Assembly: GCA_902776475.1 (NCBI GenBank)
Contig: CACYQD010000006.1
Coordinates: 87,993 to 151,992 of the forward strand
Source of the DNA: an uncultured Prevotellaceae bacterium
GTDB lineage: Bacteria > Bacteroidota > Bacteroidia > Bacteroidales > Bacteroidaceae
DNA length: 64,000 bases
Direction: 5' to 3'
The translations under genes and the position numbers were made by a program. The notes beneath the pieces were generated by a model. That model ran no database searches, was not told the origin of the DNA, and worked only from the letters and a program-made list of their open reading frames with translations. Of the stretch, positions 1 to 64,000 are shown piece by piece (position 1 is the stretch's first letter; the number at the start of each line of letters is the position of its first letter).

Positions 1-39
1 TCGCTAATCTTCCAGAAAGATTCTGAAACGATTTCAATC

Positions 40-74
40 ATCCCCGCGCTCGGTCATGAGCGCGGGGATTTTTA
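40..74. terminator. Rho-independent-type terminator
   Basis: An 11-base perfect inverted repeat (40-50 with 59-69) closes an 8-base loop and runs into a T-rich tail on the plus strand. It probably ends a gene lying left of the window. The arms are very GC-rich. Confidence 0.75.
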
Positions 75-162
75 GTCGCATGATGGCGATACCGACATAA
101 GCACAATGTGAGTGTCTTTTCTCCAAAGACGCTGTCTCAGCCTAAAAAATGAACACGTTCAT

Positions 163-193
163 TTTGTTTTGCTCTCGACTTTTCGTATCTTTG
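163..193 (+). promoter_or_regulatory. Bacteroidota vegetative promoter for the lipoprotein gene
   Basis: TTTG at 163-166, a 19-base spacer, then TATCTTTG at 186-193, matching the TTTG-N19-21-TAnnTTTG consensus. It lies inside the longer open frame that begins at 149, so it argues for the downstream start at 218. Confidence 0.7.
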
Positions 194-217
194 CATCATC
201 AAATCAAAAGAATAATC

Positions 218-778
218 ATGGCTTATTTTAAGTATGCGTTTGTGCTGATGGCACTATTCTCCCTCTTGGCTTGTTCTGACGATGACCCAGAGGAAATGAA
301 CACCGATACAGGCACGATGATATATAACGAGATCAAAGGCACCTATGAGGGAAGTGTGAGAGTGGAAAACGAAATGCTCCCCGTCATCATCGTCGTAGCC
401 AATGACGAGTTCACTGTGAAACGTTTACCTTTGCTACCCATTCTAAAACGTATTTTCACCAGTCAGAGCGAATTGGAAGAGGCACTGAAATCCGTAGGCG
501 AGACTACGACCTTCACCGCTCCCATCGTCAACCTGACTGTGACAAGAACGTCGCTGCTCACAATGGATCCCACCGACTTGGTCCTGACCGTAACCGTTAA
601 CGGTGAGCGCAGGCAGGTGTCTGCCCTAATCCAGTCGTACGCCAACTGGGTCAGGTCATGGGGCACACTCTCGTCCGAGATGCGTGTTGTCGAGTTGTAT
701 TGCGATGGCAAGAAATTCGACCTTACCGACAATCGTATCGAATATTTGATCGATGAGGCCAAGAAGCCTAAAGAATAG
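218..778 (+). CDS. Small secreted lipoprotein, function unknown
   Basis: The open frame reaches back to 149, but the ATG at 218 is preferred: it lies just downstream of a good promoter and opens a lipoprotein signal peptide (MAYFKYAFVLMALFSLLAC). The Cys is followed by SDDDPEE, an acidic stretch resembling the Bacteroidota lipoprotein export signal, so surface exposure is plausible. The remaining roughly 165 residues are a hydrophilic alpha/beta-type sequence with no catalytic motif I recognise. It resembles the many DUF-only Prevotella/Bacteroides lipoproteins. No partner gene is adjacent; what follows is a decayed sorting-domain tail on the same strand. The role is unknown. Confidence 0.8.
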   Translation: MAYFKYAFVLMALFSLLACSDDDPEEMNTDTGTMIYNEIKGTYEGSVRVENEMLPVIIVVANDEFTVKRLPLLPILKRIFTSQSELEEALKSVGETTTFTAPIVNLTVTRTSLLTMDPTDLVLTVTVNGERRQVSALIQSYANWVRSWGTLSSEMRVVELYCDGKKFDLTDNRIEYLIDEAKKPKE

Positions 779-809
779 AGAAAAGGGATATACGATTCCA
801 AAACCCGTT

Positions 810-935
810 AGGATCAGCTATTTCACCATCAACGGCATAGCTGTTGAGACAAACAAAGTCAACCATGGCATCTTCGTCAAACAGACAGAATATGCCAATG
901 GAATGAAAAACCGGGAGAGAATCGTATTGGAATAA
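810..935 (+). pseudogene. Orphan C-terminal sorting-type tail (gene remnant)
   Basis: The frame ending at the TAA at 933-935 reads YFTINGIAV, then NHGIFVKQTEYANG and RIVLE. This is the pattern that ends many secreted Prevotella proteins (Y-x-L-x-G-x-x-V, G-I-[YF]-[IV], charged end). There is no gene body in front of it; the frame runs into the end of the lipoprotein gene in another phase. I read it as the last ~40 codons of a deleted secreted protein. A real small gene is less likely because no signal peptide precedes it. Confidence 0.45.
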
Positions 936-950
936 GAGAACCCCTGAAAT

Positions 951-1712
951 CTATTGGAGAAGGGCTTTCTGGGCGGCTGGCAGCCCTTGGTTGGCTGCTG
1001 CCTGGAATAGTTCCATGGCTTTGGCCCGGTTGGAGGGAACGCCTTCTCCATCAAGATAGCAATAGCCTAAACTGAGCTGGGCCTGCGGATTACCCATCTC
1101 CACCGCCTTGGAATATAGTTCTATCGCCTTGGGCAAATCCTGAGCAATGCTGTTTCCATGCTGATAGTCCATGGCCATGGTAACCAAAGCCTGTGAATTG
1201 CCCATTTCAGCAGCTTTCTCATACAAGGAAAAACTTTTGGGGATGTCGGGTGCCACTCCAAAGCCATAGTTATAGCACATGGCCAGATAATAGGGTGCAT
1301 AGCGGTTGTTGTCAATCTCTTCTTCAAGCCATTTCACCGCTTTCTCAAACAACTGCTGCGCCCGGTCCTCATTTTTAGTCACACCGAAACCAAAACGGTA
1401 GCAGAATCCCAAATAGTAGAGAGCTTCTGTCTGGTCTTTCTCAGCAGCCTGACCGAAGTATTCCAATGCTTTGTATTTGTCATTGGGCAGTCCACCATAA
1501 CCATTGAAATAGCATCTGCCCAGATAATACTGAGAGGTGGAATGCCCCATTTTTGCCATGGCCATGAATCCTTCCACCTGTTCGGGTGTGACATTTCCCC
1601 ACGCCAGGGAATCCTCAATGGAGTTTTGGGGAATGACACTATCCGACGATTGTTGAGCCATGCCAAATTGAGCGATGACCATCAAACATGAGACCAGAAA
1701 ATACTTAGCCAT
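951..1712 (-). CDS. Secreted Sel1/TPR-like repeat protein
   Basis: A 253-residue protein with a cleavable signal peptide (MAKYFLVSCLMVIAQFGMAQ). About five Sel1-type helical repeats follow from residue ~56, each with the A/G-x-x-x-L-G-x-x-Y-x-x-G-x-G-V pattern (for example YYLGRCYFNGYGG, LSLGYCYLDGEGV). Sel1 repeats are protein-protein interaction scaffolds, and this one should act in the periplasm or at the cell surface. The start follows directly from the signal peptide. No operon partner: the polysaccharide export gene upstream is on the same strand but 135 bases away, across a palindromic element. The specific partner is unknown. Confidence 0.85.
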   Translation of the reverse strand: MAKYFLVSCLMVIAQFGMAQQSSDSVIPQNSIEDSLAWGNVTPEQVEGFMAMAKMGHSTSQYYLGRCYFNGYGGLPNDKYKALEYFGQAAEKDQTEALYYLGFCYRFGFGVTKNEDRAQQLFEKAVKWLEEEIDNNRYAPYYLAMCYNYGFGVAPDIPKSFSLYEKAAEMGNSQALVTMAMDYQHGNSIAQDLPKAIELYSKAVEMGNPQAQLSLGYCYLDGEGVPSNRAKAMELFQAAANQGLPAAQKALLQ

Positions 1713-1743
1713 GAGCGTTATCGATTTATGGATTCAACAAAAA

Positions 1744-1818
1744 TGCCTTTTCAACACTGTGCCTGTCCAACGCCGCGCCTGCGGACAAAGGAGAAAAGGA
1801 AACCGCGTTGAAAAGGCA
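1744..1818. repeat. Long palindromic intergenic element
   Basis: A perfect 12-base inverted repeat (TGCCTTTTCAAC at 1744-1755, GTTGAAAAGGCA at 1807-1818) encloses a second inverted repeat (TGTCC at 1764-1768, GGACA at 1783-1787) with a GC-rich core. It lies between the export gene and the Sel1 gene, both minus strand. It could end transcription of the export gene, but there is no clean U-tract, so a small non-autonomous palindromic repeat is also possible. Confidence 0.45.
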
Positions 1819-1847
1819 ATCCTGTAATATCAGGTCCTCTCGTCTCG

Positions 1848-2648
1848 TTAGTCTCTGAGGATATTGACGAGCAGAGATGCGACAGAGGTGGAAATACTGA
1901 TGAAGGAGAACCAAATGGTAGTGGACTGACCGAGAGCAGAGTTCTTGGCCTTGGTGGCGTTGGGCTCCACGTAGATGACATCATTCTGCTGCACGTAATA
2001 ATACGGAGAGTTGATGAAGTTGGCATCGGTCAGGTCAATACGATGGATGGACTTCTTGCCTGTGGCATCCTCACGAATGAGGAGCACATTCTGACGCTTA
2101 CCATAGAGGGTGAGGTCACCACCACTTGCGAGAGCCTCGAGGAGACTCATCTTCTCTGTTGTGACAGGCACCACTTTCGGAGATGAGAAATCACCGATAA
2201 GGGTGACACGGTAACTGGACATACGCACGGTGACGACGGGTTTCTCTGACTTGGCGAGATAAGGAGCGATCTTCGACTCAATCAGCGTCTCGCACTCTTT
2301 CTTGGTCAGGCCCACGACGGGAATACGTCCGATGACAGGGAAATTGATTGTACCATCGTTGTCCACCAGATAGCTCTGGAGCATACCGCCACTGGAAGCA
2401 AGGCTACCGTCAGTACCCAGATGGCGCTGCACGGTGAGGTTGAACGGGCTGGAGACAGCTGGGTCAGTGGTATGCACGGTAATCTGCAGAGCATCTTTCG
2501 GTTTGATCCTGGCGTCATAGAGATATTGTGACGCTGCAAGACTGATACTGTCGATATTCTGCATGTAAGGCACCTGCTTGCTGGTGGTGCAACTGTCCAT
2601 GAACATAACTGCCACTATGGCGAACAATGGTAAAAGAAATTTCTTCAT
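1848..2648 (-). CDS. Polysaccharide export lipoprotein (Wza/BexD-like)
   Basis: The start at 2648 is chosen over the open frame's 2699 because it opens a lipoprotein signal (MKKFLLPLFAIVAVMFMDSC) about 25 bases below a good promoter. The ~266-residue protein then shows the polysaccharide export N-terminal domain (residues ~45-135, including DALQITVHTTDP and GTINFPVIGRIPVVG), an SLBB-like region (VTLIGDFSSPKVVPV, ENLLLI-type strands) and a C-terminal hydrophobic helix (TTIWFSFISISTSVASLLVNIL). Such proteins form the outer-membrane exit channel for capsule or exopolysaccharide. No glycosyltransferase or Wzc-type kinase gene lies nearby, so it stands apart from its usual cluster. Confidence 0.88.
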   Translation of the reverse strand: MKKFLLPLFAIVAVMFMDSCTTSKQVPYMQNIDSISLAASQYLYDARIKPKDALQITVHTTDPAVSSPFNLTVQRHLGTDGSLASSGGMLQSYLVDNDGTINFPVIGRIPVVGLTKKECETLIESKIAPYLAKSEKPVVTVRMSSYRVTLIGDFSSPKVVPVTTEKMSLLEALASGGDLTLYGKRQNVLLIREDATGKKSIHRIDLTDANFINSPYYYVQQNDVIYVEPNATKAKNSALGQSTTIWFSFISISTSVASLLVNILRD

Positions 2649-2677
2649 TTTATCGATATAGAATTTTAAAATTTCTG

Positions 2678-2708
2678 CAAAATTAATGCTTTTTTTCAAA
2701 CTGACAAA
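2678..2708 (-). promoter_or_regulatory. Promoter of the polysaccharide export gene
   Basis: On the minus strand TTTG (2705-2708), a 19-base spacer and TAATTTTG (2678-2685). This is a full match to the Bacteroidota consensus. Confidence 0.7.
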
Positions 2709-2763
2709 TAATTTTGCTTAAAAAGATAGGAGTGATGGAGGTTTGTCGGCGAAAACGACAAGA

Positions 2764-2800
2764 CATCCCCTGTCTTCCATCTCTGGAAATACAGGGGATG
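2764..2800 (-). terminator. Stem-loop downstream of uxaC
   Basis: A 10-base perfect stem (CATCCCCTGT 2764-2773 with ACAGGGGATG 2791-2800) is extended internally by TTCCA/TGGAA. It lies 32 bases past the uxaC stop. A second small hairpin (2743-2748 with 2756-2761) follows. The T-tract is poor, so termination is inferred. Confidence 0.5.
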
Positions 2801-2832
2801 CCATTGAGAATGAGGTGGAAACAACCTCAGTA

Positions 2833-4236
2833 TTAATAGAACTTGAAGTAATTGCGTGCGTTGTTGTAGCTGATGTCTTCCACCATCCTGTAGAGTGACT
2901 CCATGTCGTCGGGCAGCAGACCCTTCTCCACATCATTGCCGAGGAGATTGCAGAGCAGGCGTCTGAAGTACTCATGACGAGGATAAGACAAGAAGGAACG
3001 TGAGTCGGTGAGCATACCGACGAAACGGCTGAGCAGACCGAGGACAGAGAGGGCGTTCATCTGACGTGTCATGCCATCAAGCTGGTCGTTGAACCACCAT
3101 CCCGAACCGAATTGGATCTTTCCAGGGCAGCTACCATCCTGGAAATTGCCCAGCATCGTGGCGATGACCTCATTGGCGCAGGGATTGAGCGTATAAATAA
3201 TGGTACGCGTGAGTTTACCCTGTTTGTTGAGGTTGTTGAGGAAATGACTCATGGCGCGGGCCGTGTTAAACTCACCGATGGAGTCGAAACCGGTATCCGG
3301 ACCCAGTCTGTCGTACATCAGGCTGTTGTTGTCGCGGATAGCACCATAATGGAACTGCTGTGTCCAGTTGCTGGCATGGTCCATCTCAGCCATAACGGTG
3401 AGGAAGCAGTGCTTGAACTGCCTGGTCTCTGACTCCAGCAGACTTTGTCCTCTCATGGCCTTCTCGAAGATGATCTCAATCTGGCTGTCGGTGTAGGGTT
3501 CATCATAGAATTCCTCGATACCATGGTCGCTGAGACGGCAACCGTTCTCATGGAAGAAGTCATGGCGCTTCTGCAGGGCATCGACCATGTCCTTGAAGGA
3601 CTTGATTTCCATGTCAGCCACCTCTGCGAGTTGCTTCACATAAGCAGGAAACTCCGGCTTCTCGATGTTCATTGCCTTGTCTGGTCTCCAAGCAGGAATC
3701 ATCTTAACCTCAAAGCCGCTCTCACGGGTCTGTTTGTGGAATCTGAGGTCATCGACGGGGTCGTCGGTCGTGCAGACACACTCCACATTGTAACGCCTCA
3801 TGAAACCCCTTGCTGTATATTCGGGCAACTGAAGTTTCTCGTTGCACTCATCAAAAATCTCCCTTGCCGTCTTTGGACTGAGCAGTTTCTCGATACCAAA
3901 AGCTGTCTTGAGCTCAAGGTGTGTCCAATGATACAACGGATTGCGGAAAGTATAAGGTACTGTCTCAGCCCACTTCTCAAATTTCTCCCAGTCGGTGGTG
4001 TCTTTTCCGGTGCAGAAGCGCTCGTCGACGCCATTGGTGCGCATGGCACGCCACTTATAGTGATCACCGCCAAGCCACAACTCGGTGATGGAACTGAACT
4101 TGTGGTCAGAAGCCACCATTTCGGGAATCAAGTGACAATGATAGTCGATAATGGGCATGCGTGAAGCATGATTGTGATAAAGATCCTGCGCAGTTTTGGT
4201 CTCAAGCAGGAAATTTTCATCCATGAATTTTTTCAT
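2833..4236 (-). CDS. uxaC: Uronate (glucuronate/galacturonate) isomerase
   Basis: The 467-residue protein has the usual UxaC length and features: an N-terminal metal-binding HxH (YHCHLIPEM, H33/H35), the GGDHYKWRAMR segment, a long central region rich in conserved Trp/Asp, and a C-terminal GSGWWFNDQ...DSRSFLSYPRHEYFRR segment. UxaC converts D-glucuronate to fructuronate and D-galacturonate to tagaturonate, the first intracellular step after pectin or glucuronoxylan breakdown. It fits the GH28 and xylan enzymes encoded further right. It is monocistronic, with its own promoter upstream and a stem-loop downstream. Confidence 0.96.
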   Translation of the reverse strand: MKKFMDENFLLETKTAQDLYHNHASRMPIIDYHCHLIPEMVASDHKFSSITELWLGGDHYKWRAMRTNGVDERFCTGKDTTDWEKFEKWAETVPYTFRNPLYHWTHLELKTAFGIEKLLSPKTAREIFDECNEKLQLPEYTARGFMRRYNVECVCTTDDPVDDLRFHKQTRESGFEVKMIPAWRPDKAMNIEKPEFPAYVKQLAEVADMEIKSFKDMVDALQKRHDFFHENGCRLSDHGIEEFYDEPYTDSQIEIIFEKAMRGQSLLESETRQFKHCFLTVMAEMDHASNWTQQFHYGAIRDNNSLMYDRLGPDTGFDSIGEFNTARAMSHFLNNLNKQGKLTRTIIYTLNPCANEVIATMLGNFQDGSCPGKIQFGSGWWFNDQLDGMTRQMNALSVLGLLSRFVGMLTDSRSFLSYPRHEYFRRLLCNLLGNDVEKGLLPDDMESLYRMVEDISYNNARNYFKFY

Positions 4237-4296
4237 AAGAAAATGTTATTTATAGTTAGTGATTATTTTTTAAGGTCTGCTGTTTTTAAAGTTTTG

Positions 4297-4330
4297 CAAA
4301 AATACAGAAATTATTTTGAAAACTATCAAA
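4297..4330 (-). promoter_or_regulatory. uxaC promoter
   Basis: Minus-strand TATTTTTG (4297-4304) with TTTG at 4327-4330; the 22-base spacer is slightly long. The predicted leader is about 55 bases. It overlaps the divergent asparaginase promoter region. Confidence 0.5.
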
Positions 4331-4345
4331 AATCGTCTATATTTG
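4315..4345 (+). promoter_or_regulatory. Asparaginase promoter
   Basis: TTTG (4315-4318), 19 bases, TATATTTG (4338-4345), about 20 bases before the ATG. It is interleaved with the uxaC promoter on the other strand. Confidence 0.7.
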
Positions 4346-4365
4346 CAGTAAATTTAACGTAAACG

Positions 4366-5436
4366 ATGTCGTACATGGAAAATTCTGCAGACCATACTGC
4401 TTTTGTTCACACTGGAAAGGTGCTTCTTATCTATACCGGCGGGACGATCGGCATGGGCTGCAATCCACGTACAAAAGCGCTTGAACCTCTTGATTTCAGG
4501 TATCTGGTGGAAAACATGCCTGAATTTCAGTATCTCCAGACCACCATCGACACCTATCTCTTCGACCCGCCTGTGGATTCAAGCGACATGACCCCTTCGC
4601 TTTGGGCGGAACTGGTCCGTATCATCTCCCGCAACTACTACATGTATGACGGTTTCGTCATCCTCCACGGCACCGATACGATGGCCTTCACCGCCTCTGC
4701 CCTGTCGTTCATGCTTGAGAACCTGACCAAGCCCGTGATTCTTACCGGCAGCCAACTGCCCATCGGCCAACTCCGCACAGACGGCAAGGAGAACCTCGTG
4801 ACCAGCATCGAACTGGCCTCTGCACACCATCCCGACGGTCGTGCCATGGTGCCGGAAGTGTGCATCTTCTTCGGTGGTCAGTTGCTCAGAGGCAACCGCT
4901 CCACCAAGCAATCAGCTGATGGTTTCAATGCCTTCGCCACGTTCAACTATCCTGTATTATGCCATGCCGGCGTCAACTTTGTCTTTCATGACCATCACAT
5001 CCTCACCCCTGACTACAGTATGGGCATGAAGCCTCATACCGCCATGGACCCCCACGTCATCGTGATGTCACTGTTTCCTGGCATCCAGGAGTGTTTCCTC
5101 CGTCATGTTTTTGAGGCACCGGAACTGCGTGCCGTGGTGATGCGGACGTTTGGCAGCGGCAATGCGCCCCAAAGTCCCTGGCTCATCCGCCTGCTCCGAG
5201 AGGCAAGTGAACGAGGTGTCACGATCGTGAACATCAGCCAGTGTGTTTCCGGCGCAGTGGAAATGAACCGTTACGACACAGGATTGCAATTAAAAGACGC
5301 TGGGGTTGTCAGCGGCTACGACAGCACGGTTGAAAGTGCTGTCACCAAACTGATGTATCTTCAAGCCCGTTTCGACGACTACCACACCATCCGTGACTAT
5401 ATGAACCGCTCCATCTGCGGTGAAATCAGCCTATGA
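4366..5436 (+). CDS. ansA: Type I L-asparaginase
   Basis: A 356-residue cytoplasmic-type asparaginase without signal peptide. It has both catalytic Thr motifs: TGGTIGMG (T27) and LHGTDTMAFTASALSF (T103-D104). The VILTGSQLPIG segment and the SPWLIRLL...GVTIVNISQC region of the C-terminal domain are also present. It hydrolyses asparagine to aspartate and ammonia. The start follows a consensus promoter by about 20 bases; a second ATG four codons in is possible. The rubrerythrin gene follows 31 bases later on the same strand, so the two may be co-transcribed. Confidence 0.94.
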   Translation: MSYMENSADHTAFVHTGKVLLIYTGGTIGMGCNPRTKALEPLDFRYLVENMPEFQYLQTTIDTYLFDPPVDSSDMTPSLWAELVRIISRNYYMYDGFVILHGTDTMAFTASALSFMLENLTKPVILTGSQLPIGQLRTDGKENLVTSIELASAHHPDGRAMVPEVCIFFGGQLLRGNRSTKQSADGFNAFATFNYPVLCHAGVNFVFHDHHILTPDYSMGMKPHTAMDPHVIVMSLFPGIQECFLRHVFEAPELRAVVMRTFGSGNAPQSPWLIRLLREASERGVTIVNISQCVSGAVEMNRYDTGLQLKDAGVVSGYDSTVESAVTKLMYLQARFDDYHTIRDYMNRSICGEISL

Positions 5437-5467
5437 ATGATTTATTCACTTATTAACTTATACACAA

Positions 5468-6010
5468 ATGAAGGAATTAAAAGGAACCAAGACCGAGCGC
5501 AACCTGCAGGAAGCTTTTGCAGGAGAGAGCCAAGCACGCAACAAGTACACCTATTGGGCATCCAAAGCCAAGAAAGATGGTTATCAGCAGATCGCAGCCA
5601 TTTTCGAGGAGACCGCCAACAACGAGAAAGAGCATGCCAAGATGTGGTTCAAACTCCTTGAAGGAGGTGGCATCCGCAGTACGGTAGAGAATCTGAAAGC
5701 TGCTGCTGACGGCGAGAATTTTGAGTGGACCGACATGTATGACCGCATGGCCCGTGAGGCGGAGGAAGAAGGTTTTGAGGAAATCGCCGCCAAATTCCGT
5801 GGTGTAGCCGCCATCGAGAAGCATCATGAGGAGCGCTATCGCAAACTTCTCCAGAATATCGAGGACAAAGTGGTGTTCTCACGCGAGGGCGACTGCATCT
5901 GGCAGTGCCGCAACTGTGGCCATATCGTAGTCGGCAAGGCCGCTCCAGAGGTATGCCCTGTCTGCGATCACCCACAAAGCTACTTTGAACTTGTGGCCCA
6001 GAATTACTAA
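5468..6010 (+). CDS. rbr: Rubrerythrin
   Basis: A 180-residue protein with a ferritin-like diiron four-helix domain (residues ~1-130) carrying the Glu ligands in [25 protein letters not shown] and [13 protein letters not shown]-terminal rubredoxin domain has two CxxC pairs (CRNCG and CPVCDH). Rubrerythrin reduces hydrogen peroxide in the cytoplasm of anaerobes, taking electrons from NAD(P)H through redox partners. It is full length with both metal sites intact, and is followed by a strong terminator shared with the convergent AraC gene. Confidence 0.97.
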
Positions 6011-6034
6011 AAGGATTCAACGGACATCAACACA

Positions 6035-6076
6035 AAACTTCCAAGTCTCCATCATGGCAGACTTGGAAGTTTTTAT
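6035..6076. terminator. Bidirectional terminator between rubrerythrin and the AraC gene
   Basis: A 14-base stem (6035-6048 with 6059-6072) with A-rich and T-rich flanks on opposite sides lies exactly between two convergent genes. It should work in both directions. Confidence 0.85.
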
Positions 6077-6960
6077 TATACGATGATGCGTGTCTTGCGG
6101 TAGTTCTCCCGGAACTCAGTCGGACTGCATCCTTTTTTCTTTTTGAAAATGCGGTTGAAATTGCTGAGATTGTTGAAACCGCACCCGAAACTGATCTCAG
6201 AGACGCTTCTTGACGTATCGACCAGCATCCTGGAGGCGGCACCCAGGCGAATGTCGATGATATAATCCGTGAGGTTCCGGCCGGTATGCAGTTTGAAGAA
6301 TCTGCTGAAGGCACTCGGACTCATACCGGCAATGTCAGCCAACATGGCGAGTCTCACCTCCTCCATGTAATTCTTGCTGATGTAGTTCTTGACCTTCAGA
6401 ATCCTGCGGCTGTCATCTTCCACGGCGATTTTCGCAAAACTGGATGAAGCAAGCGGTTTGGCATCAGGACATTTCGACAATTCATACAGGATGGTGAGAA
6501 ACTGGATGACAGCATAGAAGCCCTCTTTGATGGAACTGAGGGAGTCGAGCAATCCATATACCTTCATGATGGCGCTGACGGGAAAACTCAGTCCCTTTCT
6601 TGCCTCATTCATCATCTTGGTCACGGACAGGAAAGGCGTGCGTCCGAAAAGCGTGTCTTCACCCACATGGAAATCAAACTGAACGGTGATCTCACGGATG
6701 TCATCGCTCGTACATGTGTTCTGCTCCCAGACATGCTCCAAATCAGGACTCGTAATCAAGACCAAGTCATATTCACCGATAACCTCATTGCTGTCGCCCA
6801 CAATACGCCTTACACCAGCAGCATGCTCCACGAAGTTGAGCTCAAACACTTCATGGTTGTGGATGGGATAGGTGAACTCCTTCTTTCGCCGGTCCGCGAT
6901 ATAGAGCACATCCTTACCCATCAGCGGGGTTATCTCATGTATGATCCGTCTTTCTTCCAT
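6076..6960 (-). CDS. AraC-family transcriptional regulator
   Basis: The 294-residue protein has an N-terminal cupin-like sensing region (YPIHNHEVFELNFVEHAAGVRR) and a C-terminal pair of helix-turn-helix motifs. The first is in LAMLADIAGMSPSAFSRFFK; the second ends in the family signature SVSEISFGCGFNNLSNFNRIFKK with CSPTEFR. Such proteins bind a small ligand, often a sugar, and activate adjacent or distant genes. It starts 7 bases below the dapA stop, so it is probably translated from the dapA transcript. Its target is not evident. Confidence 0.93.
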   Translation of the reverse strand: MEERRIIHEITPLMGKDVLYIADRRKKEFTYPIHNHEVFELNFVEHAAGVRRIVGDSNEVIGEYDLVLITSPDLEHVWEQNTCTSDDIREITVQFDFHVGEDTLFGRTPFLSVTKMMNEARKGLSFPVSAIMKVYGLLDSLSSIKEGFYAVIQFLTILYELSKCPDAKPLASSSFAKIAVEDDSRRILKVKNYISKNYMEEVRLAMLADIAGMSPSAFSRFFKLHTGRNLTDYIIDIRLGAASRMLVDTSRSVSEISFGCGFNNLSNFNRIFKKKKGCSPTEFRENYRKTRIIV

Positions 6961-6967
6961 CAGAAGA

Positions 6968-7855
6968 TTACAATTTCAATCCCTTGAGAATCTCACTCAT
7001 TTTCTGCAGTGTAGTTACCCTTGTAGGCACCAATGGCAACCGCAGGACATTTTCTATGAATCCCATTTCATGGAGCAAGGCTTTCACACCTGCCGGATTG
7101 CCATCCACAAAGAGAAGACTGTAAAGGTCGGTGAATTTATGGTGGATTTTCCTGGCTGCCTCATACTCGTTGTTGAACTCCAAGCGGATCATTCTCGAAA
7201 ATTCCTTGGGAAGTGCATTGCCGATGACAGAGATCACACCCACAGCGCCGCTGGCCACCATAGGATAGGTCAGCGCATCATCACCACTGATGATGTCAAA
7301 TTCTGCTGGTTTGTGCTTGATGATCTCATCAACCAATTCAAGACTGCCGCTGGCCTCCTTGATGGCGACAATATTATCACAGTCATGCGCCAACCGGCAA
7401 GTGGTCTCCGCCTTCATGAGGATTCCTGTACGGCCCGGCACATTATAGAGGACCACAGGCAGACTTGTCGCCTCTGCAATGGCTTTGAAATGCCGGTAAA
7501 GTCCCTCCTGAGAAGGCTTATTATAATATGGGCATACGCTTAATACGCCATCAATACCTTGGAAATCGCCTGTCTTGAGTTGCTCCACCACGCCAGCTGT
7601 ATTATTGCCGCCACAGCCCATGAGGATAGGTACCCTACCCTTCACCTGCTTCACAATCTGGTTCTTGATAAGACTTTTTTCCTCCTCAGTCAAACAGGGA
7701 GTCTCGCCAGTGGTAGCGAGTATGCAAAGGAAATCGGCACCGTTCTCGAGTTGGTAGTCAACAAGCCGCTCTAACGCGTCATAATCCACACTACCATCTG
7801 TCTTGAAGGGTGTGACAAGGGCTATTCCAAGCCCTTTAAAAATATTCTGAGCCAT
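6968..7855 (-). CDS. dapA: 4-hydroxy-tetrahydrodipicolinate synthase
   Basis: The start at 7855 (MAQNIFKGLGIALVTPF) is chosen over the upstream codon at 7882 because it matches the family N-terminus and gives the usual ~295 residues. The aldolase-fold motifs are present: TTGETPCL, the Tyr of VVLYNVPGRTG (Y137) and the Schiff-base Lys of VAIKEASGS (K166). It condenses pyruvate with aspartate semialdehyde at the entry to lysine and diaminopimelate synthesis. A consensus promoter lies about 60 bases upstream. The AraC gene follows at 7 bases, an unusual partner for dapA. Confidence 0.96.
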   Translation of the reverse strand: MAQNIFKGLGIALVTPFKTDGSVDYDALERLVDYQLENGADFLCILATTGETPCLTEEEKSLIKNQIVKQVKGRVPILMGCGGNNTAGVVEQLKTGDFQGIDGVLSVCPYYNKPSQEGLYRHFKAIAEATSLPVVLYNVPGRTGILMKAETTCRLAHDCDNIVAIKEASGSLELVDEIIKHKPAEFDIISGDDALTYPMVASGAVGVISVIGNALPKEFSRMIRLEFNNEYEAARKIHHKFTDLYSLLFVDGNPAGVKALLHEMGFIENVLRLPLVPTRVTTLQKMSEILKGLKL

Positions 7856-7908
7856 AACAATTACTAATTCGGCGGCAATCAAAAAACGCCGCCTATGCTG
7901 ATTGCGTG

Positions 7909-7939
7909 CAAAGTTACGAAAAAACGAGGGCAGAACAAA
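7909..7939 (-). promoter_or_regulatory. dapA promoter
   Basis: Minus-strand TTTG (7936-7939), 19-base spacer, TAACTTTG (7909-7916), a full consensus match. Confidence 0.7.
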
Positions 7940-7997
7940 ACAAATCCTTTTGTTTTTTCTTGTGAGTTGAAGTAACCATAGTGTTCCCCTTCATAAA

Positions 7998-8024
7998 TTA
8001 CCCCTCTCACGATGGAGAGGGGTA
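7998..8024 (-). terminator. Terminator of the xylan gene block
   Basis: An 11-base perfect inverted repeat (TTACCCCTCTC 7998-8008 with GAGAGGGGTAA 8014-8024) lies 17 bases past the stop of the histidine phosphatase gene. The tail is only moderately T-rich. Confidence 0.6.
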
Positions 8025-8040
8025 AGGAAACTGTCTTTGG

Positions 8041-9321
8041 CTATTTGGTTTGTGAAGCCTGAAGCACTTTGTTGCAGCGATCGGTATAGAATTTCCGGAA
8101 ATCCGACCATTTGTAGTAGGGAGCGCAGTCCGTCGGAACGGGAAGCGTGGCCTCTGCTCCATTGAGCAGACATTTTAAGAGCACGTCAGCACCGCTTTTC
8201 TTACTACGATAGAATACCAGCTGGATGTTGGAGGCTTTACATGTCTCCCAGTTCTGATAGCAGTATTTCACCTCATAAGGATCTTCTGGGTCGAGGTCGG
8301 CCCCATTGATACCCATCAAGACGGTCAGAGGCCCGAGACAGGTGTCATGTCCGAAACGAAGGTCAGAGATACGGTCGCTCTGTCCGCTGATCACGGCGTC
8401 AGCCTTCTTGATGATGTCCTGAAGGATGGGAATCATGTCGTATTGAGGAGTGAACACCCAGGAATAAGACCCCAGGTTGGATGCTTCCCACTGTTGGGCC
8501 ATTTCCTCATCGGTGACGATATTCCCCATCATCCCCTCATGACCGATATTCGGCAGAGAAGAATATAGATTGATGAGGTCGCTGCCGATGCGCTCTGGGT
8601 TGCCAGGCAAACCTTCCGTTGAAGTGAAGACACGTGCGACGACCTTGCCTCTCAATGTGTTGTCACTCTTAAACTGGTCACGGTTTTTCTCGTATTTCGC
8701 CTTTGCCCTCGGGAACTGATGCTTCACCGGGTTCTGCCGGTCTGTGGGAACCACTCCGTCGAGGGTGAACCTTGAAGACTGTTCACGAATTTCGATTTTT
8801 GGATTACATTGCACGAGTTCCTGGCAGAAAGACGCCATGCTGATTACGCATCGGCCCGTGAGAGAGGAGATGGCAAGCACATTCCCACCCTTCTTAAACA
8901 CTTCGGGGAAGTTGTCATACATGGTATGGGCAATGCGCTGATGCTGTTCCCAACCCAACTGTGTGAGTTCGCTGACACCCGTTTTCAGTTCATCCTTGGC
9001 CTCCATGAATTTGACATAAAATGCCTTGCCCTCAGCAGTGAGGAGGTTTTTGCGTTGAGCCTGCGACAAAAGACTGTCGAGGTCTCTATACAACTGATCG
9101 TTCCAGTAATATCGCGATCCATGACGGCCATAATGGCTGATATAAAATGGCTTATAGCCTTTTGGCGATTTTGTCAGATTCGGCTTTTCAGAAGGGTATG
9201 GGCAATCCATACCATAAGCTCTGTAAGGATAGGCCTTTATCTGATCGAAGGGATTGACACGTTGTCCCCAAGCCATCAGCACACAAAGCACGAACGACAG
9301 GGATAGCAGGATTTTTTTCAT
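8041..9321 (-). CDS. Secreted histidine-type phosphatase (phytase/MINPP-like)
   Basis: A 426-residue protein with a signal peptide (MKKILLSLSFVLCVLMAWGQ). It has the branch-2 histidine phosphatase motif RHGSR (residues 66-70) and the distal HD pair in RFGHDTC (H325-D326), where MINPP-type enzymes often have HAE. The family removes phosphate from inositol phosphates or other phosphomonoesters in the periplasm or outside the cell. Phytate is abundant in plant material, which fits its place at the end of the xylan gene block, 24 bases after GH3. The exact substrate is not readable from the sequence. Confidence 0.88.
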   Translation of the reverse strand: MKKILLSLSFVLCVLMAWGQRVNPFDQIKAYPYRAYGMDCPYPSEKPNLTKSPKGYKPFYISHYGRHGSRYYWNDQLYRDLDSLLSQAQRKNLLTAEGKAFYVKFMEAKDELKTGVSELTQLGWEQHQRIAHTMYDNFPEVFKKGGNVLAISSLTGRCVISMASFCQELVQCNPKIEIREQSSRFTLDGVVPTDRQNPVKHQFPRAKAKYEKNRDQFKSDNTLRGKVVARVFTSTEGLPGNPERIGSDLINLYSSLPNIGHEGMMGNIVTDEEMAQQWEASNLGSYSWVFTPQYDMIPILQDIIKKADAVISGQSDRISDLRFGHDTCLGPLTVLMGINGADLDPEDPYEVKYCYQNWETCKASNIQLVFYRSKKSGADVLLKCLLNGAEATLPVPTDCAPYYKWSDFRKFYTDRCNKVLQASQTK

Positions 9322-9345
9322 GAAAGAAAGGGTTTGCAGTTCATA

Positions 9346-12282
9346 TTATTTCACAACAAAATCAAGGCTTTGCAGGTCCTTGTCGAGAGAGGAGGAACCA
9401 TAGAGAATCTGGTAACGGCCACTGCGTGTCGATAATTCATCAATAGAGGGATCGTAATACTCAAATGCCTCTCCATCGAGGGTGATGACAGCATTGGCCG
9501 TCTCACCTGGAGCGAGGTTAAGACGCTGGAAGCCCTTGAGCGACTTGATGGGAGCCTCAGGATAATCGAGGGCTTTGACATAAACCTCAACGACCTCTGT
9601 TCCGGCTCGTTTACCGGTATTCGTAACAGGAACGGTGATGGTCACGGACCCATTGGCCTTCATCGATTTTTTCGAGAGTTTGGCCTTTCCGTATGCATAG
9701 CTGGTGTAGGACAGGCCATAGCCGAAGGCATAAAGCGGAGTGCCGTGGAAATAACGGTAGGTGCGGTTGTCCATGCTGTAGTCGAGGAAGTCGGGCAAGT
9801 CATTGTTGGAGGCATAGAAGGTGACAGGCAGCTTACCGCTTGGGTTGCAATCGCCGAAAATCACCTCGGCCAGAGCCTTTGCACCACCTTGTCCTGCATA
9901 CCAGGCCTGGAGGATGGCATCACTTTGCTTCTCGATAGTGGCGAAGGCAATGGCCGAACCTGAACAGTTGACATAAACCACAGGTTTGCCGGTCTCATGC
10001 ATGGCATGAATGAGCCGCTGCTGAACCTTGGGAAGTTCGATGTCTGCCTTGTCACCACCTTCGCCTTCCATCTGGGCAGAGATTCCACCGATGATGATGA
10101 CAGCGTCGGCAGCTTTCACCTCGGCAGCCAGATCAGTGAAGTCAACCAGTTTGCGTTCACAGATATCGCCTCTCAGCATAGCGAAGTTGCCATTACCTCG
10201 TTTGTACTCTATCACGAGGTCATAGGTCTCACCTTCTGTCACATTGAAAGACTTGTATTCCACCTCGCGACGGAAGAAACCGCCACGGCGGCCGCCACCG
10301 GCCTGAGCCTCCTCAACGGTCTCGCCATTGATTTTCAGGACATAGCCATTGTCTGTCATGAGGGTATATTTCATCTCACCGGTGAAGGCAGCCTTGTATT
10401 GGCCCGTGATCCTCACGGAAAGGTTGTCCTTGTCAACACCGTCAGCAAAGCCGTAAGCGCCAAAAGTGGAGAAATTCAATTCGTTGTAATAGTCAGTCTT
10501 AACAGGTTCACCCTCCAGGTTCTTGTTGTTGAAGAACTCCACGAAGACACCCTTGCCGCCGTTGAAATCCTGAAGGTGGTGAATGGTGTTGTATTCATCG
10601 GTCAATCCGCACGCTTTGCGGTAAATGACTTTCGTGCCGGGCACAGCCGCCTTGATGCCGTCAAGCAGCGTACGGGTATGCTGCTGGGTAGGCGTACCTC
10701 CATAGTTGCCATTAAGCAACTGTGCGTCATCCGCATTGGGGCCTACAACGGCGATGGTACGGAGCTGTTTGGAAAGAGGCAGGACACCATTGTTCTTGAG
10801 CAGCACCATCGACTCCCTGGCAGCCTGGGTGGCCAAAGCGTCGTTTTCCTCGCTGCTGATCACCTCTGGTTTGAGATTGGCCCATGGCAACATCTCTGCG
10901 GGGTCAAACATTCCGAGTTCAAAACGGCCAAGCAACGTTTTCCGGAGATGGAAGTCGAGCAATGACTCCTTGATGAGTCCTTTGTCAAGGGCCTCTGTCA
11001 GAACCATGAACACTTTTCCGCATTCCAGGTCAGTACCGTTGAGCACAGCATCGACAGAAGCTGAAAGCGGATCAGGATGAGTCTCATGCTGTCCTTTGTT
11101 GTAGAAATTGTTGATGGCATCACAGTCAGTCAATACAATGGCGTCGTAACCCCATTTTCTGCGCAGGATATCCACCAGGAGACGGTCACTCGTACAACAT
11201 GGCACGCCCTCATAACGGTTGTAGGCGCACATGACCTCACGCACGTTTCCTTTTTTCACCAAGGCCTTGAAGGCTGGCAGATATGTCTCCCACAGATCAC
11301 GCATCGACACCGATGCGTTATAGGTATGTCGCAGTGGTTCCGGACCACTGTGCACGGCGTAGTGCTTGGCACAGGCGTGAGTTTTGAAATACCTGTCGTC
11401 ATTGCCTTGCATGCCCAGGACGGTCTGCACGCCAAGTACAGCATTCATATAGGGGTCTTCACCACAAGTCTCCTGGCCACGTCCCCATCGGGGATCACGG
11501 AAAATATTGACGTTGGGGCACCAGAAGGTCAGTTCTGGATTTCCAGGATAATAGACCACGCCCATCGGCACGTTGAACACATTGTGGTCGGAGCGGTTCC
11601 AGTTGGCACGGGCCTCATCGGAGACGGTCGAGAAGACGTCATAGAAGAGTTTGGAGTCAAAGGAAGCAGCCATTCCTATCGGTTGTGGATAGACGGTATA
11701 ACCGCCCTGCCGAACACCATGGCAAGCCTCGCTCCACCAGTTGTAGGACGGGATGCCCAACCGGTCGATGGAGATTGACTTGTTCATCATCAGTCCCACC
11801 TTCTCCTCCGGAGTCAGCAGTGAAATCAGGTTCTCCACCCGTTCCTCATACGGCAGACTGGTGTTTAAATAGGGATAACGATGTCCGGATTCAGCTACAG
11901 CAAGATGGCTGACATCAGCCTTCACAGACAATGCGCCCAATGTCTTGCCGTTGTTATCGACCAGTTCCACGCTTCGCGTGACCTTGCCGTTCTGCGAGGC
12001 AGGAGCCAGCACCACCATCACTTTGGCTTTGGCACCGGGCTCTATGGCCGCCTGGGGACAGATGGCTTGGATACATTCACACGAGGGGATGACCTTGGCG
12101 ATGGACAAAGGATACTTGGCGGTGTTCTGCATGGTGAACGTATGGCATACGGCTCCGTCACACGCCTCTATCCGACCGAAGTCCCACTCATAGGTATCGA
12201 ATTTAGCCGCGCTTTTCTGCTGCGCGAATGATGATGCCGTTAGAAACAGACCGGCAATGACGCAAAAAAACAGTTTCTTCAT
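9346..12282 (-). CDS. GH3 beta-xylosidase/glucosidase with N-terminal DUF1573 and inserted PA14
   Basis: A 978-residue protein with a signal peptide (MKKLFFCVIAGLFLTASSFAQ). Residues ~27-125 form a DUF1573-type domain (YEWDFGRIEACDG, PLSIAKVIPSCECI). The GH3 catalytic barrel follows (~135-430; nucleophile D386 in VLTDCDA). The second GH3 domain (~480-840) is split by a PA14 domain (~578-715), and an Fn3-like domain ends the protein (~868-975). The architecture after residue 130 matches Prevotella xylan-associated GH3 enzymes, which release xylose or glucose from the non-reducing end. The DUF1573 head is unusual on a glycosidase. It sits fourth in the xylan block, so xylosidase is the best guess. 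Confidence 0.9.
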   Translation of the reverse strand: MKKLFFCVIAGLFLTASSFAQQKSAAKFDTYEWDFGRIEACDGAVCHTFTMQNTAKYPLSIAKVIPSCECIQAICPQAAIEPGAKAKVMVVLAPASQNGKVTRSVELVDNNGKTLGALSVKADVSHLAVAESGHRYPYLNTSLPYEERVENLISLLTPEEKVGLMMNKSISIDRLGIPSYNWWSEACHGVRQGGYTVYPQPIGMAASFDSKLFYDVFSTVSDEARANWNRSDHNVFNVPMGVVYYPGNPELTFWCPNVNIFRDPRWGRGQETCGEDPYMNAVLGVQTVLGMQGNDDRYFKTHACAKHYAVHSGPEPLRHTYNASVSMRDLWETYLPAFKALVKKGNVREVMCAYNRYEGVPCCTSDRLLVDILRRKWGYDAIVLTDCDAINNFYNKGQHETHPDPLSASVDAVLNGTDLECGKVFMVLTEALDKGLIKESLLDFHLRKTLLGRFELGMFDPAEMLPWANLKPEVISSEENDALATQAARESMVLLKNNGVLPLSKQLRTIAVVGPNADDAQLLNGNYGGTPTQQHTRTLLDGIKAAVPGTKVIYRKACGLTDEYNTIHHLQDFNGGKGVFVEFFNNKNLEGEPVKTDYYNELNFSTFGAYGFADGVDKDNLSVRITGQYKAAFTGEMKYTLMTDNGYVLKINGETVEEAQAGGGRRGGFFRREVEYKSFNVTEGETYDLVIEYKRGNGNFAMLRGDICERKLVDFTDLAAEVKAADAVIIIGGISAQMEGEGGDKADIELPKVQQRLIHAMHETGKPVVYVNCSGSAIAFATIEKQSDAILQAWYAGQGGAKALAEVIFGDCNPSGKLPVTFYASNNDLPDFLDYSMDNRTYRYFHGTPLYAFGYGLSYTSYAYGKAKLSKKSMKANGSVTITVPVTNTGKRAGTEVVEVYVKALDYPEAPIKSLKGFQRLNLAPGETANAVITLDGEAFEYYDPSIDELSTRSGRYQILYGSSSLDKDLQSLDFVVK

Positions 12283-12340
12283 ATCTTTTTAGGTATTGTT
12301 ATTCAACTTAAGGAAAATTGAAGCATGACTTTCAATGCGA

Positions 12341-14218
12341 TTATTTCAAACCCTTCAATGTCTTTTCCAATGCACTGCGACGGTCACGCCATGTGCTGTA
12401 GTCACTGGCACGAAGGGTGACGACCTTCTTCGCATTACTGAGATGGAGCTGACTTGCATCGGTCACTCCGGTGACGAGCAGGCATGGCTTGGCTTGTTTC
12501 TCGGCAATCAACTTGTCGGCGATGGCATCGGCGCCACCCACCTTAAACCAACTCTCGATGGTGTCGTCGGCACCGGAGACGAGGAGCACGACATGACTCA
12601 CCTCTTGCAGGTCGGCATCGGGGAGGTAGCAACCCATCTGGAGGTTGAGGTCATAGACCACGCGGCCATGGGCGATGTCGCCCATCGTGGTGAAACTGTA
12701 AGGGTTGTAGGGGTTGTTGCAGAGACTGTACTTGAATCCCTTGTCGGGCGAGAGGTACATGTTGCTGGGGTCGGCCACCTTGGCGCCGTCAATGAGGAAG
12801 CAGTATTTGAACACCTGTGCTGCCTTGTCTTCTATCGTTACACTCCACACGCCTTCACTGTCCTTGGTCATGTCGAAAGGAGCAAAGCCCTCCATCGACA
12901 GCGACACCTGCTGTGCCTCGGGGGCCTTCATGCGGAATGTGATGTTACCCTCGCTGAATTCGGGCGAGATGATGGGGCGTGGAAACAGGCGTGCCATCAC
13001 AGCAGGAGTAAACTGTTCCTCCTTGCCCGTGGCGGCGGGGGCTGGCTTGCCCTCACTCATGGCTTTTTCCGAAGCCTCAGGGTTGAAGAGCAAACGGAGG
13101 GTCTTGTCGAGGAAGAACTTGGCGTTCATCCAGGTGTGGCCGAATTTGTCTGTCGTAAACTCCTTGACCGTGCGGATACCTTTCTTGTCGAGGAATTCCA
13201 TGTAGTCACGCCCTGTGCCGTATAGGAAATCGTCGGTACCGATGCCCAACCAAAAGAGATTGATCTTGGCATTGGTGGCTGCAGCGTCATCATACACACC
13301 GGGGATATCGGTCGAGGTGAACGAACTGTAGGAACAAAGATAAGAGAACTTGTCGAGATGGCGAAGGCCATTGGAGAGGCCTTGGTTTCCACCACGGGAG
13401 AAGCCACCGATGGCGCGGTGATCGCGGTCGTTGATCGTGCGGTAGTGGCTCTCCACGTAAGGCATGAGATCATTCACGAGGTCATTGCTGAATACATCGT
13501 TGCCAAATCCCATCTGCGGCATCTGTCCGCTTTTTTGCGGGGGCAGCAACTTATAGGGGTTGCCATAAGGCAGAACGATGATCATCTCCTGTGCAGCACC
13601 CTCTGCCAACAAATTGTCGAGGATATAATTCATCCTGCCCACTTTGTAGTACACCTCCTCAGTGTCGGTGGTTCCACTGATCAAATAGAAAACGGGATAT
13701 TTCTTGTTGGTGTCCTTGGTGTATGAGGGAGGCAGATAGACGATGGCGTTGTTGGTGGCTCCCAAACTCTTCGAATAGTAGTGCACATACTCCACGTTGC
13801 CATGCTGCACATTGCGGATGTCATGAGGCAGAGAACCTTTCCTGCTGGGAATCTCCAACAAACTGTTCTTGAATCCCTCATTGGGGAAATACTGCTCACA
13901 CAGGGGATCCATGACACTCACGCCATCGACCTCGAAATGATAGGGATACATGTCGGGAGCGGCAGGACCGAGGGTAACGGTCCAAAGTCCGGTCTTCCCA
14001 TCCTTGACCATGTCGTGCCGGCCAGCAAACTGCACATCCACCTGCACTTTCTTGGCTTGGTCGTTTTTGTAAAGGAAAGTCACTGTACCGTCTGGATTAC
14101 AGACCGTAGAAGAATTCTCAACTTTCTGGGCGAAACAATTGCCGCCACCAGAAAGTAGCATTGTCATGGCACATACAGCCATTTTCATCCGAATGGGATG
14201 AATGAAAGAAATAGTCAT
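12341..14218 (-). CDS. CE1-family feruloyl/acetylxylan esterase with a second degenerate esterase domain
   Basis: A 625-residue secreted protein; signal peptide cleavage is likely after GNCFAQ (residue ~31), and starts at Met11 or Met13 are possible. An Ig-like E-set domain (~36-125) precedes an esterase D/CE1 alpha/beta-hydrolase domain (~130-395) with nucleophile S274 in GGFSRGGNQG and likely catalytic H361 (DKFGHTW). A second E-set (~415-500) is followed by ~120 residues that look like the N- and C-terminal parts of another CE1 domain (VVLLVSGADDTIESWFKVGG) but lack the G-x-S-x-G elbow. The enzyme should cleave acyl side chains from xylan, beside GH10 and GH3. Confidence 0.88.
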   Translation of the reverse strand: MTISFIHPIRMKMAVCAMTMLLSGGGNCFAQKVENSSTVCNPDGTVTFLYKNDQAKKVQVDVQFAGRHDMVKDGKTGLWTVTLGPAAPDMYPYHFEVDGVSVMDPLCEQYFPNEGFKNSLLEIPSRKGSLPHDIRNVQHGNVEYVHYYSKSLGATNNAIVYLPPSYTKDTNKKYPVFYLISGTTDTEEVYYKVGRMNYILDNLLAEGAAQEMIIVLPYGNPYKLLPPQKSGQMPQMGFGNDVFSNDLVNDLMPYVESHYRTINDRDHRAIGGFSRGGNQGLSNGLRHLDKFSYLCSYSSFTSTDIPGVYDDAAATNAKINLFWLGIGTDDFLYGTGRDYMEFLDKKGIRTVKEFTTDKFGHTWMNAKFFLDKTLRLLFNPEASEKAMSEGKPAPAATGKEEQFTPAVMARLFPRPIISPEFSEGNITFRMKAPEAQQVSLSMEGFAPFDMTKDSEGVWSVTIEDKAAQVFKYCFLIDGAKVADPSNMYLSPDKGFKYSLCNNPYNPYSFTTMGDIAHGRVVYDLNLQMGCYLPDADLQEVSHVVLLVSGADDTIESWFKVGGADAIADKLIAEKQAKPCLLVTGVTDASQLHLSNAKKVVTLRASDYSTWRDRRSALEKTLKGLK

Positions 14219-14242
14219 AAATAGTCGATATTAAGTTGCTTG

Positions 14243-14250
14243 CAAATATA
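14243..14250 (-). promoter_or_regulatory. Possible -7 element upstream of the CE1 esterase gene
   Basis: Minus-strand TATATTTG 25 bases before the start, with no clear TTTG at the expected distance. It would allow separate expression of the CE1-GH3-phosphatase part of the block. Confidence 0.35.
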
Positions 14251-14318
14251 CGAATAATTAGCGAACTATCGTATAATGCAAGTAACTTAAAATATCGGAA
14301 ATGTAACAAATAATCAAA

Positions 14319-16844
14319 TTATTTTACAACAAACTTCTTTCCACCTCGGATATAGATACCGGGAGAGAGTTGGTTGTTGGTCATTCTGCGTCCAAGGAGG
14401 TCATAGGTAACTCCTTCGTCATCAACCATTTTCCGGGTTGCAGGACGGATATCGGTCAGCACTCGGTGGCGCAATGCAGAGCGCACGGCATACCAAGCCG
14501 GTTTCCTGCCAAGCTGAGCAGTATAAAGCAACGGATTCGATGACTCACGCCAACTGTTGTTGTCCTTCAGACCCCAGATCACCATATTGGGACAGTTGTC
14601 GTTGTTGAGCATGATATCTGTGATGACCCGATAGCAACGGGCCTGTTCTTCCAGGTTTTCATCCGTCACAGAAGGAATGCCGACATCCAGTTCGGTGATG
14701 ATGCACTTCATATCGAGGTCTGCAAAACTACGGACGTTGTCGGCCAACCGCACACTATCAACATCACCCAGCGAGAAGTGACACTGCAGTCCCACGCCGT
14801 CGATGGGAATGCCGGAATTTCTCAGACGCTTGGCCAGATTGCGGAAGGCGATGGTCTTCGCCTTTCCCTGCAACTCCACGTCATAGTCATTGAGGTAAAG
14901 CAAAGCCTCCGGATCAGCCCGGTGCGCATATACAAAGGCTGAGTCAATGAAATCCTCGCCGATGGCAAGCGACCATACGGTCTGGCGCAGCTTATACCCA
15001 TCGGGGTTGGTGCGGACAACAGACTGGTCATCATCAAGACACTCATTGACCACATCCCATTCCGACACCTTGCCTTTGTAATGGGTCACAACATTCTCGA
15101 TGTGGGTTCTGAGGATCTGCAGTGCCTCTTCCCTACTCCAGTGCATGTCATTTTTCTTGCCGTCGCTGCTCACCCAAGAGGGTAATTGAGAGTGCCATGC
15201 CAGACAATGTCCACGAACGGTCATTTGATGGCGCTGGGCGAAATTGACCAGTTTGTCAGCACTGCCATAGTTGAAATTGCCACGAGAGGGTTCCAAGGCA
15301 TCAAACTTCATCTCGTTCTCTGCCACGAGCATGTTGAACTGGGCCCCTACTTCCTTTGTCTCGCCCAGATTCTCGTTACTCAAATCGTTTTTCCACATGG
15401 AAATGGCCGTTCCAATTTTCTTGCCATTCTGATCTGCGTAGTAGCGCAATGTATTCGAGTCGGCTGCATCATTAATACCATCATCATAGAAGGCGCCCAT
15501 CGTGTCACCTGGATGATCAGGATTGTCGGGATTGTCGGGATCAGACATGTTCTCAAATGAGACCAGGCGCAACACAAAGGCGATGCCATCACTTTCCTCA
15601 CGTTCAACGACTTCCCAGGTATATTTGTCCGCCTTCACCTCGAAACGCCAATCCCCAGCCTGCGTGGCCTTCCGTTTGGCTTTCAGCACAAGGAACTCAT
15701 CACCCACATCGACCAAAACATTTTCCTCGGTCACAACTCGGATGACTGGCATCTTGTCGCTTGTCGTGAAATCCTGCATGGTATTGAAGTATTTCACATC
15801 TCCATCGACCGTCAGTTGATCGTAACGATCTACAGAACCTATGCGGAATTGCACAACAGAGGCTGGCCGGACGAAAAGATGGGCTTCCTTCGCTGCAGCA
15901 TAGTTCTTCAAAGTCAAGCATCCTATCTCTTCTGCACCAGGTGCTATCGTGCCGTAATTATCCACCGTTCCACCGATACTGCCGGTTCCGCCCAATATGC
16001 CCTGACTGAAAACATAGGCGATGGCTTCTCCATTATTGGGTTTGGCGCCCAAGGCACCCCGGAGTTTCCGGCTCTCCGTCACTTCTTTGTCATCCATGAT
16101 GAGCACCCGTCCCTCAAGAATACGCAGTGAACCGCTCAAATAGTTGTCATTACCCGTGATCTGATAAGTTCCGGTCCCTTCTTTGATGATGCCAAGAGGA
16201 GTGTCATCCCGATAACCCGAAGGGGCAATCTTGCCAGCTAAGGTGGCATCCGTATTCATGCAACCGAGCAGGTAATAGGCAGCACGTGAGTTTTTCATAT
16301 ACCCCTGAAGGGTGGAACCGGCCTCGGTTTGCAGTTCGCCGATACGGAAACCAGCACCCGAGGTATTGGCCTCACAGCAGATGGTGGCACCGTCATGCAG
16401 GAAGACATGGTTGTTTTGCATGGAGGGGTTCACCTTTCCCGTCCTAATACCTTCCTCGATATTCTCAGGCGAGAAGGATTTGCCACCGTGGGCGAGCACC
16501 ACGCCATAGAATCCCGCAGAAGATGAGTTTTCGGGGAAAGGCCAGATATGCACGTCGCCCGTATAGCCTGACCAGTCTGGCCATGCCTTGCCTTTCTCTG
16601 TCCCCAAATAGCAACGTTCTCCACCGGCATAGAGGTTGAGCACGCCACTGCCCGAGATGGTCGAACTGAAATAGACATAGCGTGCCATTTTCACATTCAC
16701 GATATCCGATTGGGGCAGATAGATATACTGGTTGTATGTCACATAGTTCGACGACGTGTTATCGCCGCTGATGTCGATGGTACGTTCCTCGGCAGCAACA
16801 GAGAGTCCAAACAGCAATGAGCAAAGAAGAAGTGGTATGCGCAT
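14319..16844 (-). CDS. GH10 endo-xylanase with large N-terminal beta-rich region and C-terminal sorting tail
   Basis: The 841-residue protein has a signal peptide (to about residue 17). A ~400-residue beta-strand-rich region follows, with autotransporter-like repeats (YQITGNDNYLSGSLRILEGRV, GTGSIGGTVDNYGTIAPG). An Asp/Pro linker (434-447) leads into a GH10 barrel (~450-790) with acid/base E601 (WDVVNEC) and nucleophile E718 (ITELDV). It ends with VTYDLLGRRM...PGIYIRGGKKFVVK, a tail like those ending secreted Prevotella proteins and type IX secretion cargo. It should cut the xylan backbone outside the cell. It starts 3 bases after the upstream esterase stop, so the pair is translationally close. 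The N-terminal region may bind substrate. Confidence 0.92.
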   Translation of the reverse strand: MRIPLLLCSLLFGLSVAAEERTIDISGDNTSSNYVTYNQYIYLPQSDIVNVKMARYVYFSSTISGSGVLNLYAGGERCYLGTEKGKAWPDWSGYTGDVHIWPFPENSSSAGFYGVVLAHGGKSFSPENIEEGIRTGKVNPSMQNNHVFLHDGATICCEANTSGAGFRIGELQTEAGSTLQGYMKNSRAAYYLLGCMNTDATLAGKIAPSGYRDDTPLGIIKEGTGTYQITGNDNYLSGSLRILEGRVLIMDDKEVTESRKLRGALGAKPNNGEAIAYVFSQGILGGTGSIGGTVDNYGTIAPGAEEIGCLTLKNYAAAKEAHLFVRPASVVQFRIGSVDRYDQLTVDGDVKYFNTMQDFTTSDKMPVIRVVTEENVLVDVGDEFLVLKAKRKATQAGDWRFEVKADKYTWEVVEREESDGIAFVLRLVSFENMSDPDNPDNPDHPGDTMGAFYDDGINDAADSNTLRYYADQNGKKIGTAISMWKNDLSNENLGETKEVGAQFNMLVAENEMKFDALEPSRGNFNYGSADKLVNFAQRHQMTVRGHCLAWHSQLPSWVSSDGKKNDMHWSREEALQILRTHIENVVTHYKGKVSEWDVVNECLDDDQSVVRTNPDGYKLRQTVWSLAIGEDFIDSAFVYAHRADPEALLYLNDYDVELQGKAKTIAFRNLAKRLRNSGIPIDGVGLQCHFSLGDVDSVRLADNVRSFADLDMKCIITELDVGIPSVTDENLEEQARCYRVITDIMLNNDNCPNMVIWGLKDNNSWRESSNPLLYTAQLGRKPAWYAVRSALRHRVLTDIRPATRKMVDDEGVTYDLLGRRMTNNQLSPGIYIRGGKKFVVK

Positions 16845-16847
16845 GGT

Positions 16848-18254
16848 TTATCTGACAAGTATTTTCTTTCCGTCCTTGATGTAGATTCCTGGGCGCAGGT
16901 TGTCTGGTTTCATACGACGTCCCTGCATGTCATAGACCGCACCCGAAGGCTTCGTCTCTGGCATGACCTGACGAATGCCAGAAACCACCGCTGTGGTGCA
17001 GAAGGTGAAATAGGCCGGTGTGCTGTATTTCGCAGGCGCTGCATCATGGAGATAAAGACCAGTGCCGACATTTTTCAATGAGAAGCCCTTGTCTTCTACA
17101 TACTCAATCTCCCATACTGCTCCGTTTCTGATATCCTGCCCATTCTGATTGTTGAGTCCCAGGATAAAACAGCACCATCCGTCGGCCGGTTGTGAGTTCA
17201 GATAACCCGGACTGCCCCATATATTATAAGGAGAACCATCAGGAGTGATGAGCCGCAGCAACCAACCATTGGTCACGCTGCTGTTTTCCAGTTTGAAATG
17301 ATAGCCAGAGTTGCCGTCATCAAAGGCATCCTCCATACTATCAAACGACAAATTCTGATTGTCCGTACCAAAAAAGGCCTTTCCTTCCGCCTCATTAACG
17401 ATGGCGAACGCATGTCCTTTCGCTTCGTCAATACTTGTGAACCGCTGATCAATCTGCACCTGTGGTTTCACCACCGGATATTCCACATCCACGGAATAGC
17501 GGCTACAGAATTTCCAGATCTCATCACCTGTGAGCACACCGTAGTCATTGGAGATCCAATGTCCCTTGCCCGCCATTTCCATGAGCACCACTTCGACGCC
17601 CTCGTTGCCCGGTCCCCATACATGGCGGGTGATGTGGGGTGCATTGCGGTAATTGTGAGTGACGGTAGCAGTCGTCGGACAACCATTGTGGCGGATCCAG
17701 ACATTCAGGCAGTTCTGTACGTTGGAGAAAGAGACCACATCGTCGCTTGTGCCATGGGTGTGGATGATGGGAATAGGCCGCACATTGGCATTGGCCGTTG
17801 CACCTCCCATGGGATAGCCGCTGATCGGAGCGAACGCCGCGATGCGGTCAGCGATTTTGTTCATGGCATGATAGGTGAACATTCCTCCCATCGAGAATCC
17901 CGAGAGATAGACACGACAGGGGTCAATATCGTATTTTTCCACCATCTCATCGATGAGTGCCAGCACAAAGTTGATGTCGCGGTTTCCAGAGAGGTCCCAC
18001 CCTTTGTCGATGCCTTCTGGGAAGACAGTGACGAACTTGGCCGTATCGGCCACCGTCTCGATTTTCAGCATGTTTTTCTGGTAATAAGGATCCTGGTTCA
18101 TGCCATGGCAGGAAATCAGCAAAGGCCTATGGCTTCCCAGTTCGCGGGGCACATAGGAGATGTAATTACGGGTCAAATTTCCCACTTTAATCGTCTCAGC
18201 AGCGATGGTCAGCACGCAGATGGCCATAATAAAAGTAGTCAGCAGTCGTCTCAT
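16848..18254 (-). CDS. PHB-depolymerase/LpqC-like secreted esterase with C-terminal sorting tail
   Basis: The start at 18254 (MRRLLTTFIMAICVLTIAAE) is preferred to the upstream frame start at 18284 because it begins the signal peptide. The ~468-residue protein has an alpha/beta-hydrolase domain (~25-260) with oxyanion HGMNQ and nucleophile S121 in LSGFSMGG. A ~150-residue domain of unknown type follows (IWGSPGYLNSQPADGW...), with a final tail VYDMQGRRM...PGIYIKDGKKILVR closely matching that of GH10. Related esterases (carbohydrate esterase family 1) release ferulate or acetate from xylan. It is first in the minus-strand xylan block. Confidence 0.87.
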   Translation of the reverse strand: MRRLLTTFIMAICVLTIAAETIKVGNLTRNYISYVPRELGSHRPLLISCHGMNQDPYYQKNMLKIETVADTAKFVTVFPEGIDKGWDLSGNRDINFVLALIDEMVEKYDIDPCRVYLSGFSMGGMFTYHAMNKIADRIAAFAPISGYPMGGATANANVRPIPIIHTHGTSDDVVSFSNVQNCLNVWIRHNGCPTTATVTHNYRNAPHITRHVWGPGNEGVEVVLMEMAGKGHWISNDYGVLTGDEIWKFCSRYSVDVEYPVVKPQVQIDQRFTSIDEAKGHAFAIVNEAEGKAFFGTDNQNLSFDSMEDAFDDGNSGYHFKLENSSVTNGWLLRLITPDGSPYNIWGSPGYLNSQPADGWCCFILGLNNQNGQDIRNGAVWEIEYVEDKGFSLKNVGTGLYLHDAAPAKYSTPAYFTFCTTAVVSGIRQVMPETKPSGAVYDMQGRRMKPDNLRPGIYIKDGKKILVR

Positions 18255-18269
18255 TCTTCTTTTTTGCTG

Positions 18270-18277
18270 CAAAGTTA
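18270..18277 (-). promoter_or_regulatory. -7 element of the xylan block promoter
   Basis: Minus-strand TAACTTTG 15 bases before the esterase start, with no convincing -33 element. It is back to back with the promoter of the acetyltransferase-like gene. Confidence 0.45.
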
Positions 18278-18376
18278 CGAACAAAATCGCTTTTCAGCAG
18301 AAAAAGAATGTATCACACTTTATTCAAAGTGTATCCTTTTATCTATCAGTTTTGCCTCTATTCCGAAATTAATTGC

Positions 18377-18384
18377 TACTTTTG
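18377..18384 (+). promoter_or_regulatory. -7 element before the CAT-like gene
   Basis: TACTTTTG, with TTTG at 18351-18354; the 22-base spacer is slightly long. Confidence 0.45.
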
Positions 18385-18428
18385 CAAAGAAAGGAGAAAT
18401 CACCACGCTTAAAGAAGAACCATACAAT

Positions 18429-19064
18429 ATGTTCGAGAAAATAGACATCAACACCTGGAACAGACGCGACCACTACGCTCATTTCAAACGCATGAAGACG
18501 CCGCATTATATGTTGTCGGCCAACATCGATGTGTCAAGACTGCTTGAATACAAGAAGGAAAGGAGCCTGTCGTTCTATCTCTCGCTTATTTACCTTGTCA
18601 CCAAAACGCTGAACAGCATCGAGAATTTTCATTTGAGGATCCTCAACGGTGAGGTGGTCAGATACGACCGCATTGAAACGAATTTCACACATATCCGTCC
18701 AGGTGAGGAACTGTTCTACTACCACACAGCCCCGTTTGAGGGCTGCTTAGAAGAATATGTGAGGCGCACCACAGAAGCGATTTCCACACAAACCACTCTT
18801 TTTGGAGGACTTGGCGACATTCCTAATGTGGCCTATTGCTCTTGCGCGCCGACCCTCGATGCCACAGCCATCGGCAATCCTGGTTTGGACAATCCCGAAG
18901 ATGCCATACCCCGGATCAACTGGGGAAAATACATCAAACAAGATGGACGGTGGTTGCTGAACATCTCATTTACAGCCAACCACCGTTTCATCGACGGCTA
19001 CCATCTCGGTCTGTTTTTTCAAACCTTACAGGAAGAGATCAATCAGTTGCCGCTCCACGAATAA
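18429..19064 (+). CDS. Chloramphenicol-acetyltransferase-superfamily protein
   Basis: An open frame runs back to 17298 over the antisense of the esterase. The real start is the ATG at 18429 (MFEKIDINTWNRRDHYAHF), the family N-terminus, which gives 211 residues, the usual CAT length. The catalytic HxxxD occurs as NHRFIDGYH (H185, D189). The family forms trimers that move an acetyl group from acetyl-CoA to a hydroxyl. Chromosomal homologues in Bacteroidota are common and their substrates mostly unknown, so drug resistance should not be assumed. It stands alone between the xylan and pectin blocks. Confidence 0.88.
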   Translation: MFEKIDINTWNRRDHYAHFKRMKTPHYMLSANIDVSRLLEYKKERSLSFYLSLIYLVTKTLNSIENFHLRILNGEVVRYDRIETNFTHIRPGEELFYYHTAPFEGCLEEYVRRTTEAISTQTTLFGGLGDIPNVAYCSCAPTLDATAIGNPGLDNPEDAIPRINWGKYIKQDGRWLLNISFTANHRFIDGYHLGLFFQTLQEEINQLPLHE

Positions 19065-19097
19065 AGCGGCAAGCCCGCCATTATCGTTTCCGTTCTC

Positions 19098-20300
19098 TCA
19101 GTTTCCGTCAGGTTTTTTCATCACCAACGACGGAGCGGGATACCAATACCAGCTATTGAAATCGTCAGGATGAGTGGGGCTGAAATCCTTCCAATCACTG
19201 CGCAAACCTTTAAGCATGGGCAGGTGATGCTGTTTCATGCCCATGACCACCATCTTGGCCACCTCGTATGCGCCATAGGGGTTGAAATGGGTGTTGTCGG
19301 CCAGTTCCTTGTCCTGTCCCTCAAAGGTGTTGGCTGGATAATGCACCAAGGCGCGTTTGCTCCCCTCAAAGCCCAAAGTCTCGAAAAAGTCGGTCGTCAT
19401 CTGGTTGAGTTCAATCAAAGGCACATGTTCGCGTTCTGCCACCGACCGCATGGCATCAGGAAACTCGCCGTGGGTGTTGACCATTTTCTTTTGTGTGTCA
19501 TCGAAACGACGGCGGGCAGTCGGAGTCAGGAAGACAACATGTCCATTTTTTTCATGCACCCGGTCGATGAAGATCTTCAGGTTGTAAACATAATGATACC
19601 AAGCCCCATCGCCTGGGCGTTTCTCCTTCTCGTCATTATGACCGAATTCACAAAACACGTAGTCACCCGGTTTCATCATCGACAATATCTTGTCCAGACG
19701 GTTGCTGCCCAGGAAAGTGCGAGCCGTCAGTCCGCTCTCGGCATGGTTGGAGATGGCGACCTGTTCATCAAACCACCTTGGGATCATCTGTCCCCAACTT
19801 GCCCAAGGTTCGTCGTTCTGGTCCACTACTGTTGAGTTGCCGCAAAGGAAAACGGTTATGGCTGTGGTATCAGGTTCGATGCTGATGCTCTTCACAGCCG
19901 GGGCGGCACCGTTGAATTCCAAGGTCAGTGAGTCATCCCAGTTCAGATAGTCCTTCTCGCGGTCCTTGATTTTCACCACCATCTTGTCATCGATACGGGG
20001 AGACCTCTTGCTGACGACAAAGCTATAGGTGGCATATTTCCCCTTCTTGGTCTCCACCTCCTCCACAAACAACCTCCGGCTTTCTGCCCTTACCACGGTG
20101 CGGGCAGCGCGTTTTTTCGCCCCGAGTGTCACCGTCACCTTATAATTGCCGTCGGGCACGGCGACGGAATAGAAGAAAGGTTTGTCACTCACCTTGTTCA
20201 ACTCGACAGTCTGTGCGCCTGAAGCCAGGCAGGCAATCAGGCTGGCCGCGATCATTCCGGCTCTTCTTAAAAAAGTGATCATCATGTTATTTCTCTTCAT
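19098..20300 (-). CDS. SGNH acetylesterase (rhamnogalacturonan acetylesterase-like, CE12)
   Basis: The start at 20300 (MKRNNMMITF) lies one base after the GH28 stop and opens a signal peptide ending ...ACLASGAQ. The ~400-residue protein has an N-terminal beta-sandwich (~30-140) with NYKVTVTLG. An SGNH hydrolase domain follows with nucleophile S156 in FLCGNSTVVD, then AESGLTART, FGHND and the catalytic DNTHFNPYGA. CE12 enzymes remove acetyl groups from rhamnogalacturonan. Tight coupling to GH28 supports action on pectin. Confidence 0.9.
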   Translation of the reverse strand: MKRNNMMITFLRRAGMIAASLIACLASGAQTVELNKVSDKPFFYSVAVPDGNYKVTVTLGAKKRAARTVVRAESRRLFVEEVETKKGKYATYSFVVSKRSPRIDDKMVVKIKDREKDYLNWDDSLTLEFNGAAPAVKSISIEPDTTAITVFLCGNSTVVDQNDEPWASWGQMIPRWFDEQVAISNHAESGLTARTFLGSNRLDKILSMMKPGDYVFCEFGHNDEKEKRPGDGAWYHYVYNLKIFIDRVHEKNGHVVFLTPTARRRFDDTQKKMVNTHGEFPDAMRSVAEREHVPLIELNQMTTDFFETLGFEGSKRALVHYPANTFEGQDKELADNTHFNPYGAYEVAKMVVMGMKQHHLPMLKGLRSDWKDFSPTHPDDFNSWYWYPAPSLVMKKPDGN

Positions 20301-20301
20301 T

Positions 20302-21705
20302 TTACAGTCCTTCCACATTCACTACGTCCTCCATCACAACAGCAGGACGCTCATCCTCCTTCATCAGTTCAAATTTCACATTGTGCACCCACAGTCCGTC
20401 AACATGCCTTGCAAATAGGCCATAAGCGGGTGTCGGACCAGCCCAACGTGGCTCTGGATAATTCGTACCTTGTTCACGATAGGGCGTTACGGTTTTCTTT
20501 CCTCCTCCACGATATTGGATTCTGATATTGCTCAGGGAGACATTCCGGATGGGATATCCTTGCATTCCGGTCACGATGATGCCGGCCAGGGAGTCACAGT
20601 CATCGGCAATCACGTTGTTGATGGAGATATCACGTGCCGTTGACACATCGGTGCGCTCCTTGGGTCCACGGTTGCGGCACCCTGTAGTGATATAGATGGG
20701 ATAATGATGCACATGACTCATGGAGATGTTCGTCACGACAATGTTCTCCATCCGTCCTTGGTCAACCACTTCAAAGGCCAGACCGCTGCTCCACATACAT
20801 GAACAGTTGGATATCGTGATGTTGCGGTATCCACCGTTGCTCTCGGTTCCCAACTTGATGCGTCCGCAAACCCAGTTGACGATCTCCGGGACATAAGTGC
20901 CATCGAGAAAAGTGCCCAATTTATAGCCCGTGACCATACAGTTGGTGATCAGGATATGCTCGCAGAGGACGGGGCGTTTCAGAGCATACGAACTTTTCAG
21001 TACGATGGCATCGTCATGGGGTGTATTGACCTTGGTGTTGCTCACCGTGAAATATTTGCAGCAGTCGATGTCAATGCCGTCGCGGTTGGTGTCAATCACG
21101 ACATTGTCGATTGTCCCTATCTCACATCCAGTGACGATGATGGCAAAATGGCCTCCCCGGTAGATGGTGATGTCACGGATGGTCACGTTGCGGCACAACT
21201 TGAGCGCGATGGCCTTGTCGCCTGTGCCAATGCTTCCACCCTGCACATTGCCGCCTTTTTCAGTGTCTTTTCTCGTCAGTCCCTCACCATCAATCATTCC
21301 ATGACCCGTGATAGAGACATTGTGTTGTCCTTCGGCCCATATCAGACTGTTATGAAAATAGGTATGTCCGCCATCCTGGTACTCAGGAGCACCAAACACC
21401 TCACTTTCATCGTAAGCCTTCATTTCGCCGGGAGCGGCCAGGATGACGGCACCATCCATCAGATGCAGGTCAACACGGCTCTTGAGGTGGATGCTGCCAC
21501 AAAGATAGGTGCCGGCCGGCACCCTTACCTGTCCGCCGCCTCCTGCCACACAAGCATCAATGGCACGGTTGATGGCCAGGTGGTCAAGTGTCCGCCCATC
21601 TCCTTTGGCGCCATAGTCACGCACGTCATACACTCCGTTGGCATACATGGCGATACAGAATGCCATGCTCAACAGCATCGTCATCACTCGATGTCTCATA
21701 TCCAC
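20302..21705 (-). CDS. GH28 polygalacturonase-like glycosidase
   Basis: A 467-residue protein with a signal peptide (to about MYANG) and right-handed beta-helix sequence throughout. The start of the domain is typical (YDVRDYGAKGDGRT...INRAIDAC). Catalytic Asp candidates are in TNRDGIDID (D209, D212) and PHDDAIVLKS (D231, D232); RIKLGTES provides the Arg/Lys site. GH28 hydrolyses galacturonan or rhamnogalacturonan. It is first in a two-gene operon with the acetylesterase. The galacturonate released would feed UxaC, encoded at 2.8-4.2 kb. Confidence 0.92.
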   Translation of the reverse strand: MDMRHRVMTMLLSMAFCIAMYANGVYDVRDYGAKGDGRTLDHLAINRAIDACVAGGGGQVRVPAGTYLCGSIHLKSRVDLHLMDGAVILAAPGEMKAYDESEVFGAPEYQDGGHTYFHNSLIWAEGQHNVSITGHGMIDGEGLTRKDTEKGGNVQGGSIGTGDKAIALKLCRNVTIRDITIYRGGHFAIIVTGCEIGTIDNVVIDTNRDGIDIDCCKYFTVSNTKVNTPHDDAIVLKSSYALKRPVLCEHILITNCMVTGYKLGTFLDGTYVPEIVNWVCGRIKLGTESNGGYRNITISNCSCMWSSGLAFEVVDQGRMENIVVTNISMSHVHHYPIYITTGCRNRGPKERTDVSTARDISINNVIADDCDSLAGIIVTGMQGYPIRNVSLSNIRIQYRGGGKKTVTPYREQGTNYPEPRWAGPTPAYGLFARHVDGLWVHNVKFELMKEDERPAVVMEDVVNVEGL

Positions 21706-21778
21706 TACCTTATAATATATTATTTATTCAAAAAGGAACAAATGTGCTCATTTTTTCCATAATATCGCATTTAGGCTA

Positions 21779-21786
21779 CAAATATA
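21779..21786 (-). promoter_or_regulatory. -7 element of the pectin operon
   Basis: Minus-strand TATATTTG 74 bases before the GH28 start. No -33 match is visible at the right distance. Confidence 0.4.
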
Positions 21787-21809
21787 TGGAAAATCAAATA
21801 AAAAAAACG

Positions 21810-21817
21810 TAACTTTG
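21810..21817 (+). promoter_or_regulatory. -7 element of the fucosidase gene
   Basis: TAACTTTG 32 bases before the chosen start. It falls just ahead of the ATG at 21822, which would leave almost no leader and favours the start at 21849. Confidence 0.45.
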
Positions 21818-21848
21818 TGGCATGAGTACATCGTTTTTTGGCAACATC

Positions 21849-23465
21849 ATGAAAAAGACACTTTTCACCATCCTTTTGTGCTTACCGTTGGTCATGGCCA
21901 ATGCACAGGAATACCGCATCCCCGTTTCAGAGACACACGAACAGATGCAGACCGGACCGTATGAACCTACATGGGAGTCACTCCGGACACATGAGACGCC
22001 CGAGTGGTTCAGGAACGCCAAATTCGGCATCTGGGCCCATTGGGGACCACAGTGCGTGGAGGGCAGCGGCGACTGGATGGCCCGCTCACTCTACATGGAG
22101 GGCAGCCGCGAATACAAATGGCACGTGGAGCACTATGGACATCCTTCAGAGGTGGGTTTCAAGGATATCCTGCCGCTCTTCAAAGCCGAGCGTTGGAATC
22201 CAGAGCAACTTGTGCAACGCTACAAACGTTGCGGAGCGCAATACTTTTTCGTACTGGGCAACCATCATGACAACTTCGACCTTTGGGATTCCAAATACCA
22301 ACCTTGGAACTCCAAGAACATCGGTCCGAAACGCGACATCCTCGACGAATGGGCTCAGGCAGCCAAGAAAGCCGGCCTTCCCTTGGGTATCTCTTTTCAT
22401 GCCGACCATGCATGGACATGGTACGAGCCCTCACAGCGATATGACCTGCAAGGAGAGAAAGCGGGCATCTACTACGATGGGAACCTGAGAAAGGACGACG
22501 GGAAAGGCAAATGGTGGGAAGGACTCGATCCGCAGCAACTTTACCAGCAGGAGCATCCCATGAGCAAAGGTTCCTGGGACAATGGTGCCATCCATTCCCA
22601 ATGGGACTGGAGCAGCGGTGCCTGTCCACCGTCGCAGGAGTTCGTCACCAATTTCTATGACCGCACCCTCGATGCGATCAACCGCTACCACCCCGACCTC
22701 ATCTACTTCGATGTCACCGTGCTGCCCTTCTATCCGCTCAGCGACTGCGGATTGAAAATCGCCACACATCTCTATAACAAGAATCCACGCGCTGTGGTGT
22801 TCGGCAAGATTTTGAACGAGGAGCAGCGTCAAGCCCTGACGTGGGATGTAGAGCGCGGTGCACCCAACGAGATTATCCCGGAGCCATGGCAAACCTGCAA
22901 CTGCATCGGTGGCTGGCACTATAACACCCGTATCTACGAAAGAGGAGAATATAAGAGTGCAGCCACGGTGGTCAAACAGTTGGTGGATATCGTCTCGAAA
23001 AACGGCAATCTCCTCCTCAGCATCCCCCTGCGTGCCGATGGCACTTATGACGAAAAGGAATCGAAAGTGCTGGATGACCTGGAAGCATGGATGACGGTAA
23101 ACGGAGAGAGCATCTTCGGCACACGGCCCTGGGTGCGCTTCGGTGAAGGCCCCGTGGCAGAGCAGGACATCAAACTCAACGCCCAAGGGTTCAATGACGG
23201 TCAATTTGCCAAGATGGATGCCCGCGACATCCGCTTCAACCAGACCTCCAAGTACCTCTATGTGACCGCCATGGGGTGGCCAGAAAGTGGTCAGATCATG
23301 ATCAAGTCACTGGCCAAAGGCAACAAAGAATTCAAAAAGAGTATCAGCAACGTTTATCTGCTCGGACATGGTAAACTGAAGGTACGGCAAACAGCCGAAG
23401 GACTTGTGGTCAAACTGCCCAAGCCCTGCAACGCTATTGCCCCAGTGCTTCGGATCAACAAATGA
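21849..23465 (+). CDS. GH29 alpha-L-fucosidase
   Basis: The ATG at 21849 (MKKTLFTILLCLPLVMANAQ) starts a clean signal peptide. The upstream ATG at 21822 would add nine residues before it. The 538-residue protein carries GH29 landmarks: WFRNAKFGIWAHWG, the FVLGNHHDNFDLWDS active-site strand, and the nucleophile region DLIYFDVTVLPF (D288). GH29 enzymes release alpha-linked L-fucose, found in plant xyloglucan or pectin and in host glycans. The adjacent pectin operon suggests a plant substrate, but this is inference. Confidence 0.92.
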   Translation: MKKTLFTILLCLPLVMANAQEYRIPVSETHEQMQTGPYEPTWESLRTHETPEWFRNAKFGIWAHWGPQCVEGSGDWMARSLYMEGSREYKWHVEHYGHPSEVGFKDILPLFKAERWNPEQLVQRYKRCGAQYFFVLGNHHDNFDLWDSKYQPWNSKNIGPKRDILDEWAQAAKKAGLPLGISFHADHAWTWYEPSQRYDLQGEKAGIYYDGNLRKDDGKGKWWEGLDPQQLYQQEHPMSKGSWDNGAIHSQWDWSSGACPPSQEFVTNFYDRTLDAINRYHPDLIYFDVTVLPFYPLSDCGLKIATHLYNKNPRAVVFGKILNEEQRQALTWDVERGAPNEIIPEPWQTCNCIGGWHYNTRIYERGEYKSAATVVKQLVDIVSKNGNLLLSIPLRADGTYDEKESKVLDDLEAWMTVNGESIFGTRPWVRFGEGPVAEQDIKLNAQGFNDGQFAKMDARDIRFNQTSKYLYVTAMGWPESGQIMIKSLAKGNKEFKKSISNVYLLGHGKLKVRQTAEGLVVKLPKPCNAIAPVLRINK

Positions 23466-23483
23466 TAATGGAACAGAAGCCTG

Positions 23484-24587
23484 TCACCACCCTTCCGGCA
23501 GGATGATGTTTTCAACGGTGTGAGCGGCCTCGAAGAGCGGTGAGATCTCCCAATCGGAGAACCCTGCAATGCCGCACCCGATTCTTGTCACCAGGAAGGT
23601 CAGTTCCGGGTGATCCTTGGCAAAAACGATAAACTCATCCACATAGGGTTTGATGGTCTCCACACCACCCTGCATCGTAGGAATGGCGTAGCTTCTTCCC
23701 TGAAGACCGACGCCCTGTCCCATCACTGCACCGAATTTCCGGTAGGCCGCATAAGCGGCACCTCCACCGTGCATGCCACGTAAATTGCTGCCAAACACGA
23801 AAATCTCTCCAGGAGCCAACTCCTGTATGCGCTCCGGTGTTGTTCTTTTCTTTTCCATAAATATTTGCCTTGGGAAACTGTATTTCTTAGCGGAACCTCT
23901 ATGGATATCAGAGTGATCAAGCCTGGCAGACTGAGGCATGGGCATTTCCTCTGGAAGGGAGAAGGAATCTGATGCTTCGCTCATGCTCACCTCCGCATCC
24001 ATCAACTCCTGCATGTCGAAGTCCATATCGAAGTATTTCTTGAAATAGGGAATAATGTAGTTCTCTTTCAACATGTTATATCTCTGCGACACGGCAGAAG
24101 GTGTGATACCCATCATCTCAGCCACTTCCTTGGTCTTGAATCCTTTGACGAGCAGCAAGTCCAGGATGCTTCTCGATTTGCTGTCAAGCTGCATCGAGTC
24201 GCAGATCTCCTGAATGGTCTTATTGAAATTCAACCTCAGATCATGACTCGTATCAAAGGATTTGAGATAATCCTCGAAGGTCAGCGAGCCATATTCCCTC
24301 TTGTACCACTTCAGGGCATCCAATACGACAAAACGGAAGCCGTTGACCATCCATGTACGAAGAGAAACCTGTGGAGAGCGGTCTTCCAAAGGCTTCCAGT
24401 CATGCTCCATCAGGTAAATGGCATACTGATGAGCAAGTGACATGAAATCAAGATTCTCCTTCTTGTGGAGATCATATTGACGGTCGAACATATAATAGGC
24501 CGTCTGGCAATAATCATAAAAATATCGCCTGAACATATAACTGTCTCCCCGTCGGAATCCCTCAATTATCTCTTTGTCACTGATCAT
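23484..24587 (-). CDS. Fusion of a sigma-factor-like protein with a macro-like domain
   Basis: The 367-residue protein has an N-terminal sigma-70-like region (residues ~1-180) with a region 4 helix-turn-helix (VKGFKTKEVAEMMGITPSAVSQRYNMLKE, ~148-176). An acidic linker (~185-240) leads into a C-terminal domain (~250-367) with GEIFVFGSNLRGMHGGGAA, SYAIPT and VTRIGCGIAGF. This C-terminal domain resembles the small macro-like family often annotated as A1S_2505-type phage protein. Met244 (MEKKRTTPERIQ) looks like the N-terminus of a free-standing domain, so an internal start or an old gene fusion is possible. It is divergent from the VWA gene. Function unknown; control through an ADP-ribose-type ligand is speculation. 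Confidence 0.75.
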   Translation of the reverse strand: MISDKEIIEGFRRGDSYMFRRYFYDYCQTAYYMFDRQYDLHKKENLDFMSLAHQYAIYLMEHDWKPLEDRSPQVSLRTWMVNGFRFVVLDALKWYKREYGSLTFEDYLKSFDTSHDLRLNFNKTIQEICDSMQLDSKSRSILDLLLVKGFKTKEVAEMMGITPSAVSQRYNMLKENYIIPYFKKYFDMDFDMQELMDAEVSMSEASDSFSLPEEMPMPQSARLDHSDIHRGSAKKYSFPRQIFMEKKRTTPERIQELAPGEIFVFGSNLRGMHGGGAAYAAYRKFGAVMGQGVGLQGRSYAIPTMQGGVETIKPYVDEFIVFAKDHPELTFLVTRIGCGIAGFSDWEISPLFEAAHTVENIILPEGW

Positions 24588-24615
24588 TTTTACGCTGATG
24601 AAGGCTTATTATCGG

Positions 24616-24623
24616 CAAAATTA
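24616..24623 (-). promoter_or_regulatory. -7 element of the sigma/macro fusion gene
   Basis: Minus-strand TAATTTTG 29 bases before the start, in the 133-base divergent region shared with the VWA gene. No -33 match was found. Confidence 0.35.
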
Positions 24624-24720
24624 AAAAAAAATATCGAATCATCTTAATTTTTTTCCGCATTTGTCTTTAAAGGTAATAAAGAGACTCATAAACTTAGTAT
24701 TCACCTAACAATAGAGAAAA

Positions 24721-25347
24721 ATGAAAAGAGTTTTTAATCTGATTATCGTTGACGAAAGTGGTTCCATGTCTATCATCCGCAAACAAGCCTTCGCAGGCAT
24801 GAACGAGACCCTCTCGACCGTCAGGGCCATGCAAGAGAAATATCCTGACACCGAACAGCATGTGACCCTTGTGACTTTTGACAGCGACAACCTCAAATGG
24901 CATTACAATGATGTCCTGGCAAAGGAAACGCGAAATCTGGGCTGGGACGACTATAAACCCCGTGCAGCTACTCCATTGTATGACACCATCGGTATTACTG
25001 TCTCCAAACTCAATGCCCAAGTCAACAGTGACGACAATGTGCTGGTAACCATCATCACCGACGGAGAGGAGAACAGTTCCATGGAATGGACGCTGAAAAT
25101 GGTCAAGAACCTGATTGAGAAACTGAAGGAACAGAAATGGACTTTTACCTTGATTGGAACGGACAATCTCGACGTGGAAGGCATGGCAGGATCGCTGTGT
25201 ATTGATGATCACATGAAGTTCTGTGAGGACGAGGAGGGTACTGAAAAAATGTTCCGTCGTGAGAAAAAAGCAAGGATGAAATATTACGAGTGTGTCACCA
25301 ATAATTGTGAGATGCCAAAAGGAAAATTCTTTGAAGAGGAGGATTAG
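24721..25347 (+). CDS. VWA-domain protein
   Basis: The 208-residue protein is nearly all von Willebrand factor A domain. It has the MIDAS motif DESGSMS (residues 11-17), the TPLYDTIG Thr segment and IITDGEENSS. There is no signal peptide, so it is cytoplasmic. Similar stand-alone VWA proteins occur in tellurite/stress-type and other poorly defined bacterial systems, where they bind partner proteins through a metal ion. It is divergent from the sigma/macro fusion, with 133 bases between starts, so the two may share control. No AAA ATPase of the MoxR kind is adjacent. Function unknown. Confidence 0.85.
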   Translation: MKRVFNLIIVDESGSMSIIRKQAFAGMNETLSTVRAMQEKYPDTEQHVTLVTFDSDNLKWHYNDVLAKETRNLGWDDYKPRAATPLYDTIGITVSKLNAQVNSDDNVLVTIITDGEENSSMEWTLKMVKNLIEKLKEQKWTFTLIGTDNLDVEGMAGSLCIDDHMKFCEDEEGTEKMFRREKKARMKYYECVTNNCEMPKGKFFEEED

Positions 25348-25368
25348 TTTTTTGCTCCTTGTCTAATC

Positions 25369-25455
25369 TTTCCTGGGAGAGGGGATTGAGCTTCTTGCTT
25401 GGGGGATTCGGAGACGCCACGATGTGACGTCTCCACCCTGTCTCTCTCCCGTGGG
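25369..25455. repeat. Large imperfect stem-loop after the VWA gene
   Basis: Outer arms CTTTCC..GGAGAG and CTCTCCC..GGAAAG pair imperfectly. An inner perfect 7-base stem (GGAGACG 25410-25416 with CGTCTCC 25428-25434) lies between them. It sits 20 bases past the VWA stop and ahead of the riboswitch promoter, so it probably terminates transcription or forms a mobile palindrome remnant. Confidence 0.45.
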
Positions 25456-25531
25456 AAAGGAGAGCAGTAACGAAAACGGACATATTTGAGCATTTCTTTC
25501 CAAAAAACGTTGGCGTTTTTACATATTTTTG

Positions 25532-25539
25532 TACTTTTG
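25532..25539 (+). promoter_or_regulatory. -7 element of the cobalamin uptake operon
   Basis: TACTTTTG about 45 bases before the conserved part of the riboswitch. The -33 element is degenerate. Confidence 0.5.
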
Positions 25540-25579
25540 CAGAGATTTTCCTACCCTGAGATATTGATCAGGGCAACAT

Positions 25580-25755
25580 GCGGTGGTTCACTTACGTGAT
25601 AAAAAGGGAATCAGGTGCGAATCCTGGACAGTCCCGCTGCTGTAAACTTGATTATGGAAAGACCTTAAGAGCCACTGGAGCACCATCATGATTCATAAAC
25701 GGTGCCTGGGAAGGCGGTCTCTCTCAAGTGAAGTCAGAAGACCTGCCACTGCAGT
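25580..25755 (+). promoter_or_regulatory. Cobalamin riboswitch 1
   Basis: The element shows the conserved core (AAAAAGGGAA 25600-25609, GGTGCGAATCC, CAGTCCCGCTGCTGTAA 25629-25645), GCCACTG at about 25671 and the B12-box-like AAGTCAGAAGACCTGCC (about 25731-25747). It lies directly upstream of the BtuB-type receptor. Binding of adenosyl- or methylcobalamin is expected to lower expression of the uptake operon that follows. Confidence 0.92.
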
Positions 25756-25787
25756 AGTTTCATGACAGCCTTTCGAGGAAGAGGCTT

Positions 25788-27851
25788 ATGAATCTCTGTG
25801 ATATGCGTTTTTACAAAGAAGCAGATTATGGTTGCAGTTTGGTCAGATATAGTTGTTTGCTGCTATGTCTTACTTGTTGTATGAATCTTTCTGCCCAAAC
25901 TGACACCGTGCCAACCCGGGAGCATCACCTGGAGGGAGTCACCATCGAATCACATCGCACCGACCGGCAAGTCACGGCTTCCAAACCCATTCAGTTGCTA
26001 ACCAAGGAGGAACTGCGGCAATTGGGACTCCAGAACCTAGCTGATGCCGTGAAGAAATTTGCAGGGGCGCAAGTGAAAGACTATGGCGGCATCGGTGGCA
26101 TGAAAACCGTGAGCGTGCGCAATTTGGGAGCACATCACACCGCGGTGAGCTATGATGATGTGACCATCAGCAATACCCAAGCCGGACAGATAGACATCAA
26201 CCGCTACACCCTCGACAATGTGGAGTCTATCACCCTCTCCGTGGGCAGCGACGACAACTGGTTGCAGTCGGCCCGCCACTATGCTTCAGGAGGGGTACTG
26301 AGCATCAAAAGTGAACGGCAGGGGCGTGACGGCAAACAATGGGAATGGAAACTGAAAGGAGCATCCTTCGGCTACGTATCTCCATCCTTCCGCTACTGGC
26401 AGCCCATCAGTTCCGGCACGACCATCGCTCTGAACGGTTCGTTCATGCGTGCCGACGGACAATATCCCTATACGCTGGTCAACGGAAGAGAGAAGACCAG
26501 AGAGAAGCGCCACAACACGGACATCTCGTCATGGCAGGGAGAAGCCAACCTCTACCATACCTGGAACGATCAGAGTCAACTGGACGTGAAAGCCTGCTGG
26601 TATTACTCTGACAGAGGACTGCCCGGAGCAGTCATCCTTTACAAAGATGAAGGCAACGAACGGTTGTGGGACGAGGACTTTTTCACCCAGGCAGTCTTCA
26701 CACACCGGTTTCACCGTCAACTGACGTTGAAAGCACGGATGAAATATGCCCACTCCTGGAACAAATACAAGGACTATGACATGAAATACGAAAATGGTGT
26801 GCGCACCGACGTGGCAAGACAAAACGAATACTATGGTTCCGTCACTTTGGGTTGGCGTGCAAACGATTGGTTGACCTTCGCTTTGGCCGAGGACATGGCA
26901 TTCAACAACCTGCGCAGCAACATCACCATTTCCGACAACCTGACCGACCCGCCCTACCCCAAGCGCACGACCTCGCTCACAGCACTCTCGGCCAACCTGG
27001 AATGGCAGCGGCTGCGCGTCAACGCCAACGTCGTAGGGACCTACGCCACAGAGAGCGTGGAAGCCGGGAAACAACCCGAAGACCAGAAAAGACTCTCACC
27101 CTCGCTGTCCGTATCATATCGGCTGCTCAAGAACGAACACCTGTTCTTACGTGCCATGTATAAGAACACTTTTCGCATGCCCACTTTCAACGATCTCTAC
27201 TATATACGCATGGGAAATACCGGTCTCCGTCCTGAGAACGCCCATGAAATGAACGTTGGCGTGACATGGAGCGGACGCCCAGTCAAATTGGTCAAATACC
27301 TCACCGTCACCATCGACGGCTACCTCAACAAAGTGACTGACAAGATTGTGGCCTTCCCGTCCACCTACGTATGGAAAATGGCCAACTTCGGCCAGGTAAC
27401 CATTGAAGGCGTTGATGTCACCCTCGCCACAGAAATACCAGTCATGAAGATCGCCAAAGATGAAGAAGTGAGCCTGCTGCTGACGGGTTCCTATACCAAT
27501 CTGAAGGCTGTGGACAAAGAAGACCGTTCACCCACCTACGACCATCAGCTGCCCTACACACCACGGCAGAGCGGCAATGCCTCTGTTCTGCTGCGCACCC
27601 CTTGGGTACATCTCGGCTACAACGTATTCACACAGGGAAAGCGCTGGAGCAATGTGCAGACCACTCCGCAGTATGCGCTGAAAGCCTACTGGGAACATTC
27701 ACTGAGTCTGTCGCATGAGTTCCGGCTGAGAGCCTGTTGTCTGGAACTGCAGGCCACGGTGCACAATCTGACCGATGAGCAATATGAGATCATCAAATAC
27801 TATCCCATGCCCGGCAGATCATTCTCTGCCAGTGCCACACTCAGATTCTGA
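25788..27851 (+). CDS. btuB: BtuB-type TonB-dependent cobalamin receptor
   Basis: The 687-residue outer-membrane receptor has a signal sequence near residues 17-37 (ending NLSAQ), a TonB-box-like segment and a plug domain (~45-170; VRNLGAHHTAVSYDDVTISNTQAGQID). A 22-strand-type barrel follows, ending in the aromatic SFSASATLRF. It lacks the long N-terminal SusC-type extension. The ATG at 25803 is an alternative start. The riboswitch directly upstream identifies cobalamin or another corrinoid as the cargo. It is the first gene of a four-gene uptake unit. Confidence 0.9.
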   Translation: MNLCDMRFYKEADYGCSLVRYSCLLLCLTCCMNLSAQTDTVPTREHHLEGVTIESHRTDRQVTASKPIQLLTKEELRQLGLQNLADAVKKFAGAQVKDYGGIGGMKTVSVRNLGAHHTAVSYDDVTISNTQAGQIDINRYTLDNVESITLSVGSDDNWLQSARHYASGGVLSIKSERQGRDGKQWEWKLKGASFGYVSPSFRYWQPISSGTTIALNGSFMRADGQYPYTLVNGREKTREKRHNTDISSWQGEANLYHTWNDQSQLDVKACWYYSDRGLPGAVILYKDEGNERLWDEDFFTQAVFTHRFHRQLTLKARMKYAHSWNKYKDYDMKYENGVRTDVARQNEYYGSVTLGWRANDWLTFALAEDMAFNNLRSNITISDNLTDPPYPKRTTSLTALSANLEWQRLRVNANVVGTYATESVEAGKQPEDQKRLSPSLSVSYRLLKNEHLFLRAMYKNTFRMPTFNDLYYIRMGNTGLRPENAHEMNVGVTWSGRPVKLVKYLTVTIDGYLNKVTDKIVAFPSTYVWKMANFGQVTIEGVDVTLATEIPVMKIAKDEEVSLLLTGSYTNLKAVDKEDRSPTYDHQLPYTPRQSGNASVLLRTPWVHLGYNVFTQGKRWSNVQTTPQYALKAYWEHSLSLSHEFRLRACCLELQATVHNLTDEQYEIIKYYPMPGRSFSASATLRF

Positions 27852-27901
27852 CGCTAACTATCAAAACATCATACAACAAACCATTTTACAATTACAAAAA
27901 C

Positions 27902-28987
27902 ATGAAACTAAGAAATTTTTATTTTGCCGCACTCAGCATGCTGGCTATCTCAGCAGGATTCGTGTCCTGCAGTAGTGATGATGACGAATGGGACTGGTCC
28001 AAAGAAGGTTCTAAAATCGAAATGAGCAAGACCCGCGCTTTTATCCTGAACGAGGGTTCAAGCAAACAGAACAACGCCGGACTTACCTATTTTGACTGGA
28101 CCACGGACGCCACTTACGCCAACGATCTGTTCATGATGCAGAACGGCGTGGCCATGGGCGATGTGGCACAGGACATCATCGTTGACAGCGACGACAACAT
28201 CTTTGTCATCATGTCGGGCTCTAAGCTGATCTACAAACTCAACAGCGTCGGTGCCCGCCAGGGTGTCCTGACCGTGAGCAACGAACTGAGCGACCCGCGC
28301 TATGGCGTGCTTGACAAAGGCAACCTCTATGTCACCTGCTATGGCGGCTATGTGGCCAAGATCGACACCAAGTCCATGACAGTGACTGGACAAGTGAAGG
28401 TGGGTGCCAACCCGGAATACATCATCAAGAAAGACGGCAAACTCTACTGCACCTGCTCAGGCTGGGGTGCTGACAAGCGTGTGGCCGTGATTGACTTGAA
28501 GTCTTTCGACAAAGCCAACTATTTTGATGTGATGGACAACCCCGACCGCATCATCGAGGTTGATGACCACATCTTCGTACAGGGCTACGGCGCAGACTGG
28601 AGCTATCCCTGGGGTGAGCTCGACCCCGCCAAGGGCACCTTCACTAAGATCGGCAATGCATCAGCATGGGCTTCATACAAAAACACCCTCTATCTGGCAT
28701 TCTCTGAGACCGACTGGTCAACCTACGCCACCACCACCACCTTCTACAGCTACAATGCGAAATCAGGACAGCTCAACAAATCTTCATTCCTGAAAAATGC
28801 TCCTGAGGTGCTCTCTTCCAGTTCTGTTTACGGCATCAGCGTGAATGAGGAGAACGGTGACATCTATGTGATGACCACCGATTTCGTGACCCCCGGCCAT
28901 ATCTATCATTTCAAGAGCGACGGCACCTTCGTCAAAGACTTCGCATCGACCGGTGTCAATCCCCGAAAGATTGCTTTCTTGGACTAA
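27902..28987 (+). CDS. BtuG-like surface beta-propeller lipoprotein
   Basis: The 361-residue lipoprotein has its lipobox at VSC (residue ~23), followed by SSDDDEWD, an acidic run typical of surface-exported Bacteroidota lipoproteins. The rest is a series of YncE/DUF5074-like beta-propeller blades (DIIVDSDDNIFVIMSGSKLIYKLN, YGVLDKGNLYVTCYGGYVAKID, and so on). BtuG proteins of Bacteroides are seven-bladed surface lipoproteins that bind B12 with very high affinity and cap BtuB. Position right after btuB and under the same riboswitch supports that role. The assignment rests on fold and context. Confidence 0.82.
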   Translation: MKLRNFYFAALSMLAISAGFVSCSSDDDEWDWSKEGSKIEMSKTRAFILNEGSSKQNNAGLTYFDWTTDATYANDLFMMQNGVAMGDVAQDIIVDSDDNIFVIMSGSKLIYKLNSVGARQGVLTVSNELSDPRYGVLDKGNLYVTCYGGYVAKIDTKSMTVTGQVKVGANPEYIIKKDGKLYCTCSGWGADKRVAVIDLKSFDKANYFDVMDNPDRIIEVDDHIFVQGYGADWSYPWGELDPAKGTFTKIGNASAWASYKNTLYLAFSETDWSTYATTTTFYSYNAKSGQLNKSSFLKNAPEVLSSSSVYGISVNEENGDIYVMTTDFVTPGHIYHFKSDGTFVKDFASTGVNPRKIAFLD

Positions 28988-29008
28988 CCGTCGAGACATC
29001 ATCGCATC

Positions 29009-30130
29009 ATGAGAAAATTGCTGCTCATAGCCACCGTCATGCTCCTCTGCGCCTGTCATGGACGACAGACGCAGAGGGCATCGTCGGATGACTGCGACAC
29101 CTTGGAGTTTCGTCACGCCACACACCTCGCGATTGTCCATCACAAGGATTTTACGGAGGTGAGGTTGGCCGACCCCTGGAAAGAAGGAAGGACACTGCAC
29201 ACCTATCTGCTGGTGCCTTCTGGGCACGACATCCCCCAAGACCTTCCCCAGGGCACTCTGGTGCGCACTCCCCTGCGCCGTGCCATTGTCTCGACCAGCG
29301 TTCACTGCAGTCTTGTCATCGACATGGGAAAAAAAGAGAGTGTCGCTGGTGTCTGTGAGCCGCAGTATATCCATATACCCTATATCAACGAAGGGATAAA
29401 AAACGGAAGTATAGCCGATTGCGGCAGTGGCATGTCTCCCACCATTGAGAAAATCATTGACCTTCATCCCGATGCCATCTTCCTCTCCCCCTTCCAGAAC
29501 AGTGGAGGTTACGGAAAGACTGAGGAACTGGGAATACCCATCATCGAAACCGCCGATTACATGGAGACTTCTGCATTGGGACGGGCTGAATGGATGCGTT
29601 TCTATGGTTTGCTGTTCGGCTGTGAGCAAACGGCAGACAGCATTTTCTCGACGGTGGAGACCACCTATCTGACCTTGAAAGAGAAGGCTCAGTCGGCGAA
29701 GACTCATCCATCGATGCTCATGGACAAGCAGACAGGGTCGGTTTGGTACGTACCGGGAGGGGAAAGCAGCATCGGTGGGCTCATTGCCGATGCCTATATC
29801 CAATATGCCTGGAGTGACGACAACCATAGCGGCAGTTTGGCTCAGTCGTTTGAGAATGTGCTGGAAGAAGGCGGCGACGCCGACCTGTGGCTGTTTCGCT
29901 ACAATTCTCCCCATGCCATCACTTATGATGAGTTGTTGAAGGAGAACAATGGCTATGGACAGTTCAAAGCCTTCTCACAAAGGAGTGTTTACGGCTGCAA
30001 CACCGCCACAAGCACCTTTTATGAGGACACCCCTTTCCATCCCCATCTGCTGCTGCGTGACTTTATCTGTATCGCCCATCCCGAACTGAATCTCGGAGAT
30101 CCTCAATATTTTATCAAACTGCATGAATAA
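29009..30130 (+). CDS. BtuF-like corrinoid ABC-transporter binding lipoprotein
   Basis: A 373-residue lipoprotein (MRKLLLIATVMLLCAC) of the periplasmic binding protein class used for iron-siderophores and B12. Segments such as SPTIEKIIDLHPDAIFLSPF, ELGIPIIETADYME, GRAEWMRFYGLLFG and WYVPGGESSIGGLIADA match the helical-backbone fold. It would hand corrinoids from BtuB to the inner-membrane permease. It overlaps the permease gene by 8 bases. It is related to the binding protein at 49.7-50.9 kb but clearly diverged, so the two loci are not a recent duplication. Confidence 0.88.
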   Translation: MRKLLLIATVMLLCACHGRQTQRASSDDCDTLEFRHATHLAIVHHKDFTEVRLADPWKEGRTLHTYLLVPSGHDIPQDLPQGTLVRTPLRRAIVSTSVHCSLVIDMGKKESVAGVCEPQYIHIPYINEGIKNGSIADCGSGMSPTIEKIIDLHPDAIFLSPFQNSGGYGKTEELGIPIIETADYMETSALGRAEWMRFYGLLFGCEQTADSIFSTVETTYLTLKEKAQSAKTHPSMLMDKQTGSVWYVPGGESSIGGLIADAYIQYAWSDDNHSGSLAQSFENVLEEGGDADLWLFRYNSPHAITYDELLKENNGYGQFKAFSQRSVYGCNTATSTFYEDTPFHPHLLLRDFICIAHPELNLGDPQYFIKLHE

Positions 30131-31157
30131 GCACACACGGTTCACCATTCTCATGCTGCTGCTCATCGCGACCCTTTTCGCGCTGAGTATACTGGTGGGT
30201 GCCGTGGATATACCTTTGCGCCAAGTGGCTCGCATCCTGTTTCTGCCAGACGCTCAGCTGCAAGCCGACGAAGCCATCAAACCGTCGTGGATTTACATCG
30301 TCCTGCAATCCCGGTTGCCGCAGGCCATCACCGCCATGCTGTGCGGTGCATCGCTGGCCGTGTGCGGACTGATGCTGCAGACGGCCTTTCACAATCCATT
30401 GGCTGGTCCAAGTGTGTTCGGCATCAACAGCGGAGCATCCCTCGGAGTGGCACTGGTGATGCTGCTCTTCGGAGGCAGTGTCGTGACAGGCAGTTTCTCG
30501 CTGACCGGTTTCATCGCTGTGCTCACAGCCGCATTCATCGGCGCCATGGCCGTCATGGCACTTATCCTGCTCTTCTCCATGATGGTGCGCAACAATGTCA
30601 TGCTGCTCATCATCGGCATCATGATTGGCTATTTGGCCAACTCCGCCATATCATTGCTCAATTTTTTCGCTACCGAACAAGGGGTGCAGTCGTATATGAT
30701 ATGGGGGATGGGCAATTTCGGAGGTGTTTCAATGAGCCAAATGCCTGTATTCTCATTGACCACGCTGGTCGGACTGTTTGCCGCCATGACACTCGTCAAA
30801 CCTCTCAACGCATTGCTCTTAGGTGAACAATATGCCGAAAACCTGGGTTTTAACACCCAACGCGTGCGCAACCAACTCCTGTTCGTCACCGGACTGCTCA
30901 CCGCAGTGACGACTGCCTATTGTGGTCCGGTGGTGTTCATCGGCCTCGCTGTGCCCCATGTGGCTCGTATGTTACTCGGCACAGACAATCACCATTTCCT
31001 GATGCCAGCCACCATCCTGACCGGTGCTGCAGTGGCCCTTCTGTGCAACATCATCTGCGTATCTCCAGGAGCCAAAGGGGTGATTCCCCTCAATGCCGTC
31101 ACCCCCGTCATGGGCGCCCCTGTCATCATCTACGTCATCCTGAAACAAAAGCGGTAA
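30123..31157 (+). CDS. BtuC/FecCD-family ABC-transporter permease
   Basis: A 344-residue membrane protein with about ten hydrophobic segments. The family motif is present (LQTAFHNPLAGPSVFGINSGASLGV), as are GYLANSAISLLNFF, the coupling-loop region NLGFNTQRVRNQLL, and CGPVVFIGLAVPHVARMLLG near the end. It forms the channel of the corrinoid importer. The start overlaps the binding-protein gene, so translation is coupled. The ATPase (BtuD) expected next is missing; an unrelated GH43 gene follows. Confidence 0.9.
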   Translation: MNKHTRFTILMLLLIATLFALSILVGAVDIPLRQVARILFLPDAQLQADEAIKPSWIYIVLQSRLPQAITAMLCGASLAVCGLMLQTAFHNPLAGPSVFGINSGASLGVALVMLLFGGSVVTGSFSLTGFIAVLTAAFIGAMAVMALILLFSMMVRNNVMLLIIGIMIGYLANSAISLLNFFATEQGVQSYMIWGMGNFGGVSMSQMPVFSLTTLVGLFAAMTLVKPLNALLLGEQYAENLGFNTQRVRNQLLFVTGLLTAVTTAYCGPVVFIGLAVPHVARMLLGTDNHHFLMPATILTGAAVALLCNIICVSPGAKGVIPLNAVTPVMGAPVIIYVILKQKR

Positions 31158-31205
31158 ACAGTTTTTGTAACATCCTTCCCTCATCGTGAACTCATCTTCC
31201 TGATT

Positions 31206-32717
31206 ATGAAATACATCAAACTACTTATCCTATCCATGCTGTTTCAGGTGCCGACAGCCCTGAGTGCCCAGACCACCTTCACCAACCCTATCTTAGGCGG
31301 TGATTTCCCTGACCCTACCGTTCTCCGAGACGGCAACGACTATTATTTGACCAACTCTGCGTTTGACTACGTACCGGGACTGGTGGTGTATCACTCCCGT
31401 GACCTCGTCCACTGGGAACCTATCAGCTATGCATTGAGCACCTATTTAGGAAGCATCTGGGCACCAGACATCAAAAAACACAAAGGCAAATACTATATCT
31501 ATTTCACCGTCCATGGTGAACGCCGCACCAACTGCGTGGTATGGGCAGAAACCCCTTACGGCCCATGGAGCGATCCCATAGACCTCAACATCGGCGATAT
31601 CGACCCTTGCTTCATTGAAGGCAATGACGGACGATGCTATCTGGTCATGAGCGGCGGAAACCGCTGGACTCTGTCTGAAGACTGCCTGTCCGTGGTCGCA
31701 GGTTCGAAAATCCATTTTTATGACGGTTGGAAATATCCTGAGGAATGGATAACCGAGGGGTTCTGCCTGGAAGGCCCCAAACTATACCACATCGGAGACT
31801 ATTTCTATTATATCAGCGCAGAAGGTGGAACCGCCGGTCCTCCCACCAGCCACATGGTGGTAGTAGCCCGCTCACGCTCCATCGATGGTCCATGGGAAAA
31901 CATGCCCTCCAATCCTCTTATCCACACCTACAACAACAGCGACAGGTGGTGGTCACGTGGTCATGGCTCTCTCATTGACACACCTGACGGCCAGTGGTAT
32001 TGTGTCTATCATGCTTATGAGAATGGATTTTACAATCTGGGGCGGCAGACACTGATGGAACCGGTTCACTTCACCTCCGACGGGTGGATCATCTCTGACG
32101 GCGGCGATGCCAGCCAACCAATGATTGCTCCCTCAGCAACAAAGAAGGATGACGGAGCCGCCGACCGCCTGGCACATCTGTCCTCCTTCCGCATCGGACT
32201 CGACTGGCGATTCTACAAGTTCTTCTCCCCAGAGCGCACCACAGTAAAAGGCAACACGCTCACTCTCCTGGGACAAGGCAATTCATTAAGTTCATCATCA
32301 CCGATGATGTTCATCGCAGGTGTTCACAACTATGAGATAGAAGCTGAAATAGAACTCCATGGAAACGTAAAAGCCGGTCTATGCCTCTACTACAACGCTG
32401 ACTACAACGTGGGTACGGGATTTGATTCCACCAAACGCTATCGTTATCGCCGCAACAAGTCAAATGGCGTGGGACAATCAACTGGTAATCACCTGTGGCT
32501 GCGACTTCGAAACGACGCTCATGTGGTGACGGCATTTTGGAGCACTGATGGCAAAGCGTGGCAGCGCGAGACATGGGGACAGGAAATTTCAGGCTTCAAC
32601 CACAACACACTCTACGACTTCCAGAGCATCCTTCCCGGCCTGTTCTGCGAGGGTGAGGGCTATGCCACTTTCAGCCATTTCACATACCGTGAGCTGGGCA
32701 GCCTTGAGGGGAAATAG
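31206..32717 (+). CDS. GH43 glycosidase (xylosidase/arabinofuranosidase type)
   Basis: A 503-residue protein with a signal peptide (to ...TALSAQ). The five-bladed GH43 domain (~20-310) shows the general base Asp in GGDFPDPTVLRDG, the second Asp in GDIDPCFIEGNDG and the acid Glu in CLEGPKLYHIGDY. A C-terminal beta-sandwich (~335-500) is of the type found in many GH43 proteins. These enzymes release arabinose or xylose from plant arabinoxylan or arabinan. It sits 48 bases below the corrinoid permease, so read-through from the riboswitch-controlled operon is possible, but a functional link to B12 is doubtful. Confidence 0.9.
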   Translation: MKYIKLLILSMLFQVPTALSAQTTFTNPILGGDFPDPTVLRDGNDYYLTNSAFDYVPGLVVYHSRDLVHWEPISYALSTYLGSIWAPDIKKHKGKYYIYFTVHGERRTNCVVWAETPYGPWSDPIDLNIGDIDPCFIEGNDGRCYLVMSGGNRWTLSEDCLSVVAGSKIHFYDGWKYPEEWITEGFCLEGPKLYHIGDYFYYISAEGGTAGPPTSHMVVVARSRSIDGPWENMPSNPLIHTYNNSDRWWSRGHGSLIDTPDGQWYCVYHAYENGFYNLGRQTLMEPVHFTSDGWIISDGGDASQPMIAPSATKKDDGAADRLAHLSSFRIGLDWRFYKFFSPERTTVKGNTLTLLGQGNSLSSSSPMMFIAGVHNYEIEAEIELHGNVKAGLCLYYNADYNVGTGFDSTKRYRYRRNKSNGVGQSTGNHLWLRLRNDAHVVTAFWSTDGKAWQRETWGQEISGFNHNTLYDFQSILPGLFCEGEGYATFSHFTYRELGSLEGK

Positions 32718-32741
32718 AACGAATTGATAAAGTTGGGTTTC

Positions 32742-32933
32742 CTATTTCAATTTTTGTTTTTCCTTGGTTTCGTCTATTGTTTTTTGGAATTGCAGAATCT
32801 CATTTGTTTTCTTTTCCTCCATTTCTTTGTCAGATATGGTGTTCTCCAATTGCGTCCTTTTCACCCGATAGACGTCCAACTCCTCATCCGTGACCTCCAT
32901 CATCTCCTTGCATTGCTCGTACTGGCGTTGCAT
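32742..32933 (-). CDS. Small charged coiled-coil-like protein
   Basis: A 63-codon frame starts 3 bases after the stop of the aldo/keto reductase gene on the same strand. The product is highly charged, with a heptad-like pattern (DVYRVKRTQLENTISDKEMEEKKTNEI) and no signal peptide or membrane segment. The composition is unlike antisense noise, and the spacing suggests translation from the reductase transcript. I do not recognise a family. The overlapping plus-strand frame is a hydrophobic shadow. Confidence 0.45.
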   Translation of the reverse strand: MQRQYEQCKEMMEVTDEELDVYRVKRTQLENTISDKEMEEKKTNEILQFQKTIDETKEKQKLK

Positions 32934-32936
32934 GCA

Positions 32937-34058
32937 TTATTCCAAGGTCTCGGCAACTTCCTCAAGCAGGCTGATGATGGGAAGATGTTGTGGGCAGGCA
33001 TCCTCACACTGGGCGCACTGCACACAGGCGGAAGCTTTTTCCCCACCTGGCCGCCATCCATAAGCATTTCGTGCTTCCTTGAGGTCGCCATACATCTTAT
33101 AGTTATTCATCACAGCGAAGATTTCAGGAATGTGGATATCCATCGGACAACCTGGTGTGCAATAATGACATGAAGTGCATGCGATGCGGTCAAACTGCTG
33201 CAATGCTTCATGGGCATCTTTCATCACCTGCATTTCTTCCTCATTCAAAGGTTGGAAATGCCGCATAAACGAGAGGTTGTCTTCCATCTGGGCCAAATTT
33301 GACATTCCGCTCAGCACCATCATCACACCTGGCAAAGAAGAAGCGAAACGGATAGCCCAGGATGCATATGAGGCATCAGGATCGGCGGCATGAAGGACAT
33401 CTTTCACCTTTTGAGGCGGATCGGCCAGCGCACCACCCTTCACAGGTTCCATGACGATGATAGGTTTCCCATGGCGAGTGGCCACTTCATAACAAAGGCG
33501 TGAAGCAATCAGCGGATCCTCCCAATCAGAGTAATTGATTTGCAATTGTACAAACTCAGCATCAGGATGTTCGGTGAGCAATTCGGTGAGCAATTCCGGG
33601 GTGTCATGGAAAGAGAATCCATAATGGCGGATAAGTCCCTCTTCCTTCAGCGTTTTCACATAATCCCAGATGCCATAATCGTCATACTTTTTCTTATTGC
33701 CTGCATCTACGCCATGTACCAAATAGAAGTCAAAATAGCCTGCACCTGTCCGTTCCAGACTTACCCTGATCTCGTTTTTGGCTTCCTCTTCACTCTTGCA
33801 AGCGAAGTCAGAGGCATTGAGCTTGTTGGCCAAATAATATTGTTCACGGGGATATCGGTCACATAAGGCCGCTTTTGTGGCAGCTTCCGAACCCACATAT
33901 ACGTATGCCGTGTCAAAATACCTGCCTCCAGCTTCGATGAAGGCGTCGACCATCTGTTTGGTCTGTTCCACATCGATTGCATCGCTTCCTTCCTGTTTTG
34001 GCAATCGCATCATGCCAAAGCCCAACTTCATACAATTGTTGATCAAATCATTCTCCAT
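32937..34058 (-). CDS. Aldo/keto reductase with C-terminal 2x[4Fe-4S] domain
   Basis: The 373-residue protein has an AKR barrel (residues ~10-285: LGFGMMRLP, FDTAYVYVGSE with the catalytic Asp/Tyr, YLANKLNASD with Lys). A ferredoxin-like C-terminal region follows with two cysteine clusters (CTSCHYCTPGCPMDI and CVQCAQCEDACPQHLP). This fused family is common in anaerobes, and its substrates are mostly unknown. The start at 34058 follows a consensus promoter; Met10 is an alternative matching the shorter family N-terminus. A small charged frame follows at 3 bases. Confidence 0.92.
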   Translation of the reverse strand: MENDLINNCMKLGFGMMRLPKQEGSDAIDVEQTKQMVDAFIEAGGRYFDTAYVYVGSEAATKAALCDRYPREQYYLANKLNASDFACKSEEEAKNEIRVSLERTGAGYFDFYLVHGVDAGNKKKYDDYGIWDYVKTLKEEGLIRHYGFSFHDTPELLTELLTEHPDAEFVQLQINYSDWEDPLIASRLCYEVATRHGKPIIVMEPVKGGALADPPQKVKDVLHAADPDASYASWAIRFASSLPGVMMVLSGMSNLAQMEDNLSFMRHFQPLNEEEMQVMKDAHEALQQFDRIACTSCHYCTPGCPMDIHIPEIFAVMNNYKMYGDLKEARNAYGWRPGGEKASACVQCAQCEDACPQHLPIISLLEEVAETLE

Positions 34059-34111
34059 ATCTGCAAATCTATTTCAAATCAAACTATTGTGTTTTTATGG
34101 CTAATAACTTG

Positions 34112-34142
34112 CAAATATAAGCATTAAAATGATAATGTCAAA
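34112..34142 (-). promoter_or_regulatory. Promoter of the aldo/keto reductase gene
   Basis: Minus-strand TTTG (34139-34142), 19-base spacer, TATATTTG (34112-34119). Confidence 0.7.
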
Positions 34143-34181
34143 AATATTGTAGGTGTTTTATCGTATTTCAAATAAAAGTAG

Positions 34182-34189
34182 TAATTTTG
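34182..34189 (+). promoter_or_regulatory. -7 element of the COG0523 gene
   Basis: TAATTTTG 25 bases before the ATG. No good -33 element, which would be consistent with activator dependence but does not prove it. Confidence 0.45.
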
Positions 34190-34213
34190 CATTCACTATA
34201 AAATAATAATACA

Positions 34214-35548
34214 ATGATTCAAGAAATACCCGTATTACTTCTTACCGGCTATTTAGGAAGTGGCAAAACCACATTGGTCAACCGTATTCTCACCAACAAA
34301 CGCGGCATCAAATTCGCTGTGATCGTGAATGACATCGGCGAAGTGAACATCGACGCAGACCTGATTGAAAAAGGAGGTGTCGTGGGACAAAAGGACGAGA
34401 GTTTGGTGGCCTTGCAGAACGGCTGCATCTGCTGTACGTTGAAGATGGATCTCGTGGAACAACTGAGAGACATCACAAGACTTCATCGTTTTGACTATAT
34501 CGTCATTGAAGCCAGTGGCATCTGTGAACCAGCTCCTATCGCCCAGACCATTTGTTCGATACCAACCATGGGTATCGAATATGTGAAAGATGGCATGGTC
34601 AGACTCGATGCCATCGTCACAGTGGTTGACGCTCTCCGGATGCAAAGTGATTTTGGAGGTGGACTTGACCTGTTGAACCAGAATATAGACGAGGAAGACA
34701 TTGAAAATCTTGTCATTCAACAAATTGAGTTCTGCAACATCGTCTTACTCAATAAGGCTTCTGAGGTGGCTCCACAAGAATTGGAGAGACTCCGCCAGAT
34801 TATTCAGACCCTGCAGCCCAAAGCAAAAATCATTGATTGCGATTATGGGAACGTGGACCTGGACTTGATTCTCAACACGCACATCTTCAATTTTGAAGAG
34901 GTGGCCACATCTGCAACATGGATTCAAGAACTGGAGTCTCATCATGAGATGGATGAAGACGAAGACGATGAAGATGAAGATGAGCACAAACATGAGCATG
35001 AGCATGAGCATGAGCATGAACATGAGCATGAGCATGAAAATGAGCATGAGCACGAACATGAGCACGAACACGAGCACGAGCATGAACATGAGCACGATGA
35101 TGACCACGACGAGCATGAGCACCATGAAGGACATCATCATCACCATCATCATCACCATCATGATGGCGGTGAAGTCGAGGAATACGGTATCGGCACTTAT
35201 GTCTACTATCGCCGCAAACCGATGGATTTGAGTCTCTTTGATGAGTTCGTCGCCCGTAAATGGCCCAAGAATATCATTCGGGCAAAAGGTATCTGCTACT
35301 TCTATGACGAGCGGGAAACCTGCTATCTTTTCGAACAAGCCGGCAAACAAGTCAGCCTCAAGAACGCAGGTCGCTGGTATGCCACCATGCCGAAAGATGA
35401 ATTGCTGCAGTTGATGAACCGCGAACCTGGATTGAGACGCGATTGGGATGAACAATATGGCGACAGGATGCAGAAAATTGTGTTCATCGGACAAAAGCTG
35501 GACAAGAAAGCCATTGCTGAGGAATTAGACCGTTGCCTGGTGGATTGA
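34214..35548 (+). CDS. COG0523 (CobW/YjiA-type) metal-chaperone GTPase with His/Glu-rich tract
   Basis: The 444-residue protein begins with Walker A GYLGSGKTTLVNRIL. The family metal-binding motif GCICC follows (in LQNGCICCTLKMD), with EASGICEP and the NKASE base-recognition region. Between residues ~255 and 323 there is an extreme tract of His-Glu repeats ending in ten consecutive His, which can only bind metal such as zinc. A CobW C-terminal domain (~325-444) completes it. COG0523 proteins deliver metals, usually zinc, to client enzymes. True CobW proteins act with aerobic cobaltochelatase, which is not seen here, so a zinc role is more likely than a B12 role. Confidence 0.9.
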   Translation: MIQEIPVLLLTGYLGSGKTTLVNRILTNKRGIKFAVIVNDIGEVNIDADLIEKGGVVGQKDESLVALQNGCICCTLKMDLVEQLRDITRLHRFDYIVIEASGICEPAPIAQTICSIPTMGIEYVKDGMVRLDAIVTVVDALRMQSDFGGGLDLLNQNIDEEDIENLVIQQIEFCNIVLLNKASEVAPQELERLRQIIQTLQPKAKIIDCDYGNVDLDLILNTHIFNFEEVATSATWIQELESHHEMDEDEDDEDEDEHKHEHEHEHEHEHEHEHENEHEHEHEHEHEHEHEHEHDDDHDEHEHHEGHHHHHHHHHHDGGEVEEYGIGTYVYYRRKPMDLSLFDEFVARKWPKNIIRAKGICYFYDERETCYLFEQAGKQVSLKNAGRWYATMPKDELLQLMNREPGLRRDWDEQYGDRMQKIVFIGQKLDKKAIAEELDRCLVD

Positions 35549-35567
35549 CAAAAAATATGAGGAGGAT

Positions 35568-38015
35568 ATGGGCAAGAAGCATCTACTGTCGTTCCTACTA
35601 CTTGTGGCAGGATTCCCCTACTCTGCCTCAAGTCAGCTGATCATCAATGAATTGATGCAGTCGAACATCGACTGCATCATGGATGATATCAATGAGTTTC
35701 CTGACTCATGGGTGGAACTGTACAACAATGGCAGCAGTGCTGTAAACCTCGAAGAATACAGCATCGGACTGACAGAGGATGCCGCCTCATCATGGAAGTT
35801 ACCCTACCGGCAAATAGGAAGCCACCAGTATGTATTGGTGTATTGCGACAAGGAAGCCAAGAGTCTGCACACTGATTTCAAATTGGATTCCGGAAAAGGC
35901 AGCGTGTTTCTTTTCCGGCAAGGCAACGTGGTGGACAAGGTCGAAGACTTCAAAAAGCAACCCGCTCCCAATATCGCATACGGCAGAAGACAAGACGCCG
36001 ACGAGGAATGGGGATATCAATACACACCGACACCCCAAGCCACCAACTGTGGCCGATTGTGCCAGGAAATCCTCGGCGAGCCCATCTTTAGTGAAAAAGG
36101 GGTGGTGAAGACCAACAACACTCCACTTCAGCTGACGCTGTCCTTGCCGGAGAACAGTCCAGAAAATGCCGTCATCAAGATAACAACCAACGGAAGTGAG
36201 CCCACCCTGTCGAGTACGACATACACCACACCACTCTCCATCAAAAAGACGACCGTTGTCAAGGCGAAAATCTTCTGCGAAGGTTACCTGTCGCCCAGAG
36301 CTACGGCCCATTCCTATATCTTCTTCCCAAGGGCCCTCACCCTGCCTGTGGTCTCCCTGGTCACCGATTCCATGTATTTCTATGACAACAAAATCGGCAT
36401 CTATGTGGACGGCACTTACCAGAATGGGAATAAAAACTACAAATTTGATTGGCGGCGCCCAGTCAACATCGAATATTTCGAGCGTGAGGATGAGGAGAGT
36501 GAAATCAATCAGTTGTGTGAGACCCGTATACAAGGTGGAGCTTCCCGTGATCACAAACTGAAATCCCTCGCCGTGTATGCCAACAAACGATTTGGCAAGA
36601 AAAGGCTGGACTATGAATTCTTCCCCGACCAGAAACCTGGAATAACAGATTTCAAGTCGGTCATCCTGCGTAATGCCGGCAATGACTTTGACTATCTGTA
36701 TATGCGCGATGCCATCATCCAGCGCACAATGGGTCTCCATACAGATCTTGACTGGCAGGCATGGAGACCGGCCATCGTCTTTATCAACGGCACTTATCTA
36801 GGAATTCTGAACATCAGGGAGAGAAGTAACGAAGACAATATTTATTCCAATTACGATGGTCTGGAAGACATTGACATGATAGAGAACTGGGGAAAACTGA
36901 AAGCGGGCGACACCAAAAACTTCGAAGCCTTCAAGGCTTTCTATGCCGTGCATGGCCATACGATCGAGGAATATGAGAAATGGATGGACTGGAAGGAATT
37001 CATCAATCTGATGGTGATGAACCTTTATTTCAACAACCAGGATTTTCCCGGAAACAACTTCATGATGTGGCGTCCGCGTTCAGATAATGGTGTATGGAGG
37101 TTTGTGGCCAAAGATACCGACTTCGGACTCGGCCTATACGGTTCGTCTCCCAATTACAATACCATCGAGTGGATTTACAAAAACAGTTATGATCCCGACA
37201 GGAATTGGGCCAACAAGCTCGAACATACGAGACTGTTTCGCCGGTTGATGGAGGTCAAGGAATTCAAACGTGAATTCATCGACCGTGCCGCCATTTACAT
37301 GGGTGATTTCTTGAATGCCGAGGGAACACGCGAATACTGGGATCCGATGTACGAGATGATCAAGACAGAATATCCCTACCATCGTGAACTGATCAACAAA
37401 TGGTGGCCTAATTACTCCGAGGAACTGACCGCTGCACGCAACTGGATTGAGGCAAGGACCGGCATTTTCTATAAGCATCTGGCCAATTATTACCAACTGG
37501 GCACTCCCATTCCCCTCCAAATCAATCCGGATGCAGGAGAGGAGGAACGGCATGCCATGGCTGTCAGCATGAATGGCATCACACTCTCCAAATCCCGATT
37601 CGACGGGATGTTTTTTGCCAACCGCATGCTTCACGTGACCTCTGAACCGAAGGAAGATAGACAAGTGACGGGATGGACTGTCATCAAGGTCACCAACAAT
37701 GGCACGACGACCGAAAATGTGACAGGACCGTCATTCGACTTCCAGATGCCCGAGTGTCAGAAAGTCATCATCATGGCACAATTAGAAGAGGTCGATGGTA
37801 TAGAAGAGCACACTGTCCCGTCATTCCGATGGAAGAAAGAAGGTGATATGCTGACCTTGGAGGATGTCTCCTCTGGACAAAAGGTGAGTCTGTACCAAAC
37901 AAACGGCATCCTTCTGAAGTCTTTCACCTCTGATGGCCTGCCGATGCACATACCACTTCCTCACCATGAGATGGTCATCGTAAAAATCGGACATCAGATC
38001 CTGAAAGTCAAATAA
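35568..38015 (+). CDS. Secreted CotH-kinase-family protein with lamin-tail and chitobiase-like domains
   Basis: The 815-residue protein has a signal peptide (to about residue 22, YSASSQ). In order it shows a lamin-tail domain (~23-140; LIINELMQSNIDC, DSWVELYNNGS), a chitobiase/Fn3-like domain (~170-250; TTNGSEPTLSSTTY) and a CotH-type atypical kinase domain (~265-590; RIQGGASRDHKLKSL, LRNAGNDFDY, AKDTDFGLG). A beta-rich C-terminal region and an end resembling a sorting tail follow. A clear AGGAGG precedes the ATG, unusual in this window. CotH proteins phosphorylate proteins in Bacillus; the target in Bacteroidota is unknown. Confidence 0.85.
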   Translation: MGKKHLLSFLLLVAGFPYSASSQLIINELMQSNIDCIMDDINEFPDSWVELYNNGSSAVNLEEYSIGLTEDAASSWKLPYRQIGSHQYVLVYCDKEAKSLHTDFKLDSGKGSVFLFRQGNVVDKVEDFKKQPAPNIAYGRRQDADEEWGYQYTPTPQATNCGRLCQEILGEPIFSEKGVVKTNNTPLQLTLSLPENSPENAVIKITTNGSEPTLSSTTYTTPLSIKKTTVVKAKIFCEGYLSPRATAHSYIFFPRALTLPVVSLVTDSMYFYDNKIGIYVDGTYQNGNKNYKFDWRRPVNIEYFEREDEESEINQLCETRIQGGASRDHKLKSLAVYANKRFGKKRLDYEFFPDQKPGITDFKSVILRNAGNDFDYLYMRDAIIQRTMGLHTDLDWQAWRPAIVFINGTYLGILNIRERSNEDNIYSNYDGLEDIDMIENWGKLKAGDTKNFEAFKAFYAVHGHTIEEYEKWMDWKEFINLMVMNLYFNNQDFPGNNFMMWRPRSDNGVWRFVAKDTDFGLGLYGSSPNYNTIEWIYKNSYDPDRNWANKLEHTRLFRRLMEVKEFKREFIDRAAIYMGDFLNAEGTREYWDPMYEMIKTEYPYHRELINKWWPNYSEELTAARNWIEARTGIFYKHLANYYQLGTPIPLQINPDAGEEERHAMAVSMNGITLSKSRFDGMFFANRMLHVTSEPKEDRQVTGWTVIKVTNNGTTTENVTGPSFDFQMPECQKVIIMAQLEEVDGIEEHTVPSFRWKKEGDMLTLEDVSSGQKVSLYQTNGILLKSFTSDGLPMHIPLPHHEMVIVKIGHQILKVK

Positions 38016-38019
38016 AAGG

Positions 38020-38838
38020 CTATTTCTTAAACCGGCTGCAGTCGTTGTCGGTAAGCAATTCCTCGATGGTAACACCGGGGTTTTTCGCCATGTATTGGTC
38101 GATGATGTTCAGGAAGGAGGAATGAAAAACCTTATTGCCCAGCACACGGTTGACCACCCACTGGATTTTTGCCACATGAAGGTCAAGCTCCTCTTGACGG
38201 GCCTCCCGGAAATTGGGCAACTGATAGATACTCAGCAGATAGAAACTGAGGAAATCTGGAACAATGTTCTCGCGCTGCATCGATTTGCGCTGTTCCTCAT
38301 CATAATACTTCTTGTAGAGAGGATAATCCTTGCCCAGATACTTGTCCAAACAGATGCCCACCGACTCATTGCCGACAATAATACTTTGGTCGAGCGCACA
38401 GATTTGCGCATAGACCAAAGGAATCTTGATGTCAGGAATCCAAACCTTCAGCTTGTGGAAGGATTCGGTCAGCAACTTGTTGAGGTCATCCATATTGGCA
38501 TACTGAAGCTCAGCGTCGGATATGATGGTCTGCAAGGTGGAGTCCTGATAAAAACGAAGCAGTTTGCTGTTGATTTCCGGGTCATCCACAGAACCCAACC
38601 CGAGGATGGTCTCAATCAACATCCGGGTCTCGTTGGGATAATCCGTACTCATCTGCTGAAGGGCGGAGAAATCACCTGTGGTGAGATACAAGCTTTCCAT
38701 CCTGTCATAACGCTGAATCTTCACCTCCAAGGTGTCACCAACGACTTCGTCAAATGGTTTCAATTTAAAATCGCATCCTGTCAGCAACAGGATGGACAGC
38801 AAACAGAGGATGGTATGAGCAACTATCTTATTTCTCAC
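38020..38838 (-). CDS. GldB-like lipoprotein
   Basis: A 272-residue lipoprotein (lipobox LLLTGC at residue ~22). The first part (KIQRYDRMESLYLTTGDF) and the C-terminal part (YMAKNPGVTIEELL) match the GldB family. The central region has IVGNESVGICLDKYLGKDYPLYKKY, like the DUF2268/GldB zinc-peptidase-like fold, but without an obvious HExxH. GldB is required for gliding in Flavobacterium and is retained in many non-gliding Bacteroidota. Its stop lies 4 bases from the convergent CotH gene. The assignment is by overall pattern. Confidence 0.7.
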   Translation of the reverse strand: MRNKIVAHTILCLLSILLLTGCDFKLKPFDEVVGDTLEVKIQRYDRMESLYLTTGDFSALQQMSTDYPNETRMLIETILGLGSVDDPEINSKLLRFYQDSTLQTIISDAELQYANMDDLNKLLTESFHKLKVWIPDIKIPLVYAQICALDQSIIVGNESVGICLDKYLGKDYPLYKKYYDEEQRKSMQRENIVPDFLSFYLLSIYQLPNFREARQEELDLHVAKIQWVVNRVLGNKVFHSSFLNIIDQYMAKNPGVTIEELLTDNDCSRFKK

Positions 38839-38859
38839 AGATTATTCTATTTCTCATGG

Positions 38860-38891
38860 CAAAATTACTAAAAAATATTTCTAAATCCAAA
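38860..38891 (-). promoter_or_regulatory. Promoter of the GldB-like gene
   Basis: Minus-strand TTTG (38888-38891), 20-base spacer, TAATTTTG (38860-38867). Confidence 0.7.
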
Positions 38892-38966
38892 AATTTTGCT
38901 AAAAAAGTTAAATTTATTCCCCATTTTTGCTACAAATTCAATAATTATGTTAATTCTTCGGGCGGT

Positions 38967-38998
38967 TTTGGGGATTTGCACAAAACTTCATAATTTTG
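38967..38998 (+). promoter_or_regulatory. ispE promoter
   Basis: TTTG (38967-38970), 20-base spacer, TAATTTTG (38991-38998), 30 bases before the ATG. Confidence 0.7.
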
Positions 38999-39028
38999 TA
39001 ATCGGTAATTCATCTTAAACTAAACATC

Positions 39029-39871
39029 ATGATCTCATTTCCCTGTGCAAAGATCAACCTCGGCCTGAATATCGTATCCCGCAGAGACGACGGGTATCAT
39101 AACCTGGAAACCGTGTTCTACCCCATCCCTCTGTTCGACGCGCTGGAGTTGCATGTCATGAACGACAAATTCCCCAGCGAAAGACCCTGCGACATCAAGA
39201 TGTCGGGCATCGCCATCCAAGGTGAGGATGACTCCAACCTTGTCGTGAAAGCCTATCGGTTGCTCGCCAAGGATTTCTGTCTGCCTCGCTTGCATGCCCA
39301 TCTGTGCAAACAGATTCCCTCTCAGGCCGGACTTGGAGGCGGATCAAGTGATGCGGCCTATATGATCAGGATGCTTGATGAGAAGTTCCACCTCAACATG
39401 GGCATAGCCGAGATGGAGCGTTATGCAGCCCAACTTGGCGCAGACTGCGCTTTCTTCATCACCTCTGAGGCTGCTTACGCCCAAGGCATCGGCGAGATTC
39501 TTGAACCGATTGACCACGATTGCCGTCACCTCAACGGATACTATATCGCCATCGTTAAGCCCGACATCGCCGTTTCCACCAAAGAGGCTTTCTCCAATAT
39601 CCATCCACACAAACCAGAACTTTGTTGCCGTGATATTGTCCGACAGCCAATTGACACATGGAAAGGACGGCTGACCAATGATTTCGAACAGTCCATTTTC
39701 GCTCTTCATCCTGAAATCGGCATCATCAAACAGAAATTGTATGACGCCGGAGCAGCTTTTGCACTCATGACAGGCAGTGGAAGCAGCGTCTATGGCATTT
39801 TTAAGACAAAACCGCAAGGCATCGACCAATTGTTCCCCGATTGCTTCATAGCTACCCTTGCTCTACAATAA
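39029..39871 (+). CDS. ispE: 4-diphosphocytidyl-2-C-methyl-D-erythritol kinase
   Basis: A 280-residue cytoplasmic GHMP kinase of normal length. It has the N-terminal AKINLGLNIVSRRDDGYHNLETVF signature of IspE, the ATP loop QAGLGGGSSDAA (~99-110), LGADCAFF and the C-terminal ALMTGSGSSVYGIF. It catalyses the fourth step of the non-mevalonate isoprenoid pathway. The Nudix gene follows 23 bases later and may be co-transcribed. Confidence 0.97.
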   Translation: MISFPCAKINLGLNIVSRRDDGYHNLETVFYPIPLFDALELHVMNDKFPSERPCDIKMSGIAIQGEDDSNLVVKAYRLLAKDFCLPRLHAHLCKQIPSQAGLGGGSSDAAYMIRMLDEKFHLNMGIAEMERYAAQLGADCAFFITSEAAYAQGIGEILEPIDHDCRHLNGYYIAIVKPDIAVSTKEAFSNIHPHKPELCCRDIVRQPIDTWKGRLTNDFEQSIFALHPEIGIIKQKLYDAGAAFALMTGSGSSVYGIFKTKPQGIDQLFPDCFIATLALQ

Positions 39872-39894
39872 TAAAATAGGTAAAAACATTGAAT

Positions 39895-40392
39895 ATGGAT
39901 AACCAAAAAGAACTGTTTCCTGTCGTTGACGAAGACGGCAATGTGACAGGCAGCATCACCCGGGGACAGGCCCACGACGGCTCGAAAATCCTCCACCCTG
40001 TCGTGCACCTACACGTTTTCAACAGCAAAGGCGAACTCTATCTCCAGAAGAGACCAGACTGGAAGGATATCCAACCAGGGAAATGGGACACAGCAACTGG
40101 AGGGCATGTGGATTATGGCGAGGATGTCACCCATGCCTTGCGAAGAGAAGTCAGAGAGGAACTTGGCATAACCGATTTCAAAGAGGAATTCATTTGCAAA
40201 TACGTGTTTGAAGGACTACGCGAGAAAGAATTGGTCTATGTCTATAAAACCGTCTATGACGGGGAACTTCAACCCAATGCCAACGAACTCTCCGGAGGGA
40301 GATTCTTCAATAGAGAAGAGATTCTCAACCGTATAGGAAAAGACTTCTTTACACCAAATTTTGAGGACGAATACACGAAAATCTTTGGCTGA
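39895..40392 (+). CDS. Nudix hydrolase
   Basis: A TTG two codons upstream extends the frame, but the ATG at 39895 gives the natural start (MDNQKELFPVVDEDGNV) and 165 residues. A complete Nudix box begins at G70 (GHVDYGEDVTHALRREVREELGI). The N-terminal half resembles isopentenyl-diphosphate isomerase-type Nudix proteins (LHVFNSKGELYLQKRPDWKDI), which is of interest next to ispE. It lacks enough Idi hallmark residues for me to call it Idi. It probably hydrolyses a nucleoside-diphosphate derivative. Confidence 0.9.
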   Translation: MDNQKELFPVVDEDGNVTGSITRGQAHDGSKILHPVVHLHVFNSKGELYLQKRPDWKDIQPGKWDTATGGHVDYGEDVTHALRREVREELGITDFKEEFICKYVFEGLREKELVYVYKTVYDGELQPNANELSGGRFFNREEILNRIGKDFFTPNFEDEYTKIFG

Positions 40393-40455
40393 TCTGAATT
40401 TTGGCACAATGTTTGATATTTCCATGTTGATTGATTATGAAGAAAGGTATTAGTT

Positions 40456-42987
40456 ATGACCAGCCAGTTTTCACCAAGGGTATCAGAAATCTTATCTTAC
40501 AGTCGTGAGGAGGCCATACGCTTGTCTAGCCTGAAGGTTAGGCCAGAACATCTTTTGATGGGTATCATCAGGGAGCGGTCAAATGAGACACGTATTCTCT
40601 TTGACCATTTCTTGATCGACATGCTGTCACTGAAAAATGAACTGGAGGACAAAGTGAGAATAGAGCCATTTACGGCAACCACCAATCCACAGGAATTGCT
40701 TCTTGACGACCAGGCGAGCAACATACTCAAACTCGCAGTGCTTGAAGCCAGGCTTCAGCATACAGAAACCGTGGATGTCCAGCATCTGATCCTGGCCATC
40801 CTACATGACAGAACCAATAACGGAGCAAAGGAAATATTGGAGAACAACGACATGAGATATCAAGACGTATTGAAATTTTATCAGCAGACTGCGAAGAAAC
40901 CGCAAGACGGCATCGACCTTCCCGACGATGCGGAAGAAGATGACGATATGGGATTGGGTATGGGATCGAATGCCTCCAAATCCCAAGGCACTACAGCACA
41001 GGCCCGCAAACCATCCAGCAAGACACCTGTGTTGGACAATTTCTCCACAGACCTCACCCAAGCCGCCTCAGAAGGCAAACTGGACCCTGTAGTGGGCCGG
41101 GAGCGCGAGATGCAACGTGTCATGGAGATTCTGTGCCGCCGCAAGAAAAACAACCCCATCCTCATTGGCGAGCCCGGTGTGGGCAAAAGCGCCATTGTAG
41201 AGGGACTTGCGCAGATGATTGTCAAGCACCGCACATCCCCTATCCTGTTCAACAAACGCTTGTTGAGCCTGGACCTGACATCTGTCGTTGCGGGCACCAA
41301 GTATCGTGGACAATTTGAGGAACGGATCAAGGCGCTCATCAAAGAACTTGAGCAAAGTCCCGACGTCATTGTCTTCATCGACGAGGTACACACCATTATC
41401 GGAGCAGGTTCCACGCCCGGATCGATGGATGCAGCCAACATCCTCAAGCCTGCCTTGGCCAGGGGAACCATCCAGTGCATCGGAGCGACTACGCTCGATG
41501 AATACCGCAACAGCATTGAGAAAGACGGTGCTCTTGAGCGCCGGTTCCAGAAAGTGATGGTTGAGCCCACCACCAACGAGGAAACCCTGCAGATCCTGCA
41601 AAACATCAAAGACCGCTATGAGCAGCATCATCACGTGGATTACACAGATGAGGCATTGTCAAGTTGTGTCAAGTTGACCGAACGGTATGTCACCGACCGT
41701 TCCTTCCCCGATAAAGCCATTGACGCTATGGATGAGGTCGGTGCACGCGTGCATTTGCAGCATGCGCAGATTCCCCCGGAGATCATCGCCAAGGAAAAGG
41801 AAATCGAACTCGTCAAGGTCAAGAAAAAGAATGCTGTGGCCAATCAGAACTTCGAACTGGCAGCAGGCTACCGCGACCAGCAGACCGCCATGGAGGAAGA
41901 GCTGAAGCGGATGAATGAGGCCTGGTCGAATGGTGACAGCGGACAGCGCGAGACCGTCACTGACAAGGAAGTGGCTGACGTCGTCTCGATGATGACCGGT
42001 GTGCCTGTCCAGCGAATGGCAGAAGCAGAGGGAGCACGTCTGAGGTCGATGTCAGAAGAACTCAAGAAAGCCGTGATCGCCCAGGATGCCGCCATAGAGA
42101 AGATGGTGAAAGCCATACAGCGCAACAGGGTCGGTCTGAAGGACCCCAACCATCCCATTGGTGTCTTCATGTTCCTCGGTCCCACCGGTGTCGGCAAGAC
42201 ATATCTCGCTAAGAAATTGGCTGAATACATGTTTGGCAGTTCCGACGACCTGATCAGAATCGACATGAGTGAATATACGGAGAGTTTCAACGTTTCCCGA
42301 CTCGTGGGAGCACCTCCGGGATATGTAGGCTATGAGGAAGGAGGCCAGCTGACCGAGAAAGTAAGGAGGCACCCCTACTCCATCGTGCTGCTCGACGAGA
42401 TAGAGAAAGCGCACAGCAATGTCTTCAACCTCCTGCTTCAAGTGCTTGATGAAGGACGCCTGACAGACGGCAACGGAAGACTGATTGATTTCCGCAACAC
42501 GGTGATCATCATGACCTCCAACGCCGGTACTCGTCAGCTGAAGGAATTTGGCCGCGGTGTCGGATTCAATGCAGGAGGCCCCATCGGACTCAGCATTGAT
42601 GACAACGACAAGCAGCATGCCCGTTCCATCATCCAGAAAAGCCTCAGCAAGCAGTTCGCACCTGAGTTCCTCAACCGTCTCGACGAAATCATCACCTTCG
42701 ACCAGCTGGACCTCGAAGCCATCAAGAAAATCGTGGACATCGAGCTTGCCAGTCTGCAAAAACGTGTGGATGCACTGGGCTATCAGATGGAGGTCAGCGA
42801 TGCCGCCAAGGAATTTGTGGCAGTCAAAGGCTACGACGTGCAATTTGGAGCCCGTCCCCTCAAGAGAGCCATTCAAAACTACATTGAGGACGGTGTATGC
42901 GAATTGATCCTGAGCGGTCAGATCTCTGCTGGCGCCACCATCAAGATCGACAAGAACAAAGAGAAAGAAGAGTTAACGTTTAATTGA
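40456..42987 (+). CDS. clpC: ClpC-type AAA+ unfoldase
   Basis: The 843-residue protein has the Clp N-domain (~1-145), AAA domain 1 (Walker A GEPGVGKSA, Walker B VIVFIDEVH), a middle region with a UVR-like segment (NQNFELAAGYRDQQTAMEEEL) and AAA domain 2 (GPTGVGKTYLAKKL, IVLLDEIEKAH). The C-terminal domain ends with GARPLKRAIQNYIEDG. The UVR-like middle segment points to ClpC rather than ClpB or ClpA. It unfolds proteins for ClpP and deals with stress-damaged proteins. The mgtC gene starts 4 bases after its stop. Confidence 0.95.
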   Translation: MTSQFSPRVSEILSYSREEAIRLSSLKVRPEHLLMGIIRERSNETRILFDHFLIDMLSLKNELEDKVRIEPFTATTNPQELLLDDQASNILKLAVLEARLQHTETVDVQHLILAILHDRTNNGAKEILENNDMRYQDVLKFYQQTAKKPQDGIDLPDDAEEDDDMGLGMGSNASKSQGTTAQARKPSSKTPVLDNFSTDLTQAASEGKLDPVVGREREMQRVMEILCRRKKNNPILIGEPGVGKSAIVEGLAQMIVKHRTSPILFNKRLLSLDLTSVVAGTKYRGQFEERIKALIKELEQSPDVIVFIDEVHTIIGAGSTPGSMDAANILKPALARGTIQCIGATTLDEYRNSIEKDGALERRFQKVMVEPTTNEETLQILQNIKDRYEQHHHVDYTDEALSSCVKLTERYVTDRSFPDKAIDAMDEVGARVHLQHAQIPPEIIAKEKEIELVKVKKKNAVANQNFELAAGYRDQQTAMEEELKRMNEAWSNGDSGQRETVTDKEVADVVSMMTGVPVQRMAEAEGARLRSMSEELKKAVIAQDAAIEKMVKAIQRNRVGLKDPNHPIGVFMFLGPTGVGKTYLAKKLAEYMFGSSDDLIRIDMSEYTESFNVSRLVGAPPGYVGYEEGGQLTEKVRRHPYSIVLLDEIEKAHSNVFNLLLQVLDEGRLTDGNGRLIDFRNTVIIMTSNAGTRQLKEFGRGVGFNAGGPIGLSIDDNDKQHARSIIQKSLSKQFAPEFLNRLDEIITFDQLDLEAIKKIVDIELASLQKRVDALGYQMEVSDAAKEFVAVKGYDVQFGARPLKRAIQNYIEDGVCELILSGQISAGATIKIDKNKEKEELTFN

Positions 42988-42991
42988 CAAG

Positions 42992-43669
42992 ATGACCAAC
43001 GAATTCATATTGAGATTGCTGGTGGCCTCCATCATGGGAGGTATCATCGGTCTGGAACGTGGATACCGAGCCAAAGAGGCTGGTTTCCGTACCCATTTCC
43101 TTGTGGCATTGGGCAGTGCGATTTTCATGATTCTCTCCCAATATGGATTTGAGAACCTGTTGGTGAGGTCAAGGGAACTGGAATTGAACGTGAGGCTCGA
43201 TCCCTCCCGCATCGCGGCCCAAGTGGTCAGCGGCATCGGTTTCATCGGTGCGGGAACCATCATCTTCCAAAAGCATGTCGTGCGTGGACTCACCACGGCG
43301 GCAGGCCTTTGGGTAACGTCGGCCATCGGTATGACCTGTGGTGCAGGATTGTACTCGCTGGCCGTCGCATCGACAGTCATGGTGCTGATCTGCCTGGAGA
43401 CGTTGAACCTCATCATGCAGAAATTCGGAACCCGGAACATCAACATCACCTTCTCGGCCCAAAACGCCGATGATGTGCGGAGCATCTTGGACAGGATGAG
43501 AAACGACGGCATGACCGTTGATTCCTATAACATGCGTGAAGCCAACGAAAACGGTCAGCCTTCCTATCTGGTTTCAGTGGAAGTCAATGTGAAAAGAAGC
43601 AGATATGAAGGCCACCTGCTCGACATCATGGAAGAACTGAATGGCGTAAAAATAGAGAGCATCGAGTGA
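42992..43669 (+). CDS. MgtC/SapB-family membrane protein
   Basis: The 225-residue protein has the MgtC membrane domain (~1-135) with the family motif GGIIGLERGYRAKEAGFRTHFLVALGSA, then RIAAQVVSGIGFIGAGTII and LTTAAGLWVTSAIGM. A C-terminal ACT-like cytoplasmic domain follows (~145-225, NINITFSAQNADDVRSIL). The family is linked to growth at low magnesium and to control of the membrane ATP synthase in some bacteria. It is probably co-transcribed with clpC. Its stop codon lies within the terminator stem. Confidence 0.92.
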   Translation: MTNEFILRLLVASIMGGIIGLERGYRAKEAGFRTHFLVALGSAIFMILSQYGFENLLVRSRELELNVRLDPSRIAAQVVSGIGFIGAGTIIFQKHVVRGLTTAAGLWVTSAIGMTCGAGLYSLAVASTVMVLICLETLNLIMQKFGTRNINITFSAQNADDVRSILDRMRNDGMTVDSYNMREANENGQPSYLVSVEVNVKRSRYEGHLLDIMEELNGVKIESIE

Positions 43670-43696
43670 ACAAGTACTCGATGCTCTCTATTTTTT
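43653..43696 (+). terminator. Strong terminator of the clpC-mgtC unit
   Basis: A 15-base perfect stem (43653-43667 with 43676-43690), 8-base loop and six T (43691-43696). The left arm encodes the last codons of the MgtC protein. Confidence 0.92.
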
Positions 43697-43738
43697 GCCA
43701 TCAATCTACTCATTGACGGCATACATTTCTCCTGCAGA

Positions 43739-43945
43739 TCAAGGTCTCAGGATTTTCTCACAAAACTGGCCCGCCGTGCCATTCACTTTGATCAGATAAA
43801 GTCCACGGTGTATCTGTGAAGTATCTACAACTGCCAAATTTCGAGACTCTCCATTAAGGATGAGGTGACCTGCCACGTCAAAGACTTGCCAGGAGAAGAG
43901 GTTGTTGTCCGGACTGTCGATACGGAAATATCCCCCGATATAAGT
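43739..43945 (-). pseudogene. Orphan C-terminal type IX secretion sorting domain
   Basis: Reading the minus strand from an in-frame TGA at 43946-43948 to the stop at 43739-43741 gives about 67 codons. They include FSWQVFDVAGHLIL, NLAVVDTSQIHRGLYLIKV and a basic end (CEKILRP). This is the pattern of the type A sorting domain (V-x-D-x-x-G, L-x-x-G-x-Y-[LI]-[VI]-K-[VI]). There is no start codon and no gene body, so it is the remains of a deleted secreted protein. Confidence 0.75.
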
Positions 43946-44045
43946 TCAACTTAGTCAAATTTTTTCAAAATTAGCCATTATTGACCAATTAAGCAAATAC
44001 CGCAATCGAATTAACGTTTATTAACAGCAAGTCAGGCCAACCACA

Positions 44046-44423
44046 TTAGTTGCTGGCCACGACCTCAATTTCGACCAACGCACCTTTTGGCAAGGTCTTC
44101 ACGGCTACAGCTGATCGGGCTGGATATGGCTCGGAGAAGAATTCTGCATAGACAGCGTTCATGTCGGCAAAATCATTCATGTCGGCCATGAAAACGGTTG
44201 TCTTCACGACATCAGCCATCGTCAGGCCTGCTTCTTCCAGAACAGCCTTCACGTTCAATAGAGACTGACGGGTTTGTTCTCTGATGCCTCCCTCCACAAA
44301 AACACCTGTCGCAGGGTCAATGGGTATTTGACCGGAGGTGTAAACGAAACCACCTACTTGAATGGCTTGACTATAAGGCCCTATTGCTGAAGGCGCCTTA
44401 GCTGTACGGATTACTTTTTTCAT
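44046..44423 (-). CDS. ridA: RidA-family enamine/imine deaminase
   Basis: The start at 44423 ([15 protein letters not shown]) is preferred to 44441, as it matches the family and gives 125 residues. Hallmarks are present: [49 protein letters not shown], and [20 protein letters not shown] with the substrate-binding Arg. It hydrolyses reactive 2-aminoacrylate-type intermediates in the cytoplasm. It is an intact gene among remnants on both sides. Confidence 0.95.
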
Positions 44424-44458
44424 TTCGTCGTTATTTTTCAAATTATTTCAGTTTAATA

Positions 44459-44622
44459 TCACCACGGGAAAGTCTCAGGATCATTGAGCACATTTGAGCG
44501 CAGGTTCTGGTTGAGTGAACTGACTGCCTGCATGTCCTCTTCAGAAAGAGAAAATGACATGATTTCCAGGTTTTCAGCGAAGTGGCTGGGCTTGGCACGT
44601 GGAATGGTATTTACCGTCGCTT
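44459..44622 (-). pseudogene. C-terminal remnant of an aldo/keto reductase
   Basis: The minus-strand frame ending at the stop 44459-44461 reads VNTIPRAKPSHFAENLEI, MSFSLSEEDMQ and RSNVLNDPETFPW. This is the end of a 2,5-diketogluconate-reductase-type AKR. The frame is cut at about 44622, where a stop and the end of a truncated TonB receptor begin. It is only ~55 codons long and cannot fold alone. Confidence 0.75.
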
Positions 44623-44625
44623 AAT

Positions 44626-45348
44626 TCAATCGTTATCATCAGTACCCTTCCACTTCCACCGGTTCTGCAGATTCCATTGGCGCACGTTGGGCTGGTCCAG
44701 GAATCCATCGTCGTTGATGTCGTGATGGCCAAAATCATCCTGGTAGTGCACCAGCACCTCCGTACTCAGTTTATCATCGAGATGGACGTTGGCGTCAGCA
44801 TTGGCCTCCATTCTTCCCAATGTTCCTCCATAGAGGTTCACCGTCACGCCCTGATCATTGTCTGGCTTCAGATACTCCACGTCGATCTGTCCCGTAATGC
44901 TCTCATAGCCGTTGCGCACAGAAGAGGCACCCTTCGACACTTGGATACTGTACATCCAAGGCCCCGGAACATAATCCAAGGAATATGGGGCTGCCGCTCC
45001 GCGGAAGTTGGGGAGGTTTTCTGTGAGCATCTGCACATAGGTTCCGCTCAGTCCCAAGAGTCTGATCTGTTTTGCTCCTGTAGCAGCATCACTGTAGTTG
45101 ACATCTACTGACGGGTTGGTCGCGAAACTCTCGCCCAGATTACAACAGGCAGCCTTGAACAGTTCTTCCCGATTGATCATGACGCCATTCACAGCACCTC
45201 CCATCCGCCGGATCCCTGCACGACGCGATGTGATGGTCACGTTCTGAATGTTCTGCGTCTTCATCGAGTCCACCTGCAACGAGTCGTTCGTCTGTCCGAA
45301 AGCCGACATCGCCAGCGTCATGGCAATACTTGTCAATTGGGATCTCAT
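44626..45348 (-). pseudogene. Truncated TonB-dependent receptor (N-terminal third)
   Basis: The 240-residue frame contains a signal peptide (to SAFGQ), a complete plug domain (MINREELFKAACCNLGESFATNPSVDV, IRLLGLSGTYVQMLTENLPNFRG, VSKGASSVRNGYESITGQIDVEY) and only the first three or so barrel strands. It stops at ...KWKGTDDND. A working receptor needs some 400 more residues. The 3' end abuts the AKR remnant, which suggests a deletion joining two genes. A TACCTTTG -7 element at 45356-45363 is still present. Confidence 0.8.
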
Positions 45349-45465
45349 TTCATCGCAAAGGTAAAGATTTTTGGCCTATTCCTTCGTAAGATAGTGAAAC
45401 ACTTAAAGATGTTTAACTAAAAAGGTGCCCACTGACAACAATTTTCAACGAGCCAAGTCGCATTC

Positions 45466-46176
45466 TCAGTCTTCTTTCACGATGGGATAGAGTTCGATGA
45501 ATTCACCTTGATGGTTCAGGCCATCATCAATGAGTTGGGCAAACTTATCTCCAACAGTCTCGATGTCATGGAAACCAGGGAGGGCCATGTTGCCATTCAG
45601 GTCGGTTGTCGTAGGACCAGGATGGACAGAGAATATCTCTACGGGTCTTTTTTGTTGCTCAAACTCGATAGCCATCACACCCATCATGGCATTCTGTGCG
45701 GCTTTGCTGGTCACATAAGCCAACGGATGCCAATAGGGACTGATTTCTGAAGGAACGGTGACATTGACGATGCGGCCTTCATTCTTATCAATCAGTGGCA
45801 GCAGTGCCTTTGTAAGTGCAAAGGTGCCAATGAAATTCACTTCGAGGGTCTCACGGATGAAGCTGATTTCCGTGTTCTGGCTGTCAACACTCATATCGCC
45901 GGGAATGCCTGCGTTATTCACAAGCAGGGTCAGCCCAGGAAACCGTTCTTCAATCTCTTTGGCGGCTCGTCCGATGCTTTCGAGATCCTTCAATTCGATA
46001 TTCACCCAGCCGAGAACATCGACACCAGCTGTTTTCAAATCTTCTATAGCTTTCTCTGCCCTCTGCTCATCGCGAGCACCGATAATAACTGTCCAACCAC
46101 GAATGCCAAGATGCTTGGCTATTCCGAAACCGATGCCTTTATTGGCACCTGTCACTAAAACTATTTTGTCTTTCAT
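45466..46176 (-). CDS. Short-chain dehydrogenase/reductase
   Basis: The 236-residue classical SDR has the cofactor motif TGANKGIGFG (~9-18), LVNNAG, the catalytic Ser region VTVPSEIS and the YVTSK active-site Tyr/Lys. The Arg in IIGARDEQR suggests NADP preference. It resembles carbonyl-reductase-like SDRs of unknown substrate. It has its own promoter and lies alone between decayed genes. Confidence 0.92.
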   Translation of the reverse strand: MKDKIVLVTGANKGIGFGIAKHLGIRGWTVIIGARDEQRAEKAIEDLKTAGVDVLGWVNIELKDLESIGRAAKEIEERFPGLTLLVNNAGIPGDMSVDSQNTEISFIRETLEVNFIGTFALTKALLPLIDKNEGRIVNVTVPSEISPYWHPLAYVTSKAAQNAMMGVMAIEFEQQKRPVEIFSVHPGPTTTDLNGNMALPGFHDIETVGDKFAQLIDDGLNHQGEFIELYPIVKED

Positions 46177-46183
46177 ACTCTAC

Positions 46184-46215
46184 TTTATAAATGAACTTCT
46201 TTATAAATGAACTTC
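46184..46215. repeat. Tandem 16-base duplication in the SDR leader
   Basis: TTTATAAATGAACTTC occurs twice in immediate succession between the SDR promoter and start codon. The inner copy ends 8 bases before the start. It looks like replication slippage. Confidence 0.8.
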
Positions 46216-46248
46216 TTTGTTCACTATTTCGCACTTAATATTTGTTGG

Positions 46249-46280
46249 CAAAGTTACAAACTTTGAAAATTTCCACCAAA
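46249..46280 (-). promoter_or_regulatory. SDR promoter
   Basis: Minus-strand TTTG (46277-46280), 20-base spacer, TAACTTTG (46249-46256). The leader of about 70 bases includes the 16-base duplication. Confidence 0.65.
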
Positions 46281-46422
46281 TTTCAGTAGCAAATTGGAAA
46301 CAATCTCTAAAAATGACCAATATATAGAAAATTATTCCATTTTGGGCATTCTATAGCCGTCTCATCAGAATAAAACACTACAGCATTTTAAACACGTCAG
46401 GAGACACTCGGTATTCCGCAAA

Positions 46423-47478
46423 TTAGAAATTCTTACGGACGCCCTGCCAGTCGGGGAATTTCATTTTCAGATATTCATCATCGAGGAAGATGGCGGATTG
46501 GCCCACCTTGCCCTTCAACTGCCAGTCAAGCCACTTCACCACCACCTTGGCGTAGTTGCCACCATACTTCTCATAATAGGTGCCGCTGTGACCATCCTTC
46601 GAATTCAGCATCACTACAGGGATATTGTCAGCTATACGCTCATAATCCTTCTGAGCATTGGCGTATGCGATGTCGCCAGGACCGCCAATCATATAGAACA
46701 TCGGAGTGTGCAGGTTTTTGAGCGACTCCTTCGTCGAGCCCATCATTTCCATATCACCGATGCCTGAGTTGAGCATGACACACGTTTTGATGCGGGGATC
46801 ATGAGCGACACCCAGCACCTATGCGCCACCACATGACTGCCCCATCGCTGCCACATGATCAAGGTCAAGGCAATGATAGTATTCAGAGCCAGAGGCGGCA
46901 TTCTGGTCTGTCAGCCAATCGAGCACCTCCAGCAGCATCTTGGGATAAGTACGGAACTGCGGAACGGCAGGCTGTTGCTTCTTGGTCTTCTTGGCCTTCT
47001 TGGCGGCCGCCTCCCTCTGTTTGGCCTGTTCCTCCTGACGAGCTTTTATCTCATCGGGAGTCAATGGCAGTATTTTCTCACCATTGGCCATGACTACCTC
47101 ACCTTTGGTTTCGGGATACGCCGACCTCAAGACGCCTCTCCATTGTGCCATCACATCCGCTTCGTCGTACGGACCTATGGCAGCAGCCACATAACCATAG
47201 GATGCCACTTCACTCAACAACAAGCGCATCTCCACGTTGTTGTTGAAGCAAGCGCCATTGGCATATACAATCACGGGCAGGGCTCCATGCTTGGCCACCA
47301 CTTCCTTCAGATTCTGCGGGCGATACACCGTAAAGCCGGGACATGAGGCATCACCTACCACCTCCGACTTGAACGGACCCGTACCACCTTCTTCCACCAC
47401 TTGTTTTTGAGCTGTCTGGGCATTCATCATTCCCAGACATGTAGCGACCAATATCGCTGTCATCATTAATTTCTTCAT
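46423..47478 (-). pseudogene. Secreted alpha/beta hydrolase gene interrupted by an amber codon
   Basis: From Met at 47478 (signal peptide MKKLMMTAILVATCLGMMNAQ) the protein runs 219 residues to the nucleophile elbow MGQSCGGA (S215). An in-frame TAG follows at 46819-46821. The same frame then continues as VLGVAHDPRIKT...KDGHSGTYYEKYGG to 46423, completing a normal dienelactone-hydrolase/PAF-acetylhydrolase-like fold of ~351 codons. One C-to-T change (CAG to TAG) explains the break. A Lys/Ala/Gln-rich insertion (~145-172) precedes the elbow. The gene is probably dead or recently inactivated; a read error or suppression cannot be excluded. Confidence 0.82.
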
Positions 47479-47693
47479 GTCTATGATTTTTGATATGAAA
47501 CAAGTAAACATGTCCATCACTACCTGAGAAGACCGCAGGCAATCAGGATGGCTTTTGCAAAAATACAAAATATCCACAAAAATACAGCCTGGAGAGATAT
47601 TTTTGATCATCAGGGTGAAATATTTTTGCAAAATCCTCGTATATATAAAAGGATATGCTATCCGATTGATACAACCCATGACTTTGAAAAACG

Positions 47694-48260
47694 ATGAAGA
47701 ATCTTTTAACCACCCTTATTCTGGCTGCATCCACATGCCTCTCCACATGCCATGCAGGCAACTATGATAAGCAGGGCCACAAATGCCCCATCAAAAAAGA
47801 GACAACCGCCATCCGCTACACCGTAGCCTCCAACTCAGGAATTGGCACCCAGACCGAATACGATATCACGCCCGATTCAGTCACATGGCGTTATATCGAC
47901 TATCGTAATGGCTTCACCCTCAGCGACGTCGTAAAACATGACAAGAAGGACTACGACGCCCTCATCGACATCTTGTCACAGGTTGAGTTCAAAGTTCATC
48001 GTGACAATAGCATTCCCTCAACAGGTGGAGGGGGTTACGCCTATGCCTTCTTTGACAGCAATGGCACATATCTCAACTATGGCGTTGTCAACAACATTGC
48101 CTCTGGCGACAACAAGACTGCCGAGGAGGCCATCAGCCAATTTCTCGACACCCACCAGACTACGGGCGAACAAGCAGTCAAGGAGGCTTTGGAAAATGGC
48201 ATGCTCCATATTGACATCGAAGAATTTCCTGAAGCCTTGGTGCCCTATAGGGTGAAGTGA
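47694..48260 (+). CDS. Small secreted protein, function unknown
   Basis: The 188-residue protein has a signal peptide (MKNLLTTLILAASTCLSTCHAG). The mature part has a mixed alpha/beta pattern, with YDITPDSVTWRYIDYRNG, DYDALIDILSQVEFK and GGGGYAYAFFDSNGTYLNYG. It looks like a small periplasmic inhibitor-like or DUF-type domain but I cannot name a family. It precedes the TlpA-like gene by 40 bases on the same strand and is probably in one unit with it. Confidence 0.75.
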   Translation: MKNLLTTLILAASTCLSTCHAGNYDKQGHKCPIKKETTAIRYTVASNSGIGTQTEYDITPDSVTWRYIDYRNGFTLSDVVKHDKKDYDALIDILSQVEFKVHRDNSIPSTGGGGYAYAFFDSNGTYLNYGVVNNIASGDNKTAEEAISQFLDTHQTTGEQAVKEALENGMLHIDIEEFPEALVPYRVK

Positions 48261-48300
48261 GCATTCGTCGATAACCATAATTCACAAAAAACGAAATGAA

Positions 48301-49206
48301 ATGACCCCTAAGAACCTCATCAGCTGTTTGAGAAGATTTGCAATCTTCCTGATCGTTCTTGCACTTTCCTTATCAGTATCGGCACAAGACGAAACCGAGG
48401 AGGAAATCGCAATGAAACCGGCATATGTCAATCATGAGCGCCAAACACAGGAAGCCGACACGGCCATTGTTCTCAATTATGGCTATCAGGCTGTGGATAC
48501 TATCACCATCGGCAAATCGCCTGTCACATTCCGGCAAATCAAAGAAGCTGAATCTGCAGTTCAAGGCATCACGGATCAGAAAACCAAAAATCGCGTCATT
48601 GTGAATTACATACTTAGTCATCCTGACAGCGACGGTTCTGTATATCTGTTAGGGTATGTCAAGGGAGTCGGAAATGGACGGAAATGTCTTTCCGCCTTGT
48701 CTGAACGTGTCAGGAATGGCAACATGAAGAAACTCTATGACGCATACATAGAAGGAATCCGGGAGTTTGACTCATTGACCACCAAAACCCGCGAGGCCTG
48801 TCCCATCGGAGAAGAAGCAAAGGATTTCACACTTGAAGACATCAATGGTCAGCAACTCACGCTGTCGTCTCTTCACGGGCGATACGTGCTGCTCGATTTC
48901 TGGGGCTCATGGTGCGTCAACTGCATCGCTGCTTTCCCCAAGATGAAAGCCTTCTATGAGCAACATCGTGACAAACTGGAAATTGTGGGAGTTGCCTTTC
49001 ATGACACAAAGGACAAATGGAAAGAAGCAGCCCTAAACAACGAACTACCCTGGAAACTTGTCATTGATCCTGATGGAGAAAGCAGCGTGGCAGAAAGATA
49101 TGGCATTGTTGCCGCCCCTACTTACGTGTTGATTGACCCTGAAGGAAAAATCGTAGAATGGAACATTGGCGAGTTTGAGACCATCGAAGAGTTGCTCATC
49201 CACTAA
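48301..49206 (+). CDS. TlpA/ResA-like periplasmic thioredoxin
   Basis: The 301-residue protein has a signal peptide (to SVSAQ), a ~140-residue N-terminal region of the type seen on Bacteroidota TlpA proteins, and a thioredoxin domain (~170-300). The redox motif is WCVNC (C205, C208) in LLDFWGSWCVNC, and the cis-Pro is in GIVAAPTYVLID. It would reduce or exchange disulfides in the periplasm. The gene after it, starting at 49254, survives only as a signal peptide, so the operon may once have been longer. Confidence 0.9.
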   Translation: MTPKNLISCLRRFAIFLIVLALSLSVSAQDETEEEIAMKPAYVNHERQTQEADTAIVLNYGYQAVDTITIGKSPVTFRQIKEAESAVQGITDQKTKNRVIVNYILSHPDSDGSVYLLGYVKGVGNGRKCLSALSERVRNGNMKKLYDAYIEGIREFDSLTTKTREACPIGEEAKDFTLEDINGQQLTLSSLHGRYVLLDFWGSWCVNCIAAFPKMKAFYEQHRDKLEIVGVAFHDTKDKWKEAALNNELPWKLVIDPDGESSVAERYGIVAAPTYVLIDPEGKIVEWNIGEFETIEELLIH

Positions 49207-49253
49207 TGATGAAACAAGAAAAATTGGGATAGCCACAAACAGCATACCACAAA

Positions 49254-49320
49254 ATGAAAAGACAAACCATCATCACCATCCTGCTCGCTTTTGTGGCAGT
49301 GTTGGGACAGGCACAAACGA
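49254..49320 (+). pseudogene. Orphan signal-peptide start of a deleted gene
   Basis: An ATG at 49254 opens MKRQTIITILLAFVAVLGQAQT, a typical signal peptide. The frame then runs into the promoter repeat and stops after about 48 codons. The body of the gene has been replaced by the duplicated promoter region of the downstream B12 operon. Confidence 0.55.
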
Positions 49321-49477
49321 CGGCACCTCAGGAAAAAAAGCAAAAACTTTGTTATTTGCTTTGTTTTCCATTCGGTTTGCACTACCTTTTGCTTTGCTGA
49401 ATGTAGGCGGCACCTCAGGAAAAAAAGCAAAAACTTTGTTTTTTACTTTGTTTTCCATTCGGTTTGCACTACCTTTG
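49321..49477 (+). repeat. 87-base-period tandem duplication carrying the promoter of B12 locus 2
   Basis: Two copies begin CGGCACCTCAGG at 49321 and 49408 and stay nearly identical for about 70 bases. Each has TTTG, exactly 19 bases, then a -7 element: TTTG 49360-49363 with TACCTTTT 49383-49390 in copy 1, and TTTG 49447-49450 with TACCTTTG 49470-49477 in copy 2. Copy 2 is the canonical promoter for the riboswitch starting about 10 bases later. Copy 1 lost the final G position. Confidence 0.85.
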
Positions 49478-49487
49478 CCAAAGAATT

Positions 49488-49652
49488 TGAGGTTCGCGCG
49501 TTGCGATGAAATGGGAATGGGGTGAGAATCCCCGACTGTCCCGCAGCTGTAAGGCCCTTTTATCGCCGCCAAGCGTGTAGCCACTGCCTATTTGATTGTC
49601 GGGCGGGAAGGTGCTTGGTGGTAGGGTCGAAGTCAGAAGACCAGCCTCAGAC
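49488..49652 (+). promoter_or_regulatory. Cobalamin riboswitch 2
   Basis: Core elements ATGGGAATGGGGTGAGAATCC and CTGTCCCGCAGCTGTAAGG (about 49508-49555), GCCACTG (about 49579) and AAGTCAGAAGACCAGCC (about 49630-49646) are in the correct order. The element precedes the second BtuF/BtuC-like pair. Cobalamin binding is expected to repress it. Confidence 0.93.
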
Positions 49653-49709
49653 AATATGTTTCATGCCTGAAATTCTCGGAGTAAGGATGGAGGGCGCAAC
49701 CGACTTTTT

Positions 49710-50861
49710 ATGATGAAGAACAAAGTAATGTTGTTCTGCGCACTATGTGCAGCAGTACTGGCATTTTGCTCGTGCAAGCAAAATGTCAAGACAAGTGATG
49801 TGGGAGATGTGGCTTCAGACTCCCTGAACAATCCCAAATACGCCAAGGGATATACGGTGAAGTCTTTGCCAAATGGCGTAAGGTTGGTGGATGTGGCTGA
49901 CCCGCAGAAAGACAAAGACCACATGCCGGTATCCTATCACTTCGCACTGGTGCCCAAGGGAGTCGATGCACAAGTGCCCGAGGGATATACCGAGGTGAAG
50001 GTGCCCATTGAGCGGACCATCGTGATGACGATGCTTCAGATGTCTAACTTCACCGCCCTTGACGCCCATGATGTCATCAAGGGTATCACCGGCACCAAAA
50101 ACCTTTTTGACAAAGACATTCTTCAACGTGTGAAGAAAGGCGATATTGTCAAGATTGGCATGGAGGGTGAGTTTGACCCCGAACTGATATTGTCTGCCAA
50201 TCCTCAAGTCATCTTCATTTCCCCCTTCAAACGTGGTGGTTATGATGCCATCAAGGAGACCGGCATCACACTCATTCCCCACTTGGGCTATAAAGAACTT
50301 GACCCGCTGGGACAGGCTGAATGGATCAAATACGTCGCCATGTTCATCGGTAAGGAGAAAGAGGCCAACCAAGTCTTTGCTGAGATAGAAAGCCGTTACC
50401 TTGACATGAAGAAGAAGGTGGCAGGGACGACGACACGCCCTACGGTGTTCAGCGGTGAGATGCATGGTGGCAACTGGTATGCCGTGGGTGGCAAAAACTA
50501 CCTGGCGCAGATTTTCCGTGATGCTGGTGCTGAATATGTGATCAAGGATGACAATACAGGCGGAGTACCCATAGAGTATGAACAGATGTATGCTACCGCA
50601 GCGAATGCCGACTATTGGCGCATCCTCAACAGTTATCCTGGAGATTTTTCCTACGAGGCGCTGAAATCATCCGAACCGCGTAACGCTTTGTTCAAGGCAT
50701 TCAAAGACCGCCATGTCATCTACTGCAACATGAAGAAGACGCCTTATTACGAAATCTCCCCTGTGAAGCCGGATGCCGTATTGGCCGACCTGGTGGCCAT
50801 TTTCCATCCTGAGCTGATGCCTGAGGATTACCAACCCACGTTCTACCAACTGTTGAAATAG
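49710..50861 (+). CDS. Second BtuF-like binding lipoprotein
   Basis: The 383-residue lipoprotein (lipobox near AFCSC) has a binding-protein core like the one at 29.0-30.1 kb (SANPQVIFISPFKRGGYDAIKETGI, LDPLGQAEWIKYVAMFIGKE, EMHGGNWYAVGGKNYLAQIF). An N-terminal segment, PISYHFALVPKGVDAQVPEGYTEV-like in pattern, resembles siderophore/corrinoid binding proteins of Bacteroidota. Control by a cobalamin riboswitch makes corrinoid the likely ligand. The permease gene follows at 4 bases. Confidence 0.88.
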   Translation: MMKNKVMLFCALCAAVLAFCSCKQNVKTSDVGDVASDSLNNPKYAKGYTVKSLPNGVRLVDVADPQKDKDHMPVSYHFALVPKGVDAQVPEGYTEVKVPIERTIVMTMLQMSNFTALDAHDVIKGITGTKNLFDKDILQRVKKGDIVKIGMEGEFDPELILSANPQVIFISPFKRGGYDAIKETGITLIPHLGYKELDPLGQAEWIKYVAMFIGKEKEANQVFAEIESRYLDMKKKVAGTTTRPTVFSGEMHGGNWYAVGGKNYLAQIFRDAGAEYVIKDDNTGGVPIEYEQMYATAANADYWRILNSYPGDFSYEALKSSEPRNALFKAFKDRHVIYCNMKKTPYYEISPVKPDAVLADLVAIFHPELMPEDYQPTFYQLLK

Positions 50862-50865
50862 GCAG

Positions 50866-51900
50866 ATGAGGAATCCGGTCGCCTTGACGCTCTTGCAGGT
50901 ATTGCTGTTGGTGGTGTTGTTCGTGCTCAACCTGTTGCTTGGCACGGTCCGCATCCCCGTTGGCGATATCTGCGGGATTTTGTTGGGCGGCGGCAGCGAC
51001 AATGAGATCTGGCGCAATATCATCATCAACTCCCGTGTTCCCCAGGCACTGACTGCCATGGTAGCAGGTGCAGGTCTTGCAGTCAGCGGCCTTCAGATGC
51101 AGACGGTCTTTCGCAACCCGCTTGCAGGGCCATCGGTGCTGGGTATCTCCAACGGCGCCTCCCTTGGCGTGGCCTTTGTCGTATTGCTTTCCGGATCATT
51201 GGGTGGCGTGGCGCTCAGTCGTCTCGGTTACTTAGGCGACGTGGCCATGTCCATCGCTGCCATCGTTGGAGCTTTGGCGGTATTGGGACTCATCGCCTAC
51301 ATCTCTCAGAGAGTAAGAGGGAATGTGACCCTGCTCATCATTGGCGTGATGATAGGATACCTGGCCACAGCCATCATCGGAGTGTTGAAGTTTTTCTCCG
51401 CCGAAGAAGATGTGAAAGCGTTTGTCGTATGGGGACTTGGTTCTTTCGCCCGGGTTTCAGGCGACCAGATGATTCTCTTCGTCACGTTGATGGCCATACT
51501 CCTCCCTCTGAGCATGCTGCTTGTCAAGACCATGAACCTGTTGCTATTAGGAGACTCATACGCCAAGAACCTGGGCTTAAACATCAAGCGTTCACGCCTT
51601 TTGGTCATCATGAGTTCGGGCGTGCTGGTCGCTATCGTCACCGCCTATTGTGGGCCGATCATGTTCATCGGCCTTGCAGTGCCCCACCTGGCACGTGCCC
51701 TCTATCGTTCAAGTGACCACCGGATATTGATGCCGGGAACGATGCTGGCTGGAGGAATCCTGGCGCTGGTGTGCAACCTTCTTGCCCGTATGCCAGGTTT
51801 TGAGGGAGCGTTGCCTGTCAACTCTGTCACGGCCCTCGTCGGCGCACCGGTCATTGCCAGCGTGCTGTTTCGCAGAAACAGAAACGATGTTCAGGAGTAG
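50866..51900 (+). CDS. Second BtuC/FecCD-family permease
   Basis: The 344-residue membrane protein has the family signatures LQMQTVFRNPLAGPSVLGISNGASLGV, GYLATAIIGVLKFF, NLGLNIKRSRLLV and CGPIMFIGLAVPHLARAL. It pairs with the binding lipoprotein just upstream. No ATPase gene follows. Instead, its last 10 bases (including the TAG) overlap the 3' end of the convergent cbiJD gene, so transcription from both sides collides here. Confidence 0.9.
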   Translation: MRNPVALTLLQVLLLVVLFVLNLLLGTVRIPVGDICGILLGGGSDNEIWRNIIINSRVPQALTAMVAGAGLAVSGLQMQTVFRNPLAGPSVLGISNGASLGVAFVVLLSGSLGGVALSRLGYLGDVAMSIAAIVGALAVLGLIAYISQRVRGNVTLLIIGVMIGYLATAIIGVLKFFSAEEDVKAFVVWGLGSFARVSGDQMILFVTLMAILLPLSMLLVKTMNLLLLGDSYAKNLGLNIKRSRLLVIMSSGVLVAIVTAYCGPIMFIGLAVPHLARALYRSSDHRILMPGTMLAGGILALVCNLLARMPGFEGALPVNSVTALVGAPVIASVLFRRNRNDVQE

Positions 51901-53684
51901 ATCTCCCCATTCTCTCCGATGAGCAGGATGGTGAGTTCGCAATCATTCACGACAGTGGCGCAATGCTGCTGACAATGGCCGATGACCACCTTGCAAAAAG
52001 CAGGAATTTTCTCTTCAGGTATCATCTTCCACAGTTCCCTTGCAAGGGTGAGGTCGGTGATGTCTATCGGACATCCCGCTTCTTTGAGCATCTGTGAGAC
52101 GAACGCCTTGTCCATCGTTCCCCGACGGCTGTGAGTATCCAGTTGTCCTGCGGCCAACTTCACCGCTTTTCCCAACATCACACCCAAGGTCACCCTCTCT
52201 ATGCCCATTTCGTCGGCCATCTTCAGCGTCTCACCGATATAGTTGCCATACTCAACGAAAGCCTGTTGTGGCAGTTCCGGATAACACGCACGCACAAATC
52301 GTTCGCTTTTCGCCCCGCTGTTGATGACCACCCTTGGTGCTCCGCTCGCCATAGCCACTTGCAGGCATTTCCTGATAGACTCGATGAAAGCCTCTTCCGA
52401 AAACGGCATGACGATGCCAGAAACGCCGATAATGCTGATGCCTCCGACAATGCCTATTCTGGGATTGAAGGTACGGTGGGCAATCTGCGCACCTTCAGGT
52501 ACAGAGATGATGACTTGAAGAGATGTGTTAAAAACAGCGAGGTTGCTGCGAATCATTTGCCTTGGCGACTTATTGATGGCGGGTTCGCCAGGAGGATAGT
52601 CAAAACCTGGCAAAGTGAAGGTGCCCACCCCCTCACCTCCTTTAATGACCACTTCCATAGGGTCATCTTCATCGATACGGGAGACTGACGCTCTAACCTC
52701 TAATCCATCAGTCACGTCAGGATCATCACCGCCAGGTTTGGTCACATACGCGAAATCATCGCCATAACAGACAGGGACAAGGATTGTCTCGCCATCGGGA
52801 AGGACGACGGGCACCTCGTCGGGTTTCTCCTTACGCAGCAGCGCAGATGCGGCAGCGACCGCCGCCGCTGTGGCACAAGTACCGGTAGTCAGACCACTGT
52901 GCAGGGGGTAGAATTCAGGAAGGCGCTTTTCTACTGCACGCCTCAGACCATGCGGTCCATTGACATAGTCTATCGCGACAGCCTTGTCTTGAGGAATCAC
53001 GCCCTGTGGAGGGTAAATCGGCCGTTCAACAGCGAAAACCTTTATTCCTGCCGCCTTGGCCGATTCCACTTTTAGGGAGAATCCGCCACTTGCCCCACTC
53101 TCCTTAGTAAGGATGGCATCAGGCTGAAGTTGGCTGATGAGTGTTTCCGTGGCATCCTCTTCATAAAATACCAGATGACTCTCGGGGAATCCAGCCTGTG
53201 AAGCCAAACCTATCGAGGTTTCTCTGTGGAGGATGCGGAACCAGCACTCTTGACGGTTCCAAAAAGGACGGAGCTGGCTAATCGTATTGACCCCAGTCAG
53301 TGCCAACAATCGCTGAACACCATGCTCCTCCATCTTTTTTATAGCATCCTGATAGTCTTTACACCAGATGACATCATCGGTGCGGGGAGGATAAATCCTG
53401 TCGAATCTGACTATGGGCAATTCTGATTGGAGGGCAAGTTGCAGCAGGTTCTTGTGCAGGTTCTCCGCAAAAGGATGAGCCGCATCGACAATGAGCCGAA
53501 TGTCATGTTCCTCACAAAAGGAGATCATCTCAGGCAAGTCCATGCCACCTTTCAGATGAATGCCATGAGTAAGGTTGACCTGCTGTTCATCACCCCGTGT
53601 GGAGTAATAATAGCGTGACCCCGCGGCTTCCAAAGCCTCCACGGCCTTACGTCCTTCTGTCGTTCCTCCAAACACGAGAATCAT
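51891..53684 (-). CDS. cbiJD: Fused precorrin-6A reductase and cobalt-precorrin-5B C1-methyltransferase
   Basis: The 597-residue fusion has a CbiJ/CobK reductase part (~1-245; ILVFGGTTEGRKAVEAL, VDAAHPFAENLHKN, TKESGASGG). A CbiD part follows (~258-597; HSGLTTGTCATAAAVAAAS, IGIVGGISIIGVSGIV, VTLGVMLGKAVKLA). CbiD methylates C1 after ring contraction and CbiJ reduces precorrin-6A. CbiD marks the oxygen-independent B12 route. It is last of the seven-gene operon and starts 2 bases after the cbiGF stop. Confidence 0.94.
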   Translation of the reverse strand: MILVFGGTTEGRKAVEALEAAGSRYYYSTRGDEQQVNLTHGIHLKGGMDLPEMISFCEEHDIRLIVDAAHPFAENLHKNLLQLALQSELPIVRFDRIYPPRTDDVIWCKDYQDAIKKMEEHGVQRLLALTGVNTISQLRPFWNRQECWFRILHRETSIGLASQAGFPESHLVFYEEDATETLISQLQPDAILTKESGASGGFSLKVESAKAAGIKVFAVERPIYPPQGVIPQDKAVAIDYVNGPHGLRRAVEKRLPEFYPLHSGLTTGTCATAAAVAAASALLRKEKPDEVPVVLPDGETILVPVCYGDDFAYVTKPGGDDPDVTDGLEVRASVSRIDEDDPMEVVIKGGEGVGTFTLPGFDYPPGEPAINKSPRQMIRSNLAVFNTSLQVIISVPEGAQIAHRTFNPRIGIVGGISIIGVSGIVMPFSEEAFIESIRKCLQVAMASGAPRVVINSGAKSERFVRACYPELPQQAFVEYGNYIGETLKMADEMGIERVTLGVMLGKAVKLAAGQLDTHSRRGTMDKAFVSQMLKEAGCPIDITDLTLARELWKMIPEEKIPAFCKVVIGHCQQHCATVVNDCELTILLIGENGEIYS

Positions 53685-53686
53685 GG

Positions 53687-55459
53687 CTATTCCCCCTTTC
53701 TGTACAAATGTGTGAAATGCTTGTTGTAGAGTTCGGAAAAACCCTGTCGATTGTCGATGGATTCTCCCACGACAAGCATGGTGGTCAGCGTGAGATTGTT
53801 GTCATGAACAATCTTGGACAGGTCTTTCAATACGCCACGATATATTCTCTGGTCAGGCCAAGTCAGATGGTAGCAAGCCGCCACAGGCGTGTCCTCGGGG
53901 TATTCCTGCAACAGTTCCCGCTGTACGTCATCCACGATGGCGGCACTGAGGAAGATGCACATCGTGCTCTGGCTTCGCGCCAACAAGTGGAGCTTTTCCT
54001 TCTCTGGCATCGGCGTGCGCCCTTCTCCACGCGTAAGGATGATGGTCTGTGTGCGCTCGGGGATGGTAAACTGACTCCGCAGTTCCGCTGCCGCGGCGAG
54101 AAAAGAAGAGATGCCCGGCGTGATGTGATAGGACATGCCGTTGGCATCAAAGAAAGCCATCTGCTCCTGAATGGCACCGAAGATGCAGGGGTCGCCGGTA
54201 TGGAGACGGACGATGAAATGCCCCTTGTCATAATGCTCTTTCATCAACCGGCACTGCTCTTCAAGAGCCATTCCCGCCGAGGAGCGCACCACGGCACCAG
54301 ATTTGGCGCAAGAGGTCAATTCACGCGGCACCAGGCTGCCGGCATAGAGGATGAGGTCTGCCTTCTCCAGCATCCTGCGCCCTCTGACCGACACCAGGTC
54401 GGGGTCTCCAGGTCCAGCCCCCACGATTTCCACGTGGGCATGTCTTTGGCGCAGATATTTGCGGTCGATGGCCAGTGCGGCCGTCCAGTTCCTGCCCTTC
54501 AGCTTCTCCACAATCAACTTTCCATGGTTGGACCCCAAGATGGCCGCCGCCTCACATACGCTCGGCGTACCAACATGTTTCTCCACCACATCGCTGGGAT
54601 GAGGAACGTGCACGGCAGCCAATTCCTCGGCGGTGAAGAATGAAAGATGTATATTGTATTTTTTCTGTATCAGTTTGACGAAAGGCTCGTCAGCCTTTAC
54701 ATCGATGGTGCAGTAGTTGCAGGCGCAGGGAAACACTTTTTGGGCAAGAAAGACCGCTTCCATCTGTTCGAAGATGTCCTCATAGTCATCTGGATGATGA
54801 GCCAGCCCGAAACCAATCGTGCCTACCATCGGCACGAAATGCAACGTCAACATTCCTTGGGGCACATCGTGCATGAAGGGGGTCACCATGATGAGCAGTT
54901 TGAATCTCTTCGGGTCGGCCTGGCTGATGTCATCGATGAGGGTGACATGGTCGGGAAGCGACTTTTCCATATATTCGGTGCCCGGGTCACGCACTTCCAA
55001 CAACAGCGCAGTCGGTCTTCGGTTGACGAAGGCGAAGATGCAGTCGTTCATATTGTCCTTGTACGGCATGGACCAGTCAAACCGTTTTCCCAAAGTGTCG
55101 AGCGCCCATAGTCCGGCATTGTCGCTTTGGGTGGTGATGACGGGATTCGCGCCCAATATTCCGGCCACGGTGCTTGTCAGTTCGTTGGCACCGCCTATAT
55201 GACCTGAGAGCACGGAGATGACATTCTGGCCCAGGGTATCGACACACACCACCGCTGGATCTTCGTGCTTGTCCTTGATGAGAGGCGCTATGGTGCGCAC
55301 GCAGATGCCCATGGCTCCGATGAAGATGAAAGCGTCGAAATCCTTCCATCGTGCTCCCGCTTCGCTGCGCTTGATGAGAGTCGCATTCAACTGTCTCTTG
55401 AGTTCCTGGGCGATGTCTGTCCCCGCCTCATTGATTTGGATGATGGCTATTTTCTGCAT
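53687..55459 (-). CDS. cbiGF: Fused cobalt-precorrin-5A hydrolase and precorrin-4 C11-methyltransferase
   Basis: The 590-residue fusion has CbiG (~1-335; FIFIGAMGICVRTIAPL, VISVLSGHIGGANEL, GFGLAHHPDD-like centre). CbiF/CobM follows (~343-590; VEIVGAGPGDPDLVSVRGRR, LHTGDPCIFGAIQEQM, TPGISSFLAAAAEL). CbiF methylates C11 and CbiG opens the lactone and releases acetaldehyde, consecutive steps of the anaerobic corrin pathway. CbiG is diagnostic for that route. It overlaps cbiET by 13 bases. Confidence 0.94.
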   Translation of the reverse strand: MQKIAIIQINEAGTDIAQELKRQLNATLIKRSEAGARWKDFDAFIFIGAMGICVRTIAPLIKDKHEDPAVVCVDTLGQNVISVLSGHIGGANELTSTVAGILGANPVITTQSDNAGLWALDTLGKRFDWSMPYKDNMNDCIFAFVNRRPTALLLEVRDPGTEYMEKSLPDHVTLIDDISQADPKRFKLLIMVTPFMHDVPQGMLTLHFVPMVGTIGFGLAHHPDDYEDIFEQMEAVFLAQKVFPCACNYCTIDVKADEPFVKLIQKKYNIHLSFFTAEELAAVHVPHPSDVVEKHVGTPSVCEAAAILGSNHGKLIVEKLKGRNWTAALAIDRKYLRQRHAHVEIVGAGPGDPDLVSVRGRRMLEKADLILYAGSLVPRELTSCAKSGAVVRSSAGMALEEQCRLMKEHYDKGHFIVRLHTGDPCIFGAIQEQMAFFDANGMSYHITPGISSFLAAAAELRSQFTIPERTQTIILTRGEGRTPMPEKEKLHLLARSQSTMCIFLSAAIVDDVQRELLQEYPEDTPVAACYHLTWPDQRIYRGVLKDLSKIVHDNNLTLTTMLVVGESIDNRQGFSELYNKHFTHLYRKGE

Positions 55460-56664
55460 TTCAGTATGTCTATGGGGTTGTAGTCATTGAGTTGGATATG
55501 TATGGGAGTTTCCTCTTTCAGTCGGAGTTCCACGCAGGCTTCATGGAACAGTACCTTGCTGCTTCTTCGGTCGGTCATCCTTTGGACGACAGGCGAGGAG
55601 ACGCTGTTGGTGACGATGCATCCCCCAGGAAGCAACACGTCACGCACTTTGGCCATGATTTCCCTCAGTCTGCCACCATGGCCACCGATGAACACGGCGT
55701 CGGGACGAGGCAGGCCGTCGATGTCGGTCTGCAGGAAGTCACCGATATGCACGTCAATACCGGGCGCACCTAAACGGCGGCTGTTGTGGTATATCAGTGG
55801 CTCACACTCCGGACGGATCTCGAAGGCCACCACCTGCAGATGAGGGAACTGCAGGCGTGCTTCTATGGACACGCTGCCCGTACAGAAGCCGATGTCCCAA
55901 AAGACCTGTTTTCCGGGCAAGCCGAGGGCTTGAAGAGTGAGCAATCTGATGGGCATCTTCGTGATCATCTTCTCTCGCCCGTCGAGCAGGTCAAACTGTT
56001 GGTCGGGAATGCCGAAGGGCCTTGCCGGCAATTCCTGGTCTGTGGACAGGATAAGGCAGTTGGGATGGTCGAAGTTGGAAGCGACAGCCTCTTCAAGAGA
56101 AAGTGTCACGACTTGCTCGCGCACGGGGTTGCCCAAGTGTACGCCTACGTGCATCGTATAACCATCATATCCGTAGTCAAGCATTCTCTGGGCAATGGCC
56201 GCCGGGGTGTGGCTGCGGTCGGTGAGTACACCGATTTTTCCCATGCGCTTGATCAGCGCCTGGTCGAATGCGGGCCAGGGACGTCCTGTGAGCGACACCA
56301 CACACAAGTCATGATAAGGCATCACCAACCGGTGTGCCAACATCTGCAAGGAGTTGAAGGATGGAAAGAGCACGATTTCCGCTTCGGGGAGTTTGCGCTT
56401 GATGGTGTTGGCAAAACCGAAGAAGAGAGGATCGCCGGAAGCAAAGACGATGACATCGGCATCAAGTTGCTCATATTGCTTAAAAACGGCATCGAGCGGT
56501 GCTGTAATGTCAATCCATAATGCCTTTTCGGGCAATAGCGGAGCCATGATATCATGGTGCCGCATGCCTCCAGAAAAGACAAGGCCCGACCTGATGATTT
56601 CCATCACCTCCGGTGGGAAAAACGGTTTTGGCGCATCGGTGATGCCTATGACGGTAAACTTCAT
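55447..56664 (-). CDS. cbiET: Precorrin-6Y C5,15-methyltransferase/decarboxylase (CbiE-CbiT fusion)
   Basis: The 405-residue protein, CobL-like, has a CbiE methyltransferase part (~1-205; FASGDPLFFGFANTI, MPYHDLCVVSLTGRPW) and a CbiT part (~210-405). CbiT shows the SAM-binding sequence VFWDIGFCTGSVSIEARLQFP and PDAVFIGGHGG. It methylates C5 and C15 and removes the ring C acetate carboxyl. It overlaps cbiHC by 4 bases and cbiGF by 13, so translation is coupled. Confidence 0.94.
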   Translation of the reverse strand: MKFTVIGITDAPKPFFPPEVMEIIRSGLVFSGGMRHHDIMAPLLPEKALWIDITAPLDAVFKQYEQLDADVIVFASGDPLFFGFANTIKRKLPEAEIVLFPSFNSLQMLAHRLVMPYHDLCVVSLTGRPWPAFDQALIKRMGKIGVLTDRSHTPAAIAQRMLDYGYDGYTMHVGVHLGNPVREQVVTLSLEEAVASNFDHPNCLILSTDQELPARPFGIPDQQFDLLDGREKMITKMPIRLLTLQALGLPGKQVFWDIGFCTGSVSIEARLQFPHLQVVAFEIRPECEPLIYHNSRRLGAPGIDVHIGDFLQTDIDGLPRPDAVFIGGHGGRLREIMAKVRDVLLPGGCIVTNSVSSPVVQRMTDRRSSKVLFHEACVELRLKEETPIHIQLNDYNPIDILKCRK

Positions 56665-58061
56665 AAATCCCTCCCTGGTTTGAGTTGTTCTGCATCATCG
56701 AAAGTGAGGATGGCATTGCACAGCGTGGCAGCCAGATTGCTGCCGCCCTTGCGACCTTCCACTATGATTTTGGGGATGTCCTTGAAAGGTTTGACCATGT
56801 GTTTAGACTCCCTCACATGGACGAAGCCCACGGGAGCGGCGATGATGCCCGCCGGACGTGCCTTGCCTTTGCGTATCAGCGAACAAAGTTCCATCAGTGC
56901 CGTGGGGGCATTGCCGAAGGCGAAGAGCGCATCGGGATGCTCCTCCACGGCCAGCCGTATGCCCGCCTGTGTGCGCGTGATGCCCAGTGAAGCCGCCATC
57001 TCTGCCACGCGAGGGTCGCCGAGGTAACATTTGGCCTCCATTCCCAGGCGCGACAGGGCACCTTTTCGTATGCCGCTCACCACCATCGTCACGTCGGTGA
57101 CAATGGTCCTGAGTTCGCCCTTAGCCACTTTCCGATACAAGGCCTCCACGGCGTGGTCATCGGTTTTCAGCAATCTCTCCATCTCGAAGTCTGCAGTGGT
57201 GTGGATGGCATGGAGCAACGCCCATTTGTGGTCGAGGGGCCAGTCCTTTCGGTGCAGTTCGCTGGCAATGGTCCGGAAGGAGTTCATCATGATCTGCTGA
57301 CCGGGTTTGACCTCTTCATCCTTTTCCTGGGCGTAATAGCCACGTGGGGTGATGATTTTTCCTTCGCTGATATATGATTGTGAGTTGCCGATGAGGATGA
57401 CAGTGAACATGTCCACCTCCTCGGGGTCGAAACCGGCAATCGTGGTGACCTTCACCTCCTGTTCCTCACGTCCCGCCTGACGCACATAGCCTATGGGTGT
57501 TTCCGGCGAGCGCCATTTCAAAAAGAGTTCCTGCAGCCGATAGAGTTGCCAATATCGTCCATGCGACTTCGGGTTGTAGATGGCTGTGACGAAATCGCCG
57601 GTGATGGCGGCTTTGATGCGCCTTTCAATCACTTCCCATGGTGTCAGCAAATCACTCAAGGAGATGATGCACATGTCATGGCCGATGGGTGCTCCCAGCA
57701 GCGATGCTGCCTTCTGAAAAGCGGAGATGCCGGGGAGAGATGTAACCTCCACGTCAGACGCCCGTTCACGACGCATCTCATAGATAAGGGGCGTCATCCC
57801 ATAGATGCCCGCATCGCCAGACGAGATAACCACCACCGTCTTTCCTTGTTCTGCCAGTTCGAATGCCTGTTCTGCCCGCTGACGCTCTTTCTTCATACCG
57901 GTGTCAACACAGATGCAACCCTCTTTCAAGAGCGGTTGGACAAACTGGAAATAATACTGATAGCCCACTACGGCATCTGCCTGTCGGAGTGCTTCGACCA
58001 CGGCGGGCGTGATATCCTCACGACTGCCAGGTCCTATGCCTGCAACGATGATTTTTTTCAT
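56661..58061 (-). CDS. cbiHC: Fused precorrin-3B C17-methyltransferase and precorrin-8X methylmutase
   Basis: The 466-residue fusion begins with CbiH/CobJ (~1-245; IIVAGIGPGSREDITPA, SSGDAGIYGMTPLIYE, LPGISAFQKAASLLGAPIGHD). It ends with CbiC/CobH (~255-466; VTDVTMVVSGIRKG, LFAFGNAPTALMEL, IIAAPVGFVHVRESK). CbiH causes ring contraction with C17 methylation, and CbiC moves a methyl from C11 to C12 near the end of corrin synthesis. The two steps are far apart in the pathway, so the fusion is for shared expression rather than channelling. Confidence 0.94.
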   Translation of the reverse strand: MKKIIVAGIGPGSREDITPAVVEALRQADAVVGYQYYFQFVQPLLKEGCICVDTGMKKERQRAEQAFELAEQGKTVVVISSGDAGIYGMTPLIYEMRRERASDVEVTSLPGISAFQKAASLLGAPIGHDMCIISLSDLLTPWEVIERRIKAAITGDFVTAIYNPKSHGRYWQLYRLQELFLKWRSPETPIGYVRQAGREEQEVKVTTIAGFDPEEVDMFTVILIGNSQSYISEGKIITPRGYYAQEKDEEVKPGQQIMMNSFRTIASELHRKDWPLDHKWALLHAIHTTADFEMERLLKTDDHAVEALYRKVAKGELRTIVTDVTMVVSGIRKGALSRLGMEAKCYLGDPRVAEMAASLGITRTQAGIRLAVEEHPDALFAFGNAPTALMELCSLIRKGKARPAGIIAAPVGFVHVRESKHMVKPFKDIPKIIVEGRKGGSNLAATLCNAILTFDDAEQLKPGRDL

Positions 58062-58072
58062 GGTTCTTATGG

Positions 58073-58129
58073 GTGTTTATGGGAAATGTGGGTGTTTATG
58101 AAAATAATGAGAGTTTATGGGAAATGTGG
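58073..58129. repeat. Three tandem 19-base units at the cbiB-cbiHC junction
   Basis: Units at 58073-58091, 58092-58110 and 58111-58129 share GTGTTTATG at their left end; units 1 and 3 also share GGGAAATGTGG. Unit 3 covers the last codons and stop of cbiB, so the gene end appears to have been duplicated downstream. It fills the only real gap (53 bases) inside the operon. Confidence 0.7.
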
Positions 58130-59047
58130 GATGAGATACAGAATGAGTGCTGTCAGTGCCACCATCAGCACTTCTGCGATACGGTTGATGCGGACAGCCT
58201 TCTCCATGTCGGCAGTGGAGAGTTGGCGTTCTTGGTCTCCGATATAAGGTTTGTCAAACAACTGCCCGAAGTAGTAATGTGGGCCGCCAAAGCGACAGCC
58301 GAGGATACCGGCCAATGCCGCCTCGGGATATCCGCTGTTGGGACTGGCGTGGTTGCGGCCATATTTGGTTACGAAAAAGAGCAAGCCCAACCTCCCGGAA
58401 GCGACAACCATCAACAGCGCCGTGAGACGTGCGGGGATATAGTTGGCCACGTCGTCGATACGTGCAGCCCAACAGCCGAAGTCCTTGTATCGCTCCGTGC
58501 GATATCCCACCATGGAGTCGAGTGTGTTCACCATCTTATAGGCAAGCATTCCCGGTGTGCCGCCGATGGCCAACCAGAAGAGCGGTGCCACAACTCCATC
58601 GCTTAGGTTCTCGGCAAGCGTCTCAAGGGCTGCCGTCCGCACCTCCTGTGCCGACAACTCAGAAGTGTCGCGGCCTACGATGCGCGCCACCTGCCGACGC
58701 CCCTCCTCCAAGGAACGGTCAAGGGCAACGAACACGGCACGGACCTCCCGGATGAGTGTGGTTCCTGCCAGACAATAGAACACGATGATGGTGTCGAAAG
58801 CCATGCCCAACCATACGTTTACAAGACAGAGAAAATGGCGGATTGCCCATCCGACAAGAAACACCATGACGATAAGGGCGATAGCCATCATCGCGCCTTT
58901 CACCTTGCGATGCATGCCCTTGTTGAGACGATGCTCCCCGAAGGCAATGATCTTGCCAAACCCCACCACGGGATGGGGCAGCCACCTGGGGTCTCCACAT
59001 ATCAGGTCGAGCAACCAGCCGGCAAATAGTGAAAAGGTCTTAATCAT
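58115..59047 (-). CDS. cbiB: Adenosylcobinamide-phosphate synthase
   Basis: The 310-residue membrane protein has the family start LFAGWLLDLICGDPRWLPHPVVGFGKII. Several membrane segments follow (IALIVMVFLVGWAI, LVNVWLGMAFDTIIVFYCLAGT), with ETLAENLSDGVVAPLFWLAIGGTPGMLAYKMVNTLDSMVGYRTERYKDFGCWAARIDD, the signature of CbiB/CobD. It joins aminopropanol (phosphate) to adenosylcobyrate. It overlaps cbiP by 8 bases. Confidence 0.95.
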   Translation of the reverse strand: MIKTFSLFAGWLLDLICGDPRWLPHPVVGFGKIIAFGEHRLNKGMHRKVKGAMMAIALIVMVFLVGWAIRHFLCLVNVWLGMAFDTIIVFYCLAGTTLIREVRAVFVALDRSLEEGRRQVARIVGRDTSELSAQEVRTAALETLAENLSDGVVAPLFWLAIGGTPGMLAYKMVNTLDSMVGYRTERYKDFGCWAARIDDVANYIPARLTALLMVVASGRLGLLFFVTKYGRNHASPNSGYPEAALAGILGCRFGGPHYYFGQLFDKPYIGDQERQLSTADMEKAVRINRIAEVLMVALTALILYLIPHFP

Positions 59048-60518
59048 CGGTCAGTATCTGGTATATCCTTTCCATGTCCACATGCTGGCGCACATGCAGA
59101 GCGAGTTTGTCATATTGTTCTTCCTTGAAGGCTTGGTAATCGAAGGGTTTCTCGGCCTGTTCAAGTTTTTCCGAGAACGGTGAGAGCAGAAAATCGACAA
59201 ACGGGGCGTTGTCGAGGATACCGTGGACATAGGTGCCCATGCATTTCCGGTCAACCCTGTAGCCATCCTCCCTTCCATTGTCGAGATGCAGCAGCGGCGA
59301 GGGTTTTGCATCACCGAAAGGACGCGTCTCCCCCATGTGGATCTCATATCCACGGCCATATTCGCAGGCCACCTGCCTGGTCGTCTTCTCACCGCCCATA
59401 TTGGTTGTGACGGGCAACAGTCCCAGTCCTGGCAGGCGGTCGATGTCGCCCTCCACATGGTCGGGGTCGCACACCTCGATGCCCATCAGTTGGTATCCTC
59501 CGCAGATGCCAAGGACGGTGGCACCGTTGCGGTGGGCTTTGACAATGGCTTGGGCACATCCATTGCGACGCAGTTCATAGAGGTCGCTGAGGGTGGATTT
59601 CGTGCCAGGCAGAATGATGATGTCGGCCTTACCTAAATCCTCCACATTGTTGGTGTAGAAGAGATGCACGCGTGGATCTTGTTCCAACGAGTCGAAGTCG
59701 GTATAATTGGACAGGTGCTTCAGCATCACCACGGCGATGTTCACCTTTCCCCTTTCCGTTGTCATGGATTTCTGCGCCAGGGCCACACTGTCTTCCTCCT
59801 CGATATGGATGTCCTTGTAATAAGGCACCACGCCGAGGACAGGAACGCGGCAGATGTCCTCCATCATCTTCCTACCCTCATCGAACAACCTCATGTCGCC
59901 ACGAAACTTGTTGATAATGACACCCTTGATGAGTCGTTGGTCTTCGGGCGTCTGCAAGGCGATGCTACCGAAGACCGAAGCGAAGACGCCGCCTCTGTCG
60001 ATGTCGCCGACAAGGATGACATCGGCTTTGGCATGCCGTGCCATGGACATGTTGACAATGTCCCTGTCTCTGAGGTTGATTTCCGAGATGCTTCCTGCTC
60101 CTTCCATGACGACAGGGTTGTATCTGGCAGCCAAACGGTCGAAAGCCAGGCACACCTCTTTCCGGAAGTCGATGTCGGAAGTTCCCCTCCGCCAAAAATC
60201 ATACGCGTCTTTGTTGCCGACGGGTTTGCCATGGAGCACCACCTGTGAGGTATGATCTGACTGCGGCTTGAGCAGCAGCGGGTTCATATCGGTATGGCAG
60301 GGAATGCCCGCCGCCTCGGCCTGCACGGCCTGCGCCCTTCCTATCTCCAGTCCTTCAGGTGTGGCGAAGGAGTTGAGCGCCATGTTCTGCGCCTTGAAAG
60401 GAGCAGGGTTGTAACCATCCTGCTTGAAGATGCGGCAGAAGGCGGCGGAGATGATGCTCTTGCCCACGTCACTGCCTGTGCCGACGAACATAATGGGATG
60501 CAACTTATCTTTTTTCAT
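59040..60518 (-). CDS. cbiP: Cobyric acid synthase
   Basis: The 492-residue protein begins with the P-loop-like IMFVGTGSDVGKSIISAAFCRIF and FKAQNMALNSFATPEGLEIGRAQ. The C-terminal type I glutamine amidotransferase domain (~250-485) carries the nucleophile Cys in VLGICGGYQLMG and the catalytic His in GTYVHGILDN. It amidates four carboxyl groups of the corrin ring. It overlaps cbiA by 4 bases and cbiB by 8. Confidence 0.96.
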   Translation of the reverse strand: MKKDKLHPIMFVGTGSDVGKSIISAAFCRIFKQDGYNPAPFKAQNMALNSFATPEGLEIGRAQAVQAEAAGIPCHTDMNPLLLKPQSDHTSQVVLHGKPVGNKDAYDFWRRGTSDIDFRKEVCLAFDRLAARYNPVVMEGAGSISEINLRDRDIVNMSMARHAKADVILVGDIDRGGVFASVFGSIALQTPEDQRLIKGVIINKFRGDMRLFDEGRKMMEDICRVPVLGVVPYYKDIHIEEEDSVALAQKSMTTERGKVNIAVVMLKHLSNYTDFDSLEQDPRVHLFYTNNVEDLGKADIIILPGTKSTLSDLYELRRNGCAQAIVKAHRNGATVLGICGGYQLMGIEVCDPDHVEGDIDRLPGLGLLPVTTNMGGEKTTRQVACEYGRGYEIHMGETRPFGDAKPSPLLHLDNGREDGYRVDRKCMGTYVHGILDNAPFVDFLLSPFSEKLEQAEKPFDYQAFKEEQYDKLALHVRQHVDMERIYQILTDD

Positions 60519-61798
60519 ATTTCACGGCGGTCTTCGTATAGGTTTGTCTCATAGATATGATAAAGGTGTGTGTAACTGGCTAGTATGTTTTTGTGTCGGA
60601 AAACGGGTGTATCGACTGGTTCACCCTTGGCATTATAAACCTGGACAACACTTTGGGGTGTCTCCCCAAGGAATTGAGTGTAGTGGAACTCATGTCCGCG
60701 GTATTCCGTACCTCCCAATGTGAAACGGCGGTATCCCAAGGAGAGTTTCCTGTCGGCTTTCCTTGCGGTGATGGTATATGGCAGTACACCGCACATGCGA
60801 TACTCGCCCGTGTCATCGATGATGCTCTTGCAAAGGTACATCATGCCTCCGCATTCTGCAATAACCCGTCCACCTTGTTCAGCAAAGAGCAAGATGGCTT
60901 CCCGTGCCGCCACATTTTCAGTCAAGGCATCGAGGTGCTTTTCAGGATAACCGCCAGGCAGGTATAGCAAATCACCGTCTTCAAGGGATGGGGCTTCCGT
61001 CTCGGGGTCGAAAAAAGTGATATTTTGAAAAGCGTCGAGCAACTCCTGGTAGATAAAGGAGAAAGACTCCTTGTTGCGAGCCACGACCAATCTCGGACTG
61101 TTTTTGGTCTTCCATCTGGTGGTGGGCTGAAATGTTGTTTCCGCACCAAGGGCGAGCAGACGGTGCCAATCCACATTTTCCTCCAACAGACTGATCAATG
61201 ATTGCGACTCAGGCATATCAGAAAAGTCGAGTCCAAGGTAGCGAGAGTCCTGTTCCAAATCGGGATGGTTGGGCAACATCCCATAGCAATCCAGTCCGAT
61301 TTCATCACACACTTGACGGAGCATATTCAAATGGCGCTTCGAGCCCACCCTGTTGAAGATCACGCCGCAGATATTCACGTCTTTCCGAAAATGGACAAAA
61401 CCAGATAGCAATGCAGCCAAGGAATAGGCCGACCGTTTGGCATCAACCACCAACACAACCGGCAATCCCAATGTCCGTGCGATTTCCGACGAGGAGCCAA
61501 GGTCACGGTCATAGCCGTCGAACAGTCCCATCATACCCTCCACGACGCATACGTCGGCATCTTTGCCATAATGGGCGAAGAGTTCTTGCACATGATGCGG
61601 CGAGGCCATGAATGTGTCGAGATTGATGCTTGGTCGTCCACAGACAATTTCATGAAATTTCGTGTCGATATAATCCGGTCCGCACTTAAACGGCTGTACG
61701 CTCTTTCCTTTCTCAGTGAAGAACGCCATCAGTCCACGGGCAATTGTGGTCTTGCCCGAGCCGCTTGAAGGTGCCGCTATCATAAAACTCGTTTTCAT
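60515..61798 (-). CDS. cbiA: Cobyrinate a,c-diamide synthase
   Basis: The open frame extends back to 61879 into the repeat region, but ATG at 61798 (MKTSFMIAAPSSGSGKTT) is the family start and gives 427 residues. The P-loop is SSGSGKTT, and YIDTKFHEIVCGRPSINLD follows. The C-terminal amidotransferase domain has its nucleophile Cys in VIAECGGMMYL and His in GHEFHYTQF. It amidates the a and c side chains. It is the first gene of the operon. The nearest -7 element ends only 6 bases before the ATG, so transcripts from it would be nearly leaderless; copies 2 and 3 of the repeat would give leaders of ~70 and ~145 bases. Confidence 0.95.
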   Translation of the reverse strand: MKTSFMIAAPSSGSGKTTIARGLMAFFTEKGKSVQPFKCGPDYIDTKFHEIVCGRPSINLDTFMASPHHVQELFAHYGKDADVCVVEGMMGLFDGYDRDLGSSSEIARTLGLPVVLVVDAKRSAYSLAALLSGFVHFRKDVNICGVIFNRVGSKRHLNMLRQVCDEIGLDCYGMLPNHPDLEQDSRYLGLDFSDMPESQSLISLLEENVDWHRLLALGAETTFQPTTRWKTKNSPRLVVARNKESFSFIYQELLDAFQNITFFDPETEAPSLEDGDLLYLPGGYPEKHLDALTENVAAREAILLFAEQGGRVIAECGGMMYLCKSIIDDTGEYRMCGVLPYTITARKADRKLSLGYRRFTLGGTEYRGHEFHYTQFLGETPQSVVQVYNAKGEPVDTPVFRHKNILASYTHLYHIYETNLYEDRREI

Positions 61799-61803
61799 TT
61801 GTG

Positions 61804-62036
61804 CAAAAGTACGATTAAGTGAGCGAAAAGCCAAATTTATTTGGGCTTTTCCGAACGAAGTACTTTCGGCGATAGCCAAAAGTACGATTAAGTGAGCGAA
61901 AAGCCAAATTTATTTGGGCTTTTCCGAACGGAGTACTTTCGGCGATAGCCAAAAGTACGATTAAGTGAGCGAAAAGCCAAATTTTATTTGGGCTTTTCCG
62001 AACGGAGTACTTTCGGCGATAGCCAAAAGTACGATT
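61804..62036 (-). repeat. Tandem repeat array of complete promoters upstream of cbiA
   Basis: Three full units start at 61804, 61877 and 61950 (73, 73 and 74 bases), with a 13-base fourth partial copy from 62024. On the minus strand every full unit contains TTTG, a 20-base spacer and TACTTTTG, a perfect Bacteroidota promoter. It also has two stem-loop-forming segments (GAAAAGCC/GGCTTTTC and CCGAA/TTCGG). The units differ by two changes in total (one A/G, one extra T). The last partial copy overlaps the stop codon of the WYL gene. Confidence 0.93.
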
Positions 62037-63066
62037 ATAATTTGCCCTCCTCATCCTCATACAGGTCAAGAGCTTCCCTCAGTTTGTCACGCATATACTT
62101 CACCGCATTCCGAGGATAGATAATCCTGATCCCGGGACCATAGGACATGAAGACCGAATACATCTCGAAGTTGATGACCACATCGATTCTGAAGACGCAA
62201 CTCCCATCTTCCGGATTCTCCCTGATCAGCTGTTGGGAACGATGAATGGGCTTGGTCTTGATGTATTTGCTTTGCTCCCGACTGGCCCAGAACTTGATAC
62301 ATCTCGGTGTGTTTTTGATATTCTTGCTCACCCCGATCACGTCATCGAAGAAATGCTCCGAGTCGAAATCGGGATTCTCACGGAATGGGACATCTATCGG
62401 TTCGACACTTTTGATGCGGTCGAGGGCAAGATTGTAGAGCATCAAGTCTTTTGCACGGCAACCAAACAGGAACCAGCGGTTGCGGAACTCTTTCAAAAGA
62501 TACGGGAAGAGGATGAACTCCCCGGGCTGTCTGGCCGAGAATGACTGGTACATGATGCGCAACGTCTGCTTGTGGGCAATGTAGTTGTAGAGCGGATTCA
62601 GCAAACGTATACCCTCCAGGTCGGGAACACTGTCGAAATGGATGATGGGCTTGCGGTTGTTGCGGCTGATGGCCAGTTTGTCCTGCAGGCGGCTCACCAC
62701 ATCCGCCATCTCGGAGAACTGCCCGAAATCCTCCAACTGCCTGAGCATGTCAACGGCTTCCTGCATCACCTCATAGTCGTTCTGCGACATCGGCATGTCC
62801 ATGATGGAATAGTCACTGTCCGCATAGCGGTAATACTTGTGGTCATACACCTCGATGGGAGCATTGTAGCCGAGTTTGTCGGAGCGCATCATCTGGATGT
62901 CGCCCTGCACGGTGCGGACGGAAACGCCCTTGCGGATGCCCTCCATATCATACAATGCCTCTGAGCAGGCATCCACCAAGTCTTCGAGTGTCCAACGGCG
63001 GTAGCGGTTGCGAAGACAGTTGTCAATGGTCTTGTAACGTATCAACGCATTCTTGTTTGCAGGCAT
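62035..63066 (-). CDS. WYL-domain transcriptional regulator
   Basis: The 343-residue protein has an N-terminal winged helix-turn-helix (~5-75; RYKTIDNCLRNRYRRWTLEDLVDACSEAL, VSVRTVQGDIQMMRSD). A WYL domain follows (~150-230; LRIMYQSFSARQPGEFILFPYLLKEFRNRWFLFGCRA) with a C-terminal WCX-type extension. WYL regulators sense nucleotides or nucleic acids and often control DNA-damage or defence genes. It starts 63 bases after the RlaP-like gene on the same strand, so the two probably form an operon. Confidence 0.92.
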   Translation of the reverse strand: MPANKNALIRYKTIDNCLRNRYRRWTLEDLVDACSEALYDMEGIRKGVSVRTVQGDIQMMRSDKLGYNAPIEVYDHKYYRYADSDYSIMDMPMSQNDYEVMQEAVDMLRQLEDFGQFSEMADVVSRLQDKLAISRNNRKPIIHFDSVPDLEGIRLLNPLYNYIAHKQTLRIMYQSFSARQPGEFILFPYLLKEFRNRWFLFGCRAKDLMLYNLALDRIKSVEPIDVPFRENPDFDSEHFFDDVIGVSKNIKNTPRCIKFWASREQSKYIKTKPIHRSQQLIRENPEDGSCVFRIDVVINFEMYSVFMSYGPGIRIIYPRNAVKYMRDKLREALDLYEDEEGKL

Positions 63067-63129
63067 GGTCGTTTGCTTTTATGATTGTATTGTCTGGTCT
63101 TCTTGATGTCAAAAGGAAGATTTTTCATA

Positions 63130-64000
63130 TTACATTCCGAATTGCTGTTTCCGAATCTCTATCATCAGGTCATTGACGAAATCCGTGTCTATCTTCTCAC
63201 GGATGGTGGACTGTTCCATCAACTGGTTCATCCGTTCCTTGTCACGCTCCAGCATCTCGATGATTTCCTCGTACTCGAACTTGTGGTTGCGGACATCCAT
63301 CAGGAACTGCCTGTCCTCAGTGCGCTGCAGGATCACTCCCCTACCCTCCGCTATCTCCGCTGCCATGTGCATCAGCCGAAAACAGTGCATCATGTTCTTC
63401 GAGTCGTAGTTCTTGTCAAGGTTCGACTCATAGCGTTTCGGATTGCGGTTGCTCACCCACTCCTGGTATTCTGCATACTGACAGCAATGGGTAGAATAAC
63501 CACTCTGGTTGTAGGAGATGAAGCACATCGGATGGGTGTGCTTGTCTTCGATGGAGGAAAGCCGTATCTCATCGGCCTTGGCATCCTTCTTGATGACACC
63601 TCGATAGCCTATCGGCACCATCTGCGAGAGCCTTTCGATGACAGCGGCCTTTTCTGTTTCTCCGTAATACTCTTGGCAGAAAGACAAGAACCGTCCGTCT
63701 TCTCTCCAGTCCGGATAAGCGGCGGTATGCGCCCCAAAGTCATAATACACGCCATAGATGTCGTGCATGTTGGGCACGTTGACAAGACCGCAGAACTCCT
63801 GATGCAGACTGCGGTTGTCGAGCCAGTCGCTGAACTTCGTGCTGCCCTGCCCTTTGAAAGTATAGATAAAATCGTATGGGGTCAGTCGCTCCGTCACGGG
63901 ATTGACAATCTTCTTGTTCAGTCCCCGCGCCTTCTCTATCTGCGACTTGGCATAGCCGAAGAAAGGATTGAAGCACTGCTTGCTGATGAACTGGTCGCGT
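63130..64000 (-). CDS. RlaP-like predicted nucleotidyltransferase, 5' end outside the window
   Basis: The frame stays open to the window edge; the GTG at 63897 is only an internal codon, since family-like sequence (QCFNPFFGYAKSQIEKARGLNKKIVNP) lies before it. About 290 residues are visible. The C-terminal helical part (MMHCFRLMHMAAEIAEGRGVIL, VRNHKFEYEEIIEMLERD) resembles the RlaP/YcgL-like DNA polymerase beta superfamily. The N-terminal catalytic GS...D-x-D part would be beyond 64000. These proteins are predicted to modify or repair RNA. Pairing with a WYL regulator is notable. Confidence 0.7.
   Translation of the reverse strand, partial: RDQFISKQCFNPFFGYAKSQIEKARGLNKKIVNPVTERLTPYDFIYTFKGQGSTKFSDWLDNRSLHQEFCGLVNVPNMHDIYGVYYDFGAHTAAYPDWREDGRFLSFCQEYYGETEKAAVIERLSQMVPIGYRGVIKKDAKADEIRLSSIEDKHTHPMCFISYNQSGYSTHCCQYAEYQEWVSNRNPKRYESNLDKNYDSKNMMHCFRLMHMAAEIAEGRGVILQRTEDRQFLMDVRNHKFEYEEIIEMLERDKERMNQLMEQSTIREKIDTDFVNDLMIEIRKQQFGM

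Follow-up and report, generated by a model that had tools for sequence, protein, structure and literature searches.

The locus analysed here raises the question of why three near-identical, promoter-like units stand in tandem in front of a cobalamin (B12) biosynthesis operon, and what such an arrangement does there. In the window, by which we mean the whole 64,000-nucleotide stretch of DNA under analysis, the operon lies on the minus strand. Its first gene is cbiA, for cobyrinate a,c-diamide synthase (60515–61798; Pfam CbiA and GATase_3), and the remaining six (51891–60518, minus strand, identified by Pfam) are, in order, a cobQ-like gene, cbiB, a TP_methylase-CbiC fusion, a TP_methylase gene, a CbiG-TP_methylase fusion and a CbiJ-CbiD fusion. 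The seven cobalamin genes counted in the initial annotation of this DNA were all confirmed by Pfam. Upstream and co-directional with the operon is a gene for a regulator with WYL and WCX domains (62035–63066, minus strand, Pfam), and the array lies in the interval between the stop codon of this gene, which it adjoins, and the ATG of cbiA.

Rfam reported no riboswitch at cbiA. Two cobalamin riboswitches (RF00174) were found on the plus strand at 49473–49663 and 25567–25764, neither of which precedes the cbiA operon; upstream of cbiA in many relatives there is, by eye, a sequence that resembles the reverse complement of a cobalamin riboswitch and faces away from the gene. TRF also reported a 19-bp tandem repeat of 3.2 copies (58070–58130) where cbiB meets the following operon gene, and repetitive GAACATGAGCAC and CATCATCATCAC units at 34976–35161 that would encode a His/Glu-rich segment if translated.

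TRF placed the array in front of cbiA at 61804–62037 (period 73, 3.2 copies, 98% matches), and this was the top score among its 14 rows for the window. Read on the minus strand, the array comprises unit 1, the outermost full unit (61950–62023, 74 bp), unit 2 (61877–61949, 73 bp), the gene-proximal unit 3 (61804–61876, 73 bp) and the 14-bp stub of a fourth unit (62024–62037), which starts at the TAA stop of the WYL gene. Pairwise identity among the full units is 97–99%, and they abut head-to-tail without spacers; a CRISPR array is ruled out, since the units adjoin without unique spacers. They differ from each other at fixed positions, by 74 against 73 bp and by one C/T. The best self-identity of the array at shifts of 60–89 is 0.77, compared with a maximum of 0.42 in 2000 shuffles. 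Every full unit carries TTTG-N20-TACTTTTG directed toward cbiA, at 61981–61950 in unit 1, 61908–61877 in unit 2 and 61835–61804 in unit 3, and the −33 element, the spacer and the −7 element of these putative promoters are identical across all three. The stub has the −7 element only and lacks the −33, so the earlier count of three complete promoter-like units of 73–74 bases is correct. As had also been predicted, the innermost copy would start transcription almost at the ATG, which stands 5 nt past the end of the −7 element of unit 3. On both strands of the whole window, TTTG-N18..21-TAnnTTTG occurs 13 times, against 0.7 expected from 20 mononucleotide shuffles, and the array units are three of the 13, all with N20. 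An Rfam search of the array returned no family at the gathering score (best sub-threshold matches E 0.47 and 0.59).

The house-keeping promoter of Bacteroidota (sigma-ABfr type; PMC7366714) has TTTG near −33 and TAnnTTTG near −7. Judged against that description, the units are alike in both elements, in the spacer of about 20 nt and in facing ORFs just downstream; unlike it, they conserve the spacer and the flanks too, their promoter being embedded in two compensating palindromes.

Our search showed that the unit is not confined to cbiA. With the array as a blastn query, 17 places were found in its own genome, the array itself counted. The core TTTCGCTCRCTTAWTCGTAMCTTTG occurs there 27 times at up to 3 mismatches, the three copies of the array included, while the reversed pattern does not occur. 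Across 120 genomes sampled from the genus, the own genome included, 75 contain the motif, with 1 to 115 copies each, and the reversed-motif control gave zero in all 120; of 151 genomes from the family, covering 30 genera, 45 also contain it, and these belong to 11 genera. The cbiA array is a member of a dispersed, promoter-bearing palindromic repeat family that is genome-wide and genus-wide, and therefore the unit is not specific to the B12 operon. The other 45 genus genomes, many near-complete ones among them, lack the motif, and others have more than 90 copies. Promoter function as such can therefore do without the cassette, and the patchy distribution needs to be accounted for, for instance by a spreading agent or by repeated loss. 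Among the literature matches listed we found no description of the family, a search whose scope left aside preprints, most subscription papers and supplementary tables. A single odd array is hereby linked to a widespread putative promoter repeat of Prevotella relatives.

The copies are oriented and anchored with respect to genes. The own-genome motif set (35 copies at ≤5 substitutions, covering all 27 listed places) and that of a second genome, G094 (114 copies, covering 104 of its 115 places), gave 20 and 89 elements, respectively. Counting ORFs of at least 80 codons from ATG, GTG or TTG, a start lies within 100 bp downstream of the proximal motif in 16/20 elements of the own genome and 83/89 of G094, compared with 4/20 and 21/89 in the opposite direction. 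ATG is the start in 14 and 78 of these, at a median distance of 19 and 22 bp. Some elements are symmetric by eye, with a promoter on each arm, and are mostly situated between divergent ORFs (L015, L181, L198, L207, L224 and L239).

Near-identical putative promoters precede non-homologous genes within the own genome. From the 16 own-genome elements with an ATG-started ORF, ten proteins besides CbiA were scanned with Pfam. Names read from the matches include lon, metF, leuS, another class I tRNA synthetase, serS and ychF, together with a tRNA pseudouridine synthase, an aldo/keto reductase, a glycosyl hydrolase 3 and a U32 peptidase. Only 3 of the 16 own-genome targets are found among the 83 of G094. 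A common regulon was considered on this basis and is weak, with about 0.5 shared targets expected when the gene number of G094 is estimated at ~2700.

Short intergenic palindromes, sometimes in tandem, are well known as REP and BIME elements associated with RAYT. A selfish element of the REP or MITE kind, inserting upstream of genes and with its promoter use incidental, would explain why the family is dispersed, palindromic and patchy between genomes, and why its target genes turn over as they do between the own genome and G094. We consider this unlikely, for the elements have a consistent orientation and are anchored at ORF starts. Unlike REP and BIME, they also contain a promoter, are oriented to genes and gave no RAYT link. 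The one Y1 transposase gene found in the genome, which is 93.6% complete, has no copy of the motif at ≤6 substitutions in its 2102-bp locus, and the idea of a RAYT-driven REP was rejected. An origin from phage or plasmid was likewise rejected: phage records gave no match, plasmid records a single match of 41 bp, and viral contigs no exact motif.

The closest published analogue that we found is BrickBuilt of Porphyromonas gingivalis, described in PMC4596501 as a MITE/minisatellite with a 23-nt unit within a leader/tail element and with bidirectional promoters assayed in E. coli. On that description, both families belong to Bacteroidota, are intergenic and dispersed, and combine tandem with inverted repeats, with promoter activity found for BrickBuilt and predicted here; they differ in that the present unit is 73–74 bp long, is itself promoter-like and directional, and is anchored at ORF starts. 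Of 250 palindromic candidates for structured RNAs in Bacteroidetes, 230 are predicted terminator stem-loops (PMC8040213). These are similar to the present family as short palindromes near Bacteroidetes genes and dissimilar in that no promoter is noted for them in the descriptions by which they were compared, one candidate possibly overlapping.

The reading that we prefer, with a probability of roughly 0.7, is that a dispersed Prevotella promoter cassette has expanded here in the manner of a minisatellite, and that the proximal copy of the array is the cbiA promoter and the outer copies are probably redundant or weakly additive. The cassette, of about 73 bp, would carry a promoter of the house-keeping type of Bacteroidota (TTTG at −33, TAnnTTTG at −7) that reads in one direction and lies within two palindromes, and would be copied to new gene fronts by an unspecified route. 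Local expansion may then proceed through slippage or recombination, helped by the repeat length and the hairpins. The outer copies would arise by tandem duplication and homogenisation, extra copies being mostly tolerated, and the gene-proximal copy would drive cbiA and give a near-leaderless mRNA. Putative mobile promoters, that is, near-identical promoters before unrelated genes of one genome, were reportedly treated as promoter propagation by Matus-Garcia et al. in 2012; the present family, with a mobility mechanism that is still putative, differs from them in being palindromic and variable in tandem copy number.

The assignment of the innermost copy is best considered beside the orthologous genes. 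The best 80 of 584 named cbiA relatives are for the most part metagenome assemblies that carry the name Prevotella, Prevotellaceae or a related one, with a rumen origin given in many of the titles, and they provided 78 distinct upstream regions. TAnnTTTG lies within 45 nt of the aligned cbiA start in 55 of the 78, at 4–6 nt in 30 of these 55, and is absent within this distance in the other 23; 12 of 1357 background windows have it. TTTG stands 18–22 nt further up in only 8 of the 55, and the repeat is on the sense strand at no more than 6 of the 80 named loci. The 5-nt spacing is thus the usual arrangement at cbiA, whether the repeat is present or not. This comparison speaks for the innermost copy as the putative cbiA promoter and for a predicted near-leaderless mRNA. 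In the B. thetaiotaomicron map of PMC7366714, only ~3.7% of 5′ UTRs are shorter than 10 nt. The cbiA matches themselves are split in two pieces in G049 (C47) and G349 (C18), by real frameshifts or assembly errors.

The initial annotation had proposed that copy number differs between relatives, and our comparison agrees. In front of cbiA there are three units and a stub here and, among the nearest relatives, two units in each of the genomes G049, G349 and G387, one at locus L045 and none in G009. In G049 the two units are followed by a mutated stub in the same WYL-array-cbiA order, and the C-terminus of its WYL protein is 100% identical to the one here over 40 aligned positions, stop included. 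In G349, the 420 bp upstream of cbiA are equal to those of the named locus L118. The sense-strand motif at ≤6 substitutions and within 400 bp was present at six of the 80 named loci (L045, L056, L099, L100, L108 and L118), the matches at L099 and L100 being weak and resembling ordinary promoters. The opposite-strand motif was present at four (L053, L054, L055 and L074) and the reversed-motif control at none. A search of 398 genomes of the genus gave 30 cbiA loci, with the cbiA start located in 27; among these 27, only L253, with one copy, has the sense-strand motif within 400 bp besides the own genome. The same copy number in all relatives, named beforehand as the observation that would speak against the initial proposal, was not what we found among the relatives compared.

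All three units of the window are closer to the outer unit of G049 (97–99%) than to its inner unit (93–95%). This suggests that one unit type replaced the others in the lineage of the window by homogenisation, in keeping with the recent amplification or homogenisation proposed at first.

Other loci behave in the same way. The fetched loci of G049 and G349 hold 37/39 and 35/42 of their motif places, filtering by length and mismatches left 23 and 25 elements, and 14 orthologous loci could be paired, with a downstream identity of 87–97% (median 94%). The number of motif copies (≤6 substitutions, intact or not) differs at 8 of the 14 and is equal at 6, the cbiA locus with two and two being among the latter. 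Six of the differences are firmer, because two pairs are doubtful: at L306/L327 a stretch of N adjoins the array, and L312/L303 aligns poorly near the start; a clean extra unit is visible in one pair, L308/L330. Copy number changes between species, each represented by one genome, at cbiA and at other loci. As in a minisatellite or VNTR, the units are head-to-tail and their number varies at orthologous loci between species. The copy number of the repeat changes between close species before core genes, and the natural variants of one operon, with 0, 1, 2 and 3 units, make it possible to ask directly whether arrays of promoters tune bacterial expression, in a group with poorly known regulation.

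Arrays make up 9/20 elements in the own genome and 23/89 in G094, where most elements are single. An intact −7 element was found in 105/109 proximal motifs compared with 31/40 distal ones (Fisher p = 0.001). A further test was anchored on the arm of HP2, the palindrome at the unit junctions, and covered 157 proximal elements of four genomes, 109 of them with the arm. It gave an intact −7 element in 108/109 proximal and 55/109 next-outward copies, and a whole promoter in 104/109 and 35/109. This test is biased, as the proximal copies were found by their own motif, one mismatch was tolerated in matching the arm, and part of these matches lay in the wrong place or belonged to divergent promoters or to places without a second copy; we trust it for direction, not for size. 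Taken together, these counts suggest that the innermost copy is generally the one kept and that the outer copies decay. The three intact copies in the window fit a recent expansion.

These results bear on a rival reading, which follows the tuning idea of the initial annotation. In it, copy number serves as a dial under selection: every further unit would be an active promoter that raises expression of the operon, and the array would be kept variable for that purpose. Three complete promoters with identical −33, spacer and −7 elements, and the variation between relatives at cbiA and elsewhere, would suit it. However, the next outward copy in the family often lacks a full promoter (35/109, in the biased test just described), recent duplication by itself accounts for the intact copies here, and elements and arrays also precede the genes read as lon, metF, leuS and serS. 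The outer promoters thus look mostly dispensable at other loci, and we regard a selected dial as rather unlikely. It is possible that copy number tunes the dose of the operon. The broader proposal that genus-wide cassettes copy into gene fronts, that their fast-changing arrays act as an expression dial of housekeeping and biosynthetic genes, those for B12 included, and that outer starts give structured leaders, seems to us a little less likely still.

Our preferred reading of an expanded promoter cassette must also accommodate the two palindromes. HP1 of unit 3 (61825–61851, minus strand) overlaps the −33 TTTG and has equivalents at 61898–61924 and 61971–61998. HP2 at the junction of units 2 and 3 (61860–61885, minus strand; GTACTTTTGGC/GCCGAAAGTAC), with equivalents at 61933–61958 and 62007–62032, covers the −7 element of one unit together with the start of the next. 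The RNA fold of the array (z = −7.9) contains both hairpins in each unit, in agreement with what had been predicted. Folding of single HP1 windows is only moderate, with z < −2 in 7/20 elements of the own genome and 30/89 of G094.

For HP1, the mean duplex energy of an element's own arms was −9.25 kcal/mol in the 20 own-genome elements and −7.96 in the 89 of G094, compared with −5.47 and −5.20 kcal/mol for swapped arms differing at ≥5 of 17 positions; none of 5000 permutations reached the observed mean in either set. This test was chosen after the result of an earlier, ungapped one was known, which gave 7.45 of 15 pairs in the own genome (6.96 swapped, 7.62 shuffled upstream; 24/5000 permutations as good) and 9.65 in G094 (8.84 swapped, 8.35 shuffled; 0/5000 permutations). 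The ungapped test is weak because there is a bulge in the stem. For HP2, the variable position is complementary in 64/76 cases; in 28/36 distinct loops the two outer positions of the loop pair, compared with 30% when the ends are swapped. Both hairpins are thus maintained through compensating changes while the sequence varies. With regard to the terminal inverted repeats that a MITE would have, a matching 5′ arm is present in 31/109 elements with no further copy upstream, 26 of the 31 being complementary at the variable base. The base opposite the middle T of TTTG was G in 73, A in 6 and C in 6 of 85 HP2s; the G would keep a wobble pair in the sense RNA and remove a backward TAnnTTTG.

Another hairpin piece that recurs (AACAAATGAAATGCAAGCATTTCTTTGTTTT-like, by eye) replaces HP1 or sits inside it, upstream of the same promoter core, at L158, L162, L165 and L184 in G094 and at L308 and L330.

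Such compensation exceeds the needs of a plain promoter, so a structural role is possible, in DNA or in read-through RNA. It has been taken further in the reading that function resides in the hairpins: HP1 and HP2 would form an attenuator or insulator in RNA read through from the WYL gene, with the promoter placed just downstream. Both palindromes being kept by compensation agrees with this, and so does the G of 73/85 HP2s, which pairs by wobble in sense RNA and mismatches in antisense. However, the asymmetry is equally explained by promoter direction, as the backward TAnnTTTG is removed. Just four T follow HP1 here, with no long U run, the Rfam result above offers no family at the gathering score, and some divergent gene pairs have one symmetric element in common (by eye). 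We find this reading doubtful and the expanded cassette the better account, and the compensating palindromes around the −33 element pose a concrete question on promoter structure in Bacteroidota.

That mis-assembly inflated an array of one or two units is very improbable: the source genome is in draft form, with 55 contigs, as are most of the relatives used for comparison, short tandem repeats are error-prone in drafts and a 73-bp repeat is hard for short reads, but the units can be told apart at their fixed positions and G049 has the same WYL-array-cbiA order with two units and a stub.

Other dispersed intergenic repeats were seen by eye beside arrays of the family, GCCCAGGGCAACGCCCTGGG-like ones at L003, L010 and L016 and CCAACCCTTCCTTATCGTAAGG-like ones at L004 and L005.
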